Source: Candidatus Zixiibacteriota bacterium
GTDB lineage: Bacteria > Zixibacteria > MSB-5A5 > GN15 > FEB-12
Reading direction: 5' to 3'
Length of the DNA: 64,000 bases
NCBI GenBank assembly: GCA_024278935.1
Contig: JAJRSF010000011.1
Coordinates: 1-64,000 of the forward strand
Shown here: positions 1 to 64,000 of the stretch, in pieces
Layout: each line of letters opens with the position of its first letter
Numbering within the stretch: position 1 is the first letter of the stretch
The notes under the pieces: generated by a model
Told to the model about the DNA's origin: nothing
What the model saw: the letters and a program-made list of their open reading frames with translations, nothing else
The model's database searches: none
Made by a program: the position numbers and the translations under genes

Positions 1-1
1 A

Positions 2-307
2 GTTTATTATAACGCTCCTGATATTTCTTTCCGTGTGCCTCATGGCAAAAACAACATGACATTTTTCTCCGATGATTTTGATGATTTCTTTGATTCCGAT
101 GAATTTGCCGATGAGATGCAAGAACTCGCAAAAGAATTAAACAACTTAAAATTTGAATTAAGTAATGAAATGTTTGAACAGTTTAATTCTAAAGAATTCA
201 AAAGAGAGTTCAAAAGAGAAGAAGCTCTCGGAATGAAAGAGTTAAAATCTGAGCTCAAAGAGCTGCGAAAAGAGTTGAAAGAGATAGAAAAAAGAATCGA
301 CGACTAA
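2..307 (+). CDS. C-terminal part of an acidic/charged coiled-coil protein, truncated by the window start
   Basis: Frame stays open upstream of the listed start to base 2 (VYYNAPDISFRVPHGKNNMTFF...), ends in a Lys/Glu-rich heptad-like tail, and is followed by a terminator. Confidence 0.5.
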   Translation, partial: VYYNAPDISFRVPHGKNNMTFFSDDFDDFFDSDEFADEMQELAKELNNLKFELSNEMFEQFNSKEFKREFKREEALGMKELKSELKELRKELKEIEKRIDD

Positions 308-330
308 TCCTCCATAGTTTTTAATCAATA

Positions 331-357
331 AAAAGCCCGCCTTGGCGGGTTTTTTTA
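331..357 (+). terminator. Rho-independent terminator
   Basis: aaaagCCCGCCttGGCGGGttttttt directly after the upstream ORF. Confidence 0.8.
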
Positions 358-397
358 TTTGCTCTTCATAGAGCAATGCCGTAATATTACTAACGTT

Positions 398-1369
398 ATG
401 CAGAAAATAAATATACAAGCATTGATTGAAAAACGAGGTAAAGAGTTAGAACTGACTCTTCTCAACCAAGGAGAACATTGCCTTGAAAAAACAATCAATA
501 ATGCCGAAATCTTCCGCCCCGGCTTGGCACTAACCGGCTTTTTAGATCGGTTTGCCAACGAACGGATTCAAGTTCTCGGTGAAACTGAAATCGCATACCT
601 AGAGACCCTTTCGCAGGATCGGCTTGTTGAAATTTCAAATACTCTTTTTAGTTATAATATTCCTTTAATAATTATCTCAAAAGGAATCGCCCCTCCCCCA
701 CTTTTCATCAGTGAAGCCGAAAAATGTAACACTGCCGTATTATCCTCAAGGCTGAAAACAACCGATCTCATAAACCGACTTGGTGCTTATTTAGACCATT
801 TTTTCGCCCCATCTATAAATGTGCATGGCACGCTTGTCGATGTTTATGGCGTTGGGCTTTTGTATACCGGCAAATCAGGTATCGGAAAATCGGAAATCGC
901 TCTTGATTTAATCGAGAGAGGACACCGTCTTGTTGCCGATGATGTCGTAAAAATCACTCGGACAGCATCGGATGTCATAATCGGCACCGGCTCCGAAATG
1001 CTAGGACATCATATGGAAATCCGTGGAATCGGTATTATTGATATTGAAGAATTGTTCGGTATCAGATCAATCAGACTCCAAAAAAGAATCGAAGTCGAGG
1101 TTAATCTTTCCTATTGGTCGGAGACCAAAGACTATGAAAGACTTGGGATTGAAGACAAAAAGACAACTGTGCTTGGGGTTGAAATTCCGATTGTCAAAGT
1201 ACCAATCTCACCGGGAAAAAACATAACTGTTATCTCCGAAGTCATCGCAATGAACCATATGCTCAAGGTATATGGAGAGAATTCTGCCCTTGAATTCACA
1301 AAAAAACTCTCCCAAACGCTCATGCGTCAATCTATGACCCAGGATTACTTAGAGTCTGACTACGAATAA
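398..1369 (+). CDS. hprK: HPr kinase/phosphorylase
   Basis: P-loop GKSGIGKSEIALDLIERGHRLVADDVV and HprK signature-like EIRGIGIIDI; start at 398 (MQKINIQ) preferred over 359. Confidence 0.93.
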   Translation: MQKINIQALIEKRGKELELTLLNQGEHCLEKTINNAEIFRPGLALTGFLDRFANERIQVLGETEIAYLETLSQDRLVEISNTLFSYNIPLIIISKGIAPPPLFISEAEKCNTAVLSSRLKTTDLINRLGAYLDHFFAPSINVHGTLVDVYGVGLLYTGKSGIGKSEIALDLIERGHRLVADDVVKITRTASDVIIGTGSEMLGHHMEIRGIGIIDIEELFGIRSIRLQKRIEVEVNLSYWSETKDYERLGIEDKKTTVLGVEIPIVKVPISPGKNITVISEVIAMNHMLKVYGENSALEFTKKLSQTLMRQSMTQDYLESDYE

Positions 1370-1509
1370 GCAATTTCTCAATTTAAAAAAGAACTTGGCA
1401 TTTTTAGCCTAATCTCTTATAATATTAACCTTTACAGCTATAATATGCGGAACATTTTAAGTACATCTGGGTAAAAACCTTTATGTAACATTAAAAAGGA
1501 AATTCAAAA

Positions 1510-3231
1510 ATGAAAAGATATACTCTTGGCTTTATAATTGCCGCTCTCTCTATCAGCTCATTTATCGGTTGCGGACAATCCGACGATAAAGTAGTTGCTG
1601 AAATTGGCGGATATGAATTAACAACATCTGAATTTAATTCTTATTTCTCAAGAGTTAATCTTACTTTCCCAACAGCAACCGAAGAGTTTAAAAAACGACG
1701 TGAAATTCTCGACACAATGATTGTCACTCGTTTGCTCATTCAAGCTGCTTATGAAAAACATATTGACCAGATGGAAGAAATTGATCGTATTATCTTAGCC
1801 AATAAAGATAAATTTTTGCTCGATGCTCTCTATCAGTCTATCATTTCTAAAAATGCAAAACCTACCGATGTTGACATACAGGAATTTTACAATCGTTTAG
1901 AATTCAAATATAGAGCCTCGCATATTTTAGTAATTGACAAAGATACCGCACTAATGGTTTTTGATAAGATTCAAAAAGGTGAAAATTTTGAACAACTTGC
2001 TTTTGATTACTCAATCGACCCACAAGCAAAAAGAAACAAAGGTGACTTAGGATATTTCGTTTGGGGTTCAATGGTCAGCGAGTTCCAGGAAGTTGTCTAT
2101 CAAATGGAACCGGGCGAAATAGCTCCGCCGTTTAAATCTAAATTTGGTTATCACATTGTAAAGCTTGTTGATACACTTCCAAATGAAAACAGAACTTCTT
2201 TTGCTCTTTTAAAAGAAGAAATGAAAAGTAGAATCACCCAGCAAAAAACTATGGATGCTCTCGAAAGTTTTTATGCTGACCTGAGTACAAATTATCCTGT
2301 AACTATTGAAGCCTCTACTTTTGAATATCTGATGCACAAACGAAAAGATATTTATCCGGCACAAGTTTTAGCAAGTTTACCAAAAAATGATTTTGATATT
2401 GAACAGCTTGACCGTAATGAAAAAGAACTTATCGTAGGTACTATCAAAAATGCCGGTCAGGTAACTCTCAATGAATATCTAACGAAACTCCAAGCTGTCC
2501 CGACTCATATGCGTCCGAATTTTGATGACATCGACTCCCTGGCAACAATCGTATTTGAACTTAAAAAAATGGACATCCTAACTATTGAAGCTGTGCGACT
2601 AGGGTTTGATAGTGAAGAAAATTATTTGGCTCAACTAAAACTGTTTAAAGAATTAAACATGGCAGGAGTCATGCGTAATGATTCTATTCCTTCTGAAGTC
2701 GTTCCCGATGAAGATATGATTCGTGGCTACTACGATAATAATTCACAAGAGTTTACCAACCCTGAACAGATTCATGTCTATGAGATTCTTCTCTCCGATG
2801 AATTAAAAGCACGTAAATTGGCCGCTACCAGCCGTTCCTTAAAAGAATTCAAAGAAAAAGCAATGGACCTCACCGAACGTAGAGGTAAAAGAACCGAAAG
2901 CGGAGACCTTAGTTATATTACCCGCAGTCGTTATCCTGAGATTTTTGACCTTGCCAGAAAAACAGGCGTTGGTGCCATCAATGGTCCGGTAGTGACTCAG
3001 GGGAAATATTCTATCTTTTATGTCGTTGACAAGATTGCCCCTGAACTCAAAGATTATCTTGGAGTAAAACGTTCAATCATGCAAAAACTCGATTACGAAC
3101 AGAAGATGATTTCTTTTGAAAATTGGGTTAATAAAAGAATGGACAATACTACTATTGAAATAAATGAAGATGCTCTAAGAGCATCTATAAATATGGACTT
3201 ATACGTTACTGCTGATTCATTAAATCAGTAA
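1510..3231 (+). CDS. Parvulin-type peptidylprolyl isomerase lipoprotein
   Basis: Lipobox-like SSFIGCG; parvulin segment RASHILV...GDLGYFVWGSMVSEFQEVVYQMEPGEIAPPFKSKFGYHIVKL. Confidence 0.88.
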   Translation: MKRYTLGFIIAALSISSFIGCGQSDDKVVAEIGGYELTTSEFNSYFSRVNLTFPTATEEFKKRREILDTMIVTRLLIQAAYEKHIDQMEEIDRIILANKDKFLLDALYQSIISKNAKPTDVDIQEFYNRLEFKYRASHILVIDKDTALMVFDKIQKGENFEQLAFDYSIDPQAKRNKGDLGYFVWGSMVSEFQEVVYQMEPGEIAPPFKSKFGYHIVKLVDTLPNENRTSFALLKEEMKSRITQQKTMDALESFYADLSTNYPVTIEASTFEYLMHKRKDIYPAQVLASLPKNDFDIEQLDRNEKELIVGTIKNAGQVTLNEYLTKLQAVPTHMRPNFDDIDSLATIVFELKKMDILTIEAVRLGFDSEENYLAQLKLFKELNMAGVMRNDSIPSEVVPDEDMIRGYYDNNSQEFTNPEQIHVYEILLSDELKARKLAATSRSLKEFKEKAMDLTERRGKRTESGDLSYITRSRYPEIFDLARKTGVGAINGPVVTQGKYSIFYVVDKIAPELKDYLGVKRSIMQKLDYEQKMISFENWVNKRMDNTTIEINEDALRASINMDLYVTADSLNQ

Positions 3232-3254
3232 GAAAACAGGATGTTAAAATTACT

Positions 3255-4547
3255 ATGAAACGTATTCAAATACTAATAGCTTTATTTTTACTTAGCTTCT
3301 CATCTCTATCAGCACAAAGAGAAGTTGTCGATAAAATTTTTGCAGTAGTTGGTGATGAAGTAATCCTTGTCTCTGAATTTGCAAATCAAATTCAGCTGGT
3401 TGCTTTGCAAACGCAAAGAAAACCAAGATCCGAAGCGGATGTAAAAAAGTTTCAACAAGAAGTATTAGATCAAATGATTTCAGATCGTATGTTTCTCATC
3501 TCCGCCAAAGGTGATACATCGCTCACTATCAGCGACAGTGAGATTGAAGCAATGCTTGAAGATCAGATCTCTCGAATTTCTCAGAACTACGAAACGTATG
3601 ATGCATTTATCGATGCCTTAAACGCCGAAGGACTTACTATTCGAGATTTAAAAAAGAAATATCGAATAGATGTTGAGAACCAACTTTTAAAACAAAGATA
3701 CATACAGCAGAAACTATATTCAATTGCAGTATCAAAACATGAAGTCGCTGAGTTCTATGATAAATTCAAAGACTCTATCCCTGCTCAACCCGAAGCTGTC
3801 AAACTCGCCCATGTACTTCTCACTGTCAAACCATCAAAGCAGGTCTTAGACTCGGTGCAGAACCGTATGAAAGAACTTCGGAAGATGATTTTAGATGGTT
3901 CCGACTTTGCTACCATTGCAGTCAATTACTCTACTGAAGGGGCTGGTATAAATGGTGGCGACCTAGGTTATCTCTCAAGAGATGATGTTGTTCCTGAATT
4001 TGCTCGAGCTGCTTTTGCTCTTTCTATCGGTGACATTTCTGGTGTGATTTATACACAATTTGGATATCATATTATCAAGTGCGAAGGTATCAAAGGGGAC
4101 AAACATAAACTCCGTCATGTACTTCTCAAAGTGGCACCATCGGCTGCTGATTCTTTAGCCACTGTCCAACTTGCAGATTCATTATTGAAATCAGCAAGAG
4201 GTGGTGAAGATTTTGCCTTGATGGCAAAAACATATTCTGAAGATAACGAGACAAGAATCCAGGGCGGCGAACTTGGATGGTTTGCTTCGAATCAAATGCC
4301 TCCTGAATTTATGGATGCTGTTTCCGGATGGAAGGAAATTGATGACATCCGCGGACCTGTTTTCACAAAGTATGGACTACACATTCTCAAACTTCTCGAT
4401 TATCAGGAAGCTCGTAGCTATACTTTAGAAGATGATTTTGATCAGATAAAAGAACTTGCCAAACAAGATAAGACCGGCAAAGTTGTTGATAAGTGGATTG
4501 AAGAGTTGAAAAAAGTCACCTATATAAAAATATATGAAGAACTGTAA
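3255..4547 (+). CDS. SurA-like periplasmic chaperone with two parvulin domains
   Basis: Signal peptide; two rotamase segments (GGDLGYLSRDDVVPEFA..., GGELGWFASNQMPPEFMD...). Confidence 0.9.
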   Translation: MKRIQILIALFLLSFSSLSAQREVVDKIFAVVGDEVILVSEFANQIQLVALQTQRKPRSEADVKKFQQEVLDQMISDRMFLISAKGDTSLTISDSEIEAMLEDQISRISQNYETYDAFIDALNAEGLTIRDLKKKYRIDVENQLLKQRYIQQKLYSIAVSKHEVAEFYDKFKDSIPAQPEAVKLAHVLLTVKPSKQVLDSVQNRMKELRKMILDGSDFATIAVNYSTEGAGINGGDLGYLSRDDVVPEFARAAFALSIGDISGVIYTQFGYHIIKCEGIKGDKHKLRHVLLKVAPSAADSLATVQLADSLLKSARGGEDFALMAKTYSEDNETRIQGGELGWFASNQMPPEFMDAVSGWKEIDDIRGPVFTKYGLHILKLLDYQEARSYTLEDDFDQIKELAKQDKTGKVVDKWIEELKKVTYIKIYEEL

Positions 4548-4798
4548 TGCGAATAGATGATTTTCTCTCAACAGTTGGTGTCATTAAGCGGCGGACTATT
4601 GCCAAAGAATTAGGTCAAAGCGGGCTGATTGCGGTAAACGGTAACAAAGTAAAACCTGCCTATCAAGTACACATTGATGATATAGTACAGATTAAAGGTT
4701 CTAAACCACAATCTCTGCAGATTATTGAAATCCCAAATAGCTCAGTGCCAAAAGATAAACGTGAACGATACGTAAAATTTCTTTCTGAAACAATTTGA
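4547..4798 (+). CDS. S4-domain RNA-binding protein (RqcH-associated/Hsp15-like)
   Basis: MRIDDFLSTVGVIKRRTIAKELGQSGLIAVNGNKVKPAYQVHIDDIVQIK matches the S4 pattern; overlaps the preceding stop. Confidence 0.8.
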   Translation: MRIDDFLSTVGVIKRRTIAKELGQSGLIAVNGNKVKPAYQVHIDDIVQIKGSKPQSLQIIEIPNSSVPKDKRERYVKFLSETI

Positions 4799-4832
4799 TC
4801 CTATCTATTAAAATTGTATATTCATTATAATT

Positions 4833-5030
4833 ATGAGTGAAAAAACAAAAACATCATTGCCAAAACTTCAATGGAAAACCGCAACCTGCGAAGTATGCGG
4901 AAAACCGTTTGACTATCTCTCTCAAAAACGCCCAAAGATTTGCAAAAACGGCGACTGCCAATATAAATTTCATTATAAAATAAATGAAAAATCCTGGGCG
5001 ACCTACCAACCTTCTCTTTTTGACATTTAA
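4833..5030 (+). CDS. Small zinc-ribbon-like protein
   Basis: CEVCGKPFDYLSQKRPKICKNGDCQ; co-directional with the preceding genes. Confidence 0.5.
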   Translation: MSEKTKTSLPKLQWKTATCEVCGKPFDYLSQKRPKICKNGDCQYKFHYKINEKSWATYQPSLFDI

Positions 5031-5058
5031 TTTTATTCTTTGATTTTAAAAACTGAAC

Positions 5059-5553
5059 TTACAGAATATTTTTTTCCTGAATATCTATCTGAACTGAAAA
5101 CATCGACTTACTTGCTTTAAATACTATTATATGCACGGGAGTAATCGCATGAGTTTGAATCTGACTCATCGGACGATTTATAATCTCAGGTACTGAGATA
5201 TTAAAACGATAGCCAAAGTCCCAGAGATCTGTCCGTACCTTACCGGTCACCTGATGGACAATCTCACCCAGACCTTCTTGGACATCCTCATCAGAAAGTT
5301 CAGACTCATCGCATTCGATGATTTTAGATGTAATCCTACGGGCGTAATCTTTCTCAAACGATACAGCAATATTACCCCGCAAATCTCCATCTATTTTTAT
5401 CATAGCAGAAATTTCACCCGGTATATTCTCTGATTTATCAAGATATACGATATGATCTTCAATATCTTCGCCGGCTGTTATATTTAATACATTTTTCACA
5501 GCTTTCACAAATTCATTGATGATTGTGTTATCTACCACTATTTGTTCAGCCAT
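5059..5553 (-). CDS. CheX/CheC-like chemotaxis phosphatase-family protein
   Basis: CheX-like fold pattern with GLGEIVHQVTGKVRTDL; adjacent to a CheY-like receiver. Confidence 0.75.
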   Translation of the reverse strand: MAEQIVVDNTIINEFVKAVKNVLNITAGEDIEDHIVYLDKSENIPGEISAMIKIDGDLRGNIAVSFEKDYARRITSKIIECDESELSDEDVQEGLGEIVHQVTGKVRTDLWDFGYRFNISVPEIINRPMSQIQTHAITPVHIIVFKASKSMFSVQIDIQEKNIL

Positions 5554-5555
5554 AT

Positions 5556-5924
5556 CTAGTCTTCTACCAATTCTTTAATCTTGTCAGCGAGTTGCTGTAG
5601 AGTAAATGGTTTTACCATATAGCCATTTGCTCCGGCTTGGGTAGCACGTGTAATATCTTCCTGAATCCCTTCAGAGGTTGCCATCAGTACTTGTACATTA
5701 TTATACTGTTCATCTTCACGGATTTTTACCAACGCTTCAAAACCATCCATAATTGGCATATTCCAATCCATGATGACTAAACCGACATCCGGTTTGTTTT
5801 CTTGCAATCTCTCGAGCGCTTCGGCTCCATTGACAGCTTCAATCGGGTCATACCCTTTGGCGACAACAACTTTTGTAATTGCTCTCCGCATTAATTTTGA
5901 ATCTTCTACAATCAGAATTTTCAT
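5556..5924 (-). CDS. CheY-like response regulator (single receiver domain)
   Basis: MKILIVEDSKLMRR...VIMDWNMPIMDGFEAL...MATS...GANGYMVKPF. Confidence 0.92.
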   Translation of the reverse strand: MKILIVEDSKLMRRAITKVVVAKGYDPIEAVNGAEALERLQENKPDVGLVIMDWNMPIMDGFEALVKIREDEQYNNVQVLMATSEGIQEDITRATQAGANGYMVKPFTLQQLADKIKELVED

Positions 5925-6216
5925 ATTACTTCCTCTTATACATAGTCATAAATCTTATAGATAGATTCGGTAGAAACCAAAATATCTTAATACAAAGAGT
6001 TTTCTCCCCATTTTTTTACCCTGTTTTGATTATTGACAAAGTACCTTTAACTTATATATTACTTCTAAGTATAGACAAACCGCTAAGTTACATCCTTACG
6101 AATAAAATATAAAACAGACAAAACTTTATAAAATTTCCTGCATTTGGTTTCAAAATGAAACTATTTACGTTAAACAGAGTATATTGACCTATTAACTCAC
6201 TCATAAAGGGATTTAC

Positions 6217-8139
6217 ATGCCAGACAACCTAAAGAAATTTCTACCTCTCCTTATATCTTTTTTTGCTCTGACCGCCATCAGTCATGCACTACCGCTTGAT
6301 TACAAAATTAAAAATATTTCTCTCACGCCTGATGAACAAATAACATCAACATCGGTAGCCGGTGCGACGCCTTATATGTTTGAAGAGTTAGCCGTCTTTC
6401 AGTTTGGTACTAATAAAGGTTCTGATTGCTGGGGATGGCAGGCTCCAAACGGTGACCAATACGCTATCATGGGAATGAACAGCGGTGTTGTCTTTGTCAA
6501 TGCTACCACCCTTCAGGTAGTCGATACGGTCACAGGATCCGGTTGTACTTGGCAGGATATGAAAACGTATCAGAATTATTGCTACGCCGTCAGTGAGTGC
6601 GGAAGTGGTCTACGAGTAATCGACATGCAGTACCTTCCTGATTCAGCACATCTTGTTGGAGTCTTCCCAACATCCAACTCCGGTGCTATGTCATCGCATA
6701 ATCTCTTTGTAGATTCAGTTTCCGGTTTTCTCTATGTGGAAGGTTCCCCGGGCTTGACCACCGCTATTCATATGTATGATTTAACAAACCCGGAAGCACC
6801 ATCTTATGTGAACAGTTTTGGCATAAGCAATAATGATGTTCATGATTTTTATGTTATAAGTGACACCGCATATATCGCTGCCGGATCTTTCCCCGTTTTT
6901 GATATATATGACCTGACCGATAAATTTAATCCAACCAGAATCGCACGCTCTGTTTTTGCAAACGCAGGGTATATACATAATATTTGGCCAAGCGACGATA
7001 GACGATTTGCTGTGACAACCGAAGAGACCAACGGTAAAACTGTCAAATATTGGTACATTGCAGACTACGACAATATCCGTCTGGCGGGTGAATACACTGT
7101 TCCAAATGGTCTCGCTCATAACGCTTTTATGGTGGGCGACTATATTTTCCTCTCTCAATATTCGTCGGGAATTGTTGTGCTTGACCCTACAAATCCATTC
7201 TGTCTCAAAGAGATCGCAGCTGTTGATCTACCCGATGACAATATCTGGGGAATCTACCCATTCGCAGGCGACAGCTTGGTCTATACCTCTGATTTAAACG
7301 GCAGACTTTTTATCTACCGTTTTATCGAAGACCCTGCCTTTGTCTCTACAGAAGCAGATACCGACTCCGATGGTATCGGTGACGATTGCGATAACTGCCC
7401 GACAATAGCTAACCCTGATCAACTTGATTCAGATATTGACGGTATCGGCGATCTGTGTGATGCCTGCCCCAACGACCCAAACAATGATGCCGACAACGAT
7501 GGTATCTGCGACGACATCGACAACTGTGCCAACTATAACCCTGATCAAGCCGACAGTGACGGCGACGGTATAGCCGATGCATGTGATGTCTGTCCAAACG
7601 ATCCTGATAATGATATTGATGGTGACAATTTATGTGCTGATGTTGACAACTGTCCGTCGATTACAAATGTAATTCAAATGGATGCTGATAACGATGGCGT
7701 TGGTGATGCCTGCGATGACTGCCCCAACGACATTATTAACGACCCTGACAATGACTTGATTTGTGCTGTCAGTGATAACTGTGACCTAACCTACAATCCG
7801 AATCAACTAGACACAGATGGCGATGGTATTGGCGACCTGTGTGATAATTGTCCGACGACTTTTAACCCATCTCAGGCAGATATAGATAATGACGGTATCG
7901 GCGATGTTTGTTGTTGTCTTGGTATTCGAGGTAATGTTGATGGTGACCCATTGGACGAAATCGATATTTCTGATTTAGTTTTTATTGTTGATTTTATCTT
8001 CACCAGTGGAGCAACACCGATTTGTCTTACTGAAGCAAATATCGATGCTGACCTCGACAGCAATATTGATATTTCGGATTTAGTATATATAGTTGATTTT
8101 ATATTTACCAATGGTCCTACCCCACCAAGCTGTAATTAG
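6217..8139 (+). CDS. Secreted LVIVD-repeat/choice-of-anchor-type protein with thrombospondin type 3 repeats and C-terminal dockerin-like repeats
   Basis: Signal peptide; beta-propeller-like N-terminal half; repeated DSDGIGDxCDNCPTxxNPDQ; C-terminal [13 protein letters not shown] / [13 protein letters not shown] repeats. Confidence 0.85.
7366..7912 (+). repeat. Thrombospondin type 3 (Ca-binding) coding repeats
   Basis: Multiple D-x-D-G-[IV]-x-D-x-C-D-x-C-P units in the translated ORF. Confidence 0.8.
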
Positions 8140-8145
8140 AAATTT

Positions 8146-8190
8146 TTTATTGATATAGAAGCGGAGTCAATTTGTTTTGGCTCCGTTTGT
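8146..8190. terminator. Possible bidirectional terminator between convergent genes
   Basis: CGGAGtc...ggCTCCG imperfect hairpin with flanking A/T tracts between the 8139 stop and the 8191 stop. Confidence 0.45.
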
Positions 8191-9011
8191 TTATTTCAGA
8201 TAATACCGTAATGTATAGCCGAGTTCAAAGCCACCAATATTAAAATCAAGATCGGCATAATACAGCTTATCACCTTTGTACGATGAGTCGACATATATTG
8301 CTGTCTACATTAACGACATTTTATGTGATATAGGCACTTCAAACCCGATACCTGCTAAGAAACCAAAAGTATTATCTTTATATGTGACACTGTTATCAGC
8401 AACATCAAAGCTTGTACCTTCATAAATCACACCATCTTGATTGTCACGAGTATATGGTAGCCCTTGACCTTTTTTTTGAATGCGAGGAATGAATACTCGA
8501 CTCCACTAATAAGATATAAGGAACTGTTAAGATAAATTTGTTGTGTCACACGAAGATTTAATTGACTAAACCAATTTTTAGCAACAGTTGATGTTGTTAG
8601 ACTATTTCTTTGTATATTTTCACCTAGATTCGTATTTACATTTGGGTAATCATTTGATGGTGAAAAACCAAAACCTCCACCTTTTTTATGCACATAATGT
8701 GCCGAAATTGATGTCACAAATATTTCTGAAAAGCGAAAACCGATAGTTGCATTGTAATTCCCAACGAGTTTACTTTTCCATCCCAACATGCTTCGATCTG
8801 TAACAGAGTTCTCTGACGGTGCTTCATTGAGTGGGTCGCGACTCAGTTCAAAGTCTGATTGATAGTCAGAATTTATACGTGATTGATAGTTCATATTGCC
8901 ATTCATATACCGACTCCCGATACCACCCTCAATAAAGAAACCATTACCGGCATAAGAATTTGAAAAACAGAGAACCAAAAGAAGAATCGTATAAATTATT
9001 TTTTGTAACAC
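8191..9011 (-). pseudogene. Outer-membrane beta-barrel-like protein with a frameshift (A8 tract) and an in-frame TAG
   Basis: ORF 8427..9011 (signal peptide, OMP-like) runs out of frame just after an A8 tract (8470-8477). The -1 frame continues GQGLPYTRDNQDGVIYEGTSFDVADNSVTYKDNTFGFLAGIGFEVPISHKMSLM*TAIYVDSSYKGDKLYYADLDFNIGGFELGYTLRYYLK*, with TAG at 8305-8307. Confidence 0.75.
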
Positions 9012-9081
9012 AATTTTACTCCCTCAGAGTGTTTACATCATATCTAATAAAGATAGAGAATAACGAGCAACTTGTCAATGC

Positions 9082-9408
9082 TTAGCCATACCAAACAGTG
9101 TAGCCTTCTTCGCGAAGTTTTAATGCCAACTCTTCCTCAGACATCTCCGCTTTTTTGCGAGTCGTTATCGGATTGTATTCTTCATAAAGGTCTGGAATAA
9201 GCTGATAGCCGTACTTTTTAACATACTTGTTTGCTTTATATCCATTCAAATGCTGCTCAAACCGATATTCGGGCGAATGACAAGTCTGCCCAACATAAAC
9301 ACACGGCATATCGAGATTACGGTCAGGGTTTTCGGTATGGATTTTTTTATGCTTCAAAACCGTCTTTTTCAGTTGAATAACATAGAGATTATAAAGTTGT
9401 TTTACCAT
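9082..9408 (-). CDS. GIY-YIG nuclease-like small protein
   Basis: LYNLYVIQLKK...CVYVGQTCHSPEYRFEQHLNGYKANKYVKKYG resembles the GIY-YIG pattern (VYVGxT...RFxQH). Confidence 0.6.
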   Translation of the reverse strand: MVKQLYNLYVIQLKKTVLKHKKIHTENPDRNLDMPCVYVGQTCHSPEYRFEQHLNGYKANKYVKKYGYQLIPDLYEEYNPITTRKKAEMSEEELALKLREEGYTVWYG

Positions 9409-9420
9409 AATCCTCTAGCT

Positions 9421-9438
9421 CCCCTCTTTTAAGAGGGG
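9421..9438. repeat. Short intergenic palindrome (possible terminator)
   Basis: CCCCTCTTttAAGAGGGG, 8-bp stem. Confidence 0.6.
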
Positions 9439-9472
9439 TTGGGGGTGTGTTAAAAATCACCTAATTCACCTG

Positions 9473-9500
9473 TTGACATCTCATATTCATACCGTATAAT
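9473..9500 (+). promoter_or_regulatory. Sigma70-type promoter for the cyclophilin gene
   Basis: TTGACA (9473-9478), 16-bp spacer, TATAAT (9495-9500); RBS-like AAGGAG before 9538. Confidence 0.8.
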
Positions 9501-9537
9501 AACCGCAACAAAAACAGAAATCTCAAGGAGAAATATT

Positions 9538-10041
9538 GTGAAAATAACAATGAAAACAAATAAAGGCGATATCAATCTCAACCTGTTCTCTCAACAGGCT
9601 CCCGTCACTGTCGCTAATTTTGTCAATTTGATTCAACGGAAATATTATGATGGTCTTTCATTCCACCGTGTAATCGACGATTTCATGGTGCAAGGCGGAT
9701 GCCCAGAAGGCACAGGCACAGGCGGTCCTGGCTACCAATTCCAAGATGAATGTGTTCCTGAACTCAAACATGACAAACCGGGTATTCTCTCAATGGCAAA
9801 TGCCGGACCGGGAACAAACGGCTCACAGTTCTTTATCACGCATATTCCAACTGAATGGCTCGACGGAAAACATACTGTCTTTGGTGAAGTTGTTTCTGAT
9901 GCGGATATGGATATTGTCAATAAAATCGTTCAAGGTGATAAGATTGAATCTGTCACAGTCGAAGGCGACACCGAAGCTCTGCTTGAACCACACAAAGAGA
10001 CACTCGCTGCTTGGAACGACATCTTAGGCGAATCTAAATAA
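9538..10041 (+). CDS. Cyclophilin-type peptidylprolyl isomerase
   Basis: [36 protein letters not shown]...[22 protein letters not shown] start. Confidence 0.95.
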
Positions 10042-10081
10042 GACTCTATTTCTGTGTAAACAGGAACCTAGTATAATTGTA

Positions 10082-10110
10082 GGGGCAGACCTGTGTGTCT
10101 GCCCTTTTTG
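10082..10110 (+). terminator. Rho-independent terminator after the cyclophilin gene
   Basis: GGGCAGACctgtgtGTCTGCCCttttt. Confidence 0.85.
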
Positions 10111-10130
10111 TATTCAACCAAATTTCTAAC

Positions 10131-11996
10131 TTACAAATTATAATCATACAACAAACTCAAGCGGATAGTTCTGCCCGGTTCATTAACACCAATCCCTGAA
10201 CTAAATGGGTCTCGCAAATATGATAGATGCTGTTGATATGTTTTGTCCAATATATTTTCAACTCCAAATGATACCTGATAGCTCTTACTAAAATATGTCA
10301 GCGAAATATCAAACCTGTCCCATGAAGTTGTTTCTGATTCAGTGAGCAAACTGTCTACTCTTGTCTGAGCATCGTTGTATGTGTGAGTCAGTATAAGAGA
10401 ACTGTTTTTGTACCTTGGAGATTTCAACGTTGTTATCAAAAAGAATGGTGGTATCTCACTTAGCGGAATATCGTTAGTTTTATTTTTTGCATAGGTATAG
10501 CCGGAGAACAACGACAGATATTTTGATTTATAATTTGCGTTCAGACCAATCATGTGGGCATCGATATTTTCATAAGTTAAGTAATTCCGAGTACCACTTA
10601 TCGCATTTGTCAAATTAATATAATTAGAGATATAATGAGTATAAACAGAAATATTGATCTTTGAATTGGCATACATCGACCGAAGAGATAATTTCAATGG
10701 CTGACTTAGCTCAGGATTGCCTACCCAATATGGCGTCATGCCCGGTTTTTGTACTGCCACATAAACTTGCTCAAGCGTTGGTTCCGATGTTGCAATCTCC
10801 GAAGTAAACTGTATCGATGAATTATGAGCCATACTTTGCACATAATCAAATGTTGCACCAAGTGAATAGTAGTAGTTTGATTCTTCAGCGTCAGGATAGA
10901 GAGGCGTAAACATTTCAAGTCGGTCAGTATCGTTCATCTTCAAATATTTTAACCCTGCTTTATATGAAAGTCTGAATTTGTTCTTGCTATAACTGTTTTG
11001 ATATGTCCCGCTAAAATATGAAAGATCAGGTATCAGATGATTTTCGATCGTTTCCATCAGAGTTACTATTTCATTATCAGAATCCCAATTTCTATAGAGA
11101 AGTTCAACATTATCATTTACAAATCCAAGAGTCAAGTTCTGCACCGAAGTCCGCATGAACATACTGCTCACACGTAGTTGATTATCCATCATATGATCGG
11201 TGTAATTGAAATATATTTTTTGATTCTTATATGTCACATTACCACTGTAGATTCGGTTCAACCGTTCATCCATTTTCAAATACGGAAACATAATATTATC
11301 GGAATATGTAAAAGCACCTCGATAAGAAACAGCACCAACTTTATGAACAGCCGATATCTCACCAAGTTGATATTTATGGTCATCAGAAAAACCATACAGC
11401 GTCTCAAAATTATTTTTATCACCATCTTCATAACCATACCCTGTTGCATATCGCCCTGACAAAATAACTTTCGGACTGACTGCTGAAAAAGCAAAATCGG
11501 AACCTGATTCAGCTTGGGCAGATTGGGTAAAAGCTGTTTTTATATTTGAAAAATCAGAAGGTTTAATTCTACTAATCAGCAACCCACCACCTAAACCGGT
11601 TGAAAAAGATGACCTCTCTTTTGAAAATGAAATCAAATTCATCTCAAGCGGATTAACTCGTGTCAATGGTGAGTCCATCCTGTTCGGACATGCCGAATGA
11701 TACTGCTCCCCATCGATGACAACCGTTACGTCGGCACGCTTAAACCCTTCGCTAAAAATATCCTGAGCTATAAAAGTACCTTTGCGAATAAGTGTGAAAC
11801 CATTCAGATTCAAAATTTTTGAAAAATTATCTTTAGAGGTTGGAAACTCTGCGATACCAAAATCTTCTCTACTCTCTTCTACAAGAATTGAATCGACCAC
11901 ATACACTTTATCAGAGACTTTCACTGTATCTTCTACCTGCGACGCATTCAGAAGAGGACTGAGTAGAACAAACATTGCTACAATAATTTTTTTCAT
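10131..11996 (-). CDS. TonB-dependent receptor, probable copper-type (OprC/NosA-like)
   Basis: Signal peptide; plug-like domain; beta-barrel ending in LSLLYDYNL; plug motif DGEQYHSACPNRMDSPLTRV. Confidence 0.8.
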   Translation of the reverse strand: MKKIIVAMFVLLSPLLNASQVEDTVKVSDKVYVVDSILVEESREDFGIAEFPTSKDNFSKILNLNGFTLIRKGTFIAQDIFSEGFKRADVTVVIDGEQYHSACPNRMDSPLTRVNPLEMNLISFSKERSSFSTGLGGGLLISRIKPSDFSNIKTAFTQSAQAESGSDFAFSAVSPKVILSGRYATGYGYEDGDKNNFETLYGFSDDHKYQLGEISAVHKVGAVSYRGAFTYSDNIMFPYLKMDERLNRIYSGNVTYKNQKIYFNYTDHMMDNQLRVSSMFMRTSVQNLTLGFVNDNVELLYRNWDSDNEIVTLMETIENHLIPDLSYFSGTYQNSYSKNKFRLSYKAGLKYLKMNDTDRLEMFTPLYPDAEESNYYYSLGATFDYVQSMAHNSSIQFTSEIATSEPTLEQVYVAVQKPGMTPYWVGNPELSQPLKLSLRSMYANSKINISVYTHYISNYINLTNAISGTRNYLTYENIDAHMIGLNANYKSKYLSLFSGYTYAKNKTNDIPLSEIPPFFLITTLKSPRYKNSSLILTHTYNDAQTRVDSLLTESETTSWDRFDISLTYFSKSYQVSFGVENILDKTYQQHLSYLRDPFSSGIGVNEPGRTIRLSLLYDYNL

Positions 11997-12134
11997 ACAA
12001 ACTCCATTTTTGTCTTTCTTAAAGTTAAACTAATAAACATGGGTGAATCAAGGTTAACTTATCTCTGTTTTAATTTATATTCAAGTGAATAATTCAGCCA
12101 AATCGGAGTATTACTTATACTAATACAACAGAAA

Positions 12135-12163
12135 GTCAAAACTTGACGAAGTCAAAACTTGAC
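12135..12163. promoter_or_regulatory. Tandem palindromic operator-like repeat
   Basis: GTCAAaacTTGAC gaa GTCAAaacTTGAC: two identical 13-bp palindromic units, 16-bp period, upstream of lemA. Confidence 0.5.
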
Positions 12164-12244
12164 TGGCTACAATTTAGTTTGCATTTTAAAACCATAATTA
12201 TTTTAAATTAGACAATTTTGTTTCACACACTTAAAGGAGTTCAT

Positions 12245-12802
12245 ATGACAGGTTTCTTAATTTTTATAGGCATTGCTGTTCTTTTTGCCGCTTTTGCTAT
12301 CGGCATCTATAACAGCTTGGTCAAACTACGCACATCAACCGAATCATCATGGTCAGACATCGATGTACAGCTCAAGAAGCGTTTCAACCTCATCCCTGCT
12401 TTGGTAGAGACTGTCAAAGGTTACGCATCGCACGAAAAAGACCTTTTTGAAAAAGTAACCAAGGCAAGGTCACAGGCGATGAACGCAGGCACCCCTGAAC
12501 AGATGGCGGCCGGAAATAATATGCTGACCGGAACATTAAAATCACTTTTTGCAGTTTCTGAAGCATATCCTGACTTAAAAGCCAACACAAATTTTATGGA
12601 TTTACAAAGACAGCTCAAAGATATCGAAGGCGACATAGAATCTGCCCGAAGATACTACAATGCGATTGTCCGAGATTATAATATCAAGACCGAAACTTTT
12701 CCATCGACGATTGTAGCATCGATGTTTAATTTCGTCAAAAAAGAATTCTTCGAAATAGAATCACCCGATGAACGTAAACCTATCAAACCTGATTTTTCAT
12801 AA
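12245..12802 (+). CDS. lemA: LemA family protein
   Basis: YNSLVKLRTSTESSWSDIDVQLKKRFNLIPALVETVKGYASHEK; preferred start 12245. Confidence 0.93.
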   Translation: MTGFLIFIGIAVLFAAFAIGIYNSLVKLRTSTESSWSDIDVQLKKRFNLIPALVETVKGYASHEKDLFEKVTKARSQAMNAGTPEQMAAGNNMLTGTLKSLFAVSEAYPDLKANTNFMDLQRQLKDIEGDIESARRYYNAIVRDYNIKTETFPSTIVASMFNFVKKEFFEIESPDERKPIKPDFS

Positions 12803-12813
12803 GAGGTTACAAT

Positions 12814-14544
12814 ATGAAAAATCTAATAAAACTGTTTTGCCTCATAGCTTTTCTACTCTGCGGTGTTATCGTAACTGAAAGTTCCGCTCAACATTTTACT
12901 ATCAAGAACTTTGATGCTCAAATAGTTATCGACGAAGATGGTTCTTTCACAGTATCAGAAACTATCACCGTTAATTTTCATCGGAAGAAACATGGCATCT
13001 ACCGAGAGATTCCATACAAATACGAAGATGAACTCGGTAATGCCGTCTATATGCCTATCGAAGTTTTTTCTGTGACCGATGAAAATGGAAACCCCCATAC
13101 CAGCAAAGTCAGCAAAACCGGCAACGTAATGAATATCCGTATTGGCGATGCTGATCGATATGTCGATGGTCGACAGGTCTATGTCATTAACTACAAAGTA
13201 ACCAACGGACTTCTTTATTTTGAGAAATACGATGAACTCTACTGGAACATCACCGGTGACTCATGGGACGCTGAGATCGAACATGCAACCGCAACGGTAA
13301 CAATTAACTCAACAACTATAAGTAACAATCTGGACTTTGCCTGCTACACCGGAGGTTATGGAGCAACAAGTTCAGAATGTAATTTCACCCAGCTCACAAA
13401 CGGCGGGCAGTTTCAAACTACAACTACCATAGAATCATACGATGGTTTCACGATTGCTTTTTCATTCGACAAAGGAATCGTTGCAGAACCATCCGACTTT
13501 GAAAAGTTTCTACTCACTATAAATTTAAGCGAGAACTGGGGATTTGTTCTGCCGATTATTTCTCTTCTCTTTATGATTATGCATTGGAGAAAAAAAGGAC
13601 GTGACCCGCATGTACGTTCCGCAATAGCAGTGCAATATGCACCTCCTAAGATAAATGGCAAGGAACTTACTGCCGCCGAAGTCGGGACGCTTATCGACGA
13701 AACCCTTGACCCAAAAGATATTTCAGCCAGTATGATTGGTCTTGCTGTCAAAGGATATTTAAATATTGAAGAGACCGAAGAGAAAGTTCTGATTTTCACC
13801 AATAAAGATTATAAGATAACATCATTAAAATCAGACCTCTCGGAACTGACCGAGTTTGAACGATGGCTTATGGTAGGACTTTTTCAAGACGGACAAAGTT
13901 CTATCATGATTTCTGATTTGAAGAATAAGTTTTACACCTATCTTCCTAAATTATCAAAAGCAATATTCAGGCAACTAGTCGAGTACAATTATTTTGCAAC
14001 ATCACCTCAATCTACTATGGGGAAATATGTCGGCTACGGAATTTTAGTTGCCGTATTAGTTGGAGCCTCACAATTTTTATTAACAACGAACACAACACCA
14101 TTAAAACCAATTTTAGTAACTATCTTTACCGCCTTACCATTTTTCCTATTTTCAAAAGCGATGCCTGCCAAAACTCGCAAAGGTGCCACAGCACTTGCCG
14201 ATGTTCTCGGTTTTCAGGAGTTTTTAGAACGGGCAGAAAAAGATAAACTCGAACGGATGGAAGATAAAGATTTGTTCAGTAAGTATCTCCCTTACGCGAT
14301 TGCTCTCGATGTTGTCGACCGATGGGCAAAAGCATTTGTCGGCATTGAGCAGAATATGCCTCATTGGTATATCGGCTCTCACGGCATGATGTATTTCCAT
14401 CCGGTTGCTTTTTCCCAAGCAATCACCGCAACAACTTCACATCTGTCAACAGCAACATTTGCTGCTCCCCGTAGTTCCGGTACATCCGGTGGCGGTGGCT
14501 TCTCAGGCGGTGGCGGAGGCGGTGGAGGCGGCGGAAGCTGGTAA
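12814..14544 (+). CDS. DUF2207 domain-containing membrane protein with a Gly-rich C-terminus
   Basis: HKKHGIYREIPYKY-type N-terminus, TM segments, C-terminal GGGGFSGGGGGGGGGGSW; follows lemA. Confidence 0.88.
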   Translation: MKNLIKLFCLIAFLLCGVIVTESSAQHFTIKNFDAQIVIDEDGSFTVSETITVNFHRKKHGIYREIPYKYEDELGNAVYMPIEVFSVTDENGNPHTSKVSKTGNVMNIRIGDADRYVDGRQVYVINYKVTNGLLYFEKYDELYWNITGDSWDAEIEHATATVTINSTTISNNLDFACYTGGYGATSSECNFTQLTNGGQFQTTTTIESYDGFTIAFSFDKGIVAEPSDFEKFLLTINLSENWGFVLPIISLLFMIMHWRKKGRDPHVRSAIAVQYAPPKINGKELTAAEVGTLIDETLDPKDISASMIGLAVKGYLNIEETEEKVLIFTNKDYKITSLKSDLSELTEFERWLMVGLFQDGQSSIMISDLKNKFYTYLPKLSKAIFRQLVEYNYFATSPQSTMGKYVGYGILVAVLVGASQFLLTTNTTPLKPILVTIFTALPFFLFSKAMPAKTRKGATALADVLGFQEFLERAEKDKLERMEDKDLFSKYLPYAIALDVVDRWAKAFVGIEQNMPHWYIGSHGMMYFHPVAFSQAITATTSHLSTATFAAPRSSGTSGGGGFSGGGGGGGGGGSW

Positions 14545-14573
14545 AACATATTTCTCAAAAGTAACAGACATAA

Positions 14574-14608
14574 AAAAATCGGTGAACTAAAAGTCCACCG
14601 GTTTTTTA
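14574..14608. terminator. Bidirectional terminator between convergent DUF2207 and glmS genes
   Basis: aaaaaaTCGGTGaactaaaagtcCACCGgtttttt. Confidence 0.75.
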
Positions 14609-14626
14609 TAATCTGTTTATTTCTAA

Positions 14627-16453
14627 TTATTCAACCGTAACAGATTTTGCCAAATTACGAGGTTGATCAACATCACATCCACGCATTACCGCAATATGAT
14701 ACGCCAATAATTGTAGTGGTATAATTGACAAAAGCGGAGTCAGCAAACGATATGTCGATGGAATATAAATAACATGATTCACTTTTTCGGCAATCTCGGT
14801 ATCACCTTCAGTCGCAATCGCAATAACTTTTCCATTACGCGAACGAACCTCAGCAATATTTGACATCACCTTATCATAGACCGGGTCCTTTAAAGCAATA
14901 ACTACCACCGGCATATTTTCATCGATTAAAGCAATCGGACCATGCTTCATTTCAGCAGCCGGATAACCTTCGGCGTGAATGTATGAAATCTCTTTCAGTT
15001 TCAAGGCACCTTCTAAAGCAACCGGGAAATTAATACCACGTCCAAGATATAAAAAATTATCAGCTTTATAATATTCAGCAGCTATCGCTGTAATCTGGTC
15101 ATCCATTTTGAGTATCTCTTCAACTCGATCCGGTATCTTTTGTATATGCTCAATAATTTCCTGACCAGTCTGCACCGACATCTGACGCATCCGTCCTAAG
15201 AGAGTCGTGACCAACGAGAGAACCATGACCTGCGATGTAAACGCTTTTGTCGATGCCACCCCGATTTCAGGACCGGCATGCAGATAGACGCCACCGTCAG
15301 ACTGACGGGCAATAGTCGAGCCAACAACATTCACAAGTCCCAAAGTTGTAACTCCGTGTTTTTGTGCTTCACGCATCGCCGCCAACGTATCAGCAGTTTC
15401 ACCTGATTGACTGATAGCAAACAGAAGAGAATTCTTTTCAAATATTGGTGAACGGTAGCGAAGTTCAGAAGCGTATTCTACCTCACAAGGTATCCGTGCC
15501 ATCTCTTCAAGCATATATTCACCTATAAGCCCTGCGTTCCAAGACGTACCGCAAGCAGTTATAAGAATCCGTTTAATCTCACGAAGTTCATCGTATTGTA
15601 AGTTGAGTCCATTTAAACGAGGGATACCTTCTTCAAAATTTAATCGTCCTCGAATCGCATTACGTAATGTAGTAGGTTGTTCAAAAATTTCTTTTAACAT
15701 AAAATGTTCAAAGCCGCCTTTTTCGATTTCATCAAGCGACCAACTGATCTCTTCAACTTGTGGAGAAATTTTTACATTTTGAATTGTCGTAATTTTATAT
15801 TCTTCCGGTGTAACAGTCGCAATCTCACCATCGTCTAAATAGACAACTCTATTTGTTGAGTCTAAGATTGCCGAGACATCGGATGCCACAAAATTTTCAC
15901 CATTACCATCACCAATAATAAGCGGCGACCCCATGCGGGCAGCAATAATCATATTTGGATGTGCCGATGAAATAACTGCTATACCGTAGGTTCCTTCTAC
16001 TTGAGTCAACGCTTCACGGACAGCTTCGGTAAGGTCACCTTTATAGCTAAACCGAATTAGTTGTGCAAGCACTTCGGTATCTGTTTCAGTTTTAATCTGA
16101 TAGCCTTTGCTTACCAAAAACGATTTTAACGTTCTGTAATTTTCAATAATACCGTTATGCACTATAGCAATATCTTCAGTCGTATCTGTATGAGGATGTG
16201 CATTTAACTGGTTTGGTTCACCATGAGTCGCCCATCTGGTATGTGCAATCCCGTGATTACTTTTGGTTGTGTTATTTATAAGTAATTTTTCTAGCTCAAC
16301 AATTTTACCTGCTGCTTTGGTAACATAGAGTCCATTGTCAGCAAGCAAAGCAATCCCTGCTGAATCATAGCCACGATATTCAAGCCTTTTGATACCTTTA
16401 AGTAAAATCGGTTCAGCCTGCTGTGGTCCAACATATCCGACAATTCCACACAT
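14627..16453 (-). CDS. glmS: Glutamine--fructose-6-phosphate aminotransferase (isomerizing)
   Basis: MCGIVGYVGPQQAEPILLKGIKRLEYRGYDSAGIAL; SIS domains; C-terminal DVDQPRNLAKSVTVE. Confidence 0.98.
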   Translation of the reverse strand: MCGIVGYVGPQQAEPILLKGIKRLEYRGYDSAGIALLADNGLYVTKAAGKIVELEKLLINNTTKSNHGIAHTRWATHGEPNQLNAHPHTDTTEDIAIVHNGIIENYRTLKSFLVSKGYQIKTETDTEVLAQLIRFSYKGDLTEAVREALTQVEGTYGIAVISSAHPNMIIAARMGSPLIIGDGNGENFVASDVSAILDSTNRVVYLDDGEIATVTPEEYKITTIQNVKISPQVEEISWSLDEIEKGGFEHFMLKEIFEQPTTLRNAIRGRLNFEEGIPRLNGLNLQYDELREIKRILITACGTSWNAGLIGEYMLEEMARIPCEVEYASELRYRSPIFEKNSLLFAISQSGETADTLAAMREAQKHGVTTLGLVNVVGSTIARQSDGGVYLHAGPEIGVASTKAFTSQVMVLSLVTTLLGRMRQMSVQTGQEIIEHIQKIPDRVEEILKMDDQITAIAAEYYKADNFLYLGRGINFPVALEGALKLKEISYIHAEGYPAAEMKHGPIALIDENMPVVVIALKDPVYDKVMSNIAEVRSRNGKVIAIATEGDTEIAEKVNHVIYIPSTYRLLTPLLSIIPLQLLAYHIAVMRGCDVDQPRNLAKSVTVE

Positions 16454-16465
16454 AATCTTTATACC

Positions 16466-17830
16466 TTATTTAAAATACTTTTTTACTGTATCGGTCAATC
16501 TTGCCGTTAACTTTTGCGAATTTGTTTCTGTTATTATACGGTAAATCGGCTCAGTATTTGAAGTTCGTAATTGCAGCCATCCTTCGGCAAAATCAAAGCG
16601 TAAGCCATCACGGCGGTCGATTTTGCATTTTCCCAATAATGTCGCTGTTTCTTTTTCAAATTTCTTTAATTTTAGCAAAAACTTCGCTTTATCTTTTAAC
16701 TGAGCTTTATCTTTTATATTGTAATATTTCGGAAAAGTTTCAACTAAGTCAAAAAGAGATGTTTTCCTGTTGGCAAGCAGAGTCAATGCCAAAGCTGCCG
16801 CAATTAGGCAATCTCGACCGGCATGAAAAGATGGAAATATCACCCCGCCATTTCCTTCACCGCCGATTATGCCATTTTTCTTCTTCATCATCTCAACAAC
16901 ATTTGCCTCACCTACTTTTGAGTAGATAACTTTTGAACCAAGCGACTTAGCAATATCTTCGGTGACTTTTGATGTTGAAAGATTGATAACTGTCGCACCT
17001 TTCATTTTCAAAAGCACTGCCATGACACCAATCGTGAGCGTCAGCTCTTCGCCAATCGCATTGCCTTTGTTGTCAACCAATGCCAATCGATCAGCATCGG
17101 GATCACAAGCCATACCCAAATCTGCTTTATGTTTTTTAACCGCTTTACAAAGTTGGGTTATATTTTTGGCAATCGGTTCAGGTTCATGAGTGAAATTACC
17201 ATCCCCTTTACAATTTATTTTTATAACAGTGACACCAAGTTTCTCAAGCATTTCCGGAAGTGCCACCGACCCTGCCCCATTGACCGCATCGACAACAACT
17301 CTGAATTTTCGTTTTCTAACTGCCTGGCTGTTGACCACTTTTTGAGCAAGCGTTGCTTTAATATGTTCATCAATCCATTTGTCCTGTTCGGTCAATTTCC
17401 CAAGTTTGTTATGAGGAGCGTATGAAAACTTTTTTGCTTCAAATATTTTGTTCAGTTTTTTATATTCAGACGGGTTTATAAACTCTCCGGTTTTATTAAA
17501 AAACTTAAGAGCGTTCCACTCCGATGGGTTATGCGATGCTGTGATACAAATCCCGCCAACAGCTTTTAATTTCTTCACTGCAATTTCAACGGTCGGCGTT
17601 GGGACTATGCCAACATCAACAACATCGAGTCCGACTGATTGTAATACTGAAATAATAATCGGGTTGATTATTGCTCCCGATGGACGGCTATCACGACCGA
17701 CAACAACTTTTCCTTTACCGAGTAGGGTACCAAATGCGGCGGCATATTCTGCCAACATGTGCATATCGAGTCCGTTGCCTAAAACACCACGAACACCGGA
17801 TGTTGATTTTACTAATTGAATTTTTTTCAT
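16466..17830 (-). CDS. glmM: Phosphoglucosamine mutase
   Basis: SGVRGVLG, GGICITASHNPSEWNALKFF, CDPDADRLALVD, RTSNTEPIYRIITE. Confidence 0.92.
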   Translation of the reverse strand: MKKIQLVKSTSGVRGVLGNGLDMHMLAEYAAAFGTLLGKGKVVVGRDSRPSGAIINPIIISVLQSVGLDVVDVGIVPTPTVEIAVKKLKAVGGICITASHNPSEWNALKFFNKTGEFINPSEYKKLNKIFEAKKFSYAPHNKLGKLTEQDKWIDEHIKATLAQKVVNSQAVRKRKFRVVVDAVNGAGSVALPEMLEKLGVTVIKINCKGDGNFTHEPEPIAKNITQLCKAVKKHKADLGMACDPDADRLALVDNKGNAIGEELTLTIGVMAVLLKMKGATVINLSTSKVTEDIAKSLGSKVIYSKVGEANVVEMMKKKNGIIGGEGNGGVIFPSFHAGRDCLIAAALALTLLANRKTSLFDLVETFPKYYNIKDKAQLKDKAKFLLKLKKFEKETATLLGKCKIDRRDGLRFDFAEGWLQLRTSNTEPIYRIITETNSQKLTARLTDTVKKYFK

Positions 17831-17858
17831 CTTTATTCTGAAAGCTTTCTCTTTGTTG

Positions 17859-19235
17859 TTAGATTGTAAATTTCGCCAAACCGTTTTGAGTACCTATCCA
17901 TAGATTTCCAAACATATCAAAATTTAGCGAATTGATCTGATTATCGGGCAGATAACTATTTGAAGTCGTATACACAGTCCAGTCCAATCCGTCAAATGAT
18001 GCCAAACCTTCTCTGGTACCAAACCAATAGGTTCCTTGTGCATCAACTGCAAGAGCGAGGACAACATTGTCCGGCAGTCCATCAACAGTCGTGAAATTTA
18101 TCCATCCGTTATTCTCAAATATATAGACCCCACCATCGGTTCCAAAAAGAACTTTATTTTCCGATGTAACAATCTCTAATACTTGTCCATTTATAAAACC
18201 ATTGGCATCACTATAATTTGTGAACAGTGAGTTGTCTAAAACAGTTGCTCCAAAAAGATTAAGCCCTGCCCAAATAGCATTATTAACACCAGTACTCAAA
18301 CAGTTTATTTTTCCACTTCCCGGGAAATTAGGATTTATCGGAACATCAAACTGCTCCCACACATCAGAACCATCCAGCGTAAAAGAATGCAGACCATTAT
18401 TAAGAGTGCCTACCCATAGTTTTTCTTGAGCGATAACAATATCCTGAGTCGATGTAATCGACTCTGTATCATGTGATGAATAAGTCTGTATTGAATCCCC
18501 TTCTAAAAGAGCAACTCCACTTTCTTGCGTACCTATCCAAATTCGTGATGAAGATTCTATAGCTATTGAGTTTACAAAATTAGGAGTATTGTTATACATC
18601 GTATCTATTATCGTATCAAGAGCTATAATGGTTGTATCGATAAAAGCAATAGAGCGAGATTCATAAATCATATCCCAAGTTGTATTATCAAAAGTCGAAA
18701 CACCACCTGAAGTAGCGATATATTTTAAAGCGCCATCGAACTGAACATCAGTAATGATATTTAAAGGGATTTCGCTATTAGAAATGTTATATACAGTCCA
18801 TGTGCCACCCTGCAAAGTTGTCGCAGAATCAATATTAGAAATCGGCGACCAGTTAGCTGCTTCATCCGCAATCTTTACCGCAAAATAATATTTTGTATTA
18901 GGGAACAAGTTTGGAACAACAATCGTATCAGCAGCAGTTCCAACATTCGGTTGGTCGGGTGCGATATAATGTTGAGCTTGAAAATAACTGGCAGAATCTA
19001 TCATGCTGGTAGAATATCGAACCTCATATGTTCTCGCTCTGCCCAACAAGCCGTCATCACCGGTAGCAGTAAGATATAGCGTCGCGGCATCACCGGTTGT
19101 AAATGCGACCGAAAGATCAGTAATCGCCGATGGAGCCACAGTGTCATCATTTGGGATAATCGGATTAGATTCATCGTCAGTGCAAGAGACAAAAATCATT
19201 GCCGTGATAAGCATTAAAACTAGAATTTTTTTCAA
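17859..19235 (-). CDS. Lipoprotein with fibronectin III-like segment and two-component-regulator-like propeller repeats
   Basis: Lipobox FVSCTDD; repeats WIGTQ..., ...YWFGTREGLASFDG, LWIGTQNGLAKFT. Confidence 0.75.
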   Translation of the reverse strand: MKKILVLMLITAMIFVSCTDDESNPIIPNDDTVAPSAITDLSVAFTTGDAATLYLTATGDDGLLGRARTYEVRYSTSMIDSASYFQAQHYIAPDQPNVGTAADTIVVPNLFPNTKYYFAVKIADEAANWSPISNIDSATTLQGGTWTVYNISNSEIPLNIITDVQFDGALKYIATSGGVSTFDNTTWDMIYESRSIAFIDTTIIALDTIIDTMYNNTPNFVNSIAIESSSRIWIGTQESGVALLEGDSIQTYSSHDTESITSTQDIVIAQEKLWVGTLNNGLHSFTLDGSDVWEQFDVPINPNFPGSGKINCLSTGVNNAIWAGLNLFGATVLDNSLFTNYSDANGFINGQVLEIVTSENKVLFGTDGGVYIFENNGWINFTTVDGLPDNVVLALAVDAQGTYWFGTREGLASFDGLDWTVYTTSNSYLPDNQINSLNFDMFGNLWIGTQNGLAKFTI

Positions 19236-19314
19236 AATATATATTTCCTCTCAATATTGTAACTGTTATACATGAAAAATATAAAAAGAATGGGAAAAAA
19301 CAATAGATAAATAT

Positions 19315-20112
19315 TTATTTTTTTCGAACGAGAACATCTCGCATGCTCTTGTGTATCAATCCGTTAGATGCAAGAAGGCTGTCATCAAAGATTGAGTACT
19401 CAAGATTTTTAATTTGTGTAACTTTTCCACCTGCTTCAGTAAGTATAATAATTCCTGCGGCTGAATCCCACGGAGCCAGATTGTACTCCCAGAACCCCTC
19501 AAATCTTCCATCAGCAACCCAACAAATATCAAGTGCTGCCGAACCGAATCTTCTTACTGCCTGTGCTTGCTTCATCATCCGTGAAAACATACCCAGATTA
19601 TTTCGTTTGAGAGCTGAAATATTATATGAGAATCCGGTTGCTAAAAGTGAGCGTTCTAATTTTTTTTCAGATGAAACATGTATCTTCTTTTTATTAAGAA
19701 AAGCACCGCATCCTAAAGCTGCTGAATAAAATTCTTTCAACTCTGGTGCATACACAACCCCAACAATCGTTCTATCTTTGTATTGCAAAGCGATAGAAAC
19801 AGCATAGCTTGGAAGACGATGAGCATAGTTCACGGTTCCATCAAGCGGATCAATAACCCAGCAGAAATCAGAATTATTATCAATAGAAGATCCCTCTTCT
19901 GACAAAATTGAATGTGCAGGAAACGCTTTACAAATTTGAGCAATAATATATTTTTCTGATTTCAAATCAAATTCAGTTACCGGGTCAATACGACCTTTAT
20001 ACTTTATATCTTTATTTTTCAAAAAACCACCTGCTAATATTTTACCGGCACCAAGTGCTATTTTTTCAGCAGCGTTTTTAATTTTTAGAATTTCTTTTTT
20101 GGGTAATGACAT
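19315..20112 (-). CDS. Inositol monophosphatase family protein
   Basis: DPVTEFDLKSEKYI, ILSEEGS, WVIDPLDGTVNYAHRLP, APWDSAAGIIILTEAGG. Confidence 0.93.
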   Translation of the reverse strand: MSLPKKEILKIKNAAEKIALGAGKILAGGFLKNKDIKYKGRIDPVTEFDLKSEKYIIAQICKAFPAHSILSEEGSSIDNNSDFCWVIDPLDGTVNYAHRLPSYAVSIALQYKDRTIVGVVYAPELKEFYSAALGCGAFLNKKKIHVSSEKKLERSLLATGFSYNISALKRNNLGMFSRMMKQAQAVRRFGSAALDICWVADGRFEGFWEYNLAPWDSAAGIIILTEAGGKVTQIKNLEYSIFDDSLLASNGLIHKSMRDVLVRKK

Positions 20113-20124
20113 ATCTAATTTATC

Positions 20125-21924
20125 CTAATTTACTTTTGACGAAACTTGCGTGGCTCGTTTATATTGCAGTTGATAAAGCGTTTCATAAATGCCCTTCTCT
20201 TTTAGAAGAGATTCATGAGTTCCCATCTCACGAAGTTCACCATGATGCATGACAAGAATTTTATCTGCCTTCTCAATAGTAGAAAGCCTATGAGCAATCA
20301 CAATTGATGTTCTATCTTTTAACAATTCAACTAATGCTTTCTGAATAAGTGATTCTGTTTCGGTGTCAACTGATGATGTCGCTTCATCGAGAATCAAAAT
20401 ATCAGGGTCAAAGGCTAAGGCTCTGGCAAATGACAGAAGCTGTTTCTGCCCAGTCGATAGAGTCGCACCACGTTCCTTGACTTCGGTATGAAGTTCTTTC
20501 TTTACATCAGTCATAAACCGATCAAACCCTACCCGCTTAATCGCTGACTCGATAACTTCATCGGAGATAGCATCGTCACGCATACGAACATTGCGGGCAT
20601 AATCACCGGAAAAAATAAATACATCCTGTAAGACCAACCCAAGATGCGACCGAAGTTGGGCTACGGGATAGTCCCGAATATCAACCCCATCTATCTTGAT
20701 AGTTCCTTTTTGGAATTCATAGAACCGATACAGTAATGAAATTAGCGATGATTTCCCTGCTCCGGTAGCCCCAACAATAGCAACTTTTTCACCCGGCTCA
20801 ACACTGAATGTTAAATCTTTGATAACCCATTGTTCATCGTTGTATGCGAACCAAACATTTTCAAACTCAATCTTACCATTAAATTTACTCGGAACTTTTG
20901 TTTCTTCTTTATCTATGATTGCGGGAGGTGTATCGAGTAGGTCAAAAATTCGTTCCGATGATGCCATCGACGCTTGGAGTACATTATATTTTTCAGAAAG
21001 ATCACGAATAGGTTGGAAGAACCGTTCCACCAGATATATGAACAAAACCAAATCACCAAAGCTGAGCGTCTGAACTTCTATCATTTTCCCACCATAATAG
21101 AAAAGCATACCGAGCGAGATAGCACCTATAATTTCAACTACCGGATAAAAAACAGCATAGTATAACACCGAACGTAAATGCCCCGTCAGAAGCTCTTTAT
21201 TAATTGAGTCAAAATCATCATATGTATTTTTCTCTTTAGTAAACAGCTGTACGATAGTCATCCCTGTTAAGTGTTCCTGTACAAAAGCATTTAATCGGGC
21301 AAGTTTCAAACGGACTACTCGGTAGGCATCTCTAGCTTTTGCTTTAAAGAAAAATGTCGCCACTAATAAAATCGGCAATGATATAAAAGTTATCACCGCT
21401 AGCTGCCAATTCACATACAGCAGTGCCGAGACAAAAAAGACAAGCATCAAAATATCACCAATGACACTCACAACACCCGATGAAAACAATTCGTTGAGGG
21501 TGTTAATATCATTAGTAACCCGTGTGACTAATCGCCCAACAGGATTCTTATCATAGAAGCCAAGATTCAGTTTTTGCAAATGAGCAAACAGTTCCATTCG
21601 GATATCATCCTGAACTTTCTGCCCAAGCCACATGGTAGTATAGATTTGTATAAACGATGCAAAAAGAATTCCGAATATTATTGCCAGATATTTTAGTGCT
21701 ACAATTTCAAACCCATCAGCATTACCGGTTAGCATGAAATCATCGATACCGATTTTTGTTATGAATGCTAAAGCCGTTTGAAATAGAGCCGTCATCACAA
21801 GCATTGTCACCGCAAGAACCATCACCCACCGATACGGCTTAGTATAGGCAAGCAGACGTTTCATCAAGCGGGAATCATACGCTTTACCGAGGACTTCTTC
21901 GTCGTGTATTTGTTTTCCGCTCAT
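20125..21924 (-). CDS. ABC exporter half-transporter (canonical Walker B, degenerate signature)
   Basis: TM domain plus VGATGAGKSSLISLLYR, LSTGQKQLLSFARAL, ILILDEATSSVDTETE. Confidence 0.95.
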   Translation of the reverse strand: MSGKQIHDEEVLGKAYDSRLMKRLLAYTKPYRWVMVLAVTMLVMTALFQTALAFITKIGIDDFMLTGNADGFEIVALKYLAIIFGILFASFIQIYTTMWLGQKVQDDIRMELFAHLQKLNLGFYDKNPVGRLVTRVTNDINTLNELFSSGVVSVIGDILMLVFFVSALLYVNWQLAVITFISLPILLVATFFFKAKARDAYRVVRLKLARLNAFVQEHLTGMTIVQLFTKEKNTYDDFDSINKELLTGHLRSVLYYAVFYPVVEIIGAISLGMLFYYGGKMIEVQTLSFGDLVLFIYLVERFFQPIRDLSEKYNVLQASMASSERIFDLLDTPPAIIDKEETKVPSKFNGKIEFENVWFAYNDEQWVIKDLTFSVEPGEKVAIVGATGAGKSSLISLLYRFYEFQKGTIKIDGVDIRDYPVAQLRSHLGLVLQDVFIFSGDYARNVRMRDDAISDEVIESAIKRVGFDRFMTDVKKELHTEVKERGATLSTGQKQLLSFARALAFDPDILILDEATSSVDTETESLIQKALVELLKDRTSIVIAHRLSTIEKADKILVMHHGELREMGTHESLLKEKGIYETLYQLQYKRATQVSSKVN

Positions 21925-23678
21925 AGTTGTTCCAGCTCTTGTTCTAACAGTTGTGATTTATACAGCTCGGCGTAGTAACCATTTTGAACAAGCAGTTCTT
22001 CATGTGTACCTTGCTCGGCGATAGCACCATCTTCTAAGTACAAAATCATATCAGCATCTTTTACCGATGAAACCCGATGCGAAATAATAAGAGAGGTTCT
22101 CCCTTTGAGTACATCACTAATTTTTTCATTTATCTGACTTTCGGTTTCTGTGTCAACCGCCGAGGTCGCATCATCGAGAACAAGTATCGATGGTTTCCCG
22201 ATAATTCCCCGAGCAATCGCAGTCCGTTGTTTCTGCCCACCCGAGAGAGTAATTCCACGTTCGCCGACAATAGTTTCAAAGCCATCTTGGAAGGTATCAA
22301 TATCTTTTTTCAAAGCTGCTATATCGGCAGCAAGTTGCATCTCAGCATCGGTAGCGTCGGATGTTCCATACTTAATATTATCTTTCACCGTAGCAGAAAA
22401 CAGGAACGGTTCCTGCGTAGCAAAACCAATCTGCCGTCTCAATGATTCCAGTTTCCAATTATTAATATCAACATCATCTATAAAAAGCTGTCCTGATTTT
22501 ACTTTAAAAAGTCTGGTCAACAAAGATACAATCGTCGTTTTCCCCGAACCAGTTTTACCAACCAACCCGATAGTTTGACCCGGTTCAATTGTTAGATTTA
22601 TATTTTTGAGAATATCAGAACCATTATACGCGAACGTTAAATTCCGAAACTCAATTTTCCCAAGCATCTTCTTGGCATGCGTTGCATCGTTAGTATCAGC
22701 CACCGATGATTCCGAATGCAAAATTTTATTGATCCGTTCAAGCGATGCTTTCCCCCGTTGGTAGAGCGATGTCACCCATCCGATAGCAACCACCGGCCAG
22801 AGTATCATCGACAGATAGCCAAAGAATGCAACAATATCACCAAGGGTAAGAATACCTTCCATAACAAGCAGTCCCCCAAAATAAAATACCGTTAGATACG
22901 AAAGCGATGCAAACATTCTCATCGTCGGAACAAAAACACCCTGCAGTTTCGCAAGAGACATATTCAGGTTTATATATGATTTAGAAAGTATAGAAAAATG
23001 GGCGACTTCGTTTTCTTCCTGACGATACGCTTTGACAACTCTGATACCTGCTAAGTTCTCTTGGGCATTTGATGTCAGCTCGGAGAATTTCTCCTGCACT
23101 TTCATAGAGCGACTATGCACCATATTACCAATCTTGTTCACCGCAAAAGGTAATACGATAAGCGGCACCAAAGCATACATCGTCAACGTTGGCGACAGAT
23201 ACACCATAAACGCACACGAGATCGTCAGTTTTAAAATCGTATCGGAGATATACATCACCCCGGGACCAACCATCTGCCTGACCGCTTCCAAATCATTGGT
23301 CATGCGTGCCATCAAATCGCCGGTACGGTTCTCATGATAAAACGATGGTGACATATTTTGCAGATGCGAAAATATTTCACTCCGAAGATCATATTCAATA
23401 TAACGCGACATCCAAATAATTGTCCGTCGCATAAAAAATCGAAAGACACCCGAAAGAGTTGCAGCACCAATAGAAATCAGCACATATTTTAGAATTACAG
23501 ATGGGTCTTCATTATTTTCCAACGCCTCAAAAACAAGTTTTGAGATATACGGCATTATCAAAATAAGGCAATTTGATAAAATAACCGCAACCGTCCCTCC
23601 GAAAAGGTACCGTTTGTATTTTTTGAAATATTTTAAAACAGTCTCAAACTGTTTTTTATCGTTGTTATTCTTACTCAA
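21921..23678 (-). CDS. ABC exporter half-transporter (Walker B catalytic Glu replaced by Asp)
   Basis: VGKTGSGKTTIVSLLTR, LSGGQKQRTAIARGI, ILVLDDATSAVDTETE; 4-bp overlap with the partner gene. Confidence 0.95.
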   Translation of the reverse strand: MSKNNNDKKQFETVLKYFKKYKRYLFGGTVAVILSNCLILIMPYISKLVFEALENNEDPSVILKYVLISIGAATLSGVFRFFMRRTIIWMSRYIEYDLRSEIFSHLQNMSPSFYHENRTGDLMARMTNDLEAVRQMVGPGVMYISDTILKLTISCAFMVYLSPTLTMYALVPLIVLPFAVNKIGNMVHSRSMKVQEKFSELTSNAQENLAGIRVVKAYRQEENEVAHFSILSKSYINLNMSLAKLQGVFVPTMRMFASLSYLTVFYFGGLLVMEGILTLGDIVAFFGYLSMILWPVVAIGWVTSLYQRGKASLERINKILHSESSVADTNDATHAKKMLGKIEFRNLTFAYNGSDILKNINLTIEPGQTIGLVGKTGSGKTTIVSLLTRLFKVKSGQLFIDDVDINNWKLESLRRQIGFATQEPFLFSATVKDNIKYGTSDATDAEMQLAADIAALKKDIDTFQDGFETIVGERGITLSGGQKQRTAIARGIIGKPSILVLDDATSAVDTETESQINEKISDVLKGRTSLIISHRVSSVKDADMILYLEDGAIAEQGTHEELLVQNGYYAELYKSQLLEQELEQL

Positions 23679-23711
23679 AAATTCTCACTTTATTAAAAAC
23701 ATTACATATCT

Positions 23712-23757
23712 GTCATACTGAACAGCCTGCAGGCTGTGAGCGGGGTCTAAGTATGTA
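23712..23757. repeat. Short palindromic intergenic element with CATACT...AGTATG ends
   Basis: GTCATACTGAaCAGCCTGCAGGCTGtgagcggggtctAAGTATGT; contains a 14-bp perfect palindrome. Confidence 0.5.
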
Positions 23758-23805
23758 CCAATTTAAGAGATACTAATATATAGAATTATTGCACAAGAAA
23801 AAAGG

Positions 23806-26042
23806 CTAATAGTTCAGGATATTTGCAAAAAGATGGATCGCTTCGATATCTAAATTCGAAATCATCTTTAAAAGCGGGAACCCGCAATAAATTATCTGAC
23901 CATCGCCGAGCCGAGAGACCGAACGAAGGGTCGCCCCTGTATTTGTCACAAAAACCCGTTCCGCAGGAGCAATCCCAGCCGGTTTGACAATTTTCTTTTT
24001 ATAAAATGCTGAAAGTAAATTTTTATCAGAAATAGAATACGGCTTACTGAGGATCCGTGCTTCTTTGATTCTATTAGTCAAGTCTGTCTTATCTACAACC
24101 TCGCCCGTCGGAGCAAACGAAACCGGAATCGACGAGCTCGGCCAGTCTTCATCCTGCGGGAAAATCACTATCGACCCACCCTGCCTCAAATATTTTTCAA
24201 ACCGATCTTTTAAATATGTAAAAGATGGATATCTCTTAAACGAATTAGAACCGATGATAATAACATCGTAGGCATCCAAATCACCCTTCACCAATGTCCT
24301 GTCAGTGAGCGGTCGATAGGCGGCATCGGTCATGGTTAAAATATCTTCAAGCAGACCTGTCTCATCAGGAAGGAACCCTATCTTTCTTGTATCAGGAATC
24401 TTACACGATGCGATACGAATCTTCCCGCTATCAGCAGCAACAACTTTATTATCAACCAGTAATTGTACTGTCTCAAATTGAGTTCCAAGCTCAAATAGGT
24501 TTGAAATCGTAAATGGTATCGTTATCGTTTCTGTCAATGAAGATTTATCAAGCTGAATCTCTTTGTTATAGGCACCGGCATACATACCAACAGGAGTTTT
24601 GAATATGATTTCTGCAAGACCGGAATAGTTATACGGTTTATTAATTATAACTTTCAGATTCAGATTTGAAACGACTTTATCAATATTAACTTTTGGAAAT
24701 GGTTTCACAAAATAGAAATCAGGTTCCAACTTTATCTGCAAATCAGGAGCTTGCCATATCGGAAGTGAAGTTGTAAACAGAAGCGGAATCTTTCCGTAAT
24801 CAATCTCGACAGAGAACTCAAGCGAATCTGTGATCTTCCCTTCTAGTAATGAACGGTCAATAACTATCAGGAATTCTTTTATATACGACTGATGCGGCGT
24901 TATCTTTTGAGGTTCATCACCTAAGATAACATCAACTGAATCATAATATGGATGAAACTTAAAATTATTTATAACAACTTCGCGAGGACCATCAACAGAT
25001 ACCGCTACCTGAAATTTCAACCGAGGACCATGAGGTGAATCACGAAGGATAATTTTCCCTTCCCAGTTTATACCTACTAAATCAAGTGCGGCATTTTCTG
25101 CTCTGGTGAAAAGTGAATTTATATATCTTTCATACTCGGGGTATTGCGACATCGCTTTTTTATGCTGACGAATGTATAAAAGTTCTCGGTAACCATCAAC
25201 AACAAAATCAACCTTACGTTTCCCTTGTGAAATCTTCGATGCGTTCAACAACGAACTAAATTTTTTCGCCTGCTTTGCAATCGTTCGTTTCATCGGTCCC
25301 TGAGCAAGAAGTGAATCAATAAGAGCGGTAAGACGGAACGATGACAGCCCGCTTAAAAAATTATTTGCAGAAACTTTTTGCGTAATATAGTTTTTTTCAA
25401 GAGTGAATTTTGTAAGATGACTATATCTTTTATCTTTGTTTTTATGATTTTTCAGTAACGATGGTACTTCGTATTCAATTCTATCTTTATACCGATTATA
25501 TAATTCATTACTATTTAAAATAAGTGTTGGCTTATTTTCTATTTTATGAGAATCATTATATCGGCTATAAATTTTTAATACAGAAAATAAGTTTTCAGCT
25601 GATGGTTGTTCTGCCCGTATTCGATTTTTGAATCCTTTGTAAAAACTATTTCTGCTTTGGTCATCAAAAATAACTATGTCTGGTCTACGAGTTTTAAAAA
25701 GAGTGCGAATTAGTTTTTTATAGAAGTTGAATCGGCATTCGGAAGTGAGGCAACATGATGATACAACTGTTTATTTTTAACTTCAGTCGTAGAAATTTCA
25801 AACTTAGTACGTTGGATAATTTTGAGCAGATCAACCCGACAACCAAAATTATCATTGAGATAGTAAATAGTCGGCCAGTCGATTTCGGCTTCATCTTCAT
25901 AGAGATAAAGAACTTCAACATCACAGACAGCGTATTTCACTAAATCGGCGGCAGAAGCTACTTGTATTGTTATAAGAAAGCATATCGCTGTGAGAAGTAT
26001 ATTTTTCAGTATAGTCATTTTCATATAAACATATATCGGCAA
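23806..26042 (-). pseudogene. Single exported protein of unknown function split by a -1 frameshift into ORFs 25710..26042 and 23806..25293
   Basis: The second ORF's frame is open and coding-like upstream of its listed Met back to the first ORF (…YKKLIRTLFKTRRPDIVIFDDQSRNSFYKGFKNRIRAEQPS...LAQGPMKRTIAKQ). Junction ATA AAA AAC TAA at 25710-25721. Probable true start 26024. Confidence 0.8.
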
Positions 26043-26169
26043 AAGAGTTCAGATGTCAACTTTAAACATTTCGGGATTCGCTACTCTTATATAGATCATA
26101 TAATTTATCTTCTATTATCTTATCATTATCAACTTTCTTCTGCATAAACTCTAACAAATAACTGGGTAG

Positions 26170-26187
26170 CCCACCATTTATGGTGGG
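26170..26187. repeat. Intergenic hairpin
   Basis: CCCACCAtttaTGGTGGG, 7-bp stem. Confidence 0.6.
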
Positions 26188-26225
26188 AGAAAAATGTGAT
26201 TGACTCAATGACTTAAAATATACCA

Positions 26226-26588
26226 CTACAAAATCTCTTCGTCTTCGATACACCAGGCAGGGTCGACAATGCATAAGAACTCTAACTCGCAGTTGCCAAT
26301 GTTTTTGATTGATTGAATTGCTCTGGGCGGAATCTCGATTGTATCGCCTACTTCGACTATCGCAACTTCATCGTCGATTGTCATCTCTCCCTTGCCTGAT
26401 AATATATAATAGACTTCCGATGTTTTCAGCTTGTGCTTATCAGAACTTTCACCGACGGCAAGTTTGGCATGAGCAAGTGAATAGCGACCGTCGAATTTAT
26501 ATTCTCTCTCAGGATGTAAAATCTCTTTGAGAATCGTTGAATCGCCTGCTTTGATTTCTGTGATATTGTTAAGTTTTCGTATTCGCAT
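26226..26588 (-). CDS. Cupin-domain protein
   Basis: KTSEVYYILSGKGEMTIDDEVAIVEVGDTIEIPPRAIQSIKNIGNCELEFLCI. Confidence 0.85.
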   Translation of the reverse strand: MRIRKLNNITEIKAGDSTILKEILHPEREYKFDGRYSLAHAKLAVGESSDKHKLKTSEVYYILSGKGEMTIDDEVAIVEVGDTIEIPPRAIQSIKNIGNCELEFLCIVDPAWCIEDEEIL

Positions 26589-26662
26589 ATTTTTTCTTTT
26601 GTAGGTCAGTGTTCCGATTCCATAAGTTATAATTGAGAGAAACCCAACATTGTTAATTAATA

Positions 26663-26690
26663 ATAAAAAGCCCGCATAAAGCGGGCTTAT
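26663..26690 (-). terminator. Rho-independent terminator downstream of etfB
   Basis: AAGCCCGCataaaGCGGGCTT with a T-tract on the minus strand. Confidence 0.85.
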
Positions 26691-26710
26691 ATCAATTTAA
26701 GATTCTTATC

Positions 26711-27496
26711 TTATAAAATCTGGTTCTCTTTTAATTTCGTATAGAGATTATCAGCGATCTCTTCAGGAGTCTCACCCTCGATCATCTCCCCTTTTGTACG
26801 TGCAGGAGGAGTCGCAACAGAGACCTGATTAGAAAGCGAATTAGCACCAATAGATGCACCGTCGAGTCCTAAGTCAGCAGCAGAGAATTTTACAATCTCT
26901 TTTTTCTTGGCAGCCATTTTACCTTTTAATGATGGCAGACGTGGTTCGTTGATCTCTTTGACAACTGAAACAACAGCCGGTAATGTCAGTTCGACAATGT
27001 CGTAACCTTCTTCAGTAGTGCGGTAAACAGTTGCTTTACCATCGGACACATCTTCGACTTTTTTGACAAACATCGCTTGTGGTAAATCAAGTTGAGCAGC
27101 AACAGCACCCGGAACTTGAGCGGAGTCAGAGTCGATAGCTTGTTTTCCGGCTAAGATTAAATCGTATTCGCCAATTTTTTTAAGTCCGGCAGCGATAATT
27201 TTGCCCAAAGCTTGTTGGTCTGAACCGGTAAAGGCATCGTCGGTAAGCAGTACCGCATCATCAACGCCAAGAGCTAAACAGGTACGGATAGCAGACTCTG
27301 TCCGCTGGGTTCCAACTGATAATACAGTTACTTTTCCGCCATGTTTTTCTCTTAAACGGAGAGCTTCTTCAATCGCATATTCATCGAATGGGTTAACAGT
27401 TCCAGGACCTTGAGGCAGGACAACTTGGTTGGCAGCTTCATCAACTTTGATAAGTGCTACTTCCGGCACTTGTTTTATTAAGACAACAATATTCAT
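26711..27496 (-). CDS. etfB: Electron transfer flavoprotein beta subunit
   Basis: MNIVVLIKQVPEVALIKVDEA...VNPFDEYAIEEALRLREKHGGKVTVLSVG...QVPGAVAAQLDLPQ; preferred start 27496. Confidence 0.95.
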   Translation of the reverse strand: MNIVVLIKQVPEVALIKVDEAANQVVLPQGPGTVNPFDEYAIEEALRLREKHGGKVTVLSVGTQRTESAIRTCLALGVDDAVLLTDDAFTGSDQQALGKIIAAGLKKIGEYDLILAGKQAIDSDSAQVPGAVAAQLDLPQAMFVKKVEDVSDGKATVYRTTEEGYDIVELTLPAVVSVVKEINEPRLPSLKGKMAAKKKEIVKFSAADLGLDGASIGANSLSNQVSVATPPARTKGEMIEGETPEEIADNLYTKLKENQIL

Positions 27497-27557
27497 ATAA
27501 ACTCCAGTTGTAACCCATATAAAAAAATGGGCTGTTTCATTCATAATTTAGAGGGGC

Positions 27558-27586
27558 AATATGTCAAAAACAGCGTGAAATGTCAA
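27558..27586 (-). promoter_or_regulatory. Sigma70-like promoter for etfB
   Basis: Minus strand TTGACA (27581-27586), 17-bp spacer, CATATT (27558-27563). Confidence 0.5.
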
Positions 27587-27604
27587 GTATAGCGATTATC
27601 TCCC

Positions 27605-27637
27605 ATAAAAAAACCCGCTTGCGAGCGGGCTTTATAT
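27605..27637 (-). terminator. Rho-independent terminator downstream of the Lys/Ala-rich protein gene
   Basis: Minus strand aaagCCCGCTcgcaAGCGGGttttttat. Confidence 0.8.
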
Positions 27638-27712
27638 AATCGTAATCAAATAAGTTATTTGGACCTAAATATACCAATTGTTGTGTCTTAATTCTTAGCG
27701 TATTTTAGTAAC

Positions 27713-28165
27713 TTATCTTCTTTTTTTTGCTTTTTTGGCAGGTTTACGTTTTGGAGCAGCTTTACGTGTTGTTTTACGTGTAGTTGCTTTTCTACGTGGA
27801 GCTGCTTTGCGAGCTGCAGGTTTACGTTTTGGAGCTGTTCTTTTTTTAGGAGCAGCTTTTTTCAAACCTAATGTACGACACTTAGCTTTAATAGAAGCAA
27901 GTGAACGTCTCATTGCAGTTGCACATTCTGGGGCTGTTTTTTTCATATACATCTTTTTCAGACGTGAAATTTCTGCAGCTGACCATGCTTTTGCCCCTGC
28001 TCTTACCGCAGCTTTTCTTTTTGGTGCAGTTCTCTTGGCAGCTTTTTTAGGAGCGGCTTTACGAGCAGTTTTTTTTGCTGCTTTTTTAGGGGCAGCTTTT
28101 CGTTTTGCCGGTTTCCGTTTTGGAGCGGCTTTTTTCTTGGTTGTTTTTTTTGTAGCTTTACGCAT
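27713..28165 (-). CDS. Histone H1-like Lys/Ala/Pro/Arg-rich protein with central Myb/SANT-like HTH segment
   Basis: Repeated KKAAPKRKPAKRKAAPKK tails flanking KAWSAAEISRLKKMYMKKTAPECATAMRRSLASIKAKCRTLGLKK. Confidence 0.8.
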   Translation of the reverse strand: MRKATKKTTKKKAAPKRKPAKRKAAPKKAAKKTARKAAPKKAAKRTAPKRKAAVRAGAKAWSAAEISRLKKMYMKKTAPECATAMRRSLASIKAKCRTLGLKKAAPKKRTAPKRKPAARKAAPRRKATTRKTTRKAAPKRKPAKKAKKRR

Positions 28166-28304
28166 TGGATGTTACTCCGTTAAAATGGTTTATGGTTTTA
28201 TTAATATATTTGCATTTTACATGAACCTATGTTATCTATATAACGTGGATTAAATATCGAAATTTTTGACCGTTGTCAAATAAAAACATTTTGAAATGGA
28301 AAGT

Positions 28305-29081
28305 TTATTCTGATGCTTCTGAAGAATCAGCCTGCTTTTTCACAGATTCTAGAGCCATTGCGGCTGCTTTTTGCTCTGCTTCTTTTTTGGTATGCCCTTC
28401 GCCGGAACCTATTTTATGACTATTTACGGAGACATTTATCGTAAATTGCTGATCGTGGTCAGGTCCTGTTTCTGATTCGACCTCATAATATGGCATCCCC
28501 TCACCCTGAGACTGCATAAGTTCCAGAAGTTCCCCTTTGAAGTTCTTCTGTGATTTATCAGCAAGAATTTCTTGTTTGCGAGAATAAATCAACCTTGTAA
28601 TCACATCAAACGCTGCCGGAAGCCCACCATCGATATAAATCGCACCCAGAATAGACTCGACCGCATCGGAGATTATCGACGGACGCAAACGCCCACCAAG
28701 CTTATCTTCTTCATAAGAAAGTCTGACATATTCGTTGAGATTTGTTTGAATGCCAACATTTGCAAGAGTCGTTTCATTGACAAGCATCGCTTTCATTTTG
28801 GTAAGACGCCCCTCGCGTAAATCAGGATGGTCCCTATAAAGCAAATCGGCGATTACCAGTCCTAAGACTGAATCGCCGAGATATTCTAACCGTTCATTTG
28901 ATTCGCGAGCATGGAGTTTGTCGGTAGGCTTATAAAATGACCGATGTGTTAAAGCTAAAAGTAATAAATCAAGATCACGGAAATGATATCCGGTGATTTT
29001 CTGAACTTCTTCTAGACTCGTTTTATCGGCATCTGAGTATTGAGAACCTTGCTTCTTAAATAGCTTTGTCCACAACCCCAT
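28305..29081 (-). CDS. rnc: Ribonuclease III
   Basis: NERLEYLGDSVLGLVIADLLYRDHPDLREGRLTKMKAMLVNE; C-terminal dsRBD GEGHTKKEAEQKAAAMAL. Confidence 0.97.
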   Translation of the reverse strand: MGLWTKLFKKQGSQYSDADKTSLEEVQKITGYHFRDLDLLLLALTHRSFYKPTDKLHARESNERLEYLGDSVLGLVIADLLYRDHPDLREGRLTKMKAMLVNETTLANVGIQTNLNEYVRLSYEEDKLGGRLRPSIISDAVESILGAIYIDGGLPAAFDVITRLIYSRKQEILADKSQKNFKGELLELMQSQGEGMPYYEVESETGPDHDQQFTINVSVNSHKIGSGEGHTKKEAEQKAAAMALESVKKQADSSEASE

Positions 29082-29087
29082 ATATAT

Positions 29088-30329
29088 TTAACCTTCAAAC
29101 TTACTTGCGATTAATGACACATTATGTCCGCCAAACCCAAACGAGTTTGAAAGGATATTATCAACTTTTACTTTTCTGGCACCTTCCGGTACATAATCAA
29201 GATCACATTCAGGATCCGGATTATCTAAATTAATAGTCGGATGTACCATCTGTGTTTCGATTGATTTCACACAGGCAATAAATTCTAAAGCACCTGCAGC
29301 ACCCAATAGATGACCTATCATAGATTTTGTAGAGTTGATAGGAACCTTATAGGCATGTTCGCCAAGAACTGCTTTGAGAGCTTTTGTTTCGGCAATATCA
29401 CCAAGTCCTGTAGAAGTACCATGGGTATTTACATAATCAATCTGTTCAGGTTTTAAATTCGCCCGCATCAAAGCAAGTTCAATTGCTTTTTTAGCTCCAC
29501 GTCCTTCAGGATGTGGTGCTGTCATATGATGGGCATCGCCTGTCATACCGCTTCCGGTAAACTCGGCATAGATTTTCGCACCACGTGCCTGTGCATGCTC
29601 AAGAGATTCCATCACCATCATACCTGCCCCTTCGCCCATCACAAAACCATCACGATCTTTATCGAAAGGTCTCGATGCGGCAGTCGGTTCATCATTACGA
29701 GTTGACAAAGCTCTTGAACTACAAAATCCGGCTAATGAGCTAGGTACTAATGTTGCTTCCGCACCACCTGTCACCATAACATCTGCTTCACCACGAGCAA
29801 TTATATGGTAAGCATCTGTAATAGCGTGCGAAGAAGACGCACAAGCAGATACAGTCGCATAGTTCGGACCCTGGAATCCAAAACGAATTGAAACTAATCC
29901 CGGACACATGTCGATAATCATCATTGGAATAAAAAATGGTGATACTTTTCGCGGACCACCTTTCAGCATTTTTTTATGCTGATCTTCGAAGGTTGAAATA
30001 CCTCCGATCCCCGAACCAATAACAACACCGCATCTTTCTAAGTCAATAGATTCAAGATCAAGTTTTGAGTCTTTGACTGCTTGATCAGATGCTGCGATAG
30101 CATACTGTTCAGAAAGATCCATACGCCGAGATGCTTTTTTCTCAATATATTCAGTGACATCAAAATCTTTAACTTCGGCAGCAATTTTTGCTGTAAAATC
30201 AGTAGTGTCGAACCGTGTAATCGGACCTACACTAGATTTACCTGAAGTTAAAGAATCCCAATATGCATCGACAGAATTCCCAACAGGGGATATAACGCCC
30301 AACCCAGTAATAACTACTCTTTTATTCAT
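29088..30329 (-). CDS. fabF: Beta-ketoacyl-ACP synthase II
   Basis: MNKRVVITGLGVISPVGN; ATVSACASSSHAI; NTHGTSTGLGDIAE; SNSFGFGGHN. Confidence 0.97.
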   Translation of the reverse strand: MNKRVVITGLGVISPVGNSVDAYWDSLTSGKSSVGPITRFDTTDFTAKIAAEVKDFDVTEYIEKKASRRMDLSEQYAIAASDQAVKDSKLDLESIDLERCGVVIGSGIGGISTFEDQHKKMLKGGPRKVSPFFIPMMIIDMCPGLVSIRFGFQGPNYATVSACASSSHAITDAYHIIARGEADVMVTGGAEATLVPSSLAGFCSSRALSTRNDEPTAASRPFDKDRDGFVMGEGAGMMVMESLEHAQARGAKIYAEFTGSGMTGDAHHMTAPHPEGRGAKKAIELALMRANLKPEQIDYVNTHGTSTGLGDIAETKALKAVLGEHAYKVPINSTKSMIGHLLGAAGALEFIACVKSIETQMVHPTINLDNPDPECDLDYVPEGARKVKVDNILSNSFGFGGHNVSLIASKFEG

Positions 30330-30353
30330 AAAGAAAGTTCTTCCCGTATCTGA

Positions 30354-30593
30354 TTATTCGGATTTCGCATTTCCGTTGATGTAGTTTATAGCATCACCGA
30401 CAGACGCGATTTTTTCAGCATCTTCATCAGGGATTTCAACAGAAAACTCTTCTTCTAAAGCCATTACTAATTCAACTGTATCAAGTGAATCGGCACCTAA
30501 ATCTTCAACAAATTTAGCACCTTCGGTTACTTGGGCAACTTCAACACCAAGCTGTTCGACAATAATATTTTTCACTCTTTCTTCGATAGACAT
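30354..30593 (-). CDS. acpP: Acyl carrier protein
   Basis: [35 protein letters not shown]. Confidence 0.98.
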
Positions 30594-30626
30594 TTTTAAA
30601 TCTCCTTCATTCCTTTTATTGTTATT

Positions 30627-31361
30627 TTAATTTATAGTCAATCCGCCATCAACAGTCAAGACCTGCCCGGTGATATATGATGCTTCGTCAGAACTTAAAA
30701 AAGTCACAGCCGATGCGATATCTTCGGGAGTACCTGCCCGCTTAACTAACAATTTTGACAAAAACATTTCTTTTGCCTCTTCGGGTAAATCTGCTGTCAT
30801 ATCAGTAGCGATAAATCCGGGTGCTACCGCATTGACAGTTATTCCTCTGGCACCAAGCTCTTTTGCGGTCGATCTTGTCAGACCTATTAGACCGGCTTTT
30901 GATGCGGCGTAGTTCGCCTGACCGGCATTACCGGTTAAACCAACTACGGAACTGATATTTACAATCCGTCCGTATCTTTGTTTCATCATAAGCTTGGCAG
31001 CAGATTTTGTGACAAGAAAAGCACCTTTGAGATTGATGTCAAGTACCATATCCCAATCTTTTTCATGCATTCGAATAAGAAGACCATCACGGGTAATCCC
31101 GGCATTATTGACTACAACATCAATCTGCCCGAATTCTTTGATAGTTTTCTCAAAAAGATTCTTCACATCATCGGCATTGGTCACATCTGCTTTCAGACCA
31201 ATAGCAGTTCCGCCAATTTCTCCGGCGACAGCTTCTGCTTGTTCTTGGTCAATATCAGAAATTACTAAATTTGCCCCAAGCGATGAAAATCTCTCAGCTA
31301 CAACTCGCCCTATTCCTCGGGCAGAACCTGTAACTATAACTGTCTTTTTACTAAAATCCAT
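30627..31361 (-). CDS. fabG: 3-oxoacyl-ACP reductase
   Basis: SDR motifs GSARGIGR, NNAGITRDGLLIRM, YAASKAGLIGLTRSTAKELG; fab operon context. Confidence 0.97.
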   Translation of the reverse strand: MDFSKKTVIVTGSARGIGRVVAERFSSLGANLVISDIDQEQAEAVAGEIGGTAIGLKADVTNADDVKNLFEKTIKEFGQIDVVVNNAGITRDGLLIRMHEKDWDMVLDINLKGAFLVTKSAAKLMMKQRYGRIVNISSVVGLTGNAGQANYAASKAGLIGLTRSTAKELGARGITVNAVAPGFIATDMTADLPEEAKEMFLSKLLVKRAGTPEDIASAVTFLSSDEASYITGQVLTVDGGLTIN

Positions 31362-31383
31362 TTATCTTAAACCTTCATTTCGG

Positions 31384-32304
31384 TTAAAGTTTAGAAATAT
31401 CATCAAGCGTGTCAAGGTTTATCATTTTATCCGGACGAATTTCACGTTTGGCAAGACCGCTTAAAACTTTTCCCGGACCGATTTCATATACGGTTGAAAC
31501 ATCATTTTCAACCAAATAGCTCATCGTTTGAGCCCAACGAACCGGTGCAGTTATTTGCTCAACTAATAATTTTTTAATCTCGTCACCTGACTGAGCAGGC
31601 TTAGCAGTTACATTTGCGATAATTGGTTTTGTAGGTTCAGAAATTGTAACTGATTTAAGATATTCTTCCATACCCGTTTTTGCTGATTCCATAAGTGGAG
31701 AATGAAAAGCTCCGCCAACTTCTAAAAGCATAGCACGTTTTGCTTTTTCTTCTTTGGCAAGTTCAACTGCTTTTACAACCGAAGTTTTCGAGCCGGAGAT
31801 TACAATTTGAATTTTCGAATTATAATTTGCCGGAATCACTACGCCATCGTTGTCCGTTGCTTTTGCACAAATAGCATCTACAACATCAGATGAGAGTCCC
31901 ATGACGGCTGCCATAGTTCCCGGTACTTTCTGACAGGCATCTTCCATAAGGGCTGCTCTTTTGACAACCGCTTTAATAGAATCTTCAAAGGTCATCGAAC
32001 CAACAGCAGCTAAAGCGGCGTATTCACCAAGTGAATGTCCGCAGGCAAAATCAAATGCCGGAACTCTGTCTTCTAAAATTGTCAACACAGAAAGAGCATG
32101 TACTAAAATTGCAGGCTGTGTGAAACGGGTACGCTTAAGTTCTTCAGCGGGTCCTTCAAAAGATAGCTTGGCAATATCAACACCAATTTCATCGGATGCC
32201 AGTTGATAGAGTTTTCTAACTTTATCAGAAGCATCGTATAAATCTTTACCCATGCCTACGTATTGTGAGGCTTGTCCCGGAAATAAAAATACTGTTTTAC
32301 TCAT
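31384..32304 (-). CDS. fabD: Malonyl-CoA:ACP transacylase
   Basis: FLFPGQASQYVGMGKDLY; GHSLGEYAALAAVG. Confidence 0.97.
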   Translation of the reverse strand: MSKTVFLFPGQASQYVGMGKDLYDASDKVRKLYQLASDEIGVDIAKLSFEGPAEELKRTRFTQPAILVHALSVLTILEDRVPAFDFACGHSLGEYAALAAVGSMTFEDSIKAVVKRAALMEDACQKVPGTMAAVMGLSSDVVDAICAKATDNDGVVIPANYNSKIQIVISGSKTSVVKAVELAKEEKAKRAMLLEVGGAFHSPLMESAKTGMEEYLKSVTISEPTKPIIANVTAKPAQSGDEIKKLLVEQITAPVRWAQTMSYLVENDVSTVYEIGPGKVLSGLAKREIRPDKMINLDTLDDISKL

Positions 32305-32308
32305 CTGT

Positions 32309-33295
32309 CTACCATTTCACCAGTGCCGAACCCCAAATAAGTCCGCCACCAAATGCAACCATTAATACATGGTCACCTTTTTTTATTCTACCTGCACGGT
32401 ATGCTTCATCGAGAGCGATCGGTACCGATGCTGCCGATGTGTTACCGTATTTTTCTATATTCACAAAAACTTTGTCCATGCTAATTTTTAATCTTTTTGA
32501 TATAGCACCAATAATTCTAATATTTGCCTGATGTGGAATTACTAAAGCGATGTCATCTGATGTCAGCCCTGCTTTTTCGATAACTTCAACAGCCGCATTA
32601 CACATTTGTCTTACAGCAACTTTAAAAATATCGCCACCACTCATATTTATTTTATCATCACCCTCAAAGGCATAGCCAGCATTTACAGGACTTACCGCAC
32701 CGCCATCTTTAATCCATAAGAGGTCTCTTAACTTTCCATCAGATTTTAAATATGTTCCGATGATTCCGCTTCCGTCTTCGGAAGCAGACAATACAGCAGC
32801 TCCGGCACCATCACCAAAAAGGATACAGGTGTTGCGGTCTTTATAATTTAAAACGGATGAAAGTTTTTCCGAACCGATGACCAGAGCATTTTTATATGCT
32901 CCTGTTTCAATCAATGCCGAGGCAACGGAGAGTCCGTTGATAAATCCGGTACAGGCTGAGACAACGTCAAATGCGGTCGCATTTGGTAAATCCATTTTTT
33001 CCTGAATGACACATGCCGTTGACGGCAGTTTGAAATCAGGGGTAACTGTTCCGAGGATGACCAGATCAATTTCATGACTGTGCATTCCGGCAGCTTCTAA
33101 TGCTCTTTCGCAGGCAATCACTGACATATCAGAGACAGCCATACCATCAGGAGCAACTCTTCGTTCTTTAATACCAGTTCTAGAGACGATCCATTCGTCT
33201 GAAGTATCTACAAGTTTTTCTAAATCAGCATTGGTCATTCGCTGTGTTGGAGCAAACGATCCCGTTCCGATTATCTTGGCTTTTATTTTTCCCAT
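32309..33295 (-). CDS. fabH: Beta-ketoacyl-ACP synthase III
   Basis: TSDEWIVSRTGIKERRVA; DVVSACTGFINGLSVAS; VIPHQANIRII; preferred start 33295. Confidence 0.97.
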   Translation of the reverse strand: MGKIKAKIIGTGSFAPTQRMTNADLEKLVDTSDEWIVSRTGIKERRVAPDGMAVSDMSVIACERALEAAGMHSHEIDLVILGTVTPDFKLPSTACVIQEKMDLPNATAFDVVSACTGFINGLSVASALIETGAYKNALVIGSEKLSSVLNYKDRNTCILFGDGAGAAVLSASEDGSGIIGTYLKSDGKLRDLLWIKDGGAVSPVNAGYAFEGDDKINMSGGDIFKVAVRQMCNAAVEVIEKAGLTSDDIALVIPHQANIRIIGAISKRLKISMDKVFVNIEKYGNTSAASVPIALDEAYRAGRIKKGDHVLMVAFGGGLIWGSALVKW

Positions 33296-34322
33296 TACTT
33301 TGTCCAAAATGGTTGGTGATTAATTCATCATGAATTTTTTGTTTAATTTTTTTATCGGCCATTCTAAAAGCACCTTTCACCGCATTGGTGATAGCTTTTG
33401 CACTTGAAGAACCGTGACATATAATTACAATTCCATTTACACCTAAGAGCGGCGCACCACCTCTGTCGGAATAATCAAAAGTATTCCGCATTCTTTTTAA
33501 AAATGGAAGTAGCAAAACAGCTCCCATTTTTGAAAATATATTTGTCTGAAGCTGCCGTTGCATTTTTTTCACAAGCATCGGTTTAATAGATTCAGCAAAT
33601 TTTAAAAGTATATTTACTGTGAAACCATCAGTAACAACAACATCAACAACACCTGAGAGAACATCACGTCCTTCAATATTGCCGATAAAATTTATTTTTG
33701 ATTCTTGTAATTGTTTTTGAGCAGAAAATATAAGTTCACTTCCTTTTGAACGTTCTTCGCCAATAGAAAGCAGACCTACTCTTGGAGATTCTTTTTGAAA
33801 TACAACTGACGAATAGACTGACCCCATCACCGCAAATTGTGCAAGATGAATCGGTTTACAATCGACATTGGCACCAACATCTAAAACAACAGTTGGGTTA
33901 TCATTGGAAGTTGGAAAGACAGTTGTAATCGCCGGTCTACTGACACCCTCGATACGTCCTAAGGTAATCAGCGATGTTGCCATAACAGCACCGGTATTGC
34001 CCGGAGAAATAAAGGCAACAGCTTCTTCTTCTTTAACCATCTTCAAGCCAACCGATATAGAGCTTTTTCGCATGCGAACGCCTTCGGTAGCAGAGATAGT
34101 CATAGGTACTTCATCGTCAGCATGACGCACATCAACATTATCAGGAAGGTTCTCTTCCTTTTGTAATATTTCGTTGATATCGTCTTGTCTTCCGACAAAG
34201 ATAACTTTGATAGCATTGCCAATTTGTTTGGCAGCATCAAGTCCGCCTTGAATAATTTCGGTCTTCCCAGAGTCGGCACCCATTACGTCAAGGACGATAG
34301 TATGTACATTTGCAGTTGTCAT
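33225..34322 (-). CDS. plsX: Phosphate acyltransferase PlsX
   Basis: LDVMGADSGKTEIIQGGLDA; FISPGNTGAVMATSLITLGRIEGVSRPAI; GVDVVVTDGFTVNI-type motif. Confidence 0.95.
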   Translation of the reverse strand: MTTANVHTIVLDVMGADSGKTEIIQGGLDAAKQIGNAIKVIFVGRQDDINEILQKEENLPDNVDVRHADDEVPMTISATEGVRMRKSSISVGLKMVKEEEAVAFISPGNTGAVMATSLITLGRIEGVSRPAITTVFPTSNDNPTVVLDVGANVDCKPIHLAQFAVMGSVYSSVVFQKESPRVGLLSIGEERSKGSELIFSAQKQLQESKINFIGNIEGRDVLSGVVDVVVTDGFTVNILLKFAESIKPMLVKKMQRQLQTNIFSKMGAVLLLPFLKRMRNTFDYSDRGGAPLLGVNGIVIICHGSSSAKAITNAVKGAFRMADKKIKQKIHDELITNHFGQSNGKNKSQDNRNGIVCSNTANDQC

Positions 34323-34360
34323 TTAAGGACTAGTTTCTATCCTTCAGTGCTATTGTAATG

Positions 34361-34543
34361 TTATACTTCCTTCACATCAATAATCTGACGGCCATTGTAG
34401 TAACCACAATGTGTACAGATATGATGAGGTAATTTTGGGTTGTGACAATGCTGGCAATCTGAGACATTTGGCAAAGTCATTTTCCAATTTGTGCGACGTT
34501 TTTTTCCACGGGTACTAGAATGTCTTCGTTTTGGAAGAGGCAT
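34361..34543 (-). CDS. rpmF: 50S ribosomal protein L32
   Basis: MPLPKRRHSSTRGKKRRTNWKM...CQHCHNPKLPHHICTHCGYYNGRQI. Confidence 0.96.
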   Translation of the reverse strand: MPLPKRRHSSTRGKKRRTNWKMTLPNVSDCQHCHNPKLPHHICTHCGYYNGRQIIDVKEV

Positions 34544-35085
34544 TAGGAATTTTCCTTATTTTCAGTTGTTTGCTTAGAAAGTTTTTTCAAACTTTCCCAG
34601 CGTGGATCTATATTTTCTGTTTCACATGAGCATTTTTGCTCATTCAAGTTAATACCACATTGCGAACAGAGACCGTTACAATCTTCAGAGCAAAGTAGGC
34701 TAAGCGACAGAGATAAAATTATAGATTGTCTGAGTATATCAGAAATATCAGCTTTTAAATCTCCGCCAACAAAGTAAGCGTAATCTTCGGAGTCTAAGAC
34801 ATCACCATCTTTCGCTTCATGTAATGATTCGGTACATACGATAAAATCAATTTTGTTCTGACACTCTTTATCAAAGCTACTTAAACAGCGAGAGCATTCA
34901 ACATCAACCGATGCTTTCACGTTGCCTTGACAAAAATATTCTTCACCTGATTCCTGAATACGTAGCTCTACCTCAATCGATTTTAAGCTTTTTAGCCCTT
35001 GATAATCGAGGTCAAAACTGCCAGAATCACCTTTTAAAACGATTTCTGCAGGAAACGATTCGAATTGTTGCAAGTCTAGTATCAT
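34543..35085 (-). CDS. YceD/DUF177 family protein
   Basis: VECSRCLSSF...LCSEDCNGLCSQCGINLNEQKCSCE; immediately upstream of rpmF. Confidence 0.9.
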   Translation of the reverse strand: MILDLQQFESFPAEIVLKGDSGSFDLDYQGLKSLKSIEVELRIQESGEEYFCQGNVKASVDVECSRCLSSFDKECQNKIDFIVCTESLHEAKDGDVLDSEDYAYFVGGDLKADISDILRQSIILSLSLSLLCSEDCNGLCSQCGINLNEQKCSCETENIDPRWESLKKLSKQTTENKENS

Positions 35086-35093
35086 AGCCTCAA

Positions 35094-35122
35094 ATAATAC
35101 GTAATAAAGAGAGAATTGTCAA
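35094..35122 (-). promoter_or_regulatory. Sigma70 promoter for the yceD-rpmF-plsX-fab operon
   Basis: Minus strand TTGACA (35117-35122), 17-bp spacer, TATTAT (35094-35099). Confidence 0.7.
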
Positions 35123-35302
35123 GTGGAATTAAGTAGTGGAAATGGTTGTTGAACAATACGTTACAAGATATTTGCAGCTTAATTTATGTAAATCCGCACT
35201 AACTAAAAATATCGGTCATATGCGTAAAGCAAATATTGAGAGATTTTTCAAAAATAGATAATAAAACCGTTGTTGTTTTGGGTGGTTGGAGCAAACTCAT
35301 AT

Positions 35303-35475
35303 TGAGTGGCGTACCCCTTAGATAATTATTCTAATTATTACAATTGGGTGGCGTACCCCTTGGGGTACGTTTACAATTCATTTTTTTATCATAATAACAT
35401 TAAACTGACATCACTTGTCAGTCATTGCTAATATATTAGAATAGAGACCGACCCCAAGGGGTCGGCTACACAGAT
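35303..35475. repeat. Intergenic cluster of related short repeats and palindromes
   Basis: Direct repeat GTGGCGTACCCCTT (twice), GTACCCCttGGGGTAC hairpin, and CCGACCCCaaGGGGTCGG hairpin. Confidence 0.55.
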
Positions 35476-35509
35476 GTGGCTTCGTGAACCCGACCTACGA
35501 TTTGCACAA

Positions 35510-35538
35510 AAAAAATCCCCGAGACATCGGGGATTTTA
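35510..35538 (-). terminator. Rho-independent terminator downstream of the atp operon
   Basis: Minus strand aaaaTCCCCGAtgtcTCGGGGAtttttttt. Confidence 0.85.
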
Positions 35539-35553
35539 ATTTATATAAGTAGA

Positions 35554-35579
35554 ACATACTTCGACAAGCTCAGTATGAC
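35554..35579. repeat. Short intergenic element with CATACT...AGTATG ends (related to 23712-23757)
   Basis: acatacttcgacaagctcagtatgac; reverse complement gtcatactgagcttgtcgaagtatgt. Confidence 0.5.
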
Positions 35580-35608
35580 CTATTGCTAAATAAAAGTGAC
35601 AGTTGTCA

Positions 35609-36019
35609 CTAGCTGTTTTCTTTATGAATCTTCAGACGATTCTTTGCTCGTTCGACAGCAAGGTTCTCTTCTTTGATATCAATATCTTTTTGTCCGTTAT
35701 TGTAATCAGCAATTTTAGCCTGAGCTTTTTCAAGTGCTGATTCCGCACGGGCAACATCGATATCTTTTGCGTACTCGGCAGCATCGCATAACAATGATGC
35801 GGTGTTTGCCGAGACTTCAAGAAATCCGTTTGTGACAGAAAGAATAGATACTTCTTCATTGGTATCACGAAATTCAATTCGACCTATTTTCAAAGCAGTA
35901 ATCAATGGAGCATGGTTTGACAAAACTCCAAGATACCCTTCGGTTCCAGGTACAACCAATGAAACGATATCATCATCGTAAAAGATTTTTTCAGGTGTTA
36001 CTATTGAGAGACGAAACAT
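35609..36019 (-). CDS. atpC: ATP synthase epsilon subunit
   Basis: MFRLSIVTPEKIFYDDDIVSLVVPGTEGYLGVLSNHAPLITALKIG; follows atpD. Confidence 0.96.
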   Translation of the reverse strand: MFRLSIVTPEKIFYDDDIVSLVVPGTEGYLGVLSNHAPLITALKIGRIEFRDTNEEVSILSVTNGFLEVSANTASLLCDAAEYAKDIDVARAESALEKAQAKIADYNNGQKDIDIKEENLAVERAKNRLKIHKENS

Positions 36020-36025
36020 ATCAGA

Positions 36026-37450
<1,425 letters not shown>

Positions 37451-37533
37451 TTATATAAAATCTTTTTTTTCAATCATTAAACACTCATCAACAATCAAAT
37501 TGTTTCAGAGTGACATATCCATACTATATTTAT

Positions 37534-38400
37534 TTATGTTTTCAGAGCCTCTGCTCCGGCAACAACTTCAAGTAGTTCTTTGGTAATCTGTGCTTGACGT
37601 GCTTTGTTATATTCAAGGGTCAAGACATCAACCATCTCTTCTGCATTTGTGGTTGCGTTCCCCATCGCCATCATACGACTGCCATGCTCCGAAGCAATCG
37701 CTTCGGCAACAGCCATAATCATTTTTGAGGTCGCATAGTTCGGCAGAATAGCATCATAAATTGATTCAGGGTCTGGCTCAAATATGTAATCCATATTAAA
37801 ACCGGCTTCTTCATCAACATCAGGTTTTCCAATAGGAAGATACCGAGGATTAACTATTTTATACTTCACAGTAGAAATAAACTGAGTATAAAAAATATCA
37901 ATCTCATCGGTTTCACCAGAAAGAAAACGGTTGGTCAACAGCTTTACCATATCATGCACTTTGTCATAGTTAATAACCCCAGCCCAATCGCTGAAATTTT
38001 CTACAACAGTCCATTGTCGAGATTTAAAATAGTCATTACATTTTTTTCCAACAGTAACAACTTCAAGCTCAAACGCTTTGTTAGCTTCAAGCCATTCGGT
38101 CGCTTTCCGCAAAACATTGGCATTGTATGAACCACAAAGTCCTCTGTCTGATGTAATGACAACTAATGTTTTCTTTGTGACATCCCGCTCTTCAAAATAC
38201 GGATGAGGGATATCCTCAGCCGAAGCAGTCGCCAAATGCGAAAGCATCAGGTCAAGTTTGTCAGAATATGGTCTCGCTTCTTCAACCAATTGTTGCGCCC
38301 GACGAAGTTTTGATGCTGCCACCATCTCCATCGCTTTGGTTATACGCGTGGTTGACTGAACCGATTTAATTCTTCTTTTGACTTCTCGTAAAGTAGCCAT
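37534..38400 (-). CDS. atpG: ATP synthase gamma subunit
   Basis: MATLREVKRRIKSVQSTTRITKAMEMVAASKLRRAQ; C-terminal EYNKARQAQITKELLEVVAGAEAL. Confidence 0.98.
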   Translation of the reverse strand: MATLREVKRRIKSVQSTTRITKAMEMVAASKLRRAQQLVEEARPYSDKLDLMLSHLATASAEDIPHPYFEERDVTKKTLVVITSDRGLCGSYNANVLRKATEWLEANKAFELEVVTVGKKCNDYFKSRQWTVVENFSDWAGVINYDKVHDMVKLLTNRFLSGETDEIDIFYTQFISTVKYKIVNPRYLPIGKPDVDEEAGFNMDYIFEPDPESIYDAILPNYATSKMIMAVAEAIASEHGSRMMAMGNATTNAEEMVDVLTLEYNKARQAQITKELLEVVAGAEALKT

Positions 38401-38449
38401 AGTTTATTTTATCTTTCAAAAAGCGTTCACAACAGTAAACGCTGTCTTT

Positions 38450-39961
38450 TTATTCTGCTTTAAACTGACTCTTAAAAGCTGCGACTGCTTTTTCAAGCTC
38501 AGCTTTTGTTGAATCAGAAATTTGTAATTCTTTTTCCATGGTATGTTTGATATCTGGATATTTTTTATCACAGAATTCAACAAGTTCTTTAGCAAACCGT
38601 TGAATATCTTTTGTAGCAACATCATCCATATGACCTTGAGTCGCTGTCCAGATTTCGATAACTTGTTCCGCAATTGGCAAAGGCACATATTGTCCCTGCT
38701 TGAGCAGTTCAACCATTTTTTCACCACGGTTCAATTGCTTTTGAGTTGCTTCATCTAAGTCAGAACCAAACTGCGTAAAGGCAGCAAGTTCACGATACTG
38801 AGCTAAATCAAGTTTTAATGAACCAGCGATTTTTTTCATCATCTTGGTTTGTGCGTTACCACCAACACGGGATACAGATACACCCACGTTAATAGCAGGA
38901 CGAACACCTGCGAAGAAAAGTTCTGATTCTAAAAATATCTGACCATCAGTAATAGAAATTACGTTTGTTGGAATATATGCCGATACATCACCAGCCTGTG
39001 TTTCAATAATCGGAAGAGCAGTGATAGAACCACCACCAAGTTTATCGGAAAGCTTAGAAGCTCTTTCAAGTAAACGAGAGTGACAGTAGAACACATCACC
39101 AGGATATGCTTCACGACCTGGAGGTCTACGAAGCAAAAGTGATAACTGACGATAGGCAGCTGCTTGTTTTGTTAAATCATCATAGACACAAAGCACATGC
39201 TTACCTGCAAACATAAATTCTTCCGCCATCGCACAACCAGCATACGGAGCGATGTACTGCAGTGGAGCAGGGTCAGTCGCAGATGCTACAACTACGATTG
39301 TATATTCCATAGCACCAGCTTTACTCAAGATTTCTACAACTTGAGAAACAGTAGATGATTTTTGACCGATAGCAACATAGACACAGATAACATCAGTATT
39401 TTTTTGATTGATAATTGTATCAATCGCAATCGCTGTTTTACCTGTTTGTCTGTCACCAATAATAAGTTCACGCTGACCACGACCGATTGGAATCATAGAG
39501 TCAATAGCTTTGAGACCAGTTTGAAGTGGTTCAGTCACAGGTTGACGTTCGATAACCGATGCCGCCATACCTTCAATAATACGAGTCTTATCAGTAGCGA
39601 TAGGACCTTTACCGTCGATAGGTTGTCCAAGCGGGTTTACTACACGACCGATAAGAGCTTCGCCTACCGGAACCGAGGCAACTTTACCTGTTCTGCGAAC
39701 AGTGTCACCTTCTTTAATTAAAGTGTCAGAGCCAAAAATCGCGGCACCAACATTGTCTTCTTCTAAGTTCAGCACCATACCATAGACATCACCAGGGAAT
39801 TGAATCAACTCAGACATCATGACGTCTTCAAGACCCCAGATACGAGCGATACCGTCACCAACTTGTAAAACGGTACCAACCGATTCCATTTCAAGTTTGG
39901 TTTCGAATTTTTCAATCTCTTGTTTTAGTACTGATGAGACTTCTTCAGGGTTGAGACCCAT
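38450..39961 (-). CDS. atpA: ATP synthase alpha subunit
   Basis: [49 protein letters not shown]. Confidence 0.99.
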
Positions 39962-40047
39962 TATAGTTCTCCTAGCGGTGTGCCTTTATCAGGCAGTACC
40001 GTCATATTAAAAAATTTATTCTTACTATTTAATCGGTATACACAAAC

Positions 40048-40596
40048 CTAGTGTACCCGAACCTTTGCTAATTGTTCTTCTACCGCATTTAAACCATGCG
40101 AAACAGAACCGTCGATAATTTCATTGTGTAAAATTATAATCATTCCGCCAATAATAGATGGGTCGACTTTTTCTTCCAAGATAATTTCCAAATTTGTTTT
40201 CTTTTGCATCTTATCTTTTAATTTGATCCGTTCATCATCAAGTAAGGCAACAGCGGTAATAACAGAAACTCTGCCAATACCTCTTTTTGCTTCAACTAAG
40301 CGAGTGAACTCATCAATTATTTCAGGAAGAAAATTTACACGATTTTTATCAACTAACACGACTAAAAACTCAACAAAAAGCTTTTCAAGCCGAGATGAAA
40401 AAACAGTTCGAATTAACGAAAGTTTATTTTCATCGACTACTTGTGGAGCAGAAAGAAAAATAACCAGTGACTTATCTTTTGCTATCAGTTCTTGCAATGA
40501 AGAAAACTGATCATAGGCAACATCGATCATTCCTTTTTCTACAACAGATAAAAGGAGTGCGTTTGCGTATATTTTAGCAACTTCTTGAGATAACAC
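40048..40596 (-). CDS. atpH: ATP synthase delta subunit
   Basis: KIYANALL N-terminus; VDPSIIGGMIIILHNEIIDGSVSHGLNAVEEQL. Confidence 0.93.
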   Translation of the reverse strand: MLSQEVAKIYANALLLSVVEKGMIDVAYDQFSSLQELIAKDKSLVIFLSAPQVVDENKLSLIRTVFSSRLEKLFVEFLVVLVDKNRVNFLPEIIDEFTRLVEAKRGIGRVSVITAVALLDDERIKLKDKMQKKTNLEIILEEKVDPSIIGGMIIILHNEIIDGSVSHGLNAVEEQLAKVRVH

Positions 40597-40600
40597 TTTG

Positions 40601-41083
40601 CTATACCTTTTCTACACCGTCAATAAAATTCGCGATTAGTTCACGATGTTTATTGTCGTCTAATTTTTCGTTGATAATTTTAGATGCTGCTTTGACAGTG
40701 ATAGTGACCATGTCATCTTTCAACTGTACTTTAGCTTTGGCAACATCGCGTTCTATTTCGGACTTAGCTTTATCGGCAATAACTTTGGCTTCTTTGTTGG
40801 CAGCAGTTTTAATCTCATCAGCAATAACTTTTGCCTGCGAGACAGCTTCAGTAATTTTGGCACGACGCTCATCATCAATTTGAGAGAGTTTTGCATTATA
40901 CTCAGCTGTTAATTTTTCAACTTCTGCCTGACCATCTTCAATTTTCTGGAACTCGCCTATGATTTTCTCACGGCGTTCATCCAGAAGACCTAAAATTGGT
41001 CCCCAAGCAAATTTCTTGAGAATCCATAAGGTTATCAAGAAACCAATAGTATGCGTTATATATAGTTGTACATTAAAGTCCAT
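40601..41083 (-). CDS. atpF: ATP synthase b subunit
   Basis: N-terminal TM followed by a long charged coiled coil; gene order. Confidence 0.93.
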   Translation of the reverse strand: MDFNVQLYITHTIGFLITLWILKKFAWGPILGLLDERREKIIGEFQKIEDGQAEVEKLTAEYNAKLSQIDDERRAKITEAVSQAKVIADEIKTAANKEAKVIADKAKSEIERDVAKAKVQLKDDMVTITVKAASKIINEKLDDNKHRELIANFIDGVEKV

Positions 41084-41147
41084 TACTTCATTACCTCTTC
41101 ATTAATTATCAGAGAACAGTATTGTTCACCAAGACATATAATTGTCT

Positions 41148-41384
41148 TTAGTTCGCAATACTTCCTTGTAACATGAAGAAAACAACGAAAGCATAAATTG
41201 TTAATGCTTCAATAAATGCAGCACCAATAATCATACTAATTTGAATTTTGCCGGCGGCTTCAGGTTGACGACCCATAGCTTCCATAGCAGAACCAACAGC
41301 GCGACCAAGACCTAATCCAGAACCTACAGCTGCAAGGCCAACACCCATTGGTAATGCCCAAGCTAACATTGAATGATAATCCAT
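41148..41384 (-). CDS. atpE: ATP synthase c subunit
   Basis: LGLGRAVGSAMEAMGRQPEAAGKIQISMIIGAAFIEALTIYAFVVFFML. Confidence 0.97.
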   Translation of the reverse strand: MDYHSMLAWALPMGVGLAAVGSGLGLGRAVGSAMEAMGRQPEAAGKIQISMIIGAAFIEALTIYAFVVFFMLQGSIAN

Positions 41385-41443
41385 TTTTAACTCCTTAAAA
41401 TATGTTTTTGTTTTAAACTTTATTTATTCTTATCTTATTTTTT

Positions 41444-42256
41444 CTAAGCGTGTGCTTCTTCATGAGGAAGCATTAGTAATATATAAATAGCTGACAACAT
41501 CGAGAACACTAACGCCTGAATAGTTGAAAGCAATAATCCTAACAAAATAAATGGTACGTTAAGCGGAATACCAACCGGAATGTCGACAAAGACATGCATC
41601 AGCGATATACCAAGTGACACAAAAGCAAAGACTAAAATATCTTCACCGGTAATATTACCAAACAAACGAGCCGCCAGTGAAACAGGTTTTACAAATTCGC
41701 CAATGATATGCAGAGGCAACATAAGTGGAACCATTGCCCATCCGATAACATCGCGAGGTTCGCCCATCAGGTGATCTATATAACCACCGATACCAAGTTT
41801 TCTGACTCCGGTGTATTGAGCGTATAAAAATACTAAAATTGCTAATGAAGCTGTGATCTCAAGTGAAGTTGATGGTGAAAAACCACCGGGAATAATACCG
41901 AGTAAGTTCATACCGAGGATATAGAAAAACAGTGTACCAACAAACGGAATATATTCTCTGGTATGTTTGCCTAGAATTGATTCAAAGAAATTATAGATAC
42001 CTTCAATAAGTGCTTCAAGAACATTTTGTAAAGGTCCCGGAATCATCTCACGTTTTCTGTAGACTAAAATTGAGATAATACAAAAGAAAACTGATATAGA
42101 AAAAGCGAATATGACCGGTTTAAACTCAGCCAATAATCCATCGTGGAAAAAAGTACCGATAACATCAGGTAAATGAGTTCCGCCTGAAGCATATATCAAA
42201 GTTGGAATGAGCGTAAGTAGAAACGCACTTGCGAATATTTTCACTATCTTTTTCAA
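41444..42256 (-). CDS. atpB: ATP synthase a subunit
   Basis: HIIGEFVKPVSLAARLFGNITGEDILVFAF. Confidence 0.97.
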   Translation of the reverse strand: MKKIVKIFASAFLLTLIPTLIYASGGTHLPDVIGTFFHDGLLAEFKPVIFAFSISVFFCIISILVYRKREMIPGPLQNVLEALIEGIYNFFESILGKHTREYIPFVGTLFFYILGMNLLGIIPGGFSPSTSLEITASLAILVFLYAQYTGVRKLGIGGYIDHLMGEPRDVIGWAMVPLMLPLHIIGEFVKPVSLAARLFGNITGEDILVFAFVSLGISLMHVFVDIPVGIPLNVPFILLGLLLSTIQALVFSMLSAIYILLMLPHEEAHA

Positions 42257-42257
42257 A

Positions 42258-42674
42258 TTAAATCACCTTTTGTATCGTTTGGTTTTTCTCTTTTGAGTCC
42301 ATACCAAGCATGACCCGCCCAATTGCTTTTAACAACATTATGGCTAGAATTGTTGAAAAGCCATAAAGCAATAACATGACATCAAAATACTCAACAGACA
42401 TTAAATAATAGCCTGAGACATATAAAAGAGGGAATTTTACTAAACCGAGAACAAGCACCGAGGGACCATCAATACCGTCCGGCTTAAATGCTTCTTCGAC
42501 AAATTTTTTCAGTAGCATTAAATTGACTAAACCCCAGACACCGCCTGAAAAGAACGCCAAACCATCCCAAAGTCCGTAATTAACCACTCCAAATACGAGA
42601 GCAACCAATAAAACTATTCCGGAGGTTTTTAATGTACGTTCTATAAAGTCTAAATCTAATCTACTTTGAATCAT
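42258..42674 (-). CDS. ATP synthase subunit I-like membrane protein
   Basis: Small multi-TM protein at the AtpI position in the atp operon; listed ORF begins at 42707, likely start 42674. Confidence 0.65.
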   Translation of the reverse strand: MIQSRLDLDFIERTLKTSGIVLLVALVFGVVNYGLWDGLAFFSGGVWGLVNLMLLKKFVEEAFKPDGIDGPSVLVLGLVKFPLLYVSGYYLMSVEYFDVMLLLYGFSTILAIMLLKAIGRVMLGMDSKEKNQTIQKVI

Positions 42675-42924
42675 TATCTTCTTTTTCAAAAGCTTCAGCT
42701 TTTTCAATCAATTTATATGTTTCTAAACCAGCTGAACCAAACCCTAAAATAACACCAATAATCAATAAAATTGGTTCGGTATCAAACTTTGAGTCCAACC
42801 ATCTACCACCAAACAAGCCAACCAATGGACCAGAAATCATAATTGCCGGTACCATCATCAACACGCTTGTTTGTATTAAGTCGTTGTTTTTCTTATCTTT
42901 AGGGCTTTTGTTCAAGATGCCCAT
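42661..42924 (-). CDS. AtpZ-like F0F1-ATPase assembly subunit
   Basis: MVPAIMISGPLVGLFGGRWLDSKFDTEPILLIIGVILGFGSAGLETYKLI. Confidence 0.8.
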   Translation of the reverse strand: MGILNKSPKDKKNNDLIQTSVLMMVPAIMISGPLVGLFGGRWLDSKFDTEPILLIIGVILGFGSAGLETYKLIEKAEAFEKEDNDSK

Positions 42925-42949
42925 ACGCTATACCTCAATAATCAGGGAG

Positions 42950-42977
42950 AATATACTGACGGCTCTATTAAAGTCAA
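42950..42977 (-). promoter_or_regulatory. Sigma70-like promoter of the atp operon
   Basis: Minus strand TTGACT (42972-42977), 16-bp spacer, TATATT (42950-42955). Confidence 0.55.
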
Positions 42978-43094
42978 CTCTTTTTTGTCTGTTTTCAACT
43001 AAAAAAGTGAAATAATTCTATTTTTTTCTCTTTCAAACTACGCCATAATCTAAGTTTGCATAGGTCTATGAAATCAGACTTTATTGGGAATCTT

Positions 43095-43520
43095 TTAGTG
43101 AAATTGTGGAAGAAGATAGAGCATGTAGTAAACCAACATGCCGGTAATCGAAACATACATCCAGACAAACCAAATATATTTTGCTACTCTCTTATGTTTC
43201 TCAAAATTACCTGTAAATGCCTGCCTGACAATATAGATTATAAACGGCAACTGCACCGCCGCAAGTATGACATGCGGTATAAGTATGATAAAATAAACGG
43301 TACGAGTCCAATCATGAAACGGATATGGCACCGAGCCGACTTCAAAATGATAAATCAGATACGACACCAGAAAGGTCGCCGTAGAACACAAAGCAGCTAC
43401 CATAAACTTTTTATGTCGCTCCTTGTTCCCTTTTTTAATATTGATAAACCCAAAAGTGAGCAAAATTGCTGATGTCATGTTCAGCAAAACATTGAGTGTC
43501 GGAAGGTCTGTAAAGTGCAT
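43095..43520 (-). CDS. DUF420 family membrane protein
   Basis: LPTLNVLLNMTSAILLTFGFINIKKGNKERHKKFMVAA...HKRVAKYIWFVWMYVSITGMLVYYMLY; distal end of the cytochrome oxidase cluster. Confidence 0.85.
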   Translation of the reverse strand: MHFTDLPTLNVLLNMTSAILLTFGFINIKKGNKERHKKFMVAALCSTATFLVSYLIYHFEVGSVPYPFHDWTRTVYFIILIPHVILAAVQLPFIIYIVRQAFTGNFEKHKRVAKYIWFVWMYVSITGMLVYYMLYLLPQFH

Positions 43521-43524
43521 ATCG

Positions 43525-44109
43525 CTATAACATCCGTTCGATATCGTTTTGAAGTTTTAAAATTGACTCTTTTTCAATTCCGCTATAATCACCACGAATC
43601 TGCCCATCATAATCAACTAAAATAAACTTGGTCGAATGCGCCCCGGGGAGATCATCGGCTCCCAATTTAAAGCCACCCTCACACAAAAGTATTACTGCGT
43701 TCATCTGAGCCGACAAAAAGACCCAACGGTCATCGTCGATACCTTGTTCGACCGCATAATTTTATAAAGCAAGCAGCGTGTCATATTCAGGGTCTACCGA
43801 AACCGAGACAAACTGTACCTTTGGCTGATTTTCAAAATGACGATACAACTCCCCCATCAAATTCGACATAATCGGGCAGGGACCTTTACAACGGGTAAAC
43901 ATAAAATCGACAACGCTCAGCTTCCCTTTCATATTTTCCAACCCAAAAGGGACTGAGTCCTGCGTGACAAACTCAAACTGTGGCACTTCTGTAAAATACG
44001 GCAAAGTATTTTCGCTCTCAGATTGTTCGTACAAAAATTTGCTCGCAATGCCGATTCCGACAAGAGCAATTATTATGACAAAAGTTCGGATAATAACAAT
44101 AGGTCTCAT
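43525..44109 (-). pseudogene. SCO1/SenC-type copper chaperone interrupted by an in-frame TAA
   Basis: DFMFTRCKGPCPIMSNLMGEL...SVSVDPEYDTLLAL*NYAVEQGIDDDRWVFLSAQMNAV...PGAHSTKFILVDYDGQIRGDY; stop at 43762-43764, same frame on both sides. Confidence 0.85.
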
Positions 44110-44112
44110 GCT

Positions 44113-45033
44113 TTAATTCTTTTCTAATTTTTGAACGCTTAGATATAATAACAACACTGCTCCAATAAACAATGATGCTACCCACAAATGAAAGACCTGT
44201 GTAATCGGTTGAGTTGCTACCACCATAAAAGTGACACCGATAATCAACTGTACCGTCACCGCTCCTGCCATAAACAGAATCGAACGACGAGCCAAAAGTG
44301 TCAGTTGTTCTTTATGCTTGAGACATTTCACGGCTACATGCAATCCAAAAGCAACTACAAATACGCCAACAGTCATATGCATATGGTTAAACATACCGAC
44401 TTTACTCAGCCATTCAATTGATGTTAAGTTCGGAAATTCACGCATTGCCATTTCAATACCAGAACGTACTTGGGTACCGATTAAAAGTTGTACAAAGCCG
44501 GCAATCCATAACACTTTGATCTGCCCCGAAAGTTTGACCGGGAGCTTTTCTTTGACTTCTTCTTTTTCGTCTTGATAAGCATGGAATGTCGCATATATCA
44601 TGAGCGATACGATTAGCAAGGCAAGCAACATATGCACCGTAATTACCACAGGTTCAAGCAACGATGAAATAACTTTGGCACCTTGCAGACCTGTTATAGC
44701 AGTAAGTAAAGCTGCCGCACTTGTAGCGTACAGAACTTTTTTATTATCTCTGAATTTCATAATAGCCCACACCGCCACAGTCAGTATAAGTAGCCCGACT
44801 AACATACCGCAAACTCTGTTAGAGTACTCTATCCAAGCTAATGTTATGTTAAACTGATCGACCATTTCAGGTGGAACTTGGTCTAGTGATGTTGGCGGAA
44901 TCCATCGTCCGAAACAGGTCGGCCAGTCAGGACAGCCTAATCCGGCGCCTGATACTCGTACCAGTCCCCCGACAAAAATGAGCATGTATGTTGCAATTGT
45001 TGTGAAAAAAGAAAACTTGCGGAATGATTTCAT
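44113..45033 (-). CDS. ctaA: Heme A synthase (CtaA/Cox15)
   Basis: MLIFVGGLVRVSGAGLGCPDWPTCFGRWIPP; multi-TM; preferred start 45033. Confidence 0.93.
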   Translation of the reverse strand: MKSFRKFSFFTTIATYMLIFVGGLVRVSGAGLGCPDWPTCFGRWIPPTSLDQVPPEMVDQFNITLAWIEYSNRVCGMLVGLLILTVAVWAIMKFRDNKKVLYATSAAALLTAITGLQGAKVISSLLEPVVITVHMLLALLIVSLMIYATFHAYQDEKEEVKEKLPVKLSGQIKVLWIAGFVQLLIGTQVRSGIEMAMREFPNLTSIEWLSKVGMFNHMHMTVGVFVVAFGLHVAVKCLKHKEQLTLLARRSILFMAGAVTVQLIIGVTFMVVATQPITQVFHLWVASLFIGAVLLLYLSVQKLEKN

Positions 45034-45135
45034 CTGATCCTCATCATGTAAATATTTTATGTACGGTACGTACAATATTCACATAAATGATAGATTAATA
45101 CGCACGCCCAATCAAGTTAATTGTTTTGTATGGAA

Positions 45136-45166
45136 GGTCTCGCTTTTGAGACCTGCCTTTTTATTT
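45136..45166 (+). terminator. Hairpin with T-tract on the plus strand, no plus-strand gene upstream
   Basis: AGGTCTCgcttttGAGACCTgccttttt between two minus-strand genes. Confidence 0.45.
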
Positions 45167-45170
45167 ATTT

Positions 45171-45611
45171 TTAGTGTGTCGTATCTATGACCACATCGGT
45201 TGTATCGGTTGAGATTGACAATGAATCTGCTATAGCGTGGGTCGTTGTATCGGCTGGCAGAGAATCGTAAATAACGGCATCTCTGATAGCTCCGGATTTA
45301 ATCTCGTATATATCACCCCGTCTGAGTGTATCAAACATTGTGATAACGATAAAAATTGCCAGAAAAACTATAGCCGAAAGAAATAACAGCAGATACAGTT
45401 TATTGTCATATTTCAAATGCATAAAATACATCGCAACCAGCGATGCTTTTATAGTCGCGATAGCCATCGCTATCAATAAATTGTAAGCTCCAAAATCTAT
45501 CCCGGCAGCATAGACTGTGCCGGCTGTAAGAAATATAAGTATTGATCCGATCCCTAAATAAATAGAAAGCGGAAGTACATGTGGTTCGTTTGTATGCGTA
45601 TTTTCAGTCAT
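45171..45611 (-). CDS. Cytochrome c oxidase subunit IV (prokaryotic)
   Basis: Three-TM small protein with KASLVAMYFMHLKYDNKLY. Confidence 0.88.
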   Translation of the reverse strand: MTENTHTNEPHVLPLSIYLGIGSILIFLTAGTVYAAGIDFGAYNLLIAMAIATIKASLVAMYFMHLKYDNKLYLLLFLSAIVFLAIFIVITMFDTLRRGDIYEIKSGAIRDAVIYDSLPADTTTHAIADSLSISTDTTDVVIDTTH

Positions 45612-45618
45612 AATCTAT

Positions 45619-46269
45619 CTACCCTACCAAGTAAAATAATGGAAATAGGAAAATCCAAATTAAATCAACTAAATGCCAGTATAAACCGGTCATTTCTATA
45701 TGAGTATAATATTGCGGGGAAAACTTACCCTGCTTCGTTTTAACAATCAGCCATAGAATCAAACACATTCCAACAAAGACATGAATACCATGCAGTCCTG
45801 TCATCAAAAAATATGCCGAGAAAAATACATGCGGATTGGTGCCTTCGATTCCGGTAAATGTATAAAAATGCCCTGGAAGTTGTCCAAGGTGAAACTTATG
45901 GGCATATTCGAAATATTTTACAACCATAAAAGTACCCGCTAAACCAAAAGTCGAAACCAAGTACCAGACTGTTTGTTTTAATCTGCCAAGCTGAATAGAG
46001 CGTATAGCAAGTGCCATTGTAATTGATGATGTAATCAAGACTATTGTATTTGTTGTCCCCATAGTAACATCTAAAACGGTATGAGCATTGATAAACATTT
46101 CAGGATACCAAGAACGGTATATTGCATAAAAGACAAAGAGACCGCCAAAGAGTAAAATTTCGGTTAATAAAAACAACCACATTCCAAGTTTTGCTGATTC
46201 CCGTTGCTGTTCGGCATCGGAAAAATGATGTTGCAAAAATTCAGGATGATCGCTGTGAGATTGGCTCAT
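45619..46269 (-). CDS. Cytochrome c oxidase subunit III
   Basis: KLGMWLFLLTEILLFGGLFVFYAIYR; GLHGIHVFVGMCLI; GLYWHLVDLIWIFLFPLFYL. Confidence 0.96.
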   Translation of the reverse strand: MSQSHSDHPEFLQHHFSDAEQQRESAKLGMWLFLLTEILLFGGLFVFYAIYRSWYPEMFINAHTVLDVTMGTTNTIVLITSSITMALAIRSIQLGRLKQTVWYLVSTFGLAGTFMVVKYFEYAHKFHLGQLPGHFYTFTGIEGTNPHVFFSAYFLMTGLHGIHVFVGMCLILWLIVKTKQGKFSPQYYTHIEMTGLYWHLVDLIWIFLFPLFYLVG

Positions 46270-46272
46270 ATA

Positions 46273-47889
46273 TTAGTTCTCCGTCAATGTGCTTTTAGCA
46301 ACAACTTTGTCATAATCGTATGGACCATGATCAGTAATTGGAATTGTTTCAAAATTATGTTCCGGTGGAGGTGATGTAATTTGCCATTCATGTGTCAATG
46401 CTCCCCAAGGATTATTTCCGGCAGGTTTACCATTGTACAATGAACGAATCAGGTAATACGCCATCAAACAGAAACCTACTGCCATCACCCAGGAACCGTA
46501 AGTTGAAAATGCGTGGAATGGTCGGAACGCTTCATCATACAGATGATATCGTCTTGGCATCCCCTGCGCACCCATAATAAACTGGGTAAAGAATGTCATG
46601 TTGAAACCTACAAATATCAAGCCACAAGAAATTTTAGCTAACGTTTCGTTATACATCCGTCCCCACATTTTTGGCCACCAATGATGTAAGCCTCCTAAGA
46701 AAGCAATCACAGTTCCGCCAACCATTACATAATGGAAGTGAGCGACAATAAAGTATGTATCATGCAAATGTATATCAACCGACAAAGCTCCTAAGAAAAT
46801 ACCTGTGAGACCACCGATTGAGAAAAGGAATAAAAACGCCAAGGTATATAACATCGGAGTTGTAAATGCTATCGAGCCTTTATATAACGTAGCGACCCAG
46901 TTGAAAACTTTGATACCCGATGGTATCGCTACAAAGAATGTCAGAAACGAAAATATCATCGCAGCAAGTTCAGATTGACCCGAGGTAAACATATGATGAC
47001 CCCAGACAATAAAACTGGCAAAGGCAATACCGAGTGATGAATAAGCTATCGCTTTGTAACCAAAAATCTTTTTATGCGAATGAGCTGTTATCATTTCAGA
47101 AATAATTGCCATACCCGGAAGAATCATAATATACACAGCAGGATGCGAGTAGAACCAGAAGAAGTGCTGGTACAGCACCGGATCTCCTCCCATGGCAGGA
47201 TCAAAAATACCAATCCCAACAACACGTTCAATTATAAGTAACAGAAGGGTAATACCAAGCACCGGAGCTGCCAGTACCTGAATCAAAGCAGTCGCATACA
47301 TACCCCATACAAACAGAGGCATCTTAAACCAGGTCATACCCGGCGATCGAAGTTTATGTACCGTTACAATAAAGTTTAGTCCGGTACAAATCGACGAGAA
47401 GCCTAAGATAAAAGCCCCAAGCGTTATCGAAATAACAGAGGTCGACGTTGTCGTTGAATACGGTGTATAAAATGTCCAACCGGTATCTACACCACCTGCC
47501 ACCAATGAGAACACCGCAAACAAGGCACCAACCATATAGATATACCAACTAGCCAAGTTAAGCCGAGGGAATGCTACATCCTTTGCCCCAATCATTATGG
47601 GCAGGATAAAGTTTCCTAAGATTGCGGGAATCGCGGGGATAATAAAAAGGAAAATCATTATCGCCCCATGCAGTGTGAAGAACTGGTTATACATATCAGA
47701 GTCGATATAAAGTTTATCCGGCGTCAGAAGTTCTAAACGAAGCAGAACAGCAAACATTCCACCAACAAAGAAAAAGAACATAATTGAAAGGAGATACAAA
47801 ATCCCAATTCGTTTATGATCTACAGTTGTAAGCCAGGATTTGATTCCCTTTTTACAATTTAAGTAATGTGTCTCTGGCATTTTATTCAT
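46273..47889 (-). CDS. Cytochrome c oxidase subunit I
   Basis: [57 protein letters not shown]. Confidence 0.98.
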
Positions 47890-48889
47890 TTTTCAAACTT
47901 TCATCTTCTTGTAAGCTCTCATCTTTAATAAAGCTTTTATCTTCTTGCAGTGATTTTATATACGCAATTAAAGCATCAATCTGTTTGTCTTTTAAGATAC
48001 CTTGGAAAGTCGGCATCACAGGTTGATAGCCTGCGGTAATTTTTTTCATCGGATTTAATATTGATTCACGAATATAGTTTTCATCTACAATAATTGATGT
48101 ACCGTCGCTTAATTTTTCTTCTTTGCCAAACAAATTATTCCATGGAGGACCGGTTGAATTGGAACCGTCAATTTTGTGACAAGTGATACATGCTTTGGAA
48201 ACATACAGTTTGGCACCAAAATCTTCGAGTGTCATTCCTTCACCGGAGAAGGCTAAGTCTTCCGACCATTTTTCAAACTCTTCTTCTGTAACGACTCGAA
48301 CTTTGCCAATCATTTCAGAATGCCCTTTACCACAAAATTCAGCACAGTACAATGTATAATCGCCAACTTTTGTTGCTTCAAACCATGTGATAGAATATCT
48401 GTTTGGGAGGACATCCATCTTGACCCTGAATTCAGGTACAAAAAATGAATGGATAACATCTTTGGAGTCCATAAGAAGTTTGATAGGTTTGTTAACCGGC
48501 ACAACGATTTCATTGACCGAGTTGCCACCTTCAGGATAGTCAAACGACCAGAACCATTTTTGCCCGGTCACTTTAATTTCGTAAGCATCTTTTGGAATAA
48601 CAGAAATTTTCATATACGTTTTAAAACCCCAGACAAAAACAATCATGACCAAAATCAATGGAACAGCTGTCCAGAAAATTTCAAGTTTCAGATTATGATC
48701 CAGTCCATCAGTTTTATGTGCAACAGCATCAGCACGTCTGCGGTATTTAATAGAAAAATATGTCGTTAAGCCGATAACAATCGTAAAAATAATTATTGAC
48801 GCATACAGAATAAAATAAAAGAGTCCGTCTACTTCACTTGCGATAGTTGAATTGCCCGGTGGCATCCAAAATGTTCCCGTTGTATCCAT
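47882..48889 (-). CDS. Cytochrome c oxidase subunit II with fused cytochrome c domain (caa3 type)
   Basis: CuA motif [13 protein letters not shown]-terminal heme c motif CITCH. Confidence 0.97.
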
Positions 48890-48912
48890 AAAATTTAATT
48901 TCCTCTATCTTT

Positions 48913-49773
48913 TTAATACGCGGCGGCAGAAATTGTTTTTTTCTTTTTTCGCCGTTCCCGATATAAAAGTAATCCTACCATACCTGCTACCAAAACCAAT
49001 GTTACTGCTCCGCCTAAACGCATAACGTTTCCGGCAAAAACAACATACCCTTTTGCATCAGGGTCATAATGATAACAGAACAAAATAATTCTATCTATAG
49101 TATTTCCGATCTTGCCTTCCGATGCTTCCAGTAGACCAAATCTTAAATCATTCACTTTATATTCAACACCATAAAGATAGCGACTGATTTTTCCATTTGG
49201 TGACAAAAGATAAATCACAGCAGGATGAGCATATTGTTTTATGTTGTCATCATACTTGTATTGAAAGCCAACAGCATCGGCAAGTTTTTTAACCTGAACC
49301 GAATCAGATGTTAAAAACGACCAGCCATCTTTGGCTGATGGAATATCTAATGCAGTCAGATAATTTGCTTTTTTAGATGCTGCCAGATTAAAATCTTCTC
49401 GGTGATTTATACTGACCGAAACCATTTTATAATCTTTTCCGGGCAACAGCTTTAGTTCTTTAACCGAATTTATAATTCCATTAAAGACCAAATTACAAAG
49501 CATTGGACATTCATAATACCCAAGCATTAACAAAACCGGCTGTTCTTCATCAAAATAAGAACCGATTGTCACTTGCTGTCCGAGATCATTGGTGAAAACT
49601 AAATCGAGAGGAATATGTTCGCCAAGATGCTCGATAACATCAACACCTTCAAGCTCAGGCACTTTATCTTCAATCACTTGTGCTGAGACTGGCAAAGCCA
49701 AGACTACAAGGGTCACATAGACCCAAATTGAACATGTTAAAAATAGACCGGACTTATTCTTCATTCTTTTCAC
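48913..49773 (-). CDS. SCO1/SenC family protein with C-terminal TM
   Basis: LLMLGYYECPMLCNLVFNGIINSVKEL (CxxxC); TM then RRKKKK tail. Confidence 0.88.
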   Translation of the reverse strand: MKRMKNKSGLFLTCSIWVYVTLVVLALPVSAQVIEDKVPELEGVDVIEHLGEHIPLDLVFTNDLGQQVTIGSYFDEEQPVLLMLGYYECPMLCNLVFNGIINSVKELKLLPGKDYKMVSVSINHREDFNLAASKKANYLTALDIPSAKDGWSFLTSDSVQVKKLADAVGFQYKYDDNIKQYAHPAVIYLLSPNGKISRYLYGVEYKVNDLRFGLLEASEGKIGNTIDRIILFCYHYDPDAKGYVVFAGNVMRLGGAVTLVLVAGMVGLLLYRERRKKKKTISAAAY

Positions 49774-49795
49774 ACTTACTTAAAAATTATAAAAG

Positions 49796-50098
49796 TTATT
49801 TACTGCTTGAATTTTCTTTTAGATATAGTTCCATCGCATCAGCGATAGGAATTGAATAAACTTGTTTTGTAGAGTCTACCAGTTGGTATGATGTCAGTAC
49901 TTTGTTTTCTCTAGCTTGAAGTTCGGCAAGTGAAATAGATTTCGGTTTGAGAACTTCGTCATACACCACAGCTTCTTTTTCAATCAAGAAATATTCATTG
50001 AGGAGTACCATAGATATAGCAAGAAATGCAATTATAGCAAATCCTACAATAGTTAATTGTTTGACATTTACATCTTTTTTTTCGTATCCGGCACTCAT
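49796..50098 (-). CDS. Single-TM protein of unknown function in the ACIII-COX cluster
   Basis: Intact ORF tightly packed between ActF-like and SCO genes. Confidence 0.7.
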   Translation of the reverse strand: MSAGYEKKDVNVKQLTIVGFAIIAFLAISMVLLNEYFLIEKEAVVYDEVLKPKSISLAELQARENKVLTSYQLVDSTKQVYSIPIADAMELYLKENSSSK

Positions 50099-50107
50099 AA
50101 TAATATC

Positions 50108-51319
50108 CTATGTATTTTGGAACTTCATAGATTCGTTAAGGGATGGGTCTTTCACCGGAATAATAGCATTGGCAGTAAGTTGTTTCCAGAAGAACCAGAA
50201 GAAAATCCCGCCGATACCAATTATCGGAGCTATATCATACATTGTAAAGTCAAAGACAACCCGCGAGCCATCTTCGTTTAAACCGGTCGGCATAATGATC
50301 CAGTAAAAATCGACAAAACGCATAGCGAAAATCCACAATGATATAAACACCATAAATTTCAAATTCCGTTTTGCTGCTCTGGTAATAAGAGCTAAAAATG
50401 GGAATACAAAATGTCCGTAGATAAGAACCATCGAGACAATCTCCCAACTGTTACCCCAACGATATAAGAACCAATAGTTTTCTTCAGGAAGGTTGGCATA
50501 CCAGATTAAGAAATATTGCGACCCAGCCATGTATGACCAGAAAATAATAAAGGCAAATATAAATTTACCAATATCCTGGTAATGTTCAACGGTGACAACA
50601 TCGCCTAAAACATTTTGCGACCTCAAATACATCAGAAAAACAAATAAGAATGTCAGCCCAGACAAAAAGATACCGGAGAAAAAGTATACTCCAAAAATTG
50701 TCGAGAACCAATGAGCATCCAAAGACATCATCCAGTCAAACGACGCAAAAGTTGTCGTTAAAGCAAAAAGGATAAGTCCCGGTGCTGCTAATTTTTTATA
50801 TGCTAATTTATAATCTGCTCCGGTAGAATCTTGCTCGACTGATTTTTTGCGAAGTAAGAATGAGAAAATAGTCCAGACAGCAAGATAGAAAAATGCCCTG
50901 ATAAAGAAAAACGTTTCGTTTAAGTAGCCCTGCTTCTCATGTATCAGTGCATCATAGCTCGGTGAATTAGGATCCATCACTTCGGCATGACTCCAGTGAT
51001 ACATTTCATGTAGCCCAAAAACAATCGGTATAAACAGCAAAACAAAAACAGGCATTGTTGCCGCCATATTTTCTGTTATACGTCTAATAACTGTCGACCA
51101 GGTAGCGTTGGTAATATGGTGAAGCATTGTAATAAACATTCCGCCTAGAGCTACTGAAAGCCAGAAAATATAAGCGGTAAGATAATTAGAATAAAAATGA
51201 GCGGAGTCCTGCATAAAGCCTAACACAGAGATAGCTAAAAAGACAACCCCTAGTATCAGTGCGACAGTTCCAATTTTACCTGAGTCAGTAATTTTATATG
51301 TATTGGTATCAAACTTCAT
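50108..51319 (-). CDS. actF: Alternative complex III subunit ActF (membrane)
   Basis: Multi-TM protein distal to ActE in canonical ActABCDEF order. Confidence 0.85.
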   Translation of the reverse strand: MKFDTNTYKITDSGKIGTVALILGVVFLAISVLGFMQDSAHFYSNYLTAYIFWLSVALGGMFITMLHHITNATWSTVIRRITENMAATMPVFVLLFIPIVFGLHEMYHWSHAEVMDPNSPSYDALIHEKQGYLNETFFFIRAFFYLAVWTIFSFLLRKKSVEQDSTGADYKLAYKKLAAPGLILFALTTTFASFDWMMSLDAHWFSTIFGVYFFSGIFLSGLTFLFVFLMYLRSQNVLGDVVTVEHYQDIGKFIFAFIIFWSYMAGSQYFLIWYANLPEENYWFLYRWGNSWEIVSMVLIYGHFVFPFLALITRAAKRNLKFMVFISLWIFAMRFVDFYWIIMPTGLNEDGSRVVFDFTMYDIAPIIGIGGIFFWFFWKQLTANAIIPVKDPSLNESMKFQNT

Positions 51320-51325
51320 AATCTT

Positions 51326-51937
51326 TTAGAGGCTCCCTCGTTCACTTTGTGGAACATCTTGTAATGTTGCATTTTGACTTCTTTGTAACGCTTTAAAATA
51401 AGCGATAATCGCCCAGCGGTCTTCTACCGGAATCTGATATTTATATGGTGGCATATTTCGAACACCGTTTGTAATAACATCAAAGATCCGTCCGGTTGGA
51501 TATACTTTTATAGAATCAGAATGGAATGATGGCGGAGGAACCATGCCACGCTCAACAACGATACCACGACCGTTACCAATTTGTCCATGACAAGGTGAGC
51601 AGTAAATACCATATCGTTCCTGACCACGCTTGAGTAGCTCCATATTAAAAGCTATCTGTTTTGGGAACCCATTTATAAAATCACCCTCAGAATCTTTACC
51701 AAAGTGAAATTGTGTATCATCTTTTAAGAGACCACGAGCAACAGTACCTTCGACGATAGGACGCATAGTGGCACCATCTTCAAAATAGTTAGACTCTGCC
51801 TGCGGACGGTATTTTTCCTGATTATCCATATTCGGATTTAAGTGAATAGGTTCTTTATTAGAAGGTCTGCCTTGATAGCATCCTGCGACTGTCAGTAGAA
51901 CCAACAGCAAGGCAAAAGTTGTGATATGTGAAGTCAT
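51326..51937 (-). CDS. actE: Alternative complex III monoheme cytochrome c subunit ActE
   Basis: GQERYGIYCSPCHGQIGNGRGIVVERGMVPPPSFH; lipobox LTVAGCYQG; start 51937 preferred. Confidence 0.9.
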   Translation of the reverse strand: MTSHITTFALLLVLLTVAGCYQGRPSNKEPIHLNPNMDNQEKYRPQAESNYFEDGATMRPIVEGTVARGLLKDDTQFHFGKDSEGDFINGFPKQIAFNMELLKRGQERYGIYCSPCHGQIGNGRGIVVERGMVPPPSFHSDSIKVYPTGRIFDVITNGVRNMPPYKYQIPVEDRWAIIAYFKALQRSQNATLQDVPQSERGSL

Positions 51938-51941
51938 ATTT

Positions 51942-52487
51942 TTATTCACCTTTGATAACCTCCACATTTTTACCACCAATAGACTCAAGGAAACTTTTTA
52001 CTTTCGCTTCGTCATACATTGGGTCGTGAGACTCAACAGACACAAAGAAACTATCGTTGGTTACTTTCGCAAATGCATCCGAGTTAAAAATAGGATTAAA
52101 CAGTTGCGGTAATTTGTTTAAAGCAAGCATGCCAAAGAAAGCACCAAAAGCTGACAACAAAATCGTAATAGCAAAAATCACCGGAATAAAAGCCTGCCAA
52201 CTAAAATAAGGTTTACCGGAGATAACCATTGAATACCCATAGGTATTTGTCCAATAAGTCAACCCTACCATTCCCGACATACCAATCAAACCCATTGTTC
52301 CAATAATATAGCCCATCGGCGAACGTTTGAGTTTCATCGCTTTATCCATTCCATGAATCGGAAACGGTGAGTGACAATCATATTTTTTATACCCGGCTTC
52401 AGACATTTTTTCAGCAGCATGTAATAGCGAACCGGTAGAATCAAATTCAGCAATTATAACACCAGGAAGTTTTTTAAATAAACCCAT
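51942..52487 (-). CDS. actD: Alternative complex III subunit ActD (DUF3341)
   Basis: AAEKMSEAGYKKYDCHSPFPIHGMDKAM...FFVSVESHDPMYDEAKVKSFLESIGGKNVEVI. Confidence 0.93.
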   Translation of the reverse strand: MGLFKKLPGVIIAEFDSTGSLLHAAEKMSEAGYKKYDCHSPFPIHGMDKAMKLKRSPMGYIIGTMGLIGMSGMVGLTYWTNTYGYSMVISGKPYFSWQAFIPVIFAITILLSAFGAFFGMLALNKLPQLFNPIFNSDAFAKVTNDSFFVSVESHDPMYDEAKVKSFLESIGGKNVEVIKGE

Positions 52488-53872
52488 TAGTGAGAACCTC
52501 CATGATGTGGGTCCGCTTCAGGCAAGACAGATTTGACCTCTGCCATCGCCACCATAGGGAGGAAACGCAGGAACAAAAGGAAGAGCGTAAAGAAGAGACC
52601 AAACGAGCCAATAAATATTCCAATATCATAAATCGTCGGACTATAATAATCCCAAGCCGACGGTAGATAGTCACGAGACAAAGTCATAACGATTACAAAA
52701 CGTTCAAACCACATACCGATATTGACAACAATAGAAATAATAAACAGAAGAGGAATCGATGTTCTGAATTTTTTGAACCAGAACAACTGTGGAGAGATAA
52801 CATTGCAGGTAATCATAATCCAGTACGCCCAGGCATACGGACCAAAAGCACGGTTGATAAAAGCAAACCGTTCGTATTCATTTCCTGAATACCAAGCAAT
52901 AAAGAATTCCATCGCATAGGCATAGCCAACCATCGAACCGGTCAACAACATAACCCAACTCATACGTTCTAAAACTTTAGGGGTAAATATATGTTCTAAA
53001 TTATAAACTTTTCGAGCAATCAATGCGAGCGTCATCACCATCGCAAAGCCTGAGAAAATAGCACCGGCTACAAAGTATGGTGGGAAAATTGTCGTATGCC
53101 AACCCGGAACCAATGAGGTCGCAAAGTCAGTTGATACAATAGAGTGAACCGAAAGCACTAGCGGAGTTGAAATACCTGCCAGTACTAAGTAAGCTAATTC
53201 GTAATGTTGCCATTGACGGTTACCGCCACGCCACCCCAGAGAGAAAATACCATACATCATTTTACTTAATTTATCTTTTGCTCTGTCTCTTAGCGTTGCT
53301 AAATCAGGAATCAGACCAACATACCAAAACAGAAGCGAACAGGTAAAGTAAGTACCGACCGCAAAGGTATCCCAAAGAAGTGGCGACCTAAAGTTCGGCC
53401 ACATCTCCATCTGGTTCGGAAGTGGAAGCACCCAGTATAACAACCAGACACGACCAACGTGAATTGTCGGAAACAGCAAAGCACAGATAACCGCAAAAAT
53501 TGTCATCGCTTCGGCAAAACGGTTAATCGAAGTACGCCAGCGTTGACGCAACAAGAAAAGTACCGCCGAGATAAGAGTTCCGGCATGACCAATACCAACC
53601 CAAAACACAAAGTTGACAATCGCCCAACCCCAACCTACAGGATTGTTTAATCCCCAAATACCGGTACCTTCCCAAAAAAGATAGCCGACCATCGAGAAAA
53701 GCATCAAAGTAAGAGACAATGAAATGCCAAAGAGAACGTACCACATTCTTCCCGGCTTTGTTTCAACGACTCTACTTACATCTTCTGTGACAGACCCAAA
53801 AGTCGGATTGCCGTCAAAGAGCAGTTCATCTTGAACTTTTAAATCTGTTAAGTCTTTTGCGTTTGAACTCAC
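52487..53872 (-). CDS. actC: Alternative complex III subunit ActC (NrfD-like)
   Basis: [41 protein letters not shown]-type segment; NrfD family. Confidence 0.95.
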
Positions 53873-53885
53873 TTAAATCTATTTC

Positions 53886-56870
53886 CTAATGTTTTGAATC
53901 TACAGGTTTAATTTTAGTCGTTGGCATATTCGGATTTATATTTCTAATCTTTGCCAAAAACGATGTCCGAGGACGAATATTTAATTCAGCCAACAAATCA
54001 TATGCGCGGTTGCGGTCTTTTACTTTTGTTACGTTTGACTCAGGATCATTTATATCACCAAAGGCAATCGCATTGGCAGGACATGCCTGCTGACAAGCAA
54101 CGACAACATCGCCGTCGACTATTAATCGATCTTCTTTTTTAGCTTCTATTCTTGCTTTACTGATTCGCTGTACACAGTATGTACATTTTTCCATCACACC
54201 ACGAGCACGTACCGTCACATCCGGGTTCATTGCCATCTTGACAATTTCCGGTGTTTCTTTGGTGAAATTGAAGAAATTAAATCGACGAACTTTATATGGA
54301 CAGTTGTTGGCACAATAACGAGTTCCGATACAACGGTTATACACCATTGAATTGAGACCATCATCGCTATGCACCGTGGCGGCAACAGGACAAACCTGTT
54401 CGCATGGCGCCATTTCACAATGCTGACATGCTATCGGCTGATGCACCATTTCTACCGAGGCTGAATCATCAACATCGCCGGAGAAATATCTGTCAATACG
54501 AATCCAGTGCATTTCACGACCGTTGCGTACTTCTTGTTTTCCAATTACAGGAATATTATTTTCAGACTGACAAGCAATCGTACAAGCAGAACAGCCGGTA
54601 CAAGTTGTCAAATCAATCGCCATTCCCCATTGGTTACCTTTATCATATTTAAACTCAGTCCACATTGACTCAAGCGGAGGATGATGCACGGCGTGCTTGG
54701 CAAATTCAGGATGATGTTCGTAATCTTCTTTGTTAGCTTCACGTACAATCGGACGGTTTTCCATCGACCAGTGATCCTGCACATTGGCAAGCTCAAAAGT
54801 GCGACCTGTTCCGACAATAGTAGCACCCGAAGCATAAGACATCGCCGAAGAAGTTCTGGCATGATAGACATCAAACCCAGCCTTATCAGCAATTCGACCA
54901 ATACCTTTGCGACCGTATCCTAATTCTAGAATCACAGTATCATCGGCAGTACCCGGGACAACCCACAACGGCATCTGTATCACAGCACCGTTAATATTTA
55001 TATCAATCATATCTTCAGATTTCAGACCTAAACCATCAGCAGTCTTTTTAGAAACTTGAGCAACATTATCCCACGCAATTCGTGTGACTGCTCCAGGAAG
55101 TTCCTGCATCCAACCGTTATTGGCAAAACGACCGTCAAATACAGATGGTGATGACGCGAAAACAACTTCGATTCCATCTTTATTGCCTTGGTCTAAGTAG
55201 CCAACGACTTCATAAATATATTCAGACTTATAATCAGGAGTAATTGTTTTAGACGAAGAGCTCGTAATAACGCCGTCATGTAAAACTTTTCTCCAAGATG
55301 AATCAAAGCCACCAGAAACTAAATCTTTCCAAGTTTCTTTTACAATAGTATGTCCATCTACAAATTCACCAGATACAACCAACGAAAGCACTTCAACTGC
55401 TGACTTGCCGTTAAACAGTGGAGCTATAAGTGGCTGAACCACCGACGCAGTCCCATCTACTGAACGAGCATCAGACCAGTTTTCTAAATAATGAGTTGTT
55501 GGAATATGCCATGAACAAGCTTTTGCAGTTTCATCATTGTATAGCCCAACATGAATCGAGTTTTCTACTTTTTTCAAAGCAGACTTGAATCTAAAATCAG
55601 ATGGTGCATTATAGACAGGATTAGCATTCAACATGAGAACCGTTGAAAAGAGCCCTGAGTTCATTCTATCAGCTAACGCTTTCAAAGAATCTACAGAAGA
55701 AACTTCAACATCGCGCAACTCGACATATTTAACAGATTTATTTAAATTTTCTAATTCATTATTAATAGCATAGACCAACGCATGCACACCATGAGGCATG
55801 CGACGACCGGCAACAACCAAAGACTTCCCTTTGGAAGCAATCAAATCTTGTACAAGTGGGTCAAGCCACGCATTGCATGATGCAGGCAAATCAACATTTG
55901 GAGTCTCTTGAGAACCTTTGACGCCAAGTTTTTTAGCCAAAGCGTTGACAAACCGAACAATCTCATGCTGTTTAATTACCAACCTATGATCAGCTACCCC
56001 ACCTGTTCCCGAAAATGCTGTTTCGACAACATATAAACGGTTCATTTTGCTTTGCTCATCTTCAATCGTACGACCGGCAGCAAAACCTGCATTGGCAGTG
56101 ATATCTTCAGATTCAGTCAGGGAGAAATCGGAGTCAAGCGACAAGATAACATCAGCTTGTGAGTAATCATATACAGGTTGTAAATCTTTACCTGCGGCAA
56201 ACTTTAGACCAAGATATATATTTTCATCTGAGACAGGCTCATAAGTTGCCCATGTTGCTTTTGGAAAGGTCTTTTCAAAATTTTTCTTTAATCGAGCAAG
56301 TGTTGGTGAAGCAAACGATTCCGACAGAACAGCTAAGCCTTCACCTTTTGTATCTTTATATGACGCAAATTTTTCTACCCAAAAAGCTGTGAAATCATCA
56401 AATGTCTTTTCTTTGCCTTTTTGTAGAACTTTTTGCGAACGGTCAGGATCGTACAATCCAAGCATCGAAGCCTGTATCATCGCATTCGATGAACCTAAAG
56501 TCGAAGGATGAAGCTTGTTCCCCTCAATTTTAGTCGGGCGACCTTCATGACTTTCTACTACTATTCCGTACGATGACGTACCGAATGGCATTGTAGTCGC
56601 ATACTGTTGAGCAATTCCGGGAATAACATCTTCAGGAGGTATCACATATGGGACAATTTTTTCTTTCGGACGACGACAGCCTGCTAACCCGGCGAGAGCA
56701 ATCGACGCTCCCATGATTCCCATAAAATTACGGCGAGACCAGTCGTTGTTCATTTCAGAAGCACCTTCAGGGAATTCCCGTCCGGCTTTTTCTTTATATT
56801 CTTTAGAGCCTTCAAGCTCTTCTAAAGAACGAAAATATTTTTTCTCTTGCACTTTGTTTTCTTTTTTCAT
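53886..56870 (-). CDS. actB: Alternative complex III subunit ActB (molybdopterin oxidoreductase-like plus Fe-S domain)
   Basis: TAT-like SRRNFMGIMGASIALAGLAGCRRP; Fe-S motifs CTGCSACTIACQSENN, CQHCEMAPCEQVCPV, CIGTRYCANNCPYKVRRFNF, CTYCVQRI; start 56870 preferred. Confidence 0.95.
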   Translation of the reverse strand: MKKENKVQEKKYFRSLEELEGSKEYKEKAGREFPEGASEMNNDWSRRNFMGIMGASIALAGLAGCRRPKEKIVPYVIPPEDVIPGIAQQYATTMPFGTSSYGIVVESHEGRPTKIEGNKLHPSTLGSSNAMIQASMLGLYDPDRSQKVLQKGKEKTFDDFTAFWVEKFASYKDTKGEGLAVLSESFASPTLARLKKNFEKTFPKATWATYEPVSDENIYLGLKFAAGKDLQPVYDYSQADVILSLDSDFSLTESEDITANAGFAAGRTIEDEQSKMNRLYVVETAFSGTGGVADHRLVIKQHEIVRFVNALAKKLGVKGSQETPNVDLPASCNAWLDPLVQDLIASKGKSLVVAGRRMPHGVHALVYAINNELENLNKSVKYVELRDVEVSSVDSLKALADRMNSGLFSTVLMLNANPVYNAPSDFRFKSALKKVENSIHVGLYNDETAKACSWHIPTTHYLENWSDARSVDGTASVVQPLIAPLFNGKSAVEVLSLVVSGEFVDGHTIVKETWKDLVSGGFDSSWRKVLHDGVITSSSSKTITPDYKSEYIYEVVGYLDQGNKDGIEVVFASSPSVFDGRFANNGWMQELPGAVTRIAWDNVAQVSKKTADGLGLKSEDMIDININGAVIQMPLWVVPGTADDTVILELGYGRKGIGRIADKAGFDVYHARTSSAMSYASGATIVGTGRTFELANVQDHWSMENRPIVREANKEDYEHHPEFAKHAVHHPPLESMWTEFKYDKGNQWGMAIDLTTCTGCSACTIACQSENNIPVIGKQEVRNGREMHWIRIDRYFSGDVDDSASVEMVHQPIACQHCEMAPCEQVCPVAATVHSDDGLNSMVYNRCIGTRYCANNCPYKVRRFNFFNFTKETPEIVKMAMNPDVTVRARGVMEKCTYCVQRISKARIEAKKEDRLIVDGDVVVACQQACPANAIAFGDINDPESNVTKVKDRNRAYDLLAELNIRPRTSFLAKIRNINPNMPTTKIKPVDSKH

Positions 56871-57514
56871 CGGTGACATCCTGCACAATTAACCGGTGGA
56901 GAGATATTTTTCTCTTTAATAATCTTAGCGGCAAATTCAGCCTGATTGTCTGGTTTTTCCCAATACATATTAGTCACCTCATCAACAGGTCTTAAATTTG
57001 GTCCCGGATTACGATGACAATCCAAACACCAGCCCATCGAAAGCGGCTCTGCTTGGGTTACTTTTTCCATTTCAGCCACATTGCCATGACAGCTAATACA
57101 ACCAACGCCTCTATCTATATGTATTGAATGATTAAAATATGCGTATTCACCGACTTTATGCACCCGAACCCATTCGATCGGTTTGCCGGTCTGCCAGCTT
57201 TCGCGAACTTTGGCAAGTTTGTCAGAGTCTGTATTTACCAATGTATGACAATTCATACAGGTACGAGTTGGAGGAACATTAGAGACCGCCGATGTTTCCA
57301 CAGAAACATGACAGTAGCGACAATCTATACCTAAATCGCCGGCATGAAGTTTGTGGCTATAATCAACAGGTTGATCAGGACGGTAGCCGACATCGGTAAA
57401 TTCCGGTGATCCAAAATATGAAAAGAAACCGACCTTACTCACACCAATGCCAACAACAACAACTAACAATATAAGAGGTAATTTATTTGTCCATGAAGGA
57501 AATATCTGTGCCAA
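56867..57514 (-). CDS. actA: Alternative complex III pentaheme cytochrome c subunit ActA
   Basis: Five CxxCH motifs: CRYCH, CMNCH, CISCH, CLDCH, CAGCH. Confidence 0.95.
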   Translation of the reverse strand: MAQIFPSWTNKLPLILLVVVVGIGVSKVGFFSYFGSPEFTDVGYRPDQPVDYSHKLHAGDLGIDCRYCHVSVETSAVSNVPPTRTCMNCHTLVNTDSDKLAKVRESWQTGKPIEWVRVHKVGEYAYFNHSIHIDRGVGCISCHGNVAEMEKVTQAEPLSMGWCLDCHRNPGPNLRPVDEVTNMYWEKPDNQAEFAAKIIKEKNISPPVNCAGCHR

Positions 57515-57844
57515 GTATTAATCCTAAATTTTTAAAATTCTTAAAAAACCTACCACAGCCAAGGCTAAAACATTTCTACTCAAATGGCTGTTTAATCAGC
57601 GACAAACATAAAGCAAAAACATCATAATGTCAACAGGAAAATAGACAATTAAGAACCAATTTATCCATGTATTTCACGTTGACAATTTATATAATATTTT
57701 TTTCTTATCCTGACCTACTTTTAAATATGTACTCAATCTAAAATAAAGAATCAACAACAAAATATAGACTTTTTGGGTTTTGTTAGCCCAAATTTCATCC
57801 GACCCAAAACCATACAAATCTAGTGCTATTTTACATTTAAATTT

Positions 57845-58705
57845 TTATGAAATAAACCCATCCACAACTATCGCAGTAAAAAGAGCAAAAAGGTATATAA
57901 TTGAATACCCAAACAACCCTTTGAGAATTTTTTCTGAACTATCTTTTAAGGCATAAATTGATTTTTTAATCAAAATCACACCCAAGATAACAGCGGTAAG
58001 CATATAGAACCATCCCGCTCCAAAAGCTAACAACGACAAACTAACTCCAAATAAGACAAAGCTATAAAAGATAATCTGCTTGATAGTAGATTTATCACCA
58101 CGCACAACTGGCATCATAGGGAGCTGTGCTTTGCGGTAGTCATCTTTACAAAAAAGAGCCAACGCCCAAAAATGAGGAGGTGTCCAGAAAAATATAATCG
58201 CAAACATAATCCACGGCACGACATCCATATGCCCGGTTGCGGCAGTCCATGCCCCTACTGGTGCCATAGCACCGGCAATTCCGCCGATAACAATATTTTG
58301 ATCTGTATTTGGTTTCAAATATAACGTATAAAAAAGCGAATAAAACAAAATCGTCGCAAGTGAAAGTATAGCAGTCAGCAGATTAAAGAAAACCCAGAAG
58401 ATAAGAACACCGATAATACCAATAGAGATAGAAAAAATCAAAGCATGGCTTGATTTCAATCTTCCCGACGGAAGCGGTCTTTTGGCTGCCGTACGCTCCA
58501 TCTTAGCATCGATTTCACGTTCCAGATATTGATTTAAAGCATTGGCACAACCACCTGTTAAGTAAAGTGCAAACAGACAGAGAGCAAACCGAAACGGGTC
58601 ATCAATCATGCTTCCTTCTAAAAGCAATGCAGCCGACCCGGTAAAAACTACCAAAAACATAATTGTCGGTTTAGTGAGATCTATATAATCTTTTATTTTT
58701 TTCAT
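57845..58705 (-). CDS. ctaB: Protoheme IX farnesyltransferase
   Basis: YIDLTKPTIMFLVVFTG; CANALNQYLEREIDAKMERTAAKRPLPSGR; start 58705 preferred. Confidence 0.95.
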   Translation of the reverse strand: MKKIKDYIDLTKPTIMFLVVFTGSAALLLEGSMIDDPFRFALCLFALYLTGGCANALNQYLEREIDAKMERTAAKRPLPSGRLKSSHALIFSISIGIIGVLIFWVFFNLLTAILSLATILFYSLFYTLYLKPNTDQNIVIGGIAGAMAPVGAWTAATGHMDVVPWIMFAIIFFWTPPHFWALALFCKDDYRKAQLPMMPVVRGDKSTIKQIIFYSFVLFGVSLSLLAFGAGWFYMLTAVILGVILIKKSIYALKDSSEKILKGLFGYSIIYLFALFTAIVVDGFIS

Positions 58706-58914
58706 TATTCTTTCTTCTTTTAAAGTACCACCTAATATAACATTGCATACATATTCATAGAGTTTAAGCATCCAAGTTAACCTTTTTAATATACGTAATA
58801 AAAATTTATATTCTAATCTTTTTTTAATTTTTTTAAATTGTTTTATTAATCTATTTACAATATTTAAAGTCTAAGGATTACTAAATATCTTCTGAAATAT
58901 AACGACAGGTAAAG

Positions 58915-61269
58915 ATGACAAAATTGATTCTGTTTTTAACTTACACTATTATAGTGTTTGGTAGCTTTACATCGACAGAGGCGGCAGTCCTCAAAGGAAC
59001 TGTTATAAACAGCCAGACACAGGAGTCGGTTGCATTTGCCACTATAAAGGTGCAACAGAGTTCTCAAACAATTATGACTAACGAAGATGGAAGCTTTTCT
59101 CTGCAAGTTGATAAGGGAACCTACCACCTGACCTGTTCCCATATTGCTTATTACACTTACAAATCTGAAGTTGAAATCGACTCTGACACACTTGAATTAA
59201 AAATTCTGCTTCACCCCTCATTAATAGAACTTCCCTCGATTCATGTCTATGAACGAAATTACGATGCTGCCCAAGTTATCATCAGAGAAGCAATCGGCCA
59301 TAAAGATGAAATTTTAGCAAAACTTAAAAGCTATCAATTTGATGCCTATACAAAAACGACAATTTGGGATGCCTCCAACCTTGATTCATTAAAGCCAATG
59401 TATCTGACAGAGACTGAACTAATTGCTTATTGGAAATACCCTTATGAATACAAAGAGATTATATCCGCAAGAAAAGGCTCGGCAAATATTGAATCTAAAA
59501 ACATTATTATATCAATTGGTGAAATTCCAAATTTTAATGACAACCGTATTAAACTCGGCGCATCCCCGTTAGTATCGCCTACCGCCGAAGATGCCTTAGA
59601 ATATTACAACTACTATTTACTTGATACTCTTTTTTACGATACTCTGGCTGTATATCTTTTAGAGATAGAACCCAAGAGTAACACCACCCCCCTCTTTATA
59701 GGAACTATTCAGATAAATGCTAACAGTTACTAAATCATGGGTGTCGATCTTACTATCAACGAGGGTTTAGATTCTCCATATCTCAAAAAACTGCACTTGG
59801 TTCAGGAGTATAATTTATTTGCTGATGAATTTTGGATGCCGACTACAATACAATATGATGGCATTATTGATATTCCGATTCCAATATTCCCAAATATCTC
59901 TTTTTCTTATATCGCAGGTTTGCAAAACTACATCTTTGAAAAAGATTACGGCGACACAATATTTAATGGCTATGTTTTAGAAGTTGATAAAAACGCCGAT
60001 GATTTTGATTCTACCCAATGGCTTGCCAACAGGTTTATCCCCCTTACCATAAAAGAAGAAAATGCCTATGCCCATATTGATTCAGTTGAACAAAACAAAC
60101 CACTTCTCAAAAAACTCCTTCCGATAATTCCCGGGATCCTGATGACAATAAAAAGCAACAAAGATATTTTCCATTTCAACCGTGTTGAGGGTGCCTACCT
60201 TGGTGGAAAATTTAATTTCAGGACTGATAACGACAAATTTGAAACAACCTCAAAGATTGGTTACGCCTTTGATGCCGAGCTTTGGCAACATGATAACAGT
60301 ATAAAATATTTTCTCTCCAAAAAACATAGGTTCAACCTGCAAGCTTCGTATCATGATAATCTACAAACTCGTAAAACTTTAAACTCACCTACAAACGGCA
60401 ATGCAACGATTGTTTCTCTTTTAAAAAAAGTCGACCAGTATGATTATTACCGTGAAAAAGGATTCAGCCTGACCGCATCGATTGCCCCCATCAAACAGAC
60501 AACTTTCTCTCTTTCATTTAACAACTATAAACAGTTCAGCATAAGCAATAACAGTAACTATTCAATACGACACAAAGACAGCACCTACCGAGAGAACCTT
60601 CCAATAACCGACGGTGATCTTAAATCACTGCAGTTCTCTTTAATGTACGATTCAAATAAAAAGATGAAAATCAAAGGGAAAGAGCATGCACTCTTTAGCT
60701 ACCCTTACACACTCATCCGCATTGGTGCAGAAATTTCAGACAGTTCTTTGTTACAATCTGATTTCACCTATAAAACTCTCTATGCCCAACTATACACATC
60801 ACGACAAGTCTTAGGCATCGGGACCTCATCAATCGGATTTTATGGTACAACAAAACTCTCGGGACAGCTTCCACCTCAAAGATACACAACCATGGATTTT
60901 GGCGGAAGAATTTTCGATCAGGACATGACTTTTAAAACCTTAAGCAGTACAAATTTCACCGCAACCGAACTTTTATCAGTTTACTACTGTCATGATTTTG
61001 GAACAAAACTATTTAAAAGATCAAAGCTCCCCCTTATCAAAAAAATACCGTTCAGTTTCTCTATACATGGTGGAGCATTTTGGTCTGAATTGACAGGCAA
61101 CGATTACAACAGCTACGATGAGCTGACTAATCAAACAGATAAGCCCTACAGCGAACTTGGTTTTGCCATCGGTCGCCTGCCAATGCTTTTAAAAATTTCA
61201 GCAACGTGGCAATTATCAGCCTATAATACTTCATCATATAAAATCAGAGTCGGCTTCGACTTTAAATAA
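58915..61269 (+). pseudogene. DUF5686/carboxypeptidase-regulatory-like outer membrane protein split by an in-frame TAA
   Basis: ORFs 58915..59733 and 59737..61269 are in the same frame, separated only by TAA ATC; N-terminal CarboxypepD_reg-like domain and C-terminal DUF5686-like barrel (LLEIEPKSNTTPLFIGTIQINANSY*IMGVDLTINEGLDSPYLKKLHLVQEYNLFADEFWMPT). Confidence 0.82.
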
Positions 61270-61305
61270 GTTGGAACGATTTATTTTTTCTTCTGTTCTA
61301 CCAGT

Positions 61306-62004
61306 ATGCACAAGTATAAAAGACAACATATATCTATTATTATACCGACCTTAAATGAAGAGAAAAATCTCGGTTTTTTACTTCATTATATAAAACAAAA
61401 TTTCAACTCTTGTGAAATCATTGTTGTCGATGGCGGTAGTTCAGACAAGACAGTTGAAATAGCCCAAGAGTTTGCGACTGTTGTCTTTTCCCCAAAAGGG
61501 CGAGGCAAACAACTCAATGCCGGAGCAAAAAATGCAACCGGAGATATCCTCTGGTTTTTACATGCCGACACAACCCCGCATATTGAATCTATCAAACTGA
61601 TACAATCAAACATGCTCGATAAAAATATTGTCGGAGGTGGTTTTGCCTACAACCTTGGCTCTACAAGTATGGCACTTAAATTTATAAGTTGGTTTTCAAA
61701 TCAAAAGAATAGATTACTAAAACGTATCTATGGTGACATGGGTATTTTTGTACGACGAGAAATTTTCAACAAGATAGATGGCTTCCCCGAATCTCTCCTT
61801 ATGGAAGATTTCGAATTCAGCCGAAGACTCAAAAGAATTGGTAAAATTTTAATCTTACCGCAACAAATTAAGACCTCACCAAGAGATTGGTATAAAGAAG
61901 GGTTCACAAAAAAAGTTATCAAAGACACCTGCATACGAATGGCATACTGCATGAACGTCGATGACCAAAAATTATATAACTGGTACTATGGAGTTAAAAG
62001 ATGA
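61306..62004 (+). CDS. Family 2 glycosyltransferase (TIGR04283-like)
   Basis: ISIIIPTLNEEKNLGFLL...IIVVDGGSSDKTVEIA...KGRGKQLNAGAKNATGDILWFLHADTTP. Confidence 0.92.
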   Translation: MHKYKRQHISIIIPTLNEEKNLGFLLHYIKQNFNSCEIIVVDGGSSDKTVEIAQEFATVVFSPKGRGKQLNAGAKNATGDILWFLHADTTPHIESIKLIQSNMLDKNIVGGGFAYNLGSTSMALKFISWFSNQKNRLLKRIYGDMGIFVRREIFNKIDGFPESLLMEDFEFSRRLKRIGKILILPQQIKTSPRDWYKEGFTKKVIKDTCIRMAYCMNVDDQKLYNWYYGVKR

Positions 62005-62777
62005 AAAAAATAATTACAGCACTTATGCTGATTTTTATTTTCAGCACAAATAGCTTTGCTTTTGACCATACATTTGCAAACTATGAATCCCTGCTAAACG
62101 AAACAGTTCACAACGGACTTGTTGATTACAAAAAGATGTTGAACGAACCAAAAATATTACAAGAGGCACTCTTAGATTTCTCTGAAGTCAAACAAACCGA
62201 ATATGAATCGTTTGACCGTTCTCAAAAAGTCGCATACATGATCAACGCTTATAATATCTATACTATAGAAGGAATCGTCAAAGCGTACCCGGTTGAAAGT
62301 ATCAAAAAAATCGGCGGTTTCTGGAACAAAGCCAAACATAAAGTAGCCGGACAGATGCTTACCCTAGATAATATTGAACATGACATCTTGCGGAAAACTT
62401 TCCATGAAGAACGTATTCACATCGCTGTAGTCTGTGCCTCCATTTCCTGCCCGGAACTATGGAACCATCCTTTTATAGCAGACTCCCTTGAGCAGCAACT
62501 TACTTTTCGTTCACAAAGTTTTGCCACCGACGTCTCACGGAACAAACTTAATTTTGATAAGAAAGAGATTAAACTTTCTAAAATTTTAAAATGGTATGGA
62601 AAAGATTTTGAAGCAAAATATTCGGGTGATTCAATTTTCCCATATCTCTATGGTAAAAAAAGAGCTGTCGCTAATTTTATTTACCAGCATCTTCCAACAG
62701 AAGAACAGACTAAACTAAAAGATGGAAAGTTTAAAGTTAGGTTTCTTTCGTATGACTGGAACCTAAACGAGCAGTAA
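62001..62777 (+). CDS. DUF547 domain protein
   Basis: QKVAYMINAYNIYTIEGIVKAYPVESIKKIGGFWNKAKHKVAGQMLTLDNIEHDILRKTF...IHIAVVCASISCPELWNHPF. Confidence 0.9.
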   Translation: MKKIITALMLIFIFSTNSFAFDHTFANYESLLNETVHNGLVDYKKMLNEPKILQEALLDFSEVKQTEYESFDRSQKVAYMINAYNIYTIEGIVKAYPVESIKKIGGFWNKAKHKVAGQMLTLDNIEHDILRKTFHEERIHIAVVCASISCPELWNHPFIADSLEQQLTFRSQSFATDVSRNKLNFDKKEIKLSKILKWYGKDFEAKYSGDSIFPYLYGKKRAVANFIYQHLPTEEQTKLKDGKFKVRFLSYDWNLNEQ

Positions 62778-62961
62778 ATTATTTTTGAAAATTAAATTCA
62801 TAGTTCCGCAGATTAAGAACTATGAAAAACAGAAACAGATAACTCATCTGCCCCCACATCCATCCCGCCTCAATAAACGATGTCACTAAAATCAAGAGTG
62901 ATATCGTACACAAAGAAATATCAATTTCAGATAAGTAAGTTTTTTTCTTCAGGTACACTTT

Positions 62962-64000
62962 CTAACTGTAACGAAACTGATTCAGTATCAAAGCAAAAAC
63001 AGCCGTTGTACCGACTACGCCTGTCTCGGCAAGGTAATGGAAAAACATATTGTGTGCCGAGTAATTTTGTATATATGGGAACATGTAATGCAGATGTATC
63101 GAGCTATAAATTGTATTCAAAATTTTATAATGCCCCAGCCCAATTCCTAAAATCGGATTGTCAGCAAATGTTGTCAAAGCATTTGTCCACAAAACTATCC
63201 GAACTAAAAATGTTTCCGATGGTGCCGAGCTAAGCAACGACCCAAATCGAGTCATCACTACGTTGATAAATTCAGGGCTTAAAACAAAGAGCATCGCAAC
63301 AAACGAAACCGATGCTACCGATATGATTTGGATTCTTCTAACAGCTTTATTATTTCTCTGCTGACCTCTTTTCAAACTAAAATAAACCGCTATCGCTCCA
63401 AAGAATAAGGCAAACATTATAGATAGTCTTGACTGAGTACCTATCAATGCACCGATAATTAACAGAAGTGCAATCAGATAGTAAAACATTTTTCTCGATG
63501 ACGCCCGCATGAAATATACCAGCCCTATCGGAAAAGCAATCATCATAATATCATCAAGAGTCGAACGAGCAAAGCCAAACAGCCGTTCCATTTTTGCACC
63601 ACCGATAACTGGAAGCAAAGCGATAAACGCATGCATCACTGCTAGCATAAAATAAAGATGAAGTAGTTTTTCAACCGAGGCATATTTTGAAAGTGAGTAC
63701 AACGATACAAAAGTCAGAAAGAGATAGAGAACATGCAAAATCGGCATAACCGAAAGCGACGGATTATACCCAAAGAGTGCCACGATAAAAAATGCAATTG
63801 AGATAGCGATAAAATTAAATGACAATTTTGGTAAAGCAAACTTGTACTCCCCTTTGAGAAGCAGGTCAAACCATGCCGTCACTATAACAAGTAATGCGGA
63901 AATATCTATAAGCATTACAGAGAATCTGTCCACCAGAAGTGCATTGGTGAACATAATAAAAATAAACTGATATAATACGAATTTCGGTTGTGTAATAACC
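62962..64000 (-). CDS. O-antigen ligase/polymerase-like membrane protein, open at the window edge
   Basis: Multi-TM; LLLIIGALIGTQSRLSIMFALFFG; NPILGIGLGHYK...HYMFPYIQNYSAHNMFFHYLAETGVVG; frame remains open to base 64000. Confidence 0.85.
   Translation of the reverse strand, partial: VITQPKFVLYQFIFIMFTNALLVDRFSVMLIDISALLVIVTAWFDLLLKGEYKFALPKLSFNFIAISIAFFIVALFGYNPSLSVMPILHVLYLFLTFVSLYSLSKYASVEKLLHLYFMLAVMHAFIALLPVIGGAKMERLFGFARSTLDDIMMIAFPIGLVYFMRASSRKMFYYLIALLLIIGALIGTQSRLSIMFALFFGAIAVYFSLKRGQQRNNKAVRRIQIISVASVSFVAMLFVLSPEFINVVMTRFGSLLSSAPSETFLVRIVLWTNALTTFADNPILGIGLGHYKILNTIYSSIHLHYMFPYIQNYSAHNMFFHYLAETGVVGTTAVFALILNQFRYS

Follow-up and report, generated by a model that had tools for sequence, protein, structure and literature searches.

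Genes that depend on programmed -1 ribosomal frameshifting, such as those of the dnaX type, with the slippery heptamer A_AAA_AAG, and the insertion-sequence transposases, are recognized by a phased X_XXY_YYZ heptamer ahead of an overlapping -1 frame, by the conservation of this arrangement and by the presence of stimulators. The variant A_AA.A_AA.C behaved as a low-efficiency heptamer in a systematic study in E. coli, and A_AAA_AAC functions in at least one insertion-sequence cluster that has no established stimulator (PMC4066793). Transcriptional slippage is also known to occur on homopolymeric A or T runs, those of A being listed with lengths longer than 7 (PMC3711429). A further class is that of the singleton frameshifted genes, ascribed to sequencing error or to a recent indel (Antonov et al., 2013; PMC3711429), in which the break is found in one genome only, the homologues are encoded in one frame and a homopolymer lies at the break. 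The split gene described here shares all of these features, shows no notable difference from this class and fits into it.

The gene is located on the minus strand of the window, i.e., the whole 64,000-nt stretch of DNA that was analysed, and is broken into two ORFs (Table 1). From 25733 to 25707 this strand reads ...GAT TCA ACT TCT ATA AAA AAC TAA TTC.... The initial annotation had reported that the upstream ORF ends in ATA AAA AAC TAA, that A_AAA_AAC stands in the zero-frame phase right before the stop, and that the -1 frame runs open into the downstream ORF (23806..25293). Direct reading confirms all of this, with the end of the upstream ORF at 25721..25710, the heptamer at 25719..25713 and the TAA stop at 25712..25710, while the -1 frame extends over 635 codons without a stop, from CTA (25713) to the stop at 23806..23808. 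The motif itself is not rare, since the window contains 36 copies of AAAAAAC and shuffles give an expectation of 36.0, and the chance of finding the heptamer in the correct phase is about 1 in 3.

Table 1. Positions of the two parts of the split gene, of the tract at their junction and of two further broken genes of the same assembly.
Feature	Position	Strand	Remark
N-terminal piece	25710..26042	minus	aligns to residues 1-114 of 750-aa orthologues
A6C tract (slippery-heptamer candidate)	25713..25719	minus	one base fewer than relatives
Gene remainder in -1 frame (codons from 25713), including listed ORF 23806..25293	23806..25712	minus	78-80% identity
Broken gyrA	G000 C18:45156-47602		one-base deletion
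Broken accD	G000 C15:6046-6887		one-base deletion

Taken together, the two pieces encode a single protein, about 750 aa long and predicted to be exported, in this Zixibacteria-type MAG. The N-terminal piece begins with a signal-peptide-like start, followed by a conserved CDVEVLYLYEDE..IDWPTIYYLND..GCR region that continues up to the out-of-frame stop. The initial annotation had likewise proposed that both ORFs belong to one exported protein, which is borne out by orthologues with a single frame: across the family and order of the organism, the pieces jointly correspond to one ORF of about 750 aa. The closest named match of the -1 part is found in the Candidatus Zixiibacteriota MAG JAJRQO010000012.1 (78% identical along the full 635 residues), and in two genomes of the same genus, G002 and G003, the sequence corresponding to these 635 residues (78-80% identical) is continuous with the N-terminal piece.

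The reading frame is intact throughout the relatives. Of 60 other genomes, 53 match the -1 part, and of 54 other genomes of the family, 48 match the N-terminal part; no internal stop interrupts the match in any of the 53 or of the 48. In complete relatives the gene is a single open frame spanning about 720-824 aa. Shorter frames (267-659 aa) occur in a few cases and, judging from their coordinates, appear mostly to lie at contig ends. At the junction itself, the codons were read directly in 20 orthologues, all of which have an uninterrupted frame and none of which has A_AAA_AAC. This is the very outcome, i.e., orthologues in a single frame and no conserved heptamer, that the initial annotation had named as an argument for an assembly error or a simple mutation. 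G003, which shows the highest protein identity, reads ATT AAA AAA CTG at this position, implying that the window is one base short, and G002 reads ATC AAA CGG CTT. Apart from the missing base, the window shows the same local reading, which makes A7 with a following C very probable as the ancestral tract. Among the relatives compared, the frame break is confined to one lineage.

Breaks of the same kind are found elsewhere in the assembly from which the window was taken (G000). When about 0.95 Mb of G000 were compared with about 1.26 Mb of its congener G002, on the basis of 311 ORFs with an orthologue-like match and 92,719 aligned codons, 7 frame changes were detected in G000, corresponding to 6 distinct breaks, as two of them mark the same place on opposite strands. 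The reverse search, for breaks in G002 against G000, gave 2 calls, both of them ORFs antisense to real genes, and hence 0 real breaks. Pairwise DNA alignments revealed that all 6 breaks in G000 are single-base deletions, mostly at or beside short runs, which amounts to roughly one deletion error for every 46 kb of coding sequence in the comparison. The genes affected include those of DNA gyrase subunit A (gyrA), acetyl-CoA carboxylase AccD (accD) and oligoendopeptidase PepF (pepF), the latter being a second case of an A7 run reduced to A6, here leaving AAAAAAC in a phase unfit for -1 slippage. A second, intact copy of gyrA or accD was sought in the G000 genome and none was found. As a cell could hardly live with breaks of the gyrA and accD type, the assembly itself must carry deletion errors. 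The lengths of long A/T runs in G000 showed no gross shortening relative to G002, indicating that these errors are sporadic and not systematic for long runs. The split gene belongs among these assembly errors or may represent a true deletion of similar type.

Given the single frame in relatives and the essential genes of the assembly that are broken in the same way, the split is in all likelihood a sequence error, namely an uncorrected one-base deletion in the metagenome assembly, whose cause would lie in the reads or in their assembly rather than in the cell. According to this explanation, one base would have been dropped from what ought to be a run of seven A's, a continuous gene would thereby appear as two ORFs, and the remaining A6C would resemble a -1 slippery heptamer by chance. 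Two of the features expected of an assembly deletion are present, as the frame is intact in close relatives and comparable errors occur elsewhere in the assembly, also in essential single-copy genes. Of the three options left by the initial annotation, it is the homopolymer undercall or the one-base deletion that stands, and programmed -1 frameshifting that falls.

The main rival to an assembly error, itself unlikely, is a genuine and recent one-base deletion in the A tract, present either as a pseudogene at the strain level or as a minor allele that the assembly picked up. Homopolymers are naturally prone to deletion, and a single lineage is affected, in agreement with such an event. The equal one-base losses in the only gyrA and accD of G000, however, would hardly be tolerable to a living cell, the gene is retained in nearly all family members, and there is no decay downstream of the break. 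Purifying selection still acts on the sequence beyond the break (dN about 0.10, dS about 1.5), and the low dN/dS on either side of it, found for the window as well as for the congeners, indicates that the gene has not decayed. These values fit an error or a very recent deletion, and recoding would likewise keep selection acting downstream. In the codons just past the junction, dN is 0.29-0.32 between the window and its congeners and 0.24 between the congeners, a weak difference within noise which, like the lack of gross shortening in the A/T runs, speaks against an assembly error if anything. An intact second copy of the split gene was also sought elsewhere in the genome and was not found.

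Recoding, whether by the ribosome or by the polymerase, is highly improbable even when both forms are considered jointly. Programmed -1 frameshifting at A_AAA_AAC, which would yield the full-length protein together with a 100-residue N-terminal product, is a very remote prospect on its own: the form and phase of the heptamer are right, the stop follows directly, the downstream frame is conserved, and the insertion-sequence cluster cited above illustrates that this heptamer can work, but neither heptamer nor split is conserved, no mobile element is involved, and the AAC form is the inefficient one. Stimulators are lacking as well. The checks proposed in the initial annotation, for an upstream Shine-Dalgarno sequence and for downstream structure, brought up neither: no GGA, GAG or AGG occurs within 26 nt upstream of the heptamer, and minimum free energy folding, in which pseudoknots are not explicit, gave weaker structures than shuffles for the 100 nt and 55 nt downstream (z +0.76 and +1.30). 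What the locus shares with programmed sites is the phased heptamer ahead of an overlapping -1 frame, with the stop close by. It is just as improbable that some of the transcripts regain the frame through transcriptional slippage on the A tract; such slippage is known on homopolymeric runs, yet the tract here has six A's, short of the lengths listed, and nothing of it is conserved in relatives. Equally improbable is a lineage-specific -1 frameshift that a real deletion would have created recently and that would be tolerated as long as slippage supplied enough of the full-length exported protein. Finally, fission into two real genes can be dismissed, as the two parts are fused in every relative and the -1 frame offers no ATG until about 420 nt downstream.

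As regards its surroundings, the split gene has a cupin-domain gene upstream and two ABC exporter-like genes downstream. The window also encodes, at 27713-28165 on the minus strand, a 150-aa protein consisting almost entirely of Lys/Ala/Pro/Arg repeats (KKAAPKRKPAKRKAA...) with a short non-repetitive middle; it has no Pfam match and resembles histone H1-type or AlgP-type tails.

These results call for caution, since a phased slippery heptamer at a gene split can arise from an A7 run that loses one base, and ORF-level claims on broken or split genes from the G000 assembly need care. Relatives, together with the background of frame breaks in the assembly, settle such cases cheaply. The organism itself probably has an intact gene, which would encode one predicted exported protein of about 750 aa. 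No PDB relative was matched, and the only resemblance to a Pfam entry is a weak one, between the C-terminal region and DUF7408 (5 of 10 members, best E 7e-4). Residues invariant among the orthologues, e.g., the W, P and T of the IDWPT motif, reflect a conserved function. The intact gene represents a conserved exported family in the order, which has no assignment in Pfam or NCBIfam and is, as such, mildly interesting in its own right.
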